DNA from: Synechococcales cyanobacterium M55_K2018_004
Lineage (GTDB): Bacteria; Cyanobacteriota; Cyanobacteriia; Elainellales; Elainellaceae
Direction of reading: 5' to 3'
DNA: 41,477 bases
NCBI GenBank assembly: GCA_015295905.1
Contig: DVEB01000345.1
Location: 1-41,477 of the forward strand
Shown: one piece after another, positions 1 to 41,477 of the stretch
How the letters are laid out: every line of letters starts with the position of its first letter
Position numbering within the stretch: position 1 is the first letter of the stretch
Made by a program: the position numbers and the translations under genes
Notes under the pieces: model-generated
The model's input: the letters and a program-made list of their open reading frames with translations, nothing else
Database searches by the model: none
Told to the model about the DNA's origin: nothing

Positions 1-39
1 CACCACGACAAACTGCTACTTTACAGACGGATTCCGTAT
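1..39 (+). mobile_element. MITE family B, partial copy at window edge (B1)
   Basis: The first 39 bases match the right-hand part of two other elements in this window (36250-36500 minus and 39214-39284 plus). They share the core ACTGCTACTTTA and the terminus ACGGATTCCGTAT. The left part lies outside the window. It sits 36 bases beyond the stop codon of the EF-G gene. Confidence 0.7.
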
Positions 40-75
40 CAATCGGGGACGCCGATAGGAGCCTGCGATAGGAAG

Positions 76-2136
76 TTACGGCCTCACTGCCATCGCCGCT
101 GATATGGGACGATAGGCGGCAAATTCCATCGAGAAGGTAGCCATACCCTGAGAGAGCGATCGCAGTTCCGTTGAGTAGCCAAACATCTCCGCCAGCGGCA
201 CCTCTGCAAAAATCATGGCAACGTCGTCTCGTGCCTCGGTGCCCAGTAACAACGCCCGTCGCGCCAGCAGTTTGCTCTGGATGCGCCCCACAAACTCGGC
301 AGGAGTCTCAACTTCGAGTTTCATGACCGGTTCCAAGAGCGTAGGATTGGCTTTGGCAAACGCCTCTTCAAATCCCTGCCGGGCAGCAAAGCGAAAGGCG
401 GCTTCGGTGGAGTCTTGCGGATGGAAACACCCCCCTGTGAGAATGACTTTCACACCAATGATGGGATACCCTTGCAACCATCCAGTCTTGAGCGCATCCC
501 GAAAGCCCTGTTCGCAGGCAGGCCAGAATTTTTTGGGAATGGTGTTTTCCTTAGGCATGGGGTTGGCGGGCAAATGGTGCTCTAGCACAAACGGGGCTTC
601 AGCGGGTTCAATCCGTCCAATGACTTGGGCAAACTGGCGAGAGTTGGCCGATTGTCGGGCAAATACGGCATCGAAATGGGCCAGTTGAGTCAGGGTCTCG
701 CGGTAGGCTACAGCAGGCTTGCCAACGTAAACGGCTGCATGGTATTCGCGCCGCATCCGCTCCAAATAAACCTCCAGATGTAACTCACCCATACCAGATA
801 GCAGCGTTTTGTTAGACTCGGGATCAGTGCTGACGTGCAGCGTCGGGTCTTCGCGCGTGAAGCGACGCAGGGCACGCTCCAAGCGTTCCACATCCGCTTG
901 GCTCTGGGGGGTAATGGCCAGGGTAAGCACGGGTTCTGGCACAGAGATGCCTTCTAACGAAACCTGCATCCCTACAGAACAGAGCGTATCGCCTGACGCA
1001 CAATCGATTCCCAGGAAGCCAACAATTTCACCCGCCGCTGCCTCAGAGAGTTCCTGGCGCTGATCGACCTCAATTCTGACGAGGCGATGGATGCGGACTG
1101 TTTTGCCCGTGCGGCTGTTGTAGAGGCGATCGCCCGCCTTTACCGTTCCTGCGTACAGACGAGTGTAAGTGAGTTGGCCAAATTCATCGTCAATTAGCTT
1201 AAAGGCCAAAGCAACCACAGGGTCACTAGGATTGGGTGCGATCGCCACCGTTTCATGGGTCTGGACATCGGTGGCAACAACTGCACCGCGATCGAGGGGA
1301 GAAGGCAGGTAACGGGCGATCGCATCCAACAAAGCTTGCACGCCCTTATTTTTGAAAGCAGACCCCATCAACACAGGCGTAAATTCCAGGCTCAACGTGC
1401 CTTGGCGAATTGTCTCCCAGATCATCTCACTGGGAATTGACGATCCATTCAACATTAATGTCATCAGTTCTTCTGAATGGATTGAGATTTGGTCTAACAA
1501 TTGCTCTCTGGCAGCTTGGGCCTCTGCTTGCAAAGACGCTGGAATGGGTCTACAGACCACAGTCTGCCCTTGGTCGCCTTCGTAGTAGTGCGCCTGCATC
1601 TCCACTAAGTCCACCACGCCTTGAAACTGGGCTTCCAGACCAATGGGGTATTGCAGCACGACAGGTGTCAGCCCTAATTTTTCACGCAACCCCTCAACCA
1701 CTCGCCCAGGGGAAGCACCCGCCCGATCCAGCTTGTTAATGAATGCAATACGAGGAACCCGATATCGCTTCATCTGACGGTCAACGGTGTAGGTCTGAGA
1801 CTGCACCCCGGCAACCCCACAGAGCACCAGCACAGCCCCATCCAAAACCCGTAGCGATCGCTCCACTTCAATCGTGAAATCAACGTGACCGGGGGTATCA
1901 ATCAAGTTAATTTGGGTGTCTTTCCAGAAGCACGTGACCGCCGCAGACGTAATCGTAATTCCCTTCTCCTTCTCCAGTTCCATGTAATCCATCGTGGCAC
2001 CATGACCGTCACCTCCGACCTCTTCAATTTTGTGGATCTTCCCGGTGTAATAAAGAATGCGCTCAGAGAGGGTCGTTTTCCCTGCATCAATATGCGCAGA
2101 GATGCCGATGTTCCGGATGGACGATTGAGCGGTCAT
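76..2136 (-). CDS. Elongation factor G paralogue (EF-G-like translational GTPase)
   Basis: A ribosome-dependent translational GTPase of the EF-G family, about 686 aa, cytoplasmic. With the start at the Met before TAQSS, the G1 motif AHIDAGKT is at residues 14-21, G3 DTPGH at 80-84 and G4 NKLD at 134-137; EF-G domains II to V follow (e.g. GMGELHLEV, and GYPIIGVKV in domain IV). The frame is open 11 codons further up to 2169, but that extension does not look like EF-G, so the internal Met is preferred. The switch I region ([15 protein letters not shown], about 42-55) differs from the cyanobacterial housekeeping type and resembles the mitochondrial EFG1/spdEFG1 branch (recognised from memory). 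No rpsL, rpsG or tuf lies next to it, so it is probably a second copy rather than the str-operon fusA. It is divergent from the host-attachment family gene. Confidence 0.93.
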
Positions 2137-2351
2137 AGGAATCTGCCCCCAAACGACACAGAGCAACAAAACTTAAACAATCGAAAAATTTATGGAAGTG
2201 CGCAGTGATATTTCCGTTGTTTATCAAACTATCGTTGATTGTTATACTGCTTCATATAAACTCAAATATTTTTAAGCTTTATGCGAGAGTGACAGAGTAT
2301 ACAATAAAACGATCTAAGCTAAAAGTATTCAGAGTTATCTGGATGAATACT

Positions 2352-2849
2352 ATGAACCAATATCTCGTTGCGGTCATTGATAGTACCAGAGCACGGTTTT
2401 TGACCCTGGAACCTGCTGAAATTCCTGGCGTCGAAGCAGGGCCAAACTTGGTGGAACATGAAGCAATGTTAAGCCCGACCGGAGATTTACAAGGTCAAGA
2501 TTTGTGGTCAACGACGAAAACCGGCAGTAATCGCAGTGCAGGTGCTCAGACTCATGCCTACGACGACCATCGAGCACGTCATGAGGTTGAGTTTGAACGT
2601 CGATTTGCCAACAGCATTGCTAGCCACCTCAACACCCTGATCCAGCGCTTCCAAACACCACACCTCATCTTGGTGGCAGAACCCCAAATTCTAGGATTGA
2701 TGCGAGAGGCGATCGCTGCCACACTCCCCCGCAACGTGAAAGTCAGTGAGCTGGCTAAAGACCTCTGTCAGTTCAAACCCCACGAACTGCACGAATATCT
2801 TGCCAATAAAAATTTGCTGCCAGCAAAGCGTCCTGGATCCTTTGTGTAG
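2352..2849 (+). CDS. Host-attachment family protein (PF10116-like, eRF1-domain-like)
   Basis: About 165 aa. The N-terminus MNQYLVAVIDSTRARF is characteristic of proteins annotated as required for attachment to host cells; that annotation comes from one Agrobacterium study and is probably not the general role. The middle (ARHEVEFERRFANSIASHLN, then a strand-helix LILVAEPQILGLMREAI) is the conserved core, with an RNaseH/eRF1-domain-2-like pattern. From established knowledge, related bacterial and archaeal families (baeRFs) have been proposed to act like release factors in ribosome rescue. I see no GGQ motif. The frame is open back to 2205, but the upstream residues are AT-rich and unlike the family; ATG at 2343 is the alternative start. 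It is transcribed away from the EF-G paralogue, with about 215 bases between the starts. Confidence 0.85.
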   Translation: MNQYLVAVIDSTRARFLTLEPAEIPGVEAGPNLVEHEAMLSPTGDLQGQDLWSTTKTGSNRSAGAQTHAYDDHRARHEVEFERRFANSIASHLNTLIQRFQTPHLILVAEPQILGLMREAIAATLPRNVKVSELAKDLCQFKPHELHEYLANKNLLPAKRPGSFV

Positions 2850-2945
2850 GAACAATTGACATCAAGGGATAAGCATTGCCCATGCACGAATGCAATGGCA
2901 GGAAGGGCTGGAGAGATCACAAATCTGGCTGAAACCATCTAAAAA

Positions 2946-2970
2946 CAAAAGTGCGCTTCGCGCACTTTTG
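2946..2970 (+). terminator. Perfect hairpin downstream of host-attachment gene
   Basis: CAAAAGTGCGC and its exact complement form an 11-bp stem around a 3-base loop (TTC), about 100 bases after the stop at 2849. The A/T-rich stem base gives short U runs in either direction, so it could end transcription. It could equally be a small repeat element. Confidence 0.5.
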
Positions 2971-3009
2971 CTTCTCACTTTTGGAGCATTCTGTGCATAC
3001 CAGAAAATA

Positions 3010-3040
3010 GGATGGTCGCACCTTGCAGGTGCAACCATCC
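3010..3040. repeat. Inverted repeat upstream of tRNA-Ala
   Basis: GGATGGT and ACCATCC flank GCACCT/AGGTGC with one internal mismatch on each side and a 2-base turn, giving a hairpin of about 13 bp. There is no U run. It may be a second terminator-like structure or a small palindromic element between the host-attachment gene and the tRNA. Confidence 0.45.
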
Positions 3041-3130
3041 CACGTCTAGCGGGGTTGACGATCAACCGATACTGAATAGATAGCCGCCTGAGATGATAGC
3101 CTTGATACAATAGGCTATGTTCGGTAGTCT

Positions 3131-3203
3131 GGGGAGTTAGCTCAGTTGGTAGAGCGCTGCGATCGCACCGCAGAGGTCAGGGATTCGAGTTCCCTACTCT
3201 CCA
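3131..3203 (+). tRNA. tRNA-Ala(CGC)
   Basis: A complete 73-nt cloverleaf. Acceptor GGGGAGT pairs with ACTCTCC and includes G3-U70, the main alanine identity element. The anticodon stem CTGCG/CGCAG (3157-3161/3169-3173) holds loop ATCGCAC with anticodon CGC at 3164-3166. The T arm is AGGGA-TTCGAGT-TCCCT and the discriminator base is A73. The 3' CCA is not encoded. It reads GCG codons. The HIP1 octamer GCGATCGC occupies 3159-3166, so it spans part of the anticodon stem and the anticodon itself. Confidence 0.96.
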
Positions 3204-3626
3204 TTTCTAGAAATACTTCAAACCATTGAGCAGCACGGAATATAATCATCCTTGCAGCTTTGTAAGTGTTCGCAAGCAGGAAATTATGCCAGCTTGATCT
3301 TTACGTTCGACCACAGGCGTGCAGGATTAGGAGGGTATACTTACCCGGACAACGCTTCCTTTCAATTTAGGGAGGCAAGAGAGCCGGACTATAGGAAGTA
3401 TAGGAAGTATCAAATCAACAAGAAATGGTCTGCCCACTACGAGGATGGCGGTTAAGGGGTATGATATAGCCCTTACACGAGGGCCGCATATAACAACCTA
3501 GCTGTGCGATGGCAGATAACCTCGAACTCCCGTCAATGACATCTATTCCATGAGCACTAACATGTTTACGCTAGCACGCACCGCAACCCTAGACCTAACT
3601 TTATGCGATCGCCTAACCGATGAAAC
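3204..3626. other. Gene-free stretch after tRNA-Ala
   Basis: About 420 bases without a convincing gene. A 67-codon open frame at 3252-3455 has no recognisable domain or Shine-Dalgarno sequence and is not called. A HIP1 site is at 3605-3612. I found no duplicated 3' end of the tRNA that would mark an attachment site. Confidence 0.5.
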
Positions 3627-4196
3627 TCATTTAAGAATCAGCAGTTCACTTAACTTGTGCTTCAAATCTGGCGATACCATTAGTGGCTTATAAACTTCAC
3701 CTTCATAAGCTTGCCAAACATAGCCTGGGCTGAAGGGTCGAAATACAGGAGCAGCTCCAAGCGATCGCCAAACTGTTTCAGCTAAGACTAAACCTGGAAA
3801 ACTGGGAACAGTCGTCTCTGAGATCAACTCATGATAGGTTCTAAACTCATCACCCTGAACCAATAACCCCATTTCCAGGTGCCTGCCCAACCCAGGAGCA
3901 GTTAAGTTGGCACTGCCCACATAGGCTGCTATTCCATCCGCTACACAGAATTTGGCATGGGAACCCAGGCGTTGGGCATCTGCCATGTTTTCCTTGGGTC
4001 GAAATAAACGTATGCGTCCCTGAGCGTTTTGGCTCAACCAAGTTATATCGAGGGTTTGTAAGCCTTGACCTGTACCCACTACATCAACATTAACACCTCT
4101 TTGCAGTGCTGCTTGTAGGGCATTGGCTAAGTGCAAGCTAGAATGGGATAGCCTTGCTTCAGGCAGTTGCATGACAAGAGTATATTTGGATACCAT
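3627..4196 (-). CDS. PLD-like (HKD) domain protein, apparently N-terminally truncated
   Basis: Up to 189 aa containing one phospholipase D-type active-site block: H80, K82, D87, then YVGSANLT at about 92-99 and a Glu at about 108. This fits a single-HKD nuclease or phospholipase-fold protein such as those found alone or in DISARM DrmC. The sequence starts abruptly with a helix like the one just before the HKD region (LANALQAALQRGVNVDVV), so the N-terminal part of a typical protein of this kind (about 80-100 aa) seems to be missing. The alternative start ATG at 4172 shares its bases with the ATG (4171) of the opposite-strand PIN gene. It is probably a remnant whose upstream half was replaced by the PIN module, though a short functional protein cannot be excluded. 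Confidence 0.7.
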   Translation of the reverse strand: MVSKYTLVMQLPEARLSHSSLHLANALQAALQRGVNVDVVGTGQGLQTLDITWLSQNAQGRIRLFRPKENMADAQRLGSHAKFCVADGIAAYVGSANLTAPGLGRHLEMGLLVQGDEFRTYHELISETTVPSFPGLVLAETVWRSLGAAPVFRPFSPGYVWQAYEGEVYKPLMVSPDLKHKLSELLILK

Positions 4197-4617
4197 CGCT
4201 TACAGTCGTCCATTCGATGATCAAGCCCAGCCCAAAATTTTCCTTGAAACTCAGGCTGCAGTCATCATCTTGCAAATGGTCGAAGCCAAGGCAGTTGAGT
4301 TAATCAGTTCCTCGGTTTTGGAATATGAGAATAGCCGTAATCCCTATCCTATTAAACAGGAGGCAATGAATCGATATCTCCAGTTAGCTGCATTAAGGCA
4401 GGAAGTTAGTGAAGTAATCCGCCAGCGAGCCGAGGAATTGGAAAAAAATGGATTAAAAGCAATTGATGCGCTGCATATTGCATGTGCTGAAGCAGCTAAA
4501 AGTGATTATTTCATTACCTGTGACAAGCGAGTAATCAATCGGTATTCCGGGTTAACGATGAAAGTTATCAATCCAGCCGACTTTGTTTTGGAGATGAGCA
4601 GCGATGATCCAGGTTAA
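4171..4617 (+). CDS. PIN-domain protein (putative toxin ribonuclease)
   Basis: About 148 aa. The N-terminus MTRVYLDTIAYSRPFDD carries the first PIN Asp (D7); later acidic positions lie in LISSSVLEYE and in the C-terminal block AIDALHIACAEAAKSDYFITCD, the typical last PIN strand-helix region with Asp residues. PIN proteins of this size are Mg-dependent RNases, often VapC-like toxins. An upstream in-frame ATG at 4123 would add residues unlike a PIN start, so 4171 is preferred. The gene overlaps the next gene by 14 bases (4604-4617), suggesting translational coupling, and overlaps the start of the PLD gene on the other strand. Base composition is more AT-rich than the flanking housekeeping genes, consistent with acquired DNA. 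Confidence 0.82.
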   Translation: MTRVYLDTIAYSRPFDDQAQPKIFLETQAAVIILQMVEAKAVELISSSVLEYENSRNPYPIKQEAMNRYLQLAALRQEVSEVIRQRAEELEKNGLKAIDALHIACAEAAKSDYFITCDKRVINRYSGLTMKVINPADFVLEMSSDDPG

Positions 4618-4831
4618 GAGTGAGCAACAAATTTTACAAGAAGGGTTTCAGATTTTGCTAGCGAATATGGAAGCGTCGGCTGTTGCTCGGTTTTGGGCAG
4701 CGTGTAATATTGGCAAAGGGGACTACTTGAAACTCAAAGATCAGCTTTTTGCTCAAGAATCAGTAGGCAGCTTGTACTCCAAGATTGTGGAATTTCAGGC
4801 ATCAAAACAGGAAACCTACCATAGCCTCTGA
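4604..4831 (+). CDS. Small conserved-looking protein coupled to PIN gene (candidate antitoxin)
   Basis: 75 aa, starting inside the PIN gene (ATG at 4604, PIN stop at 4615-4617). The pattern EGFQILLANMEASAVARFWAAC followed by GDYLKLKDQLF resembles small proteins often seen beside PIN genes in cyanobacteria (helical, with a conserved 'DY..' segment). No AbrB, RHH, HTH or Phd/YefM DNA-binding motif is visible. If it is an antitoxin, the order (toxin first) is reversed relative to most VapBC pairs. The function is inferred from position only. Confidence 0.6.
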   Translation: MIQVKSEQQILQEGFQILLANMEASAVARFWAACNIGKGDYLKLKDQLFAQESVGSLYSKIVEFQASKQETYHSL

Positions 4832-5056
4832 AGATGACGGGGTTAAGTGAATCTTGAAAACTTTCCCTGTGTTCATCTCTAGCTACTGGGAATTAGACAG
4901 AATTACCCGGCGTTGCTGAATAGCGGGAGGAATCAAGCGGGCGTTGCGACATTCCCAAATCTCAGGTAGTGAAGTAACAAGCGGATTGAATGTCTCAGCA
5001 TTTCCTCTGATTTGGAATAGCACAATGTTTTGCGATTCTCGAATTCGCGTTATCTT
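4832..5056. other. Intergenic stretch with fragment of repeat terminus
   Basis: No gene is visible. Bases around 4913-4924 (GCGTTGCTGAAT) resemble the terminus of the family E repeats at 9030 and 33070, so this may be decayed repeat DNA. Confidence 0.35.
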
Positions 5057-5117
5057 TATGGCGCTACATGCTCATGATGTAAAAAGCTTTGTCCTAACCT
5101 AGGGGTGTAACGCTATA
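5057..5117 (-). mobile_element. MITE family D, short copy (D4)
   Basis: A 61-bp element with termini TATGGCGCTACATGC and (reverse complement of the right end) TATAGCGTTACACCC. Its interior (CTCATGATGTAAA ... GTCCTAACCTAGG) matches the reverse complement of D1 at 35980-36083, but lacks the long central hairpin of D1. It ends 24 bases before the ATG of the ITPase gene, so it probably overlaps that gene's promoter. Confidence 0.7.
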
Positions 5118-5141
5118 CAAGTCAGATTTCAGACGGTGGAA

Positions 5142-5681
5142 ATGGAGAATTTCTTGTTTGTCACCCACTCGCGGCATAAAGTGGCAGAAGCAGAGCGAGT
5201 TTTAGGACGAAGACTGATGCACCATCGGTTAGATCTACCGGAACTGCAATCCGTGGATGTGGAAGAGGTTGCCATTCACAAGGTGAAGTATGCCCATGAA
5301 GTGCTGAAACGTCCGGTGATGGTGGATGACACAGGGCTGTATATCGATGCCTGGAGGGGGCTGCCGGGAGCGCTAGTGAAGTGGTTTGTGCAGCGGGTGG
5401 GGGATGAAGGACTCTGTGAAATGATGCAGTGCTTTTCCGTTCGTAGTGCACGGGCGAAGACGGTGGTGGCCACCTACGATGGCACGCTGCATACGTTCGT
5501 TGGCACGGTGGAGGGCGTGATTGCTCAGGTGCCAACTGGCTGGAACGGGTATAGCTGGGAGACCATCTTTATTCCCGATACGAGCGACCGCACCTATGCT
5601 GAAATGTCACGCGATGAAAAAGAACGTCACTCCATGCGCCGCAAAGCCTTGGAGGAAATGCTGCGCTATTACGGACGGTGA
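5142..5681 (+). CDS. Non-canonical purine NTP pyrophosphatase, RdgB/HAM1 (ITPase) family
   Basis: About 179 aa, the usual size of house-cleaning pyrophosphatases that hydrolyse ITP, dITP and XTP to monophosphates. Family landmarks: N-terminal FLFVTHSRHKVAEAE (normally T-x-N-x-x-K), VDDTGLYIDAWRGLPGALVKWF (about 61-82, ITPA-like), GTVEGVIAQVPTG, then WETIFIPD, TYAEMSRDEKERHSMRRKAL. Several substrate-contact positions differ from the textbook pattern: Asn to Ser in the first motif, FGWD to YSWE, and SHR to SMR. GTG at 5136 in the same frame is an alternative start. It is a single gene, with MITE D4 directly upstream. Confidence 0.88.
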   Translation: MENFLFVTHSRHKVAEAERVLGRRLMHHRLDLPELQSVDVEEVAIHKVKYAHEVLKRPVMVDDTGLYIDAWRGLPGALVKWFVQRVGDEGLCEMMQCFSVRSARAKTVVATYDGTLHTFVGTVEGVIAQVPTGWNGYSWETIFIPDTSDRTYAEMSRDEKERHSMRRKALEEMLRYYGR

Positions 5682-5785
5682 GGCGTGATCGAGCGTTCTC
5701 GCTCCACCCTGTTTCCATTTTGGTGACGCCGTAGTGCAGAGACGATCGCCCAGTTTCAATGGGGAGTAGTGAGACGTGAATTAAT

Positions 5786-8110
5786 ATGCAAACACGAACA
5801 GCAACAATGTCTTCTGGTGCTCATCATTCCCGCTGTCAGCAATTAGGACTGAAGCGGGTTGCTGGTGCGGTGGGATTGGCTTTGTGGTTGGGGACGATGC
5901 CACCGGGATGGGCACAGACATCCCTGCCTGCACCCGTGAACTGTGTGCAAGAAAGAAACCAGCTTGCAGAAAACCGCGTGCGCGATTTGCTCAGTTTGAC
6001 CCAGCAGCATTTAGAACGAGGCAGAACTGCTCAGGCCGCAGCCACACTGCAACGTGCCTTGGTGGCCCTACGTCAGGTGCCTGACGTTGCCACCCGTCGC
6101 ACGCTGCTTAACACCCTCTCCCCCGGCCCAGAGACAGCGGATGACCTGTTGCGCCTAGTGGTGAGCCGTAGCAGCACCCAAGCAGTGCCCCCCGTGTTGA
6201 CCGAAATGTTGGCAACCGTGCGAGGACTGGGAAGCGGCTACCGCCTGACACAGGTGCAGCAGTTTACCGCGATCGCCCGTCACTACACCCAGATCGGCAA
6301 CCCTGCTGCGGCGCTCCAAGCCTTGCAAGAAGCTCTGGAGGCCAGCCGCACGGTGCGTGGTGAAGACGCCCAGGCCAATGCATTATTGCTCATCATCGAG
6401 ACAGCGATCGACACCCGCCAGAATGCCTTCGCCCTGCCCTTACTACCCTCTGCCCGACAAAGCATTGCCGCTATCCCCAATCTCCCTGCCGACAAGCAGG
6501 GACTCTTGTTATCACGACTAGCGATCGCTCAGGCCAAACTCCTCCAGCTTGATGCTGCCACCCAGACTTGGCAGCAGGTGCGATCGCCCGCCTACGCTCG
6601 GGGCATGGCAGCCCAGGCGCTTGTCCGCGCCTACCTGCAACAACAGAATGCCACAACAGCCCTCCGCATTGCCGAGACTGTAACACCGGACGACGCCAAA
6701 GCTCGCACCTTTGCTGAAATCGGCAGTTGGTATGCCAGTCAGGGCATGGATGACCCGGCGATCGCACAGTTTACTCGCGCCCTTCAAATTGCCCGCCCGC
6801 TCACCGACGACGAGTTTACTCTAATGGAGGTGGGGATGCGCTACGCGGCCCATTTCCCGGCACGGACCGCCGCCATCGCCGCTTCCCTACGAGATCCCGA
6901 AAAACGAGCAACAGTCTACGGTCAGGTCGCCCTCGGCTACTTTGCCCAACAGCAGTTCTCTCAGGCAACGGCGGCCAATCAGCAAGCGATCGCAGCCATG
7001 CGGCAGATGGCCAATGACTGGGGCGCCTTGGAAGCCAGTGAGGGCATGGAACGGGCGATCGCAGCCCAGGCTTACGAACTGGCGATTCAACTCGCGGAGG
7101 CAAAAGTCTCTAACCAGTTTCCGGCAATTCAAAATGAGCTGCTCATCAAAATTGCCCAGCAAACAGCAGCACGGCACCAGTTTGACTTGGCCCTGCGGGC
7201 CGTGCAAGCGATTCCAGCGATCTATCCTGACCAGCGAGTGCAAGCATTACAGGCGATCGCCGCCACCTATGTGCGGGCCAATCAAACCCAGACAGCCCTA
7301 CAACTGGTCGAACAACTCCCCGCCACTGCTAGGGTGCAGCGGGTGCGGTTGCAGGGGGCAATCGCCCATCTCCTCTGGCAGGGGGGCAATCCAGCGGCAA
7401 ACCAGGTATTTGAGCGAGCTTTGCAACAAGCCCGGGCCATTCCCGCCCCCGCAGATCAGGTGCGGGCCCTAGGCAACCTGGCCTACACCGCCAGTATTAG
7501 CCGTCAAACCGCTTACGTTAACCAAACCCTTGCCCTTGCCCAGCAGACCACCCAAACCATCCAGAATCCCCAGCAAAATGCTGCTGCGCTCACTAGCCTC
7601 ACCTTTTCTCTGATTTCCGCTGGGGAATACGAAAAGGCTGTCCAGCTTGCCCGCACCATACGCAGCCAGAACGAGCGCAATGCCCAGTTATTTGCCTTGG
7701 GCGATCGCGCCATTGCTGCCGGCAGTTACACCGCTACCCTGCAGGCCCTCGATGCCATGACCGTGCCCCAGAACCGCGCCAGACTCTTGCTCAACCTAGT
7801 GCGTCAGACCGTTGTGATGGGCAATCCTCAGTTGGCAACTACTCTGCTCAACCGGGCCGTCAGCATCGCTCGCACCATTCCCGACCCCGAACGCCGGGTT
7901 GAAACCTTTGTCCGGGACTACGACCCCCAGGGCAACCCCATCACGACCCTAGAGATTGAAGACGAGTTTGACCGGTCGAGTGTGCTAGAGGCGATCGCCC
8001 TCCACTACGCCGAACTGGGCCAACCCGCCGCTGCCCTACAGACCGCTGGCTTGATCCAAGACCGCACCATGCGAGATCGGTTAATTGAGCGGATCCGCTG
8101 TGTCCGGTAA
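5786..8110 (+). CDS. Exported TPR-like helical-repeat protein
   Basis: 774 aa. Residues 1-44 look like a signal peptide: a basic region, then a hydrophobic stretch (VAGAVGLALWLG) and a cleavage site near GWAQT. The rest is almost entirely alpha-helical, with degenerate TPR-like repeats of about 35-40 residues (for example ARTFAEIGSWYASQG, TVYGQVALGYFAQQQ, ALTSLTFSLISAGEYEKA) and high Ala/Gln content. It probably works in the periplasm or on the inner face of the outer membrane as a protein-interaction scaffold. It ends 24 bases before the response regulator gene, so the two are likely co-transcribed. An internal ATG at codon 8 is an alternative start. No enzyme domain is seen. Confidence 0.85.
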   Translation: MQTRTATMSSGAHHSRCQQLGLKRVAGAVGLALWLGTMPPGWAQTSLPAPVNCVQERNQLAENRVRDLLSLTQQHLERGRTAQAAATLQRALVALRQVPDVATRRTLLNTLSPGPETADDLLRLVVSRSSTQAVPPVLTEMLATVRGLGSGYRLTQVQQFTAIARHYTQIGNPAAALQALQEALEASRTVRGEDAQANALLLIIETAIDTRQNAFALPLLPSARQSIAAIPNLPADKQGLLLSRLAIAQAKLLQLDAATQTWQQVRSPAYARGMAAQALVRAYLQQQNATTALRIAETVTPDDAKARTFAEIGSWYASQGMDDPAIAQFTRALQIARPLTDDEFTLMEVGMRYAAHFPARTAAIAASLRDPEKRATVYGQVALGYFAQQQFSQATAANQQAIAAMRQMANDWGALEASEGMERAIAAQAYELAIQLAEAKVSNQFPAIQNELLIKIAQQTAARHQFDLALRAVQAIPAIYPDQRVQALQAIAATYVRANQTQTALQLVEQLPATARVQRVRLQGAIAHLLWQGGNPAANQVFERALQQARAIPAPADQVRALGNLAYTASISRQTAYVNQTLALAQQTTQTIQNPQQNAAALTSLTFSLISAGEYEKAVQLARTIRSQNERNAQLFALGDRAIAAGSYTATLQALDAMTVPQNRARLLLNLVRQTVVMGNPQLATTLLNRAVSIARTIPDPERRVETFVRDYDPQGNPITTLEIEDEFDRSSVLEAIALHYAELGQPAAALQTAGLIQDRTMRDRLIERIRCVR

Positions 8111-8134
8111 GAACTTGGCGCTAAAATAAGCCCC

Positions 8135-8833
8135 ATGCAGATCTTGCTTGTGGACGATGAAGTGGAACTGACCGGGGCGCTCAGTCGGGCGCTGGCACGG
8201 GAGGGCTACCGTGTGGACGTGGCGCACGATGGCGCCGAAGGTAGTCGGTTAGCTCGTCAGGGGCAGTATGACCTGTTGATCCTGGACTGGATGCTGCCGC
8301 ACCTAAGCGGGTTGGAAATTTGTCAGCAGTTGCGATCGCAGGGAGACACCACCCCCGTCCTTTTCTTGACCGCTAAGGACACTATTGACGACCGAGTGGC
8401 GGGGCTGGACGCAGGGGCTGACGACTACTTGGTCAAACCGTTTGAACTGCGGGAACTGTTGGCACGAGTGCGGGCGCTCCTGCGGCGACCACCGACCCTG
8501 GACGTGGGCACCCCAGGGCAACGGCTGCGCGTTGAGGACTTAGAGCTGGACCTGGAAAACCAAGTGGCCTACCGGGGCGATCGCACCATCGAACTTTCAG
8601 AGAAGGAAAGTAAGTTGCTGGCCTACTTTATGCGACACCCCAACCAGTTGCTGACCCATAGCCAAATTGAGGAACACCTCTGGGGTAAGGATGAGAAACC
8701 CAGTAGTAATGCACTAGCGGCCCAGATTCGACTGCTGCGCCGCAAAATTGAAGCCACTCGCGAAATTCCGCTCATTCACACGGTCTATGGCAAAGGCTAT
8801 CGCTTTGGTTCCTCTGCTGGGGGAGAGTCTTAA
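8135..8833 (+). CDS. rppA: OmpR/PhoB-type response regulator, RppA-like
   Basis: 232 aa: an N-terminal receiver (about 1-118) with VDDE near the start, phosphoacceptor in LLILDWMLP (about D51), T in FLTAKD and K in LVKPFE, followed by a winged-helix DNA-binding domain (about 130-228) ending in HTVYGKGYRF. It closely resembles cyanobacterial RppA (NrsR-type) regulators of redox/metal response. In the known systems a histidine kinase (RppB) follows immediately; here a repeat region and then a convergent gene follow instead, so the partner kinase is elsewhere or absent. It lies 24 bases after the exported repeat protein. Confidence 0.9.
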   Translation: MQILLVDDEVELTGALSRALAREGYRVDVAHDGAEGSRLARQGQYDLLILDWMLPHLSGLEICQQLRSQGDTTPVLFLTAKDTIDDRVAGLDAGADDYLVKPFELRELLARVRALLRRPPTLDVGTPGQRLRVEDLELDLENQVAYRGDRTIELSEKESKLLAYFMRHPNQLLTHSQIEEHLWGKDEKPSSNALAAQIRLLRRKIEATREIPLIHTVYGKGYRFGSSAGGES

Positions 8834-8836
8834 TTG

Positions 8837-8953
8837 AACATCAGTTCAGGTTAGGCGGGTTTTGGGGCACCGCGCAGTGTCCCAAAGCTCTGGCTGTTTC
8901 GTGCGTGTCGCATTCAGAACAGCAAGGGCTTCAACCTATCCTCAACTGACGTT
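8837..8953 (+). mobile_element. MITE family C, copy 1 (C1)
   Basis: 117 bp with terminal inverted repeats AACATCAGTTC and (reverse complement of right end) AACGTCAGTTG. It contains a hairpin TTTGGGGCAC/GTGTCCCAAA at 8861-8886 and the motif CAGAACAGCAAGGG (8915-8928), which recurs on the minus strand in C2 (39295-39419). It begins three bases after the stop codon of the response regulator (8831-8833). Confidence 0.75.
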
Positions 8954-9029
8954 GAATTCAATCGCTCCTCGTCGAACTTGCGCTAATGGAGCTAGCAAGT
9001 GTTGTAGCCAGCAGGCTTTTTCCTATCAG

Positions 9030-9118
9030 GCGTTGCTGATCTAAGCGATGAGTGTTTGAGTGAGGGGCGCACGGAGTACGCCCCTCACTCAAACACTCAT
9101 ATTTGGCTTAAGCAACGC
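9030..9118. repeat. Family E palindromic repeat (E1)
   Basis: Outer inverted repeat GCGTTGCT (9030-9037) / AGCAACGC (9111-9118). The inner perfect 22-bp stem (9048-9069 with 9079-9100) encloses a 9-base loop. The right arm, ATATTTGGCTTAAGCAACGC, matches E2 near 33070-33088 with two differences. It lies between convergent genes and could end transcription from both sides. Confidence 0.8.
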
Positions 9119-9126
9119 TGCTTTTT

Positions 9127-9663
9127 CTATTCCTGTGCCCAATGGTAAGCATCACGTTTAGCGTTGATGTTGCGGATATGCTTTTTCACCGTATCGACGG
9201 TGATGTGGAGTTGTTCAGCGATCGCCTTATAGGTGCAGTCTGCCTGCCGCAGAAACCATACCTCAGCCTCACGACGGGTCAGGCCGTAGTGCTCCTGGGC
9301 GGCGATCGCCATCTTCTGAGCAGTCTGTACGCGGTCTTCCAAGGTCACCATCAGGCAGGGTTGACCAACACTACTGAGGTCAATCCAGCGGACACGGATG
9401 CGCACCTGACTGCCCTGAGCCGTCAGGATCACATCATCAATCATGATGGAGGGATTGGAATAGAGCGATCGATTTTTAATTAAACTCTGGCAGATCTGCC
9501 AGATAGATTGTGGGACTTGCGCCAGCGAGCCGCATTCAGGAGAGATGGCGTGGCAGATTTGACGCGCCAGTTGGTTGGCAGAAATCACGTCTCGCTGCTC
9601 TGTCACAATCAAAATTCCATCAATAAATCCTTCGATCACTGCTTGTAACAATTGGTTGTTCAT
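9127..9663 (-). CDS. PAS-like plus LuxR-type HTH transcriptional regulator
   Basis: 178 aa. The N-terminal half (about 1-105) has a PAS-like pattern (ILIVTEQRDVISANQLARQIC, then beta strands ending in MVTLED). The C-terminal half (about 118-175) is a GerE/LuxR helix-turn-helix: LTRREAEVWFLRQADCTYKAIAEQLHITVDTVKKHI. There is no receiver domain, so it probably senses a ligand or partner through the PAS-like part. An AGGAAG-type ribosome site precedes the ATG. It is separated from the kinase operon on the same strand by about 200 bases. A single half of a family C terminus (GAACTGACGTT, 9847-9857) lies in that gap. Confidence 0.85.
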   Translation of the reverse strand: MNNQLLQAVIEGFIDGILIVTEQRDVISANQLARQICHAISPECGSLAQVPQSIWQICQSLIKNRSLYSNPSIMIDDVILTAQGSQVRIRVRWIDLSSVGQPCLMVTLEDRVQTAQKMAIAAQEHYGLTRREAEVWFLRQADCTYKAIAEQLHITVDTVKKHIRNINAKRDAYHWAQE

Positions 9664-9860
9664 AGGGGGGGGCTTCCTGTTGAACGAGAATTGCAGCCAT
9701 CATTCCAAAGGAAGACGGTCTTCTGTGCTGGGATCACTGCTGCACTGTGATCAACAGTTGATGAAGGCCCTGATCCGGAAATTTTGAGAACCAACAGGTG
9801 ATGCCAGCTACCGAGGTAGCCGAGTGGGTGTGCTGTATCCGCACTCGAACTGACGTTGAA

Positions 9861-11174
9861 TCAAGCCATGCTCTCTTGGCTGCACGTCGGAGTCAGGGGC
9901 AGTTCAATCAAAAACTCGGTGCCCCGACCCAGACTAGACGTGCAACTTAAATTGCCTCCATGGTTCTCAACCACAATTTGACGGGCGATCGCCAGTCCCA
10001 ACCCCGTCCCCTTACCAACCTCCTTCGTCGTGAATAGATGGTCAAAGATGCGTGCTTTGACCGCTTCGCTCATCCCTTTTCCATTATCCCGAATCGCAAT
10101 CTGGACCCGGTCTTCCACGACCGAGGTGCGAATGGTAATTTGTTGTGGGTTGGCCTCTAGATAGTCATAGGACTGAGCTTGTGCCATCTCGTCAAAGATG
10201 TCGATCGCATTTGCCAGGATATTCATAAATACCTGGTTGAGTTGACCAGGAAAGCATGCAACTGGCGGTAACTCACCGTAGTTTTGGATGACTGCGATCG
10301 CCGGACGAAACTCATTCGCTTTGAGGCGATACTTCAAAATCAACAAGGTGCTGTCAATCCCATCGTGTAGGTTTGCACAGACCTTATGCTCAGCGTCTGC
10401 ACGGGAAAAGGTACGCAGACTGATGCTGATGGACTTAATCCGATCGGCGGCTCCCTCCATCGAATCCAGCAACTTTGGTAAGTCCTCGGTCAAAAATTCC
10501 AGGTCAATCTCTGCCGCATGGTTTTGAATAGCTGCGGCTGGTGTGGGATAGTGCTGCTGATAAAGCGCTAGATGCGCCAACAGATCACGCACATAGTCCC
10601 TAGCATTGTTAATGCTGCCATTCAAAAAACCGATAGGATTGTTGATTTCATGGGCAACGCCTGAGACAAGATTCCCCAACGATGCCATCTTCTCACTCTG
10701 CACCAGTTGCAGTTGAAACTGTGAAAGCTGATCCAAGGCAGACTGCAACGCCTGGGTCCGTTCTATCACCCGCTGTTCCAAGTCTTTCGTCAGGTGGTGC
10801 AGCCTAAGATGGGTGCTGACCCTGACTAGCAGTTCTTCTGCTTGAAACGGTTTAGTGATGTAGTCCACAGCACCGAGGGAGAACCCCTTGATTTTGCTCT
10901 CTGTGTCAGACAGGGCCGTCATAAAAATGACAGGAATTGTCGCAGTAGACGGTTCAGCCTTAAGCCGCTGACAGGTTTCAAACCCATCCATTCCAGGCAT
11001 TTGCACATCCAGCAGAATGAGGTCAGGCGGATGGGTCGGGATGCGCTTCAGTGCTCGTTCACTATCGAGCACAGTTGCAACCGTATACCCTGCCGCCGTG
11101 AGGACTTCACTCACAACTTCTAAGTTAGCTGGCGTATCATCAATTACTAAAATTCGTCCTTCAGTTTGCATCAT
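9861..11174 (-). CDS. Receiver-histidine kinase (REC-HisKA-HATPase)
   Basis: 437 aa. Receiver domain at 7-125 (IDD near 11-13, phosphoacceptor D56 in [16 protein letters not shown] in ITKPF), a coiled coil at about 128-165, and a HisKA dimerisation domain with phospho-His 175 in [12 protein letters not shown]. The HATPase_c domain has DNGKGM and GTGLGLAI. There is no membrane segment, so it is cytoplasmic and receives a phosphoryl group from another kinase at its N-terminus. Its ATG lies within the last 14 bases of the upstream hybrid kinase gene (overlap 11161-11174), so the two are translationally coupled and probably act in one phosphorelay. Confidence 0.93.
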
Positions 11175-13623
11175 CTTTTACCTCTTCAAGATGCTGTTGC
11201 AACAATTCTTCGATCTGTTCTCCTTTGAATTGTTTAGTCAGTTGCAAGATTGGTGCAGCAAAGCCAGCATATTGGGCATCAGACTGCACCAGTGCTTCCA
11301 AGCACTGACGCAAGGTTTGCAGATTGTCCTGTTGGGCGAGTGCAAGGAATTCAGTCAGGTGTTCTCGCGTTGGCAAAACGATCTCCGTTGCCGTGGCTGA
11401 GGTCTGAGTGGGGTGAGTCGTTACGGTTTCATAGATCCATTCCAGATCTAGATGGGCTGCCAGCAAAGAAAACAGGTCGTTGGCATCGACAGGTTTGCTA
11501 AGAAAGTCATCACCACCAGCGTTGAGTGCCATTTGCTGATCGCTGTGGGCAACTGATGCGGAAGACACAAGTACTTTTAATGATCGGAGTCGTTCGGTTT
11601 GGCGAATCTGCCGGAGCAACTCAAAGCCATCCATCTCTGGCATGGCTAGGTCGGTGATCACTAAGTCGGGGAGGGCTTGCTGAAGTGTTGCTAGGGCTTC
11701 TACCCCGTTTTCAGCCTCTGTTAGGGTAAAGCCAAGGGGTTCCAGCAAATGCACCAAGACCATACGGTTTTCTAGGCGATCATCCACGATCAGGAGGTGC
11801 CGTCGTTGTCCGGTGTATCCAACAATGCGTCGCCCTGCATCAATGGTGCTTTGCTGCACCCAGTCATGGGCGATCGCCAAGTCCACCTCAAAGCAGAAAT
11901 CGCTGCCCACACCCAGTTGGCTCTTAACTTGAATCTGGCCTCCCATCAGTTGCACAATTTGCTGGCTAATGGCCAGTCCTAGGCCCGTACCCTCTGACTG
12001 CCGCTTGCGATCGCCCACCTGTTCAAACGCCTGGAACAACCGTTGCATATGCTCCGGGGCAATTCCCACGCCAGTGTCTGCGATCGCAAACTTGATCCGG
12101 CTTTTTCCTGGAGTAGTCGATTCGACTGCCTCCACCGTAAAATTCACTGACCCCTGATCGGTAAACTTAATTGCGTTACCAATCAAGTTAATCAACACCT
12201 GCCGCAGGCGTTTCTCATCAACCTCCAGGCCCAGAGGTAATTGATCATCAAAATTGCAAGTAAACTCAATGCCCTTTTGTTCGGCCCGGATGCGGCAGAT
12301 CTCGACAATACTTTGCAAGAAAGCGGGAAAGTGAATCGCCTTAGGAGTCAGTTCTAGTTTGCGAGCTTCAATTTTCGAGAGATCCAGAACATCATTAATC
12401 AGGGTTAACAGATGGGAACCACACTGGTAAATAATATGAATCCCGTGCCGTTCTTTTTCAGAGAGTGTCTTCGAGCGTCCGAGAATTTGGGCATACCCAA
12501 GGATGCCATTCAGGGGTGTGCGCAACTCGTGGCTCATGTTTGCGAGGAATTCACTCTTAGCCTGGTTTGCCGCATCTGCTGCCAGTTTGGAGCGTTTGAG
12601 TTGCGCTTGTTCCGTCGATTGCACATAGACCAAAACGCCAATGAGTGAGCCAGCCAAAAGCAAAACAACGAAGGCAATGCCATCAAGCAGCTTGAGTTGA
12701 GACTCGATCGCCGCTTTGGGGATAACCAAGGCAACGGACCAGTTGGCCTCTTGGAGTGGCAGAAAAGCGACGTATTGTTCCTGCCCATCTAGCGTGACTA
12801 ACTCAATGCCCTGTTGGCGTTCGACCATTTTGTTGGCGATCAGTGCCAAGCCTCGGTCTTGAGCCGTCGTTAGGCTAGGAGCAGGCTTTTCTAGGGTGGA
12901 CATGAATGCCCGGTTCGGATGGGTAATTGCTTCCCCCTTAGAATTCAGCGCAAAGGCATAGCTGTTGTCTCCATAAGTTAAATTCTGCACCACTGTAGTG
13001 ATCCGCTCAAGACTCACGGGCGCATTCACAACACCAATGGGTTTTCTGGTGGGGGCCTGAGGGGAGGCAGACCAGATTGGGGCCGCAAACACAATAATAG
13101 GCTTACCATTCACCCGTGAAATGATCGGGTCCATAACCGTTGACTGCCCTGCCATGCCGCGTCGAAAGTGGAGGCGATCGCTCAGGTTAATAGTGGTCTT
13201 TCCCTTGAGGAGATTAAAAAATTGTCCTTCCTGGTCAATAATCCCCAACAATGGCTCGAAAGACTGGAGTCGTTGATGTTCAGCCTTAAAATAGGGCGCG
13301 ATCGCTTCCCAGTCCATGGTTTGGGTAATGGGGGCATTGGCGATCGCTTCTGTTTCTGACCGTCTGAGCGCAATCCATTGGTCAATCTCGTTGGCCCCAA
13401 TATTCACTTTCAGCAAAGCATTTTGCTTTAAATTTTCTAAGGTTGCACTGCGCACAACCTGGTAGCTGAAGTAGGCAGCCATCCCGACAACTAGCGTCGT
13501 CCCACCCACAATCAAGCGCGTCAGGACACTGCGCGAAACCGTTGTGGCTGGTGAGGCAGGGGATTGTCGATTGCAGGTGCTTGGTTCAGAGAGATCATGC
13601 GATCGCTTTGGGAGAGGGAACAT
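11161..13623 (-). CDS. Membrane hybrid histidine kinase (Cache-HisKA-HATPase-REC)
   Basis: About 820 aa from ATG 13623; the frame is also open to an ATG at 13689, adding 22 residues that look non-coding. In the longer numbering: TM1 about 55-78, an extracytoplasmic dCache-like sensor about 80-325, TM2 about 335-357, HisKA with H387 in [12 protein letters not shown], HATPase about 490-605 ([14 protein letters not shown]), receiver about 631-745 with D680 ([14 protein letters not shown]), and a helical tail at 770-842 of the type common on cyanobacterial hybrid kinases. It senses an external small molecule through the Cache domain, ligand unknown. It is followed by the overlapping REC-kinase gene. 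Confidence 0.92.
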
Positions 13624-13946
13624 AAGGCTGAAGCAAGTTGACTCGGCCAGGATTTTTACAGACCTAGAGTTCCCCTGAAAAAGAATCATTCAACACCAAG
13701 CAGTTATCTCAATTCTTCAAACTCCTACGACAAATCTGAAGGGAAGAAGGCAGAGGACTTTTCCACAAGGGGATAGCCCCCCTTTGCCCCCATCTGTCGC
13801 CCTAGTTTCTAGACTAGTTTCTGGAATTAGTCTTCGCACCCAATTCGTCTCAACGCATGGGCATACCCTGCTTTGCTTGCTGCAAGCAGACATCAACGCT
13901 AAATTAGACACAACACTTTCAAGGGGAGTGCAGGCTTGTCCAACCT

Positions 13947-14013
13947 TATAAACTCCCTAGGGAAAACCTATAAACTCCCCTAGGGAAAATCTATAAACTC
14001 CCTAGGGAAAACC
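13947..14013 (+). repeat. Three tandem 22-23 bp iterons with CCTAGG palindromes
   Basis: Three head-to-tail repeats, each beginning TATAAACTCCC and containing the palindromic core TCCCTAGGGA: 13947-13968, 13969-13991, 13992-14013. A fourth, partial TAGGGAAAA follows. The spacing of about two helical turns puts all copies on one DNA face. They lie between the divergent hybrid kinase and PAS/GAF kinase genes, so they may be a cooperative operator. Confidence 0.85.
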
Positions 14014-14150
14014 TAGGGAAAAAGTGTCTACCCAGATGACTCATTTTCCATTCCTTTGCGACGTGTCTTGAACGAATCGCCGATCTGGTATTTGGATGGT
14101 CAAAACAGACTCAACAGATGCTGGCCAGGGCTTTGGACTGATTTCAATTC

Positions 14151-14162
14151 GTACCGCGGTAC
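14151..14162. promoter_or_regulatory. Perfect 12-bp palindrome upstream of PAS/GAF kinase
   Basis: GTACCGCGGTAC reads identically on both strands and ends 18 bases before the ATG at 14181. The position suggests an operator or a leader structure. It could also be chance. Confidence 0.45.
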
Positions 14163-14180
14163 ATCTTAATTCAACGCTTT

Positions 14181-17087
14181 ATGCATCCTTCTGACTCCTC
14201 TCTCTCCTCTTCAATCAATCCTGACGCATGCACCGATCAGGCATTGGATCTGCCTCTGACAGAGGAACAAGCCCTGCGAGTCGAGAACGCGAAATTGCGC
14301 AGCAGAGTGGCTGAGTTGGAAGCACAACTGCGTCACGCTGAGGCATGTTCGCAACTAGTGATGGAAGCGACGCATGATGGCACGTTTGATGTCGATTTAG
14401 TGACTGGAGTCACGCGCTGGTCGCCTCGCTGGTTGGCCATCTTTGGCTATGGCCCTGGAGACGTGATTGATTCCAGGGAGTGGTGGCTCAACACCATTCA
14501 CCCCGATGACCGTGACCGCATTGCGGCGGTCAATGATGCCCTGCTACGCGGTGAGGTGCCCCACTTTGTGGAAGAATACCGCCTACGCTGTCAGGACGGC
14601 AGCTATAAGTGGGTGCTTGACAGTTCGCTGGTGATCTGTGATGCGGCAGGTCAGCCGATGCGGATCGTAGGGGGGATGCGTGACATCAGCGATCGCAAGC
14701 AGACTGAACTAGCGCTGCAAAAGTCACAGACCCGGTTTGCGGCAATTCTCGACATTGCCAGCGATGCCATCATTACCATCAATGAACAACAACAAATTAC
14801 CTTGTTCAACCAAGGGGCTGAAGCCATTTTTGGCTACACCGCCGCCGAAGTCTTGGGGCACCCACTCGATATCCTGCTTCCCCAACGGTTTATCAGTCCC
14901 CACCGTAGTCATGTCCACCAGTTTGACCGATCGCAAGACCGCACGGCCCGTCGCATGGCTGAACGGGGTGAGGCGTTTGGACGACGCAAAGATGGCACAG
15001 AATTTCCAGCAGAAGCCTCTATTTCTCGTCTCGAAATTGGCGGAGAAGTCATCTTCACAGCAATCTTGCGGGATATCAGCGATCGCAAACAGGTGGAACA
15101 GCAGTTGCACACCAAAGCAGAGCAGGAGCGGGCACTGAGTCGGGTCGTCCAGATGATCCGCAACTCACTTGAGCTTGACACTATCTTTGCCACAGCGACC
15201 CAAGCGATGGTTCAATTGTTGCAGATTGAGCAGACGAATCTCATCCAATACTTACCAGAGCAGCAGTGTTGGCGAGTCTTGGTCAGCGCCCAGCTTAGTG
15301 ATGTAATCCCCAGTTCCGTCGGGGTTGAAATTCCAGATGTCAATAATCCTTTGAGTGAACGACTGAAACATGGAGAAATTATCCGGATTGATCAAACAAG
15401 CAGCATTAATGACCCATTAAATCAACGTATAGCCAAACGTTTTCCAGGCAGTTGGTTGTTGATTCCATTGATGGTTGGGGAAACAATCTGGGGATGCTTG
15501 GGCCAATTGGCTCAACGCGAAAATTTTTCTTGGACGGAAGAACAGGTGGAATTATCAGAGGCCGTTGCTAGTCAGTTGGCGATCGCCATCCAACAGGCCC
15601 AGTTGTTTCAGCAAGTGCAACACCTCAACCAAGTGCTAGAACAGCGAGTCCAAGAGCAGACAACCCGGTTGCAACTGGCACTGGCGGCCGCACACATGGG
15701 CGTCTGGGAAGTAGACTGCATCACAGGGCGGGAGTACTGGTCTCCGGAGGTGTATGCCATGCTAGGGTTTTGCAGCGATGCTCAGGGGCGGGTGCTCGAC
15801 CAGCAGGGGCACGAGGTTGCCCCCTATCCCACGGCCAGCTTTTACTGGAGCCGGGTGCATCCCGAAGACCGGGAACACATCCAAAACTTACAAGAGGAAG
15901 CCCGCCAGCAACGGACCTTCTGCGAAGATGAACGGCGAGTCATGATGCCCGATGGCTCTTACCGCTGGCACCTCAGCCGCGCCTCTTACCTCTACGACGA
16001 GGCCGGCAATGCCGTGAAGCTGATTGGCATCTCGATGGATGTGAGCGATCGCAAAGCTGCAGAAGAGGCGCTACGCGAGCGAGAAGACCTGTTTCGGAGC
16101 ATCTTTCAGCACAGCCCAACCCCCATTGGCCTGATGCGCTTGGCAGACCAAGCCATGGTCAAGGTCAATCCTGCCTGGCTTGACCTGCTGGGCTATAGCG
16201 CAGCCGAACTGCCTGGGCTGACCTTAGCAGACATCACTGCCCCCGAGGATCTAGCCTTAGACCAGCAACAAATGCAATTACTCCTGACTGGACACGCGAC
16301 CTGCTGCCAGATGGAAAAGTGCCTCGTGAAAAAGACGGGAGAACCTGTTTGGGTGAATCTCACGTTGTCGTTGCTGCGCGATGCCAACGGCACACCTATC
16401 TATTCCTTAGCCATCAGCGAAGATATCACAGCACGTAAACGGGTTGAGCAAGAACTGCGGGCCTCCTTGGCCGAAAAGGAAGTGCTCCTGCAAGAAATTC
16501 ACCATCGAGTGAAAAACAACTTGCAAATTGTTTCTAGCCTGATGCGTTTGCAGATGGGTCGGGCAGAGGATCAGCGAATTACCAGTCTCATCCAAGAGAC
16601 GCAGCATCGCATTCAATCCATGGCACTCATCCATGAACAGCTTTATCAATCCTCGAATTTTGCCCAAATTGATTTTGGCAACTATGTGCGTAAATTAGTG
16701 CAGATCTTGTTTCGTGCCTACGGTGTTAGCCCATCGCTCATACACACCACGGTTGAAACAGACAGCATTGCTCTCAAGCTGAACCTCGCCATTCCCTGTG
16801 GTCTGATCATTAATGAACTGGTTTCCAATGCCCTGAAGTATGCGTTCCCCAAACATCAAGCGGGGACTATCACAATTTGGCTGCGGCCCTCAACCACCGC
16901 AGTCGATCGGGTGATCTTGGTGATCGCCGATGACGGCATTGGTATGCCCGCTGGTTTTGACTGGAAGACCAGCGAATCCCTTGGCTTACACATCGTGTAT
17001 GGCCTAGTTCGCCAGCTGCGGGGAACGCTCACCCTAGACACCCAGCGGGGCACTCGGTTTGAGATTGAACTGCCGCTGGCCGAGTAA
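14181..17087 (+). CDS. Multi-sensor histidine kinase (PAS-PAS-GAF-PAS-PAS-HisKA_2-HATPase)
   Basis: 968 aa, soluble. Coiled coil about 28-58, PAS/PAC about 60-172 (ends ISDRKQ), PAS about 177-300, GAF about 315-480, coiled coil, PAS about 510-630, PAS about 640-762. The HisKA_2-type dimerisation block EIHHRVKNNLQIVSSLMRLQ is at about 770-790, then HATPase with ELVSNALKYAF, DDGIGMP and SLGLHIVYGLV. This kinase class (PdtaS/HWE-related) often signals through single-domain receivers or antiterminators. The GAF domain has no obvious phytochrome-type chromophore Cys-His motif. No response regulator is adjacent. Iterons and a 12-bp palindrome lie upstream. Confidence 0.92.
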   Translation: MHPSDSSLSSSINPDACTDQALDLPLTEEQALRVENAKLRSRVAELEAQLRHAEACSQLVMEATHDGTFDVDLVTGVTRWSPRWLAIFGYGPGDVIDSREWWLNTIHPDDRDRIAAVNDALLRGEVPHFVEEYRLRCQDGSYKWVLDSSLVICDAAGQPMRIVGGMRDISDRKQTELALQKSQTRFAAILDIASDAIITINEQQQITLFNQGAEAIFGYTAAEVLGHPLDILLPQRFISPHRSHVHQFDRSQDRTARRMAERGEAFGRRKDGTEFPAEASISRLEIGGEVIFTAILRDISDRKQVEQQLHTKAEQERALSRVVQMIRNSLELDTIFATATQAMVQLLQIEQTNLIQYLPEQQCWRVLVSAQLSDVIPSSVGVEIPDVNNPLSERLKHGEIIRIDQTSSINDPLNQRIAKRFPGSWLLIPLMVGETIWGCLGQLAQRENFSWTEEQVELSEAVASQLAIAIQQAQLFQQVQHLNQVLEQRVQEQTTRLQLALAAAHMGVWEVDCITGREYWSPEVYAMLGFCSDAQGRVLDQQGHEVAPYPTASFYWSRVHPEDREHIQNLQEEARQQRTFCEDERRVMMPDGSYRWHLSRASYLYDEAGNAVKLIGISMDVSDRKAAEEALREREDLFRSIFQHSPTPIGLMRLADQAMVKVNPAWLDLLGYSAAELPGLTLADITAPEDLALDQQQMQLLLTGHATCCQMEKCLVKKTGEPVWVNLTLSLLRDANGTPIYSLAISEDITARKRVEQELRASLAEKEVLLQEIHHRVKNNLQIVSSLMRLQMGRAEDQRITSLIQETQHRIQSMALIHEQLYQSSNFAQIDFGNYVRKLVQILFRAYGVSPSLIHTTVETDSIALKLNLAIPCGLIINELVSNALKYAFPKHQAGTITIWLRPSTTAVDRVILVIADDGIGMPAGFDWKTSESLGLHIVYGLVRQLRGTLTLDTQRGTRFEIELPLAE

Positions 17088-17343
17088 CTGACGCAGCATC
17101 GGCGTTGCCGTTGACGCCATGATTATTGAGGTGAGAAGCCCACGGCCTGTGCCCCTCACCCCCACTCATCCGATTTGGATGCAGCCATGCAGCAATTCGC
17201 ATTTTAGCCGTCTGGTGTTCATCCTGAGCATGGCTGGAAGCAATACTCCCCAATCTCTGGGGTTGCGAAACACGCTAGGATCAATACATACCATCCAAAC
17301 CATCCGTTGACTGTTCACGCTGTCGCCATCACTGCTAATCCCT

Positions 17344-18819
17344 ATGCTGACCCTCACCCCCCCGCCCCAACGCGACTGGCAACCCATCATCCGAGAGTTT
17401 GAAGCGGTGCTGGGGGAAGATGGTGTGGTGCGCCGTAAGGAAGAACTGCTGGTGTATGAGTGCGATGGGCTGACGAGCTACAAGCAACGTCCAGCCGTGG
17501 TGACGTTGCCGCGCACCACGGAGCAAGTGGCCGCAGTGGTGAAAATTTGCGATCGCCACCAAGTCCCCTTTGTTGCCCGTGGCTCCGGCACCGGGTTGTC
17601 GGGTGGTGCTCTCCCAATCGAAAACTCTGTGCTCATCGTCACCGCTTTGATGAAGCAAATTTTGGAGGTTGACTTTGAGAACCAGCGGGTGGTGGTTCAG
17701 CCCGGCGTGATCAACAACTGGGTGACGCAGGCTGTCAGCGGCGGTGGCTTTTTCTATGCTCCCGATCCTTCTAGTCAAATCATCTGCTCCATCGGTGGCA
17801 ATGTAGCCGAAAACTCAGGCGGCGTTCATTGCCTGAAATATGGCGTCACAACAAACCACGTCCTAGGGCTGAAAGTGGTGACGCCCGATGGTTCCATCGT
17901 CGATCTGGGGGGCAAGCTGCCGGAAATGCCAGGATATGACCTGACAGGAGTGTTTGTTGGCTCTGAGGGAACTCTGGGCATTGCCACAGAGGTCACTCTC
18001 CGGATTGTCAAAGTCCCTGAAGCAATTCACGTCTTGCTGGCTGACTTTACCAGTATAGAAGCAGCGGGGCAGGCAGTCTCTGACATCATTAGCAGTGGCA
18101 TCATTCCTGGCGGCATGGAAATGATGGATAACTTCAGCATTAATGCCGTGGAGGATGTAGTCGGCACGAACGCCTACCCCCGCGATGCTGCGGCAATCTT
18201 ATTGATTGAACTGGATGGGTTAGAGGTGGAGGTTGCTGCAAACAGTCAGCAGGTCGCAGCGATCTGCCGCAACAATGGTGCCCGCAGCATCCGCACTGCC
18301 ACCGATCCAGAGGAGCGCCTGACACTGTGGAAAGGGCGAAAAGCAGCCTTTGCTGCCATGGGTAAAATTAGTCCCGACTACTATGTGCAGGATGGGGTGA
18401 TTCCTCGCACCAAGTTACAGTATGTTTTGCAGGAGATTGAGCGACTCAGCCAGCAGCATGGTTATCGCGTTGCCAATGTGTTTCATGCGGGCGATGGCAA
18501 CCTGCATCCCTTGATCCTCTACAACAATGCCATTCCCGGCGAACTCGAAAAGGTGGAAGAACTGGGCGGCGACATCTTGAAACTATGTGTTCGTGTGGGC
18601 GGCAGCATTTCAGGCGAACACGGGATTGGCGCTGATAAAAAATGCTATATGCCAGAGATGTTTAGCGAAACGGATCTGGAAACCATGCAATTTGTCCGCA
18701 GTGTATTTAACCCCAAAGGGTTGGCAAACCCTGACAAGCTCTTCCCCACCCCCAAAACCTGTGGTGAAGCAGCGCGATCGCACGCCCATCAAGCTTTCCC
18801 AACACTAGAACGGTTTTAG
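17344..18819 (+). CDS. glcD: Glycolate dehydrogenase FAD-binding subunit GlcD
   Basis: 491 aa, full length for GlcD. It oxidises glycolate to glyoxylate in the photorespiratory pathway. The PCMH-type FAD-binding domain covers about 45-225, with VPFVARGSGTGLSGGA and SIGGNVAENSGGVHCLKYGV. The C-terminal FAD-oxidase domain carries FHAGDGNLHPLIL and SGEHGIGADKKCYM. It is close to the cyanobacterial single-gene GlcD type; glcE and glcF are not next to it. The next gene is a class III aminotransferase about 310 bases downstream, which could use the glyoxylate. A d-lactate dehydrogenase role is the main alternative, since the families overlap. Confidence 0.9.
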   Translation: MLTLTPPPQRDWQPIIREFEAVLGEDGVVRRKEELLVYECDGLTSYKQRPAVVTLPRTTEQVAAVVKICDRHQVPFVARGSGTGLSGGALPIENSVLIVTALMKQILEVDFENQRVVVQPGVINNWVTQAVSGGGFFYAPDPSSQIICSIGGNVAENSGGVHCLKYGVTTNHVLGLKVVTPDGSIVDLGGKLPEMPGYDLTGVFVGSEGTLGIATEVTLRIVKVPEAIHVLLADFTSIEAAGQAVSDIISSGIIPGGMEMMDNFSINAVEDVVGTNAYPRDAAAILLIELDGLEVEVAANSQQVAAICRNNGARSIRTATDPEERLTLWKGRKAAFAAMGKISPDYYVQDGVIPRTKLQYVLQEIERLSQQHGYRVANVFHAGDGNLHPLILYNNAIPGELEKVEELGGDILKLCVRVGGSISGEHGIGADKKCYMPEMFSETDLETMQFVRSVFNPKGLANPDKLFPTPKTCGEAARSHAHQAFPTLERF

Positions 18820-19131
18820 CCTGATTCTCATGTATAGCGATTTTGTCACAGGCCACGTGACAATGAGCAGCGATCACTCGAAAGCCTAGCTGAATCCCAG
18901 TCTGATTTTTTACCTGAGAACCGCACGGAATGTGGCTCTCACGCAAAAAAGCCTCGGTTCAATCAGCCGTGTTCAGGCATCGAGTGTAAAGGTATACGAC
19001 CAGGTAAGGCAGGCGCTCCCAACGCAGGAGTAGAATGATAGCCGTATCAGGCAATTTTATGAAGCATAAACCGTTGCCAGAGCATCCCTGCCTCACTGTG
19101 AAAAGCAACCGCCAGGAGCGTTCGTTAAACT
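18820..19131. other. Intergenic region with two hairpins
   Basis: TTGTCAC (18843-18849) pairs with GTGACAA (18857-18863) shortly after the glcD stop. A longer imperfect hairpin lies at 18906-18950, with a T6 run on one side and an A6 run on the other, enclosing GAGA-CC-CA/TG-GG-TCTC pairing. Either could end glcD transcription. The remaining bases would contain the aminotransferase promoter; I cannot point to one. Confidence 0.45.
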
Positions 19132-20481
19132 ATGGTTCAAGAGTTAACCCATCCTGCCATCGCACCGGAAATGCGGCCAGAACTAGAAGCGTTTTGGATG
19201 CCCTTTACGGCTAACCGCCAGTTCAAGGCCCATCCACGCATCTTCGTGTCGGCCAAAGATATGCACTACACGACCGAGGATGGACGACAAGTGCTCGATG
19301 CCACAGCAGGCCTGTGGTGTGTCAATGCTGGTCACTGCCGCGCCAAGATTGCGGAAGCGGTTGCTCGACAAGTGAATACTTTGGACTTTGGGCCAACGTT
19401 CCAGATGGGCCACGATGTGGTCTTTGAACTGGCAGATCGGCTGGTCAAGATTGCTCCGGCAGGACAGTTTGATCATGTGTTCTTTGGCAATTCTGGCTCT
19501 GAAGCGGTGGAGAGTGCGCTGAAGATTGCGATCGCCTACCACCGGGTGCGCGGCGAAGGGACCCGCACCCGTCTGATCGGTCGGGAACGGGGCTACCACG
19601 GGGTCAACTTTGGCGGCATCTCTGTGGGTGGCATTTCCACCGTCCGCAAGTTCTTTGGCTCGCTCCTACCGGGAGTGGATCACCTGCCCCACACTTTTAA
19701 TCTGCAACACCAAGCCTTCAGCAAGGGGCAACCCGACTGGGGCGCACACCTAGCAGACGAGCTAGAGCGCATCGTCGCCCTGCACGATGCCAGCAATATT
19801 GCGGCTGTGATTGTTGAGCCAGTCGCTGGTTCGACGGGGGTGCTGATCCCACCAAAGGGTTACCTGCAACGGTTACGTCAAATTTGCGATAAGTATGGCA
19901 TTCTGCTGATTTTTGATGAAGTGATTACGGGCTTTGGTCGTTTGGGCGCTCCCTTTGCTGCTGATTACTTCGGGGTGGTGCCCGACATGATTACTGTCGC
20001 CAAGGGAATCACAAATGGGACGGTGCCCATGGGGGCAGTGTTCGTCCGTCAAGGCATCTATGACGCATTTATGAATGCGCCAAACAACGCCATCGAATTC
20101 TTCCACGGCTATACCTACTCCGGACATCCGGTGGCCTGTGCAGCGGCGATCGCCACTCTCGATATCTACAACGAGGAAGGGCTGTTCGATCGGGCCAATA
20201 GTCTGGCCGACTACTGGCAGGAAGCAGTGCATTCTCTCAAGGGGCTGCCCTATGTCATTGATATCCGTAACCTGGGGCTAGTGGCTGGCATTGAACTGGA
20301 GGCCATCCCCGGAAAGCCCACCGCTCGTGCCTTTGATGCCTTCCTGCGGGCCTACCAAAAGGGGTTACTGATCCGCACCACGGGGGATATCATCGCACTG
20401 TCTCCGCCGCTGATCATTGAAAAGCAGCAGATTGACCAAATTGTCGAAATGCTGGGTGAGATCCTGCACGACCTGCCCTGA
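19132..20481 (+). CDS. Class III PLP aminotransferase (omega-amino acid:pyruvate / glyoxylate type)
   Basis: 449 aa, a fold-type I aminotransferase. Landmarks: LDATAGLWCVNAGHCR near 60, FFGNSGSEAVESALKIA (about 117-133, phosphate binding), ERGYHGVNFGGISVGG, the Asp that binds the pyridine nitrogen in LIFDEVITGFGRLG, and the PLP lysine in ITVAKGITNGTVPMGA (about 288). HGYTYSGHPVACAAA follows. Omega-amino acid:pyruvate (beta-alanine) aminotransferases are the closest remembered type; related enzymes transaminate alanine with glyoxylate. Its place after glcD favours glyoxylate to glycine, but this is inference. ATG at 19132 gives a normal N-terminus. Confidence 0.9.
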   Translation: MVQELTHPAIAPEMRPELEAFWMPFTANRQFKAHPRIFVSAKDMHYTTEDGRQVLDATAGLWCVNAGHCRAKIAEAVARQVNTLDFGPTFQMGHDVVFELADRLVKIAPAGQFDHVFFGNSGSEAVESALKIAIAYHRVRGEGTRTRLIGRERGYHGVNFGGISVGGISTVRKFFGSLLPGVDHLPHTFNLQHQAFSKGQPDWGAHLADELERIVALHDASNIAAVIVEPVAGSTGVLIPPKGYLQRLRQICDKYGILLIFDEVITGFGRLGAPFAADYFGVVPDMITVAKGITNGTVPMGAVFVRQGIYDAFMNAPNNAIEFFHGYTYSGHPVACAAAIATLDIYNEEGLFDRANSLADYWQEAVHSLKGLPYVIDIRNLGLVAGIELEAIPGKPTARAFDAFLRAYQKGLLIRTTGDIIALSPPLIIEKQQIDQIVEMLGEILHDLP

Positions 20482-20858
20482 ATTGTGATGCCCTTGGCGT
20501 CCTGACAAGCTGGCGACAAGAGCATTTTCTCTGCCCGGAAGCATGGGAAGGAATTTAGCATCATCAACAGCACCACGGAGACACGGAGGGCACTGAGAGT
20601 TAAGGGGTGTGGGCTTGGTGTCTTTGGGGTGATTGCTCAGGGTGATTCAATTCTCGATCCCTAGGGACTCGCCATTCAACCGTGTCCCTAGGGCAGGATG
20701 CGTTAGACGCTAGCCGTCACGCATCGCAAGGATTTGATGCTCACGCCAGTCTCCTAGGACATGGACGGGCTATCGCCGTGATCGAGGGTAGCGCAGCGGA
20801 ATTCCCAAGCGTCTCGGTTTTTGTCTACCCTGGTAAAGTGATCTCAATTCTTGCCATC
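20482..20858. other. Leader region of proA with two strong inverted repeats
   Basis: CCCTAGGGAC (20659-20668) pairs perfectly with GTCCCTAGGG (20684-20693). Just after it, GATGCGT (20697-20703) pairs with ACGCATC (20719-20725). Together they could fold into adjacent hairpins. They lie about 135-200 bases before the preferred proA start. The frame is open through part of the region, but it has no ProA-like sequence. Confidence 0.5.
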
Positions 20859-22166
20859 ATGACCGCTTTACCCGTCACCACTGCCGACCTCTCAACCCTG
20901 GCGCAACAAACGCGAACAGCCGCCCGCAAGCTAGCCAGCCTCTCGACAGAGCAGCGCAACCAGGCATTGGCGGCGATCGCCCAGGCTTTAGAAGCTGCTG
21001 TCCCCACCATCCTCGCAGCCAATCAGGCCGACTGCGACGCCGCTTTAGCAGAGGGACTGGCCAAACCGCTTTACGAACGGCTGAAGTTAGACGTCGAGAA
21101 GCTAGCGGGGGTCATTGCGGGAGTGCGCGATGTGGTACGGCTGGCAGACCCCGTGGGGCGTGTGCAGATCCATCGGGAACTGGCCAATGGACTGGTGTTG
21201 AAGCGGATCACCTGTCCGTTGGGGGTGGTGGGCGTCATTTTTGAATCGCGTCCCGATGCCCTGGTGCAAATTGCATCGCTGGCCATCAAGTCGGGCAATG
21301 GCGTGATCTTAAAGGGAGGCAAGGAGGCGGTCCGTTCCTGTGCAGCCCTGACCCAAGCCATCCATGCAGGCCTGCAACAAGCAGAGATTGACCCTGCCGT
21401 CGTGCGCCTGTTGACCACGCGGGAAGAAACACTGGCGTTGTTGCAACTCGATTCTTACGTGGATCTGATCATCCCCAGAGGGTCTAATTCCTTTGTGCGG
21501 TTTGTCCAACAAAACACAAAAATTCCAGTGCTGGGCCATGCTGATGGCATCTGTCATCTTTATGTGGACCAAGCGGCGGATTTGCAGCAAGCAGTCAGAA
21601 TTACGGTGGATGCCAAGACGCAGTACCCATCGGCCTGCAATGCAATCGAGACGCTGTTAGTGCATCGGGCGATCGCGCCCCAATTTCTGCACGCGGTGAT
21701 CCCTGCCCTCCAAGAGAAGCAGGTGGAGCTACGGGGAGACGAACACACGTTGCAGATTGCCCCTGCGTTGAAGCCAGCAACGGAGACTGACTGGGCGACG
21801 GAATACAGTGATCTGATCCTTGCGATCAAAATCGTAGATGATGTAGAGGATGCGATCGCACACATTAATCGTTACGGTTCACGCCACACAGAAGCGATTG
21901 TGAGTGAAGCGGATGCTACCGTACAGAAATTTATGACAGACGTGGATGCGGCTGGGGTCTTCCACAATTGCTCAACTCGCTTTGCGGATGGATTTCGCTA
22001 TGGGTTTGGTGCCGAAGTCGGCATCAGCACTCAAAAAATGCCGCCCCGTGGCCCCGTCGGGCTAGAGGGACTCGTCACCTACAAATACTGGGTGACTGGC
22101 GCAGGGCATACTGTTGCAGACTTCTCTGGCAAGAATGCCAAAGTCTACACCCACCGGGATCTGTGA
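20859..22166 (+). CDS. proA: Gamma-glutamyl phosphate reductase
   Basis: 435 aa, the normal ProA length. It reduces gamma-glutamyl phosphate with NADPH to glutamate semialdehyde in proline synthesis. Visible landmarks: [26 protein letters not shown] (nucleotide-binding fold), [19 protein letters not shown], and the active-site Cys in [14 protein letters not shown], then [23 protein letters not shown]. The frame is open 59 codons upstream to 20682; [11 protein letters not shown] at 20859 is the natural start. proB is not nearby, which is common in cyanobacteria. folB starts 28 bases after the stop. Confidence 0.95.
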
Positions 22167-22194
22167 CCGCTGCTCAATGATTCGGTGCCAAAGC

Positions 22195-22581
22195 ATGACC
22201 GATTGCTTACACATTCACGGAATTCGTGTCTATGGATACACCGGGCTGTTTCCTGAAGAGCGAGCGCTGGGCCAATGGTATGAGGTCGATCTGACCGTAT
22301 GGATGGATTTGTCGCCAGCGGGAGCGAGCGATCGCATTGAAGACACCTTCAACTACGTGAATGTTGTCCAGAGAATTCAACACCACATCAAAACAAAAGA
22401 CTACGCCCTGATTGAACGCCTTGCTGCCACGATCGCCGAGCTTGTGCTGGAAGACGAACGCCTTGAACAGGTGCGCGTCCGCTTGTTTAAGGTGAGTCCC
22501 CCCATCCCCGATTTCGGCGGCAGGGTGAGTGTGGAGTTGACCAGAAAACGGGCGAAGCGGGCGGAAAATCAGGAAAAGTAG
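22195..22581 (+). CDS. folB: Dihydroneopterin aldolase
   Basis: About 128 aa. It converts 7,8-dihydroneopterin to 6-hydroxymethyl-dihydropterin and glycolaldehyde in folate synthesis. The N-terminus LHIHGIRVYGYTGLFPEER (with the conserved Glu) and NYVNVVQ (conserved Tyr) match FolB. LFKVSPPIPDFGGRVSVEL carries the catalytic Lys region. Starting at the ATG at 22195 gives family-typical length; ATG at 22177 is possible. It is probably co-transcribed with proA. Glycolaldehyde released here is a C2 compound, but no direct link to glcD can be claimed. Confidence 0.92.
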   Translation: MTDCLHIHGIRVYGYTGLFPEERALGQWYEVDLTVWMDLSPAGASDRIEDTFNYVNVVQRIQHHIKTKDYALIERLAATIAELVLEDERLEQVRVRLFKVSPPIPDFGGRVSVELTRKRAKRAENQEK

Positions 22582-22649
22582 GGAAGATAGCATTCCCTGC
22601 CCCCCACCTCACGCAACTCTACGGTTTTGCTACACACCAGTCCTAGGAA

Positions 22650-22721
<72 letters not shown>

Positions 22722-22800
22722 CTACAGCTGCGACTCTCGATAGATGAGCACGAATGCCCTCAAGAATCAATAGCTACTAAGTTTAGCATACTATCTTTCT

Positions 22801-22848
22801 AACGTGAACTCGGGATAAGCTGAAACCCGCTTAACCAGAACTGACGTT
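22801..22848. mobile_element. MITE family C, minimal copy (C4)
   Basis: A 48-bp element with termini AACGTGAACTC and (reverse complement) AACGTCAGTTC. The inverted similarity continues inward to TAAGC, with a short centre TGAAACCC. It looks like the two ends of C2 joined without the central hairpin. It is 80 bases upstream of tRNA-Cys. Confidence 0.65.
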
Positions 22849-23007
22849 TTCTAGCATCCTATAGCGGTTTTCAGACTGTTACAGCAATTCTTAGAAGAAC
22901 ACTCGCAGGCCACAAGAAGAATTGCTGGACTTGACATACTGGTGAGGTGTCAGGGGGTAGCTAACTGCTGAATGCAGGTTAGGACTGACGATGAATCAAT
23001 CGATGAA

Positions 23008-23847
23008 TCAATTGCTTGCTGAGTCTGGTGGAGGCGTGTGCCGATCGTTGAGAAACGCTTGCATGGCTTGAGCGATCGCCTCCACTGAAGTGTCCAGCAA
23101 GTCATCTCCGCCCGCTAGCAATTGCACCCTTGCCTGAGGGGCTTTGCCGTAGGCACGAGTCAGGATAGCCGTGGTGTTGGCAGCGCGATCGCCCTGCAAC
23201 AGCAACACAGGCAGCTTCAGCCAATCGAGTTGGTCTTGCACTAGCTCGCGGCGAATGTCAGAGGCCTGCCGGTTAAACAGGAGTTTGCAGCCAATGGGCG
23301 ATCGCACCCATCGACGCCGCTGTCGCAGCACTTGGTCAATGCCCTGGGCGCCCAGCAGCCGAGCCAGTGGCAACAATCCTTTCAACACCCAATACAGCAC
23401 AGGAGGGCGTCGGGTTAGCCACCAAGCGGCTGTCCATCGACCGGCCAGTTCCCTTGGTTGCACGCCCTCTGGTGCAATCAACACCAGGGATTGCACCTGG
23501 TCTGGATGTTGTAGCGCGAAACTGGTAGCAATCCAACCGCCTAAACCATGCCCGACTAGGATAACCGGGCCTAGTCTTAACACCTCCAGCAACTCCTGTA
23601 GGCACTCTGTCTGCTGCGCGATTGAATAGTGAAACCGCCGTCGCGGGCGTTCCGACTCGCCAAAGCCCAGCAGGTCAGGTGCAACACAGTGGTACTTTGC
23701 GCTCAATACCTGTATCAGGGGGAGCCACTCATCTCCCTCGGACCAAGCGCCGTGAAGGAAGACAACTGTTTTGCCTTGCCCCACCTCACGCCAGAAGAGT
23801 TGCCCCTGAGAAAGTCTAATACGAACGTTGCGAACGGGTAGAGCCAT
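23008..23847 (-). CDS. Alpha/beta-hydrolase-fold protein lacking nucleophile Ser
   Basis: About 279 aa. VFLHGAWSEGDEWLPLI gives the oxyanion-hole HG motif, and CVAPDLLGFGESERP is the usual alpha/beta-hydrolase strand. The nucleophile elbow reads VGHGLGGWIA: the expected Ser of GHSLGG is Gly (residue 101, codon GGT at 23545-23547 on the minus strand). At the C-terminus, where GH with the catalytic His is expected, the sequence is LAGGDDLL. It may be a non-catalytic member or use unusual chemistry. The first in-frame start is TTG at 23871; ATG at 23847 is preferred because AGG precedes it and the homologous part begins there. Half a family D element lies just upstream. Confidence 0.85.
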   Translation of the reverse strand: MALPVRNVRIRLSQGQLFWREVGQGKTVVFLHGAWSEGDEWLPLIQVLSAKYHCVAPDLLGFGESERPRRRFHYSIAQQTECLQELLEVLRLGPVILVGHGLGGWIATSFALQHPDQVQSLVLIAPEGVQPRELAGRWTAAWWLTRRPPVLYWVLKGLLPLARLLGAQGIDQVLRQRRRWVRSPIGCKLLFNRQASDIRRELVQDQLDWLKLPVLLLQGDRAANTTAILTRAYGKAPQARVQLLAGGDDLLDTSVEAIAQAMQAFLNDRHTPPPDSASN

Positions 23848-23879
23848 CCTGAGTTCTGGAAATTTTGGCAAACGCTTGT

Positions 23880-23904
23880 TATATCATGAGCGCGTAGCGC
23901 CATA
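23880..23904 (+). mobile_element. Half of MITE family D (D3)
   Basis: TATCATGAGCGCGTAGCGCCATA is almost identical to the right end of D1 (36061-36083). The matching other end is not found nearby, so this is probably a solo terminus or decayed copy. It lies in the 5' region of the hydrolase-fold gene. Confidence 0.55.
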
Positions 23905-24016
23905 GACATTAGCCATAGATATTAACGGACGCAGAGAATGATCCGTCCCCTAGACTATTTCCCACGCTATCATGACTTGCGAGAAGAATGGCAGGGCGAC
24001 AGTTGCGCCGGCCCTG

Positions 24017-24472
24017 CTAGGCCAGGGTTGTGGCTCCGGCAAAATAGTCTTGCAGTTGGCGATCGTGGTCGTGGCTCAGCGTCCCTTGCGGAATTGCCGA
24101 GGGAGTGAAGGCTTGCACATCCAGAATTTCGCCTTTGTCCTTGATTTGAAAATTCCCCTTCACGGTTGCTTCAATTACAACACAGATGGAGTGGAAGCGG
24201 GGATCGCGCCCTGGCGAGGAATAGACCCCCACGAGTCGGCCCAAGTTGACCACTTCTAGGCCAGTCTCTTCTGCCAGTTCTCGCCGCACAGTTGTGGGAA
24301 TGTCTTCCCCCCAGTCCACTACGCCTCCGGGGAGTGACCAGCAGCCATTGTCTCGGCGCTTGACGAGAACGATGCGGCCATCGGGCAATACCGGAATAAT
24401 GCTAGTCCCGGTAATCGGGTGGCGAAAGATAATACCAAGGGCAGAGCGGACGTACTGCCAGAGACGAATCAT
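24017..24472 (-). CDS. Nudix hydrolase
   Basis: 151 aa. A complete Nudix box, GGVVDWGEDIPTTVRRELAEETGLEV, begins about residue 49, with the metal-binding Glu pair in RELAEETG. It hydrolyses a nucleoside diphosphate linked to some other group; the substrate cannot be read from sequence. The N-terminus contains a hydrophobic stretch (ALGIIFRHPITGTSIIPVL) that belongs to the fold rather than the membrane. It is a single gene on the minus strand, with the peroxiredoxin gene upstream on the same strand. Confidence 0.92.
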   Translation of the reverse strand: MIRLWQYVRSALGIIFRHPITGTSIIPVLPDGRIVLVKRRDNGCWSLPGGVVDWGEDIPTTVRRELAEETGLEVVNLGRLVGVYSSPGRDPRFHSICVVIEATVKGNFQIKDKGEILDVQAFTPSAIPQGTLSHDHDRQLQDYFAGATTLA

Positions 24473-24529
24473 AGGTCAAAAGGGGAGAACAACAAAGTCG
24501 AACCGCGTATCTGACGACTGATGCTAACC

Positions 24530-25000
24530 CTAGGCAGTCAATGTTGCCAAATCTGCCAGGATTTGTGCCGCATGCTCTTCCGGCTTGACTTTTAAATAGA
24601 CCTTGGCGATCTTACCCTCTGGGTCAATCAGAAAGGTATGCCGACTGATGCCCATGTATTCCTTGCCCATAAATTTTTTGAGGCCGTAGCTGTCGTACTG
24701 GGTTGAGACTTGGGCATCGGCGTCGGTCAACAGCGTGAAGGGAAGATTGTATTTAGTGACAAACTTGGTGTGAGATTTGGCATCGTTGGTGTTGACCCCT
24801 AAAATGACAATTCCCTTCGCTTCGTAGTCTGCGAAGGCGTCGCGAAACCCACAGGCTTCCTTGGTGCAACCGGGGGTATCGTCCTTGGGGTAGAAGTAAA
24901 GCACCACCCACTTGCCGCGCAAGTCGGAGAGTGTGACAGGATTGCCGTTGCTATCGGGGAGGGTAAAATCAGGGGCGACATCGCCAGCGGTCAGTGCCAT
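24530..25000 (-). CDS. bcp: Peroxiredoxin Q / BCP
   Basis: 156 aa. A thiol peroxidase reducing hydrogen peroxide and organic hydroperoxides, recycled by thioredoxin. The peroxidatic Cys motif YPKDDTPGCTKEACGFRD (about 37-54) has both the catalytic Cys and the resolving Cys five residues later, the classic 1-Cys/atypical 2-Cys BCP arrangement. The N-terminus MALTAGDVAPDFTLPDSNGN is complete. It is divergent from the MOSC-ATL gene. Confidence 0.95.
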   Translation of the reverse strand: MALTAGDVAPDFTLPDSNGNPVTLSDLRGKWVVLYFYPKDDTPGCTKEACGFRDAFADYEAKGIVILGVNTNDAKSHTKFVTKYNLPFTLLTDADAQVSTQYDSYGLKKFMGKEYMGISRHTFLIDPEGKIAKVYLKVKPEEHAAQILADLATLTA

Positions 25001-25171
25001 GCTTGAACCTTTTACGAGGGGAATTGTATGGAGAGCAAAAATCGTCTTAGTTTAGCTCAGATTTTAGCTCACAGGATCAGGAGATCGAACCGGGGAGGGG
25101 GGCTTGGTTCTGTTTAGCGTGGTTCTTTAGAGATTACGCCCAAACGGAGCAGATCGGGAGGATGGCGTCTC

Positions 25172-25188
25172 CCCCCCAGCTTGGGGGG
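25172..25188. repeat. Short GC hairpin upstream of MOSC-ATL gene
   Basis: CCCCCC and GGGGGG flank a 5-base loop (AGCTT). It is followed by AACGCTGCTTTCCAACGCC, reminiscent of a decayed family E terminus. It is too far from the gene start to be a ribosome-site switch and may be repeat debris. Confidence 0.4.
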
Positions 25189-25293
25189 CAACGCTGCTTT
25201 CCAACGCCCCCTCGAGGTGTTTCTCGTGGGTGTTCCGTTCTGAGAGATCCTCTGGCAGCGCTGATTAACACCTCAAAACCATTGTTCAAGCGG

Positions 25294-26046
25294 ATGCGAG
25301 TTACGGCTCTGTTTATTAAGCGATCGCACGGTACTCCTGTTACCCCTGTGGAAGCAATTGTCCTTCAGCAGTCTTGGGGGATTGTGGGAGATGTCAGCGC
25401 CCAGGTCGGGAGTCCCCGACAGGTTTTGCTAGCAGGCACTGCATCGCTCGAGCGGTTTGGCTTAAGGGCAGGAGATTTGCAGGAGAATCTTTTGCTGGAG
25501 GGCGAGGTTGAGACGTTTCGTTCTGGGCAAGTGCTACAGATTGGGCGATCGGCGCAAATTCGGTTGACCTTTCGGTGTGAACCCTGTGCCTCGTTAGAGC
25601 GTCTCCAACCAGGGTTAACTCGGCGCATTCGTGGCAACCGGGGTATGCTGGCAATGGTTGTGCAAAGCGGTGACGTGGTCTGTGGAGCGGAGGTCAGGCC
25701 GCTGGCGATCGAGTTTCCAGCGATTCCTGAGGTCGTGCGGGAACGGTTTGCGGCGTTGGTTGCGCGTATTCCCCCAGGGCGTGTGGTGTCAACCCCCAAT
25801 CTGTTACTGGCTCTGGGAGTCACCCGGAGTTATGCGCGGGCTATCCCCACTTGGTTGAAGCAAGCATCTCCCGCGCTGCCTGTGCATCGCATTGTTGGCG
25901 CAGATGGCACGCTCCTAACCCGACATCTCCCTGACCAACAGCGGCAATTGCAAGCAGAAGGGGTGGTAATTGTGCAGGCCAAGGTGGCGATCGCCCATTA
26001 CTGGCCAGCCTCAGAGTTTTATGCTGAAGTCCCCCGCGCAACTTGA
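25294..26046 (+). CDS. MOSC domain fused to alkyltransferase-like (ATL) domain
   Basis: About 250 aa. Residues about 1-150 form a MOSC domain (GIVGDVSAQVGSPRQVLLA, LRAGDLQENLLL, FRCEPCASLERLQPGL, GNRGMLAMVV), a beta fold found in molybdenum-cofactor sulfur chemistry. Residues about 160-245 match the DNA-binding domain of O6-alkylguanine methyltransferases: LVARIPPGRVVSTPNLLLALGV, an SYARA helix with the Arg finger region, and PVHRIVGADG at 196-205. The catalytic Cys of PCHR is Val (V197), as in repair-signalling ATL proteins, which bind alkylated DNA without removing the alkyl group. The frame is open back to 25162, but MRVTALFIKRSHG is the MOSC start. MITE D2 begins on the next base after the stop. 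Confidence 0.85.
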   Translation: MRVTALFIKRSHGTPVTPVEAIVLQQSWGIVGDVSAQVGSPRQVLLAGTASLERFGLRAGDLQENLLLEGEVETFRSGQVLQIGRSAQIRLTFRCEPCASLERLQPGLTRRIRGNRGMLAMVVQSGDVVCGAEVRPLAIEFPAIPEVVRERFAALVARIPPGRVVSTPNLLLALGVTRSYARAIPTWLKQASPALPVHRIVGADGTLLTRHLPDQQRQLQAEGVVIVQAKVAIAHYWPASEFYAEVPRAT

Positions 26047-26133
26047 TATAGCGTCACTTAATACAGCGTCCACCCATGCTGCGCGGGGGTTCCGACAAAG
26101 CGCTTTGTCTTAACCTATGCACGTAGCACTATA
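26047..26133 (-). mobile_element. MITE family D, copy 2 (D2)
   Basis: 87 bp with ends TATAGCGT and (reverse complement) TATAGTGCTACGTGC. It carries a perfect 16-bp palindrome GACAAAGCGCTTTGTC (26094-26109) and the arm AACCTATGCACGTAGCACTATA that matches D4. It starts directly after the TGA of the MOSC-ATL gene. Confidence 0.65.
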
Positions 26134-26290
26134 ACGACAGCGGTCAATTTGCGCGACAATAGACTCCGCCCCCCCTCTAGGGCCAAGTTTGTGGCCTTGT
26201 TCTGGGCAGGCTGGGCAATGGCCCCATCTGTCCTAGTGTTCACAAGCCTTGCCGGGGGGTTCCGAGCCACCCTCATCAGGAAACGCCCCT

Positions 26291-27520
26291 ATGGACAGCC
26301 AAACGCTGTTGCGTCATGCAGAGCAAACCCTACTGCCTACCTTTGCTCGCATCGACACCCAGGTCAAGTTCAACCTAGCGCGCGTCTTAAATGCGTTTCG
26401 TCGCCACCAAGTCGGAGTCCACCATTTTTCCAGCGTCAGTGGCTATGGTCATGGGGATCTGGGCCGACAGGTCTTCGATCAGGTCTTTGCAGACGTCATG
26501 GGAGCCGAGGCCGCAGCGGTGCGGGTGCAGTTTGTATCAGGCACCCATGCAATTACGTGCGCTCTGTTTGGCGTTCTCCGCCCTGGCGATGAACTGCTCG
26601 CGGTTGCTGGTGCACCCTACGACACCTTGGAGGAAGTAATTGGCATCCGGGGTGAGGGGCAGGGGTCACTCAAGGACTTTGGTATTGCTTACCGCCAGTT
26701 AGACCTTACCCCGGAGGGAACCATAGATTGGTCAGCCCTGGCGACTGCCATACGACCCCAAACTCGGATGGTGTTGATCCAGCGCTCCTGTGGTTACACG
26801 TGGCGGCATAGTCTGGCGATCGCCGATATTGCCAAAATCGTTGACCTGGTGAAGCAGCAGAACCCCGACACCGTTTGCTTTGTAGACAACTGTTACGGAG
26901 AGTTTGTAGCCGACCGAGAGCCACCTGCGGTAGGCGCCGACCTGATTGCTGGCTCTCTGATCAAAAATCCAGGTGGCACGATTGTCACGGCAGGTGGGTA
27001 TGTCGCAGGCCGAGCAGATTTAGTGGAAAAAGCCTGCTGTCGGCTCACCTCCCCTGGCATTGGCAGTGAGGGTGGTGCAACCTTTGACCAGAACCGCCTG
27101 CTGTTTCAGGGGTTGTTCCTAGCCCCGCAGATGGTGGGGGAAGCCCTGAAGGGAAACCACCTAGTCGCAACCGTGTTTCATACCTTGGGCTATCCGGTGC
27201 ATCCCTTGCCGGAGGCTCCCCGGCGAGATGTGATCCAGGCCATTAAGCTTGGTTCTCCAGAAAAGGTGATTGCTTTCTGCAAGGCCATCCAAGACTATTC
27301 GCCCATTGGCTCCTACCTGCAACCCGTGCCAGCAGAAATGCCAGGATACGAGAGTGAGCTAGTCATGGCAGGTGGCACCTTCATTGACGGCAGCACCTCC
27401 GAATTTTCGGCAGATGGCCCCCTGCGGGAACCCTACGTGGTGTTTTGCCAGGGAGGAACCCATTGGACGCATGTGGCGATCGCCCTAGAAGCAGCGGTTC
27501 AGGCAGTTTTAGACACCTGA
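26291..27520 (+). CDS. Methionine gamma-lyase family PLP protein (aluminium-resistance type)
   Basis: About 409 aa, a fold-type I PLP enzyme of the family named methionine gamma-lyase or aluminium resistance protein (PF06838). Landmarks: HHFSSVSGYGHGDLGRQVFD, VRVQFVSGTHAITCALFG (phosphate region), CFVDNCYGEFVADREP (Asp of the pyridine nitrogen), and the PLP Lys in GSLIKNPGGTIVTAGGYVAG. The family is widespread in cyanobacteria and Firmicutes; the physiological substrate is unsettled, probably a sulfur amino acid. ATG at 26291 is the natural start although the frame opens at 26249. Its last 22 bases overlap the convergent membrane-protein gene. Confidence 0.9.
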   Translation: MDSQTLLRHAEQTLLPTFARIDTQVKFNLARVLNAFRRHQVGVHHFSSVSGYGHGDLGRQVFDQVFADVMGAEAAAVRVQFVSGTHAITCALFGVLRPGDELLAVAGAPYDTLEEVIGIRGEGQGSLKDFGIAYRQLDLTPEGTIDWSALATAIRPQTRMVLIQRSCGYTWRHSLAIADIAKIVDLVKQQNPDTVCFVDNCYGEFVADREPPAVGADLIAGSLIKNPGGTIVTAGGYVAGRADLVEKACCRLTSPGIGSEGGATFDQNRLLFQGLFLAPQMVGEALKGNHLVATVFHTLGYPVHPLPEAPRRDVIQAIKLGSPEKVIAFCKAIQDYSPIGSYLQPVPAEMPGYESELVMAGGTFIDGSTSEFSADGPLREPYVVFCQGGTHWTHVAIALEAAVQAVLDT

Positions 27521-28248
27521 GCAGCCTGACCATCGGCATGGTAGGCAATCTGCGGACGTCGGAGAAAATAAAACACGAGTCCTAGAAATGGCACCAGGCG
27601 AGCAACCCACAACGCAACCGACGATCGCCAGTTGCGGCGCTGCATATCATCGGGTACTAGCCAAGCTTGAAAGATCCAGAACACCCCCAGGTCAACCACA
27701 AAGGAGAACGCCAGGCGATCGCTTCCCACTAGCGCCATGAGGGCCTGCCAGCGATCGCCCCAGGCGCCAAACTCTGGACGCGCCACTGCCGCCCAGAGAC
27801 AGGCCACCAACCCAACAACCGTCAGCAGAATCGGGAAAAACCGACTTTCAGTGAACCGTTCGAGTGGGGAGAGGGGAGGCTGTAGGGGTGAGATGGAATC
27901 AGACTGCCGCAGAGCCAACCAGGGCAAGTAAAACACATTGGTCAGAAAGGCCGTGCCCAGCAAAAAGGGCAACAGCGGAAAGCGCTGGTCACGACCATCC
28001 ACCGCAAAGCCCCAAAATAACAAGCCCCAGGTCACCGTCAGGTTAAACAGACCCTCGAACGCTGGGTTCAAGACGGGGGCAACTCCTGGCAACAAGGCGG
28101 GCAACACACACCAAAAATTGAGGCTGAGGGCGATCGCCTCCTGCCATGTTTCTGGCCGCACTTGCAGCAACGACTCACCCGGAGGAGCGTCGCTGCAAAA
28201 AAGGTAACTCACATAAATCAGCCAAATGCTCCACAGCAAAGCACCCAA
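27499..28248 (-). CDS. Multi-pass membrane protein of unknown function
   Basis: About 249 aa, apparently starting at TTG 28248 (no ATG or GTG before the upstream stop). Six or so hydrophobic segments can be seen: residues 1-18, about 38-60, about 64-82, about 88-110, about 138-155, and 180-230 in two parts. It resembles unnamed cyanobacterial membrane proteins of this size; I cannot name a family. It follows the secreted pentapeptide-repeat gene on the same strand by 28 bases, so they are likely one transcript. The 3' end overlaps the convergent PLP enzyme gene by 22 bases. Confidence 0.75.
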   Translation of the reverse strand: MGALLWSIWLIYVSYLFCSDAPPGESLLQVRPETWQEAIALSLNFWCVLPALLPGVAPVLNPAFEGLFNLTVTWGLLFWGFAVDGRDQRFPLLPFLLGTAFLTNVFYLPWLALRQSDSISPLQPPLSPLERFTESRFFPILLTVVGLVACLWAAVARPEFGAWGDRWQALMALVGSDRLAFSFVVDLGVFWIFQAWLVPDDMQRRNWRSSVALWVARLVPFLGLVFYFLRRPQIAYHADGQAAQVSKTA

Positions 28249-28276
28249 GCTCCAGTAATGAAGACTTCAGGAGACA

Positions 28277-29095
28277 CTAGAGAACAAACCGCAACATCAG
28301 TCCAACCAGCCCCCCCAGAAAATGGATGAAGCGATCGCCCGCACTGACACCTCGGTTTGCCCGGCGGTCTGCCCGCTCTGCCGCCGCTTGATACTGTTCC
28401 ACACCTTCGATGAACTGCATCGATGCCTGCTGTCCCTGGGCATTGCCCTGCGCCTGATAGAGTTGCTGGGCCTGTTGAGCATCGCTTAGGGCAGTGACTG
28501 CATCCTGCATCTGAAAGCGCACAATCCCCCGTGCCAGGTAGGCATGGGCAAAGTCAGGTCGGCGTTCGATCGATTGGTTGAGATAGGCGATCGCCCCACT
28601 CAAGTTACCGCGCTGACTCTCGGTCAATCCCCAGATATAAAGCTGCTCTGGCGTCAGCAGGTCTGTGGGCACTCCTACCGCCCCCAGCAAATTCGCCCCC
28701 TGCAAGTTTGCCCCTTCTAGCTTAACATCCGTTAAAAAGGCTTCGCGCAGGTCAGCCCCGCGCAGGTCAGCCCCGCGCAGGTCGGCTCCACTCAGATTTG
28801 CACTCGACAGCCGTGCCCCTGCCAAGTTTGCCCCTTGTAAGTTGGCATAGCTCAGGTTGGCCCGGTTAAGATTTGCCCGATTAAGGTTTGCACGGGTCAA
28901 GTCTGCCCGTTCCAGATTGGCATACACCAGCCCCGCATCGCTCAAGTCGCAGTTCTGGCACTGGCGGGTTGAGAGGAGTTGTTGAATATGCGCTAGGTTT
29001 TCTGCCTGGGCAGGCAAGCCCACTCCGAGTAGGGTCATCAGAGCAAGGGTAGCAATTCGGGATGACATGGGCAAATGACCTGCTAAATGAAGCAT
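28277..29095 (-). CDS. Secreted pentapeptide-repeat plus TPR protein
   Basis: About 272 aa. A signal peptide ends near GLPAQAE (about residue 30). [21 protein letters not shown] and about 20 further A(D/N)LxX pentapeptides form a right-handed beta helix (about 45-145), followed by a TPR-like segment ([37 protein letters not shown]) and a C-terminal hydrophobic segment ([14 protein letters not shown]). The start at the ATG at 29095 is supported by GAGGAG about ten bases upstream; an internal ATG at 29068 is the alternative. The DNA under the repeats contains short direct repeats. A two-Cys CxxC motif precedes the repeats, as in many cyanobacterial lumenal or periplasmic pentapeptide proteins. 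Confidence 0.88.
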
Positions 29096-29292
29096 CGGAT
29101 TGCACTCCTCAGCCTCGTGAGCATGACGTGAGAACTGACCCACTCAAGTCGAGGAGAGCTACATCAACTGTAATGAGAATTGTCCAGAAGTGTACTGAAA
29201 TTCTCTCAAGACTGACAAGAGAAAACGATGAAAAGTTGTACACAGTGTAGGTTGCTTCCCGCAGAATGGGCTAGATCGCGCAAGTCGCTTCT

Positions 29293-29298
29293 TATAAT
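29293..29298 (+). promoter_or_regulatory. Candidate -10 box for miaB
   Basis: TATAAT, a consensus -10 hexamer, lies 52 bases before the miaB ATG in a locally AT-rich region. No good -35 is visible at the usual spacing, so it may be an activator-dependent promoter. Confidence 0.4.
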
Positions 29299-29349
29299 AG
29301 AAAATGCCTGTTTTGCAAAACTTTAGAATTTCAACGGCGTGTCTCAACT

Positions 29350-30699
29350 ATGACCTCTGCTCGTCGCTATCACATCACCACCTTCGGTTGTCAGATGAAC
29401 AAAGCTGACTCCGAGCGGATGGCTGGCATTTTGGAACAGATGGGCTTCGAGTGGTCAGAGTCGCCCGATGAGGCCAACCTGATTCTCTACAACACCTGCA
29501 CCATTCGCGACAATGCCGAACAAAAGGTGTATTCCTATCTGGGGCGGCAGGCCAAGCGCAAGCAGAGCGAGCCTGATCTGACGCTAGTGGTGGCCGGATG
29601 CGTTGCCCAACAGGAAGGTGAGGCGCTGTTGCGACGAGTGCCCGAACTGGATCTGGTGATGGGGCCACAACACGCCAATCGCCTGCAGGATCTACTAGAA
29701 CAGGTCTTTGCTGGCAGCCAAGTGGTCGCCACGGAAGCCGTCCACATTATGGAGGACATCACCAAGCCCCGGCGAGACAGTAGTGTCACAGCCTGGGTGA
29801 ACGTGATCTACGGCTGCAACGAGCGGTGTACCTATTGCGTGGTGCCCAACGTGCGGGGAATAGAACAGTCGCGCACACCAGAGGCCATTCGTGCCGAGAT
29901 GGAAGAACTGGGACGGCAAGGTTATAAGGAAGTGACGCTTTTGGGTCAAAATATTGACGCCTACGGACGCGACTTGCCGGGTGTCAAGCCCAATGGCCAG
30001 CACCTCCACACCCTGACTGATTTGCTCTACTTCGTTCACGATGTCCCAGGAATTGAGCGCATCCGCTTCGCCACAAGCCATCCCCGCTACTTCACCGAGC
30101 GCCTGATCCGCGCCTGTGCAGAACTCCCCAAGGTCTGCGAGCATTTCCACATTCCGTTTCAGTCGGGCGATAACGAGGTGCTGAAGGCGATGGCACGCGG
30201 CTATACCCAGGAGAAGTATCGCCGTATCATCGACACGATTCGCCGCTACATTCCTGATGCCTCAATCAGTGCGGATGCAATTGTGGCCTTTCCGGGCGAG
30301 ACGGAAGCGCAGTTTGAGAACACGCTGAAACTGGTGGAAGAGGTTGGCTTTGACCAACTCAACACGGCTGCCTATTCACCCCGTCCAGGCACTCCCGCTG
30401 CGCTATGGGACAATCAACTGCCAGAAGCGGTTAAAAGCGATCGCCTGCAACGGCTCAATCATTTGGTCGCCATCAAGGCTGCTGAGCGATCGCAACGCTA
30501 CCTAGGACGCATCGAACAAGTCCTCGTTGAAGACGCCAATCCCAAAGACCCACATCAGGTGATGGGGCGAACACGCGGCAATCGGCTGACCTACTTCCCA
30601 GGGTGCATTAGCGAGCTCAAGGGCAAATTAGTCGAAGTCGAGATTACGGAAGCCCGGGCGTTTAGTTTGACCGGAAAAGCGCTGGCTACTGTCAGATAG
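29350..30699 (+). CDS. miaB: tRNA-2-methylthio-N6-dimethylallyladenosine synthase
   Basis: 449 aa. A radical-SAM methylthiotransferase that adds the 2-methylthio group to i6A37 of tRNAs reading UNN codons. The N-terminal UPF0004 domain has three cluster cysteines in [27 protein letters not shown] and VAGCVAQQ. The radical-SAM motif [16 protein letters not shown] is at about 155-170 (CxxxCxxC), and a C-terminal TRAM domain ends at residue 449. It is complete and normal in length, a single gene with its own upstream region. Confidence 0.96.
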
Positions 30700-30805
30700 G
30701 ACAACTACTCACCAAAACCGAGGCTGAAGGCAGACCGCCGCATGGATTGCACCGTCAGACTTCTACCATCCAAAATCGCAAATCCAACATCCAAAATGGT
30801 GAAAG

Positions 30806-31426
30806 ATGCCTCAAGTCTCTCTCGCTGAACTAATCGAAGCTGGTCGGACTGGCAGCCACCTGATCAGCTTTCCAACAGATACGGTGCCTGCTTTGGCGGC
30901 AAGACCTGCCCAGTCTGGGCTGATCTATGCGGCAAAACAGCGCAGTGAAACCAAGCCATTAATTCTCATGGGCGGCAGTCCTGAGGATCTGTGGCCTTAT
31001 GTGCAGGGGAGTGAAGCTGAGTTTGCCGTCTGGCGGCAAGTCGTTGAACAATACTGGCCGGGAGCGCTGACCCTGGTTTTGCCCGCAAGCGATCGCCTCC
31101 CTCGTGAGATGAACCCCACCGACCCCACCACGATTGGGATCCGTGTTCCCAATAGTGCGATCGCTCGTCACATCCTCAGCCAGACTGGGCCACTGGCAAC
31201 CACGAGTGTGAACCGTTCAGGAGAACCACCCCTGACAACGATTGCCGCAATCAATCAACACTTTCCTGAAGTGCTGACCCTTTCGCAGGAGGCTTTGGCC
31301 CAACTGAAAAACCACCTTTGCCCTGAGGGCAGTGACGCTCTGTCTGCATCCGGCCTACCTTCGACGGTTGCAAAGTGGACAGGCAATCATTGGAAAATTT
31401 TACGTCAGGGGGCGATTCACCTTTAG
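30806..31426 (+). CDS. Threonylcarbamoyladenylate synthase, Sua5/YciO/YrdC family
   Basis: 206 aa, a single YrdC domain. FPTDTVPALAARPAQSGLIYAAKQR and KPLILMGGS form the nucleotide/threonine pocket; YWPGALTLVLPAS, GIRVPNSAIARHIL and PLATTSVNRSGEPP follow. It makes the L-threonylcarbamoyl-AMP intermediate for t6A37 in tRNA. The Sua5 C-terminal domain is absent, so it is TsaC-like. It lies about 105 bases after miaB, so two tRNA position-37 modification genes are neighbours. YciO paralogues with unknown roles are the alternative. Confidence 0.88.
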   Translation: MPQVSLAELIEAGRTGSHLISFPTDTVPALAARPAQSGLIYAAKQRSETKPLILMGGSPEDLWPYVQGSEAEFAVWRQVVEQYWPGALTLVLPASDRLPREMNPTDPTTIGIRVPNSAIARHILSQTGPLATTSVNRSGEPPLTTIAAINQHFPEVLTLSQEALAQLKNHLCPEGSDALSASGLPSTVAKWTGNHWKILRQGAIHL

Positions 31427-32021
31427 CGATTCAGGCGTCATTCACGTGAGCAAACAATACATCATGCAATCCATCATGTTCAGCACAGGTGGCACACTCC
31501 ATACCCCGACCGCCTGAGTCCGCTGGACGAAATCTCTGGAAAGGAGAAGCGCGCGCCGCGTGTCTCTCGCCTCTCACGCCAAAATCGTAGGTTCAATCAG
31601 CAACGCTGGCAAGGGACGCATCAAAATTTACTGATGCAAGCAACTTTGTGTATCAACATTAAGGCAGGTCTGGGGGAGCAAAAAAGCAACCTACAATTTA
31701 ATGTGGATGGCTTGCCCTAGGTCTGATGGCTTGGATGGAGAGCATATCACCTTTGCAGGCTCTCATCCCCCAGCCCCTGCTCCCACGTTGGGAGAAGGGG
31801 AGCCGAGCATCTCAAAGTTCCTCTTCCAAGTTGGGCGAGGGATTGAGGGCGAGGGCAAACGTGATATGCACCTTTTGGATGTTGGATGATCGTTGAACGG
31901 AGCGATCGCATCCGGATGAGAGTTTGAATTCCGTCGAGTTGGCACCACAGTCAGATGCCCATGACTGGAAAAGAGCAAACTGAGTCGGGCATTCGACTGC
32001 TCCAAGCAACACTATCGCCCT
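31427..32021. other. Long intergenic region containing MITE A1
   Basis: Almost 600 bases between the Sua5-family gene and the CHAD gene. Apart from A1 I see only TTCAATCAGCAACGCTGG near 31592, a likely family E terminus fragment, and an imperfect inverted repeat near 31543-31570. Short open frames here have no recognisable protein sequence. Confidence 0.5.
31742..31869 (+). mobile_element. MITE family A, copy 1 (A1)
   Basis: A 128-bp core with terminal inverted repeats GCATATCACCTTTGC and GGCAAACGTGATATGC. The interior carries the cyanobacterial repeat CTCATCCCCCAGCCCCTGCTCCC... and matches the reverse complement of A2 (36333-36460) along its whole length. TTGGATG occurs on both sides (about 31731 and 31875) and may be the target duplication. 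Confidence 0.82.
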
Positions 32022-32984
32022 ATGAAAGAAACAAAAGCAGCGATTACAGCACTCCTTGAAAAACCAACCTCAGAGCTGACGTTGGGTAGATTTGCCTACG
32101 ACACGATTCAAAAGCAATATCTTCACATTATCAAACAAGAAAAACCCGTCCTCGCAGACAAGGACCCAGAATACCTGCATCAAATGCGGGTCGGTAGTCG
32201 GCGGCTTTATACAGCCTTGCAAGTGTTTGAGGGGGTTGTCCAGTTGCCGAAAGCCGCGCAACTGGCACGGGTGCGATCGCTCACGAGGGTCTTGGGAAAC
32301 TTGCGCGACCTAGACGTGCAAATCGCCTCCTTGCAAGACAATTACCTGCCCCAGGTGACTCAAAAATCTGAGCAGCGCAGTCTTATAGAAGTGCTCGACC
32401 GTCTCCACCAAAGACGAAAAAAAGCATTCGCAGAGACAAAGGAAGTCCTCACTGCGTCTCGCTATCTAGATCTCAAAAAAGCTTACGAAAGCTGGCTTGC
32501 TCAACCTACCTGCACCCTAATTGCGAACCTGCCGCTGCTGCTGGTTCTGCCCGATCTGCTCAGTCCTCTATTGTCAGAATTATTACTGCATCCCGGTTGG
32601 CTAATTCCGGTTAACGAGCTGTCCCCTGACAACGTTCATACCTTGCACGACCTCCGCAAAGCCTGCAAACACGCCCGCTATCAAACCGATTTTTTCCTGC
32701 CCTTCTATGGTGAAGACTTTAAGACCTGGATGAAGGAGGTCAAAACGCTGCAGGAAAATCTGGGACAACTTCAGGATACCGAAGTCTTGCGATTGCTCTT
32801 GCAAGAACTGGCTCCGCCAGACTGCAAGATGAAAGATCTGAATCACATGATTCAACAACAGCGACACCAAGCCCTAGAAAACTGGGAAACCGTTCGCCAG
32901 AAATACCTTGATGCCAAATATCGTGACTACCTACGACACCTGCTGCTAACTCTGCAAGCTCCTCCTGCTCCTCAATCAACTTAA
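32022..32984 (+). CDS. CHAD-domain protein
   Basis: 320 aa. CHAD domains are helical, with conserved His residues, and bind polyphosphate. YLHQMRVGSRRLYTALQVF (about 50-68) and the second repeat HDLRKACKHARYQTDFF (about 208-224) are the two conserved His/Arg blocks. No CYTH (triphosphate tunnel) domain is attached or adjacent, so this is a stand-alone CHAD protein, probably associated with polyphosphate granules. The stop codon (32982-32984) lies inside a TTAAGC motif like the arm of the family E element that follows. Confidence 0.9.
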   Translation: MKETKAAITALLEKPTSELTLGRFAYDTIQKQYLHIIKQEKPVLADKDPEYLHQMRVGSRRLYTALQVFEGVVQLPKAAQLARVRSLTRVLGNLRDLDVQIASLQDNYLPQVTQKSEQRSLIEVLDRLHQRRKKAFAETKEVLTASRYLDLKKAYESWLAQPTCTLIANLPLLLVLPDLLSPLLSELLLHPGWLIPVNELSPDNVHTLHDLRKACKHARYQTDFFLPFYGEDFKTWMKEVKTLQENLGQLQDTEVLRLLLQELAPPDCKMKDLNHMIQQQRHQALENWETVRQKYLDAKYRDYLRHLLLTLQAPPAPQST

Positions 32985-33023
32985 GCACTGGGATTAAGCA
33001 CTGTATTGCCGATTTGGCTACTA

Positions 33024-33088
33024 ATGTTTTGATGGGGAGGCGCGCTCCGCCCGCCTCCCCATCAAAACATATTCGGCTTAAGCAGCGC
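33024..33088. repeat. Family E palindromic repeat (E2)
   Basis: A perfect 19-bp stem (33024-33042 with 33052-33070) around a 9-base loop, followed by ATTCGGCTTAAGCAGCGC as in E1. The left outer arm is degraded but traces of TTAAGCACTG are seen at 32981-33003. It lies between convergent CHAD and phosphatase genes and would terminate both. Confidence 0.78.
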
Positions 33089-33109
33089 CCCACGATTTTC
33101 GCTGGAACA

Positions 33110-35737
33110 CTAGACTGTCACGAAGTTTGCATCCGTTAAGCTAGCAAGCTGCACATTGTCGAGAATTGCCAGAGTTTCTCGACCAACCACAATGCGGGTT
33201 GTCCGCCCGACTTGGGTGAACGCCAGGGCATCAACGGAGAGGCCACCCGATAACCCGATTCGGTCCGTGGCAACCCGGAAGTTGAGAATCCGGTCGGTGC
33301 CATTGCCCCGTCCGATCACCGCAATGTCGCGGCTGAGATCTGCCCCCAGATCAATCACATCGTTGCCAGTGCCACCGTCCAGGTAATCCGCGCCCGCCCC
33401 GCCAAACAGGCGATCGTTGCCCGCCTCGCCCAACAGGCGATCGTTATTCAACCCACCGTACAGAGCGTCGTCACCATCACCCCCGAAGATGAGGTCATCG
33501 CCCTCGGCACCCACAATAAAGTCGTTGCCGCTGCCACCAGTTAAGGTATCGTTGCCCTCCTGGCCGAACAGGGAGTCATTCCCTGTGCCACCGTCCATGA
33601 CGTCATCACCCTGATTGCCCTTCAGCACATCGTTGCCCGCCTGACCAAAGATGCGATCGTTGCCACTCCGGCCACGTACCTGATCTGCTCCTGCTCCCGC
33701 AAAAATCAAGTCATCTTGCAGGGTGCCAACTAGTTGATCATTGCCAGGCGTACCGAGTCGGCTGGCGTCGCTAAATACCCCATCGCGACGAACCGCCAGG
33801 TTTTGAATGCGAGTGTCTTGAGCAGGAGCCGTATCTGCTGTTGTGAACGTGCCAATGGTGTTGAGGTATTCAGCAAAGGCGTCCTGTTCGGTGCCATCAT
33901 CGGCAAAGGTGGCCTGTCCGGTTCGTACCCCTGGTTGTAATAGGTCTACCCGGTTTAAGGTGGCGGCAAAGTTGGCGAAGGGGTAGCCATCTCCGCCATT
34001 AGCCAGGAAGTTGAGGGTGACCATGCGGAAGGTGCGGTTGGGATCTCCCACAACGACCCCATCCACGACAACAACGTCCTGGGTTCGTCCGCTGGCATTT
34101 TTGATCGCTAGGGAACGGATGCGATCGCCCGGCGTGGTGGCACTGCGAGCGGTGCGGGTAGCATCGAAACTAAAGGATAGGCCGCCAACCTGGGGAAAAG
34201 CACCAGGGGTTGCACCGGGCCGCACGCCAGCCACGGCGTGTTCCATGAGTTCCTTTAACTGAGTGGCGGTTACCGTTACCAGCGAGAGGGCATTGTTGAA
34301 GCGCAGGGAGTTTTCCACATCCAACTGCGACACATCACCCGCCTGCTTGTTTGCCAGGGGATTGGCCAGGGGTGGCAGCTTTTCAACCTGGTTGGGATCA
34401 GTTGCGCCGGGTGCTGCCTGGATCGCGCCAATGTTGTCACGAATACCCCCACCGTTCTTGAGCGAGATCACCGTGGTGGGATCAACCTGACGAGCCACAA
34501 ATAGGTTGGCATCGGCGGTCAAGTTGCCCAGGTTGGTTTCCTGCGTGCGCACGTCGTTGCGGGTGCCATTTAAGAACACACTGGTCCGACCAAAAATGGT
34601 GCCGTCCTTCGCAACAATCACATTCCGGAGGGCATTGGTGATGGCGACGACTTCTGGATCTGGTGTTGCGGTGACTCCCCCTGCGGCGGTGTTGGTGGCA
34701 ATCAACGCGGCCACACTGGCGGCATCGGTGGCGTAAGCCCCATTGATGGCAGGGTCGAGGGAGTCGTCCTTGATCACGCCATTGCTATCAAACTCAGCCA
34801 CCAATCGACCCACATAAGTGTAGTTGGCCGCAGTATTGACAATTAGCACTCGCTCGCCCGATGCGCTGGTGGTCAAAATTGGGTAGGAAAGACCAGGTGC
34901 AGCGGTGTCTCCAGGGCGCAGGCGATCGCCACTGTCAGCCAGCAGGGTGTGAGACCCGCCCGCAATGATGATATCGACATTGCGGAGACGAGTCGCTAGT
35001 GCCTGTTCAATAAATAACTGCTGCATGTGCGACAGCAGCACAATCTTATTCACACCCGTATTCGTTAGGGCATCAACGGACCTTTGAATTTCAGCCGCTA
35101 GGGCATCCAACTGAGCCGGGGTGGGATTGGCATCAAAGGGGCTGGGCGTCACGCTTACCCCTGGCCCTGGGGAAGAGATAATGGGTAAGGTGGGAGTTGT
35201 CGCGCCGACTATGCCAATCCGTTCGCCATTCACTGTAATGACTGTGTAGCGCGCAATTCTGCCTGGAATCGTGCTGGCCTCTTTGCCATCGGTAGACTCG
35301 CCATTGATCAGGGTGCGGCTAGCTAGGTTTGCGTCTCCACTGAAGTTGAGGTTAGCGCTCAAGTACGGGAAAAGTGCTCCTCGATAGGTAACGGGGTTCC
35401 CTGTTGGCACAATGAGAGACTGAATCGTAGCAGTGCCGAGGTCAAATTCGTGGTTGCCAAATGCCGAAGCTTGGATGCCAATTTCATTCAGAATGGCAAT
35501 GTCGGCCCGTCCAGGAGCCGCCGTCCCAGAGCCACCCAGGACAGCATTCAGGGCTGGATCAGAGGCAGCAGAGAAAAAGGGACCAGGGATGTAGTTGTCA
35601 CCGGATGACAGGATCAGCGTGTTGGCAAAATCATCGCGGAGGGCATTGACCACTGTCGAAAAGGCAACAGCATCATCCAGGGCAGAAATCCCTGCCTCAA
35701 AGTCGGAACCGTGAAGAATTTGTAGCTGAAAAACCAT
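33110..35737 (-). CDS. Secreted RTX-tailed metallophosphatase / 5'-nucleotidase
   Basis: 875 aa. A calcineurin-type metallophosphatase domain covers about 3-275: motif I LHGSDFEAG, motif II SSGDNYIPGPFF, GNHEFDLG (about 95-102), SHMQQ and GGSHT. A UshA-like 5'-nucleotidase C-terminal domain is at about 360-600 (LGNLTADANLF, NGGGIRDN). Residues 662-795 are RTX calcium-binding nonapeptides of the GGxGxD type (about ten). No N-terminal signal peptide is present, as expected for type I secretion by a C-terminal signal. It likely frees phosphate from nucleotides or esters outside the cell. Motif I has D-x-E in place of the usual D-x-H, a variant I remember from cyanobacterial homologues. No type I exporter is adjacent. 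Confidence 0.9.
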   Translation of the reverse strand: MVFQLQILHGSDFEAGISALDDAVAFSTVVNALRDDFANTLILSSGDNYIPGPFFSAASDPALNAVLGGSGTAAPGRADIAILNEIGIQASAFGNHEFDLGTATIQSLIVPTGNPVTYRGALFPYLSANLNFSGDANLASRTLINGESTDGKEASTIPGRIARYTVITVNGERIGIVGATTPTLPIISSPGPGVSVTPSPFDANPTPAQLDALAAEIQRSVDALTNTGVNKIVLLSHMQQLFIEQALATRLRNVDIIIAGGSHTLLADSGDRLRPGDTAAPGLSYPILTTSASGERVLIVNTAANYTYVGRLVAEFDSNGVIKDDSLDPAINGAYATDAASVAALIATNTAAGGVTATPDPEVVAITNALRNVIVAKDGTIFGRTSVFLNGTRNDVRTQETNLGNLTADANLFVARQVDPTTVISLKNGGGIRDNIGAIQAAPGATDPNQVEKLPPLANPLANKQAGDVSQLDVENSLRFNNALSLVTVTATQLKELMEHAVAGVRPGATPGAFPQVGGLSFSFDATRTARSATTPGDRIRSLAIKNASGRTQDVVVVDGVVVGDPNRTFRMVTLNFLANGGDGYPFANFAATLNRVDLLQPGVRTGQATFADDGTEQDAFAEYLNTIGTFTTADTAPAQDTRIQNLAVRRDGVFSDASRLGTPGNDQLVGTLQDDLIFAGAGADQVRGRSGNDRIFGQAGNDVLKGNQGDDVMDGGTGNDSLFGQEGNDTLTGGSGNDFIVGAEGDDLIFGGDGDDALYGGLNNDRLLGEAGNDRLFGGAGADYLDGGTGNDVIDLGADLSRDIAVIGRGNGTDRILNFRVATDRIGLSGGLSVDALAFTQVGRTTRIVVGRETLAILDNVQLASLTDANFVTV

Positions 35738-35979
35738 AATGTCTCAGTAAAAGTACGGGGGTGAGGAACGATCGCTCAGAGTACTCAGACGTAATAACCG
35801 TAGGATGATGAGGTTTTTACCAGGTCTTAATCAATCTGAAGCGTGCACCGTGATTTCTACTGCACCCTATCACCGGGCTTCTGAGAGCGTTAAGTAAACT
35901 GGGACACAACGATTGTCAAATTTGTGTAAAGGGTTACTCGTAAACGGAGATCTGACGGGAAGTCTGTTGGATAGCCCGC
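35738..35979. other. Upstream region of the phosphatase gene
   Basis: No gene is seen. It presumably holds the phosphatase promoter; I could not identify a convincing Pho box (direct repeats of the type CTTAACCT) by eye. Confidence 0.35.
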
Positions 35980-36083
35980 TATAGCGCTACACGCCTAGGT
36001 TGGGACAACACTTTTTGTGGGAAACCCCACGCCGCGGGGTTTCTCACAAAAAGCGCTTTACATCATGAGCGCGTAGCGCCATA
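35980..36083 (+). mobile_element. MITE family D, long copy (D1)
   Basis: 104 bp with ends TATAGCGCTACACGCC and (reverse complement) TATGGCGCTACGCGC. A central hairpin, CTTTTTGTGGGAAACCCC (36011-36028) with GGGGTTTCTCACAAAAAG (36036-36053), has one G-T mismatch that still pairs in RNA. CATCATGAGCGCGTAGCGCCATA is shared with D3. Confidence 0.75.
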
Positions 36084-36116
36084 TTCAGCGCCATATTCAG
36101 CGTGCTGCCAAACTGA

Positions 36117-36230
36117 AACGTCACTTCGAGATACGCTGACCCCCTCAATTTTCCGTGGGCGGCGTGCACGGGAAACCGAGGGGTCTGGGGTATCGCACGG
36201 TATCCCGTTCTCTTCACCTGCACTGACGTT
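36117..36230 (+). mobile_element. MITE family C, copy 3 (C3)
   Basis: 114 bp bounded by AACGTCACTTC and (reverse complement of right end) AACGTCAGTGC. A central imperfect hairpin pairs CCCCTC..TTTTCCGTG with CACGGGAAA..GAGGGG. The interior sequence differs from C1 and C2, but size, termini and hairpin position agree. Confidence 0.6.
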
Positions 36231-36249
36231 AAGGCCAGTAAAATAGCTG

Positions 36250-36500
36250 ATACGAAATCCGTCCCTAAAGTAGCAGTTTGTTGTGATGTAAAACGGGTGC
36301 ACAGCGTACGTTTTACATCACAACAAACGGGTGCATGTCACTTTTGCCCTCACCCTAAATCCCTCTCCCAAGCTAGGAGAGGGACTTTGAGAGGCTCGGC
36401 TCCCCTTCTCCCAAGTTGGGAGAAGGGGCTGGGGGATGAGGGTCTGCAAAAGTGACATGCTCTCACAACAAACCGACTCAATAACCGACGGAGTCGGTAT
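36250..36500 (-). mobile_element. MITE family B interrupted by MITE A (B2)
   Basis: Termini ATACGAAATCCGT (36250-36262) and the reverse complement of ACGGAGTCGGTAT (36488-36500) match those of B3. It contains an internal inverted repeat TTGTTGTGATGTAAAACG/CGTTTTACATCACAACAA. A family A element is inserted at 36329-36462; removing it restores a continuous family B sequence. Confidence 0.8.
36329..36462 (-). mobile_element. MITE family A, copy 2 (A2), nested in B2
   Basis: A 128-bp core, 36333-36460, with perfect terminal repeats GCATGTCACTTTTGC/GCAAAAGTGACATGC. It matches A1 end to end in the opposite orientation. It is flanked by an 11-bp direct repeat TCACAACAAAC (36318-36328 and 36463-36473), the expected footprint of transposition. 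Confidence 0.85.
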
Positions 36501-36678
36501 GAGATTAGACGGCTAGTGGCAAGGGAGCAGATTTGGTCACTGGAGGTGGTGCCCCATTTCTAAAGGCTTCCTTGATAATGGAAAGGAGGCAGGGGTGAGC
36601 CAACCCTGGTTTGAAAGCCTCCCCTCCCTTACCGCCTGTCTGTTGTGATGGTGCGATCGCACCCTTGAGATACCTGCC
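36501..36678. promoter_or_regulatory. mutS2 leader with HIP1-centred palindrome
   Basis: GGTGCGATCGCACC (36650-36663) is a 14-bp perfect palindrome containing HIP1, ending 15 bases before the mutS2 start codon. Further up, AGGCAGGGGT/ACCCTGGTTTGAAAGCCT-type complementarity suggests an RNA stem around 36585-36625. Confidence 0.45.
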
Positions 36679-39135
36679 TTGATTCAGTCTGAGACCCTCG
36701 ACCTTTTAGAATGGCCGCGTCTGTGCCAGCACTTAGCAACCTTTGCTGCTACTAAGTTGGGAGCAGCGATCGCCCGCCAACCGCACATCCCTAAGACCCA
36801 AGCCGAAAGCGAAACACTCCTGGCGCAGACGCGCGAGGTCTACCAGCTTGAAGATAGTCTGGCACAGGGATTGAGCTTTGATGGCATCCACGATATTGGG
36901 GATGCGCTGGAGCGAGCGGCGTTGCAAGGGGTGTTGAGCGGCGAGGACCTGCTGGCGATCGCCACTACGCTCAATGGTGCCCGCCAACTGCGGCGCGTGA
37001 TCGACAACCAAGACAACCTCCCCGTTTTGCAGGGGCTTGTTGCTGAATTACGCACCTATCCAGAGATTGAGCAGGAAATCCACCGCTGCATTGATGACAA
37101 TGGACGGGTGATGGACCGCGCTAGTCAAAAACTTAGCGAGATCCGTGAACAACTGAAGGCTCAACGCGATCGCATTGATCAAATTCTCAACACCATTATT
37201 CAACGCCATGGCAATGCCCTGCAGGAATCGCTCATTACCCAACGGGGCGATCGCTTTGTATTGCCGGTCAAAGCATCCCACAAAGACGTAGTGCCAGGGA
37301 TTGTGCACGACACCTCCACCAGTGGCATGACGCTCTACGTGGAACCAAATGCAATCGTCAGTCTTGGCAACAATTTGCGGCAACTACTGCGGCGAGAGCA
37401 AGCAGAAGAGGAAGCGGTGCGGCGTGTTTTGACGGAGCAGATTGCAGCCGTCAAAGATGACCTAGAAGACCTGCTGGCGATCGTAACCACGCTGGACTTT
37501 GCCACTGCGCGATCGCGGTATTCCCTCTGGCTGGGGGCCAATCCTCCCCGCTTTGTGGCATGGCAACCGGGAGAGTGGACAGGGGCCCCTGCTGCCAGCC
37601 CCACCCCCCCAATTCCCGCCGCGCCAATTGTGCTGCGGCAACTGCGCCATCCCCTGCTCGTGTGGCAACAGCAGTATGAGCAGGGCTTTCCCGTCGTGCC
37701 GATTGACCTAGTGATCCAGCCGCACATCCGGGTGGTGGCAATTACGGGGCCGAATACGGGCGGCAAAACAGTAACCCTCAAAACCCTGGGATTAGCAGCG
37801 TTGATGGCGAAGGTGGGGTTGTTCATTCCAGCACGAGAACCGGTCGAACTGCCCTGGTTTGACCAGGTGTTGGCTGATATTGGCGATGAACAATCACTGC
37901 AACAGAGCCTTTCCACCTTTTCGGGGCACATCCGCCGGATTAGTCGCATCTTGGCAGCGCTGCAACCGCAGTCCGCCCAGTCTCTGACTTCGCTGGTCTT
38001 ACTCGATGAGGTGGGGGCCGGCACCGACCCCACAGAGGGCAGTGCCCTAGCGATCGCTCTACTCCGCTATCTAGCGAACCATGCCTCGTTGACGATTGCC
38101 ACGACGCACTTTGGTGAACTAAAGGCGCTGAAATATGAGGACAACCGCTTTGAAAATGCCTCAGTCGAATTTGATGATGTCTCCCTATCACCCACCTATC
38201 GGCTGCTGTGGGGTATCCCTGGACGCTCGAATGCCCTGATCATTGCGCGACGCTTGGGTTTAGCTCCAGAGATTATTGAAGATGCCCAGGCCCACGTGGG
38301 TGTAGGGGTGAACCAGGATATCAACCAGGTGATTGCGGGGCTGGAGGATCAACGACGACAGCAGGAACGTAAGGCGGCAGAAGCAGCGCAACTGGTGCAA
38401 CAGGCGGAGCGCTTTTATCAGGAAGTTTCGCGCAAGGCAGCACGCTTGCAGCAGCGTGAGAAGGAGTTGCAACAACAGCAGGAAGCGGCTGTGCAGCGGG
38501 CGATCGCCCAGGCCAAGGGAGAAATCGCGAAGGTGATCCGTGACCTGCAACGGGGACCTGTGACGGCGCAGGAAGCGCAACAGGCGACCGAGCAAATCAA
38601 CGCCCTGGCCGAACGACACCTGCCCTCCCGCCAGCAACCACCTCAGCCAAAGCCTGGTTTTATGCCAAAGGTGGGCGATCGCGTCCGCATTCCCCGCTTA
38701 GGACAGACTGCTGAAGTGCTGACCAATCCCGATGACAGCGGCGAACTCACCGTCCGGTTTGGGCTGATGAAATTGACGGTTTCACTGCAAGATGTGGAAT
38801 CACTCCAGGGTGAGAAAGTTGAGCTACCCAAAAAGGAACCAACTCCCAGTCGTGCCCCAGCCCCCCAAGCCCCAGCCCCTCAAGCCCCAGCAGTGCGGAC
38901 TGCATGCAATACGATCGATGTTCGCGGCAGTCGGGTGGCAGAGGCAGAGGTGATTCTAGAGCGGGCGATCGCCACTGCAGCAGCAGGGCCACTGTGGATT
39001 ATTCATGGGCATGGGACTGGCAAACTCAAAAAAGGGGTCCAGGAATTTCTTAAGCAACACCCACAGGTGGAACGATTTGAAGCCGCAGACCAAGCGGATG
39101 GTGGCACTGGGGTGACGGTTGCCTATATTCGCTGA
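36679..39135 (+). CDS. mutS2: MutS2 / endonuclease MutS2 (ribosome rescue or recombination ATPase)
   Basis: 818 aa. N-terminal MIQSETLDLLEWPRLCQHLATFAAT is the typical cyanobacterial MutS2 start, here encoded by TTG at 36679; no ATG or GTG precedes it before the in-frame stop at 36646. MutS core: Walker A GPNTGGKTVTL (about 357), Walker B LVLLDEVGAGTDPTEGSALA, and THFGELKALKY. A long coiled coil is at about 545-645, an Ala/Pro linker (APAPQAPAPQAP) at about 725-735, and a C-terminal Smr domain at about 745-818 with DVRGSR and HGHGTGKLKKG. MutS2 is described as suppressing homologous recombination and, more recently, as sensing collided ribosomes. It ends convergent with ygfZ. Confidence 0.96.
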   Translation: MIQSETLDLLEWPRLCQHLATFAATKLGAAIARQPHIPKTQAESETLLAQTREVYQLEDSLAQGLSFDGIHDIGDALERAALQGVLSGEDLLAIATTLNGARQLRRVIDNQDNLPVLQGLVAELRTYPEIEQEIHRCIDDNGRVMDRASQKLSEIREQLKAQRDRIDQILNTIIQRHGNALQESLITQRGDRFVLPVKASHKDVVPGIVHDTSTSGMTLYVEPNAIVSLGNNLRQLLRREQAEEEAVRRVLTEQIAAVKDDLEDLLAIVTTLDFATARSRYSLWLGANPPRFVAWQPGEWTGAPAASPTPPIPAAPIVLRQLRHPLLVWQQQYEQGFPVVPIDLVIQPHIRVVAITGPNTGGKTVTLKTLGLAALMAKVGLFIPAREPVELPWFDQVLADIGDEQSLQQSLSTFSGHIRRISRILAALQPQSAQSLTSLVLLDEVGAGTDPTEGSALAIALLRYLANHASLTIATTHFGELKALKYEDNRFENASVEFDDVSLSPTYRLLWGIPGRSNALIIARRLGLAPEIIEDAQAHVGVGVNQDINQVIAGLEDQRRQQERKAAEAAQLVQQAERFYQEVSRKAARLQQREKELQQQQEAAVQRAIAQAKGEIAKVIRDLQRGPVTAQEAQQATEQINALAERHLPSRQQPPQPKPGFMPKVGDRVRIPRLGQTAEVLTNPDDSGELTVRFGLMKLTVSLQDVESLQGEKVELPKKEPTPSRAPAPQAPAPQAPAVRTACNTIDVRGSRVAEAEVILERAIATAAAGPLWIIHGHGTGKLKKGVQEFLKQHPQVERFEAADQADGGTGVTVAYIR

Positions 39136-39213
39136 GCGCTTAAACAGTAGCCCAGAGCAGTGCTCCGGGCTACTGTTTGCCCCACAAAGCATGCTCTACG
39201 AAATCCACCAGTG

Positions 39214-39284
39214 ATACCGACTCTGTTGGTTATTGAGTCGGTTTATTGTGGTGTAAACCGCTACTTTATAGACGGATTCTGTAT
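39214..39284 (+). mobile_element. MITE family B, short copy (B3)
   Basis: 71 bp from ATACCGACTCTGT to ACGGATTCTGTAT. Terminal repeats match at about 10 of 13 positions. GTTGGTTATTGAGTCGGTTTATTGTG is near identical to the right arm of B2 (reverse complement), and CGCTACTTTATAGACGG to B1. Confidence 0.8.
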
Positions 39285-39294
39285 GAAGTACCGT

Positions 39295-39419
39295 TCACGT
39301 GAATTTCGAATCAGCTGAAACCCTTGCTGTTCTGTACGCGACGCACACGGAATATCAAGGATTTTGGGGCACTGCGCCGGGCATGGTGCCCCAAAATCCT
39401 CTGAACCCGAATGGACGTT
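39295..39419 (-). mobile_element. MITE family C, copy 2 (C2)
   Basis: About 125 bp. It contains a perfect 15-bp stem, AGGATTTTGGGGCAC with GTGCCCCAAAATCCT (39358-39400, 13-base loop), and ACAGAACAGCAAGGG on the minus strand as in C1. Its right terminus (TAACGTCC on the minus strand) supplies the TAA stop of the ygfZ gene at 39418-39420. Confidence 0.75.
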
Positions 39420-40476
39420 AGATATATTCATGCCTAACGAAGGGCAGGGAGACCAGTTCCCCATCGATGCCTTCAGCTTGCACGTGTGTCACGCCGGCTG
39501 CGATCGCCTTGGTGCGAAGGTAGGCTAGTCCCCGATACCCCTGGCTGGTCGGAGTGCAACTGGTGAGGATGCCTACTCGTTCTCCGTCAGCAGTGAGGGG
39601 GCTACCAGGAGGGACGCCAGCCGCGAGTTTAACACCCCAGAGTTGCTGTTTCACCCCTCTGTAAGTGTGTAGACGAGCGATTGTCTCCTGCCCAATGTAG
39701 CACCCTTTGCTCAGGGAAATAGTGTGCCAGAGACCTGCCTCTAAGGGATTGAAGTCCTCTGTCAGCTCGTGATCAGGAGCGGGCCTGCCTTGGATGATGC
39801 GGAGTTGCTCCCAGGCGGTTTCTCCCAGGGGAATGGCTCCCGCAGCAACAAGGGCGGTCCAGAGGTCAGCAGCGTGGACTGCATCAGCAATCAGCGTGAA
39901 ACCAGGCAACGCCAGACCACTGCCTACGGCAATGCGGACTGTGGCTCCATTAACGGTGTAGGTACGGTGGGTACCGTCGGGTTGGTCCAACAGGTCAGCG
40001 GCGCCTAGATGCTCGGCGATCGCCCTACTCTCTGGCCCGATCAAACTAAAGGCAGCCGTTGCCGGTGTGATGTCCTGGAGCTTCACCTTGTCAGCAAAAA
40101 AAATGAAGCGATCCATCCACTGCAATAAAAATTGACGACGATGGGGCGATACGAGCAACAGCACCGCGGCCTCCAGCACGTAGGCGGTGGCTAGGTCGAG
40201 GGTGCGGGCGGTGGAGTTGACAAACACTGTATCGCAGCCCTCACCGGGTTTGCGCCCCTCAAAAGCATTGGTGGTCTGGTTGTGCAGAAAACGCAGGCGA
40301 TCGCCATCAGACACTAGAATCCTGCCCCAGTGAGAGCGATCGTATAGAGCAACAGCAGATTGGGTGGCGGCGATCGCCGCTGCATCATTGCCAAAGGTTG
40401 CAGGGACAGTCATCTCAGCCATCGTTGTCAACGTGGCACCCAGGTTAGCCTGGACTTCCTGTAGCGATGCAGCCAT
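39418..40476 (-). CDS. ygfZ: Folate-binding protein YgfZ (iron-sulfur cluster repair/assembly)
   Basis: 352 aa, GcvT-like fold. The family signature KGCYIGQE is at about 254-262, with HTYRGVKQQLWGV after it. The N-terminal half has LHNQTTNAF and the conserved folate-binding region. It supports maintenance of certain Fe-S proteins; in E. coli one target is MiaB, whose gene is also in this window (29350). The first residues (MAASLQEVQANLGATLTT) precede the core; an internal Met at 19 or 22 is possible. The stop codon overlaps MITE C2. Confidence 0.92.
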   Translation of the reverse strand: MAASLQEVQANLGATLTTMAEMTVPATFGNDAAAIAATQSAVALYDRSHWGRILVSDGDRLRFLHNQTTNAFEGRKPGEGCDTVFVNSTARTLDLATAYVLEAAVLLLVSPHRRQFLLQWMDRFIFFADKVKLQDITPATAAFSLIGPESRAIAEHLGAADLLDQPDGTHRTYTVNGATVRIAVGSGLALPGFTLIADAVHAADLWTALVAAGAIPLGETAWEQLRIIQGRPAPDHELTEDFNPLEAGLWHTISLSKGCYIGQETIARLHTYRGVKQQLWGVKLAAGVPPGSPLTADGERVGILTSCTPTSQGYRGLAYLRTKAIAAGVTHVQAEGIDGELVSLPFVRHEYI

Positions 40477-40623
40477 GATTTCCGCTCTATCTCTTGTTCA
40501 ACTCTTGTCACGCTGTTTCAGTACCAGTATGCCGTGGTTCTGTTGCCTTTTGTGAAGCTGTTCTCTACCTCCCCAGAAGTTCTGCCCTGGGCAACCACAG
40601 CATACTCCCACAGGAGACCGGTC

Positions 40624-40710
40624 ATGGCAACGGATAAAGGCGCATTCGCCCAGCGGATCTTAGGAGGTAAGCGACAGGATACGCGATTTTGCTCAAACGG
40701 CGGTTGCTGA
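40624..40710 (+). CDS. Possible 28-aa small protein upstream of ftsH
   Basis: ATG at 40624 is preceded by a strong Shine-Dalgarno sequence (AGGAGA, eight bases before). The 28-residue frame ends in FCSNGGC and TGA at 40708-40710. No homology is recognised. It is the only sequence in the 490-base gap with a good ribosome site. It could be a real small protein, a decayed gene start, or chance. Confidence 0.35.
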   Translation: MATDKGAFAQRILGGKRQDTRFCSNGGC

Positions 40711-40903
40711 ATTCAGTTGTTAAACTCACAGTATTGAGGAATTGATTGTCCGGCTGGCAGAAATTAAGTTAAATTTAGTTAAGATTCCTTCTCAGAAAAC
40801 AGGATTTTTGCCCTTAGTCTACGCAAGGGTCTTGGCAACCGCTCCGTGACTCATGGGCAGAACCATTCATATTTTTACTAAACCTTGTAAAAGAGAAGAT
40901 AGG

Positions 40904-40947
40904 TCATCTCACTTGAGGCTCATCTCGCTTGAGACTCATCTCGCAGC
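40904..40947 (+). repeat. Three tandem ~16-bp repeats in ftsH leader
   Basis: TCATCTCACTTGAGGC (40904-40919), TCATCTCGCTTGAGAC (40920-40935) and a shortened TCATCTCGCAGC (40936-40947) stand 22 bases before the ftsH ATG. Within each full unit CTCACTTGAG/CTCGCTTGAG is a near palindrome. They may be protein-binding sites or a 5'-UTR structure. Confidence 0.75.
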
Positions 40948-40969
40948 TAAATTCAGAGGCGTCTAAATT

Positions 40970-41477
40970 ATGAAATTTTCCTGGAGAGTTGTGCTGCTCT
41001 GGACACTGCCAGCACTGGTTGTCGGGTTCTTCTTCTGGCAGGGTGCGTTTTCCAACACACCGATGGACTTTGGTAACAATACTGCCAGCACCCGCATGAC
41101 CTACGGCCGGTTTTTGGAATACCTAGATGCCGGACGGGTTCGTAGCGTAGACCTGTTCGATGGAGGGCGGACCGCTATTGTGGAAGCGGTTGACCCCGAA
41201 CTCGATGGTCGTCTGCAACGGCTCAGGGTTGACCTGCCCGGAAACGCGCCTGAATTGATCTCGAAGCTGCGCGATGAGCACATTAGCTTTGATGTGCATC
41301 CTCCCCGTAATGATGGCGCTATCTGGAGTCTGCTGGGAAACCTGCTGTTCCCCGTTTTATTGATTGGCGGACTGTTCTTCTTGTTCCGTCGCTCTAGCAA
41401 CGTCCCTGGTGGCCCTGGTCAGGCGATGAACTTCGGCAAGTCTCGCGCTCGTTTCCAGATGGAGGCCAAGACGGGGG
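40970..41477 (+). CDS. ftsH: ATP-dependent zinc metalloprotease FtsH, N-terminal part
   Basis: The first 169 codons, then cut by the window edge. MKFSWRVVLLWTLPALVVGFFFWQGAF is the first membrane segment; MTYGRFLEYLDAGRVRSVDLFDGGRTAIVEAVDPE starts the lumenal/periplasmic FtsH_ext domain; the second membrane segment is LLGNLLFPVLLIGGLFFLF (about 126-144). NFGKSRARFQMEAKTG leads into the AAA domain. It matches thylakoid-type cyanobacterial FtsH, which degrades damaged D1 of photosystem II; which of the four homologues it is cannot be settled from this part. Confidence 0.95.
   Translation, partial: MKFSWRVVLLWTLPALVVGFFFWQGAFSNTPMDFGNNTASTRMTYGRFLEYLDAGRVRSVDLFDGGRTAIVEAVDPELDGRLQRLRVDLPGNAPELISKLRDEHISFDVHPPRNDGAIWSLLGNLLFPVLLIGGLFFLFRRSSNVPGGPGQAMNFGKSRARFQMEAKTG

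Follow-up and report, generated by a model that had tools for sequence, protein, structure and literature searches.

According to the available part of a review of the family (PMC10637980), molybdenum-dependent reduction of N-hydroxylated compounds has been seen with every MOSC protein assayed in vitro, and N-hydroxylated bases are detoxified by YiiM, YcbX and mARC; which substrates are the natural ones is debated, and the physiological substrates are treated there as an open question. The cavity of the MOSC core is completed by an extra element, namely a C-terminal bundle in YiiM, the long beta3-beta4 loop in YuaD and an additional barrel in mARC and YcbX, and the residues proposed to bind the molybdenum cofactor (Moco) in E. 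coli YiiM are R55, A56, N87, Q115, R117, S118 and the invariant C120 (PMC5818509). The fusion partners listed in the available text of the respective reviews are NifS, ferredoxin, FAD, 3-alpha, MoaB and XdhC for MOSC domains (PMC10637980), and endonuclease V and histone-like domains for alkyltransferases (PMC10779285).

The pairing of a MOSC domain with an alkyltransferase-like (ATL) or MGMT domain is named in neither review as far as that available text goes (PMC10637980, PMC10779285). We likewise found no description of MOSC together with an alkyltransferase or MGMT in the open-licence literature, an earlier mention elsewhere being possible. The architecture reported here, which a preliminary description of this DNA had already suspected to be uncharacterised, is thus apparently undescribed, albeit built from two known domains.

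Results

The gene lies in a stretch of 41,477 nucleotides from Synechococcales cyanobacterium M55_K2018_004, the whole of which is called the window below. Translation of positions 25294 to 26046 of the forward strand gives a stop-free frame of 250 amino acids, in which a MOSC domain is followed by an ATL domain. Its features are as follows.

25294-26046, forward strand: MOSC-ATL fusion gene (open frame; full-length relatives; AlphaFold2 pLDDT 96.7, pTM 0.90)
25294-25713, forward strand: MOSC domain, residues 1-140 (PF03473; YuaD 1oru, Z 19.8; YiiM 5yhh, Z 16.8; mARC1, Z 15.7)
25576-25587, forward strand: CEPC motif, residues 95-98 (C95, P97 and C98 invariant in 24/24; C98 aligns with the invariant MOSC cysteine, C120 of E. 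coli YiiM; PMC5818509)
25726-26016, forward strand: ATL domain, residues 145-241 (PF01035; S. pombe Atl1-DNA 3gx4, Z 12.4 over 93 aa; human AGT, Z 9.8; profile match, E 1.7e-11)
25783-25863, forward strand: helix-turn-helix (HTH) of the ATL domain, residues 164-190, from the alignment to Atl1 numbering (Arg finger R182 at 25837-25839; Thr167 in place of the base-flipping Tyr)
25879-25890, forward strand: PVHR motif, residues 196-199, PCHR in active alkyltransferases (H198 and R199 in 42/42; position 197 never C)

Both domains of the fusion that the preliminary description had proposed exceed their Pfam cut-offs within this one frame: MOSC (PF03473) matches residues 56-135 with E 2e-7 and 31.4 bits against a cut-off of 22.7, and DNA_binding_1 (PF01035) matches residues 149-224 with E 1.2e-8 and 35.1 bits against a cut-off of 27. 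NCBIfam offered no model spanning the whole protein. A longer frame could begin at an in-frame ATG at 25162; the relatives start at 25294. GC content is similar in the MOSC half, the ATL half and the neighbouring genes.

Two circumstances had been named in advance as speaking against a genuine fusion, a frameshift joining two genes and the existence of separate genes in all close relatives, and neither applies. A local frameshift or chimeric assembly is ruled out by full-length relatives, which occur in 24 further genomes of the class at identities of 38-60% and in many named isolates and complete plasmids. As for separate genes, the sole two-frame case is a locus of a Herpetosiphon-like genome (L144, 1492-2276, in G673), in which an out-of-frame break falls at the MOSC/ATL linker, the second part is without a convincing start and two relatives are intact; we read it as a disrupted copy or a sequence error. 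The MOSC-ATL fusion gene is real and conserved.

When the proteins of 388 genomes of the class were searched, 25 genomes from four families, the present one included, gave matches of about 200 residues or more over both domains; this corresponds to approximately 24 further full-length fusions. Scanning 84,980 species with an alignment of fusion relatives yielded 73 loci, of which about 58 are full fusions. These occur in Leptolyngbya-type cyanobacteria, many Nostocales (on chromosomes as well as complete plasmids), Pleurocapsa-like forms, two Herpetosiphon and one Bacteroidota MAG. Since no further intact fusion was found in the sampled genomes of Chloroflexota (301), Bacteroidota (296), Alphaproteobacteria (240) and Gammaproteobacteria (228), the spread outside cyanobacteria is patchy. 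No phage homologue was found, and a single-sequence scan of the genome contigs gave no match. Plasmid records annotate the relatives, for example AVA_RS26275 of Trichormus variabilis ATCC 29413, as 'MGMT family protein' (also the RefSeq name) or 'hypothetical protein'.

Turning to the MOSC half, its Pfam assignment agrees with Z scores of 14-20 to MOSC structures overall (VIA-align of the AlphaFold2 model), the YuaD match extending over 139 residues at 1.9 A. P41, R42, Q43, E64, N65, C95, P97, C98, R116 and G117 are invariant in all 24 relatives, which were retrieved without bias towards the CxPC motif; a second alignment rests on motif-based retrieval and therefore partly builds CxPC in. The residue-by-residue correspondence with the Moco pocket of YiiM (for instance E64 N65 with N87) was drawn by eye. 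The host genome contains MoaA and MoeA genes, and MoeA was present in 12 of the 13 tested carriers, the exception being a short-form carrier with a small MAG (G639), where none was detectable. From these data we infer that the MOSC half would bind Moco and carry out N-reduction. The protein does not conform to either larger MOSC type: MOSC_N (PF03476) gives no match and MOSC begins at residue 1, so that the extra barrel of mARC and YcbX is missing, and where YiiM has its 3-alpha domain, Pfam gives DNA_binding_1 and the region matches ATLs. Moreover, the beta3-beta4 loop, which completes the cavity in YuaD (PMC5818509), is short in the fusion, about 18 residues by eye compared with 22 in YiiM and 35 in YuaD, which would make the C-terminal half the natural candidate for the missing cavity wall. 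We also note that the second invariant cysteine creates a CxPC at the MOSC active site (window 25576-25587), a motif found in stand-alone small MOSC proteins of Chloroflexota as well; YiiM has Arg at this position.

The C-terminal half has the C-terminal fold of AGT without the AGT N-terminal domain. Its closest solved structures are S. pombe Atl1 with DNA (residues 145-239; 2.1 A and 27% identity over the 93 aligned residues) and V. parahaemolyticus ATL (Z 12.0), followed by human AGT, and the profile that it matches is that of cyanobacterial MGMTs and ATLs. The loss of the PCHR cysteine, pointed out in the preliminary description for the PVHR of this protein, is general among the relatives: in an alignment of 42 relatives the position of Atl1 W56, V197 here, is occupied by V, I or L, rarely by T or K, and never by C or W, so that the acceptor cysteine, mostly replaced by Trp in ATLs, occurs in 0/42 and alkyl transfer to the usual cysteine is excluded by sequence. 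The claim that the DNA-binding helix is kept proved correct in part. The Arg finger (Atl1 R39, here R182) is found in 42/42, while the base-flipping Tyr (Atl1 Y25) is T167 in this protein and the RAVG of alkyltransferases reads R-A-I-P. Among the relatives, Tyr is present in 29/42 and Thr or Ser in the remaining 13/42, which are Leptolyngbya-type sequences. It is because of this Thr167 that we speak of an ATL-derived half and do not class it as an ATL.

H198 and R199 (Atl1 H57 and R58) and the catalytic Glu, E222, are each found in 42/42, and the pocket shell of the ATL half is evidently under constraint. Conversely, DNA base flipping may be lost: the clade of the window has Thr for the Tyr, Pro stands in 42/42 where Atl1 has its minor-groove Gly (G42, here P185), and Atl1 R69 (R210) is variable among the relatives; on sequence grounds, base flipping thus seems plausible for the Nostoc type and doubtful for the Leptolyngbya type of the window. 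The HTH carries a net charge per 40 aa of +4.3 in the fusion versus +2.7 in cyanobacterial MGMTs, which is weakly compatible with nucleic-acid binding.

AlphaFold2, run with the 42 relatives, places both halves in a definite mutual position (the pLDDT given above being a mean), and a rigid two-domain structure is therefore predicted.

Short forms of about 200 aa exist in Bradyrhizobium, some Gammaproteobacteria, Poribacteria, Argonema and a Shapirobacteria MAG. Their MOSC domain is like that of the fusion and is followed by a C-terminus of about 60 aa that has the HTH signature IGL-SYxRAxPxxLxK and lacks the wing and PxHR, i.e. the lesion pocket. This HTH matches that of the fusions with E 4e-9; against the MGMT/ATL profile alone the short-form C-terminus scored no better than column shuffles, so that its link to ATLs rests on the fused intermediates. 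Comparison with solved structures returned no alkyltransferase for it, a result from which no absence should be concluded. A tree of the MOSC part joins the short forms, as sister clade, to the Nostoc-type fusions and leaves the Leptolyngbya-type fusions outside (split 100/99; the outgroup is long and weakly placed). The simplest reading is a single fusion event, after which the short clade lost its lesion pocket. MOSC plus HTH would then be the part kept longest, an argument against a protein whose main task is to flag lesions.

A search of 27 cyanobacterial genomes showed that, besides the fusion, almost every carrier possesses MGMT and a stand-alone ATL. The present genome (99.98% complete) has a stand-alone ATL with PWHR (L001, 1429-1755) and the fusion only; a canonical MGMT with PCHR was not found in it, and the same holds, judged by score, for one other genome (G131). 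The genome has one more MOSC gene, with MOSC_N-MOSC architecture (L111; C207). No neighbour gene is conserved across clades, synteny being a clade-level matter, and none of the neighbours names a substrate or an electron donor. Peroxiredoxin genes (AhpC/TSA, Bcp/PrxQ-type) adjoin both MOSC genes of the genome (window 24530-25000, reverse strand; L111 366-938, forward strand), and one is also found beside three other cyanobacterial copies and, in another orientation, beside three gammaproteobacterial short forms (L095, L096, L101); peroxiredoxins being common, we regard this as a lead only. NUDIX-type genes occur near the fusion in two separate clades, at window 24017-24472 (reverse strand; recognized by eye) and in Nostocales (L046, L081, L090, L100; by Pfam), which possibly reflects a link to the nucleotide pool, or chance. 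In one Nostoc locus (L056, 7317-7976) and 19 others, the fusion is preceded on its strand by a PAP_fibrillin gene whose end is about 20-30 bases away, and the two genes probably form one transcript in that Nostoc clade. Finally, plasmid A of Trichormus variabilis ATCC 29413 carries an IscB gene two genes upstream of its fusion (L166, 2629-3912).

Discussion

The explanation that we prefer, with a rough probability of one in three, is that the fusion is a Moco-dependent N-reductase by way of its MOSC half, with an ATL-derived, non-alkyltransferase half that would both bind nucleic acid and wall the cofactor cavity. Moco would sit in the MOSC cavity beside C98, and the ATL-derived HTH would form the outer wall of this cavity in place of the C-terminal helical bundle of YiiM. 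The basic face of the HTH and the Arg finger would bind DNA (or a nucleotide), an N-hydroxylated base (N6-hydroxyadenine or N4-hydroxycytosine, for instance) would be turned out, and Moco would reduce it to the normal base. Electrons would come from a partner, perhaps ferredoxin or a flavin reductase, which we propose because the fusion is without an electron-transfer domain. This model is consistent with the conserved Moco-cavity residues and the Moco-synthesis genes of the host, with the retention of the HTH even in the clade without a lesion pocket, with the ATL fold being nearest to DNA-bound Atl1, with the invariance of R182, H198, R199 and E222 in a half that has no acceptor cysteine, and with the more basic HTH. 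Since the MOSC core needs a cavity-completing element (PMC5818509), the ATL half is the only candidate for it in the fusion. Speaking against the model are the altered Tyr, minor-groove Gly and R69, with which base flipping may have gone, the short-form carrier without detectable MoeA and the want of a conserved neighbour that would name substrate or donor. That the protein is a molybdoenzyme doing direct-reversal DNA repair, whose ATL-derived head flips N-hydroxylated bases for reduction by the fused MOSC-Moco centre, we consider rather unlikely.

Nearly as likely as the preferred explanation, and just as tentative, is that the ATL-derived domain is a structural wall of the Moco cavity and nothing else, comparable to the YiiM bundle, and that the enzyme would act on a small N-hydroxylated substrate with no DNA contact. 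The same need of the MOSC core, for which only the ATL half is at hand (PMC5818509), would be satisfied in this way, the sister clade retains the HTH without the PxHR wing, the Tyr, the minor-groove Gly and R69 are altered, and the predicted structure is rigid (pTM 0.90). What a mere wall would not require, however, is the strict invariance (42/42) of the exposed Arg finger R182 and of the pocket residues H198, R199 and E222, nor a basic HTH or a Tyr kept in 29/42.

Less likely than either is a nucleotide-pool or RNA sanitiser, in which the ATL-derived pocket would hold a free N-hydroxylated nucleoside, nucleotide or RNA base for the MOSC half and DNA would not be the substrate. YiiM and YcbX do act on free base analogues, and the NUDIX and peroxiredoxin genes near several members provide a weak lead; however, these neighbours are not conserved across clades and nucleotide binding by the pocket is purely putative.

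Slightly less likely again is a damage sensor of the ATL type, which would bind O6-alkylguanine in DNA and bring in UvrA to start nucleotide excision repair (NER), with MOSC modulating this or adding a second repair chemistry. The absent acceptor cysteine, the structural proximity of the half to ATLs, not MGMTs, and the lack of a canonical MGMT in this genome would all suit it. Yet carriers also have a stand-alone ATL, and mostly MGMT too, which means that plain NER flagging is not the best reading; furthermore, the classical-ATL Trp is V/I, the Tyr is gone in this clade, R69 is variable and the pocket is deleted in the sister clade. The suggestion of NER flagging in the preliminary description therefore found no support. 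In MOS, sulfur transfer derives from an added NifS domain. The other functional suggestion made there, sulfur or persulfide chemistry, likewise went unsupported, though neither of the two was refuted. That a persulfide on the CEPC cysteines would serve to report or repair alkylated DNA is very improbable, for despite the second invariant cysteine (CxxC) no cysteine desulfurase partner or domain was seen, NifS included, CxPC is shared with stand-alone small MOSC proteins, and the known in vitro activity of MOSC proteins is, in the available part of the review, Mo-dependent N-reduction (PMC10637980).

The present annotation as an 'MGMT family protein', i.e. as DNA repair, conceals the MOSC half. 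The fusion of MOSC to a DNA-lesion-reader domain brings up nucleic acid as a possible MOSC substrate, a question approachable with one protein of 250 residues. If the DNA-acting reading were true, no earlier molybdenum enzyme with DNA as its substrate would be known to us; should the structural role alone be true, a DNA-repair domain would have been recruited to build a cofactor pocket.

With YiiM of E. coli and G. stearothermophilus, the fusion shares the MOSC core (Z 14-17), the invariant cysteine, the aligned Moco-pocket residues and a small helical C-terminal partner, which is however a three-helix bundle in YiiM and an ATL-type HTH plus wing here, with CxPC instead of RSPC and an activity that is putative. 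YuaD, representing the small MOSC-only proteins, is the best structural match of the MOSC half, but has no C-terminal domain and possesses the long beta3-beta4 loop. mARC and YcbX belong to the same MOSC family and have known N-reductase activity; they differ by an N-terminal MOSC_N barrel, to which YcbX adds a ferredoxin domain, and a separate gene of this kind exists in the present genome (the L111 gene). The ATLs of S. pombe (Atl1) and V. parahaemolyticus have in common with the fusion the fold (Z 12), the absence of the acceptor cysteine, the Arg finger, the SYAR motif and HR plus Glu, whereas in the fusion Trp is replaced by Val, Tyr by Thr (in this clade) and the recognition-helix Gly by Pro, R69 is variable and MOSC is the partner. 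A parallel in design is offered by the archaeal AGT/ATL-endonuclease V fusions, in which, as far as the available part of the review describes them, AGT/ATL is likewise joined to a second domain that possibly acts on the same DNA, the partner there being a nuclease and not a molybdenum-enzyme domain (PMC10779285).
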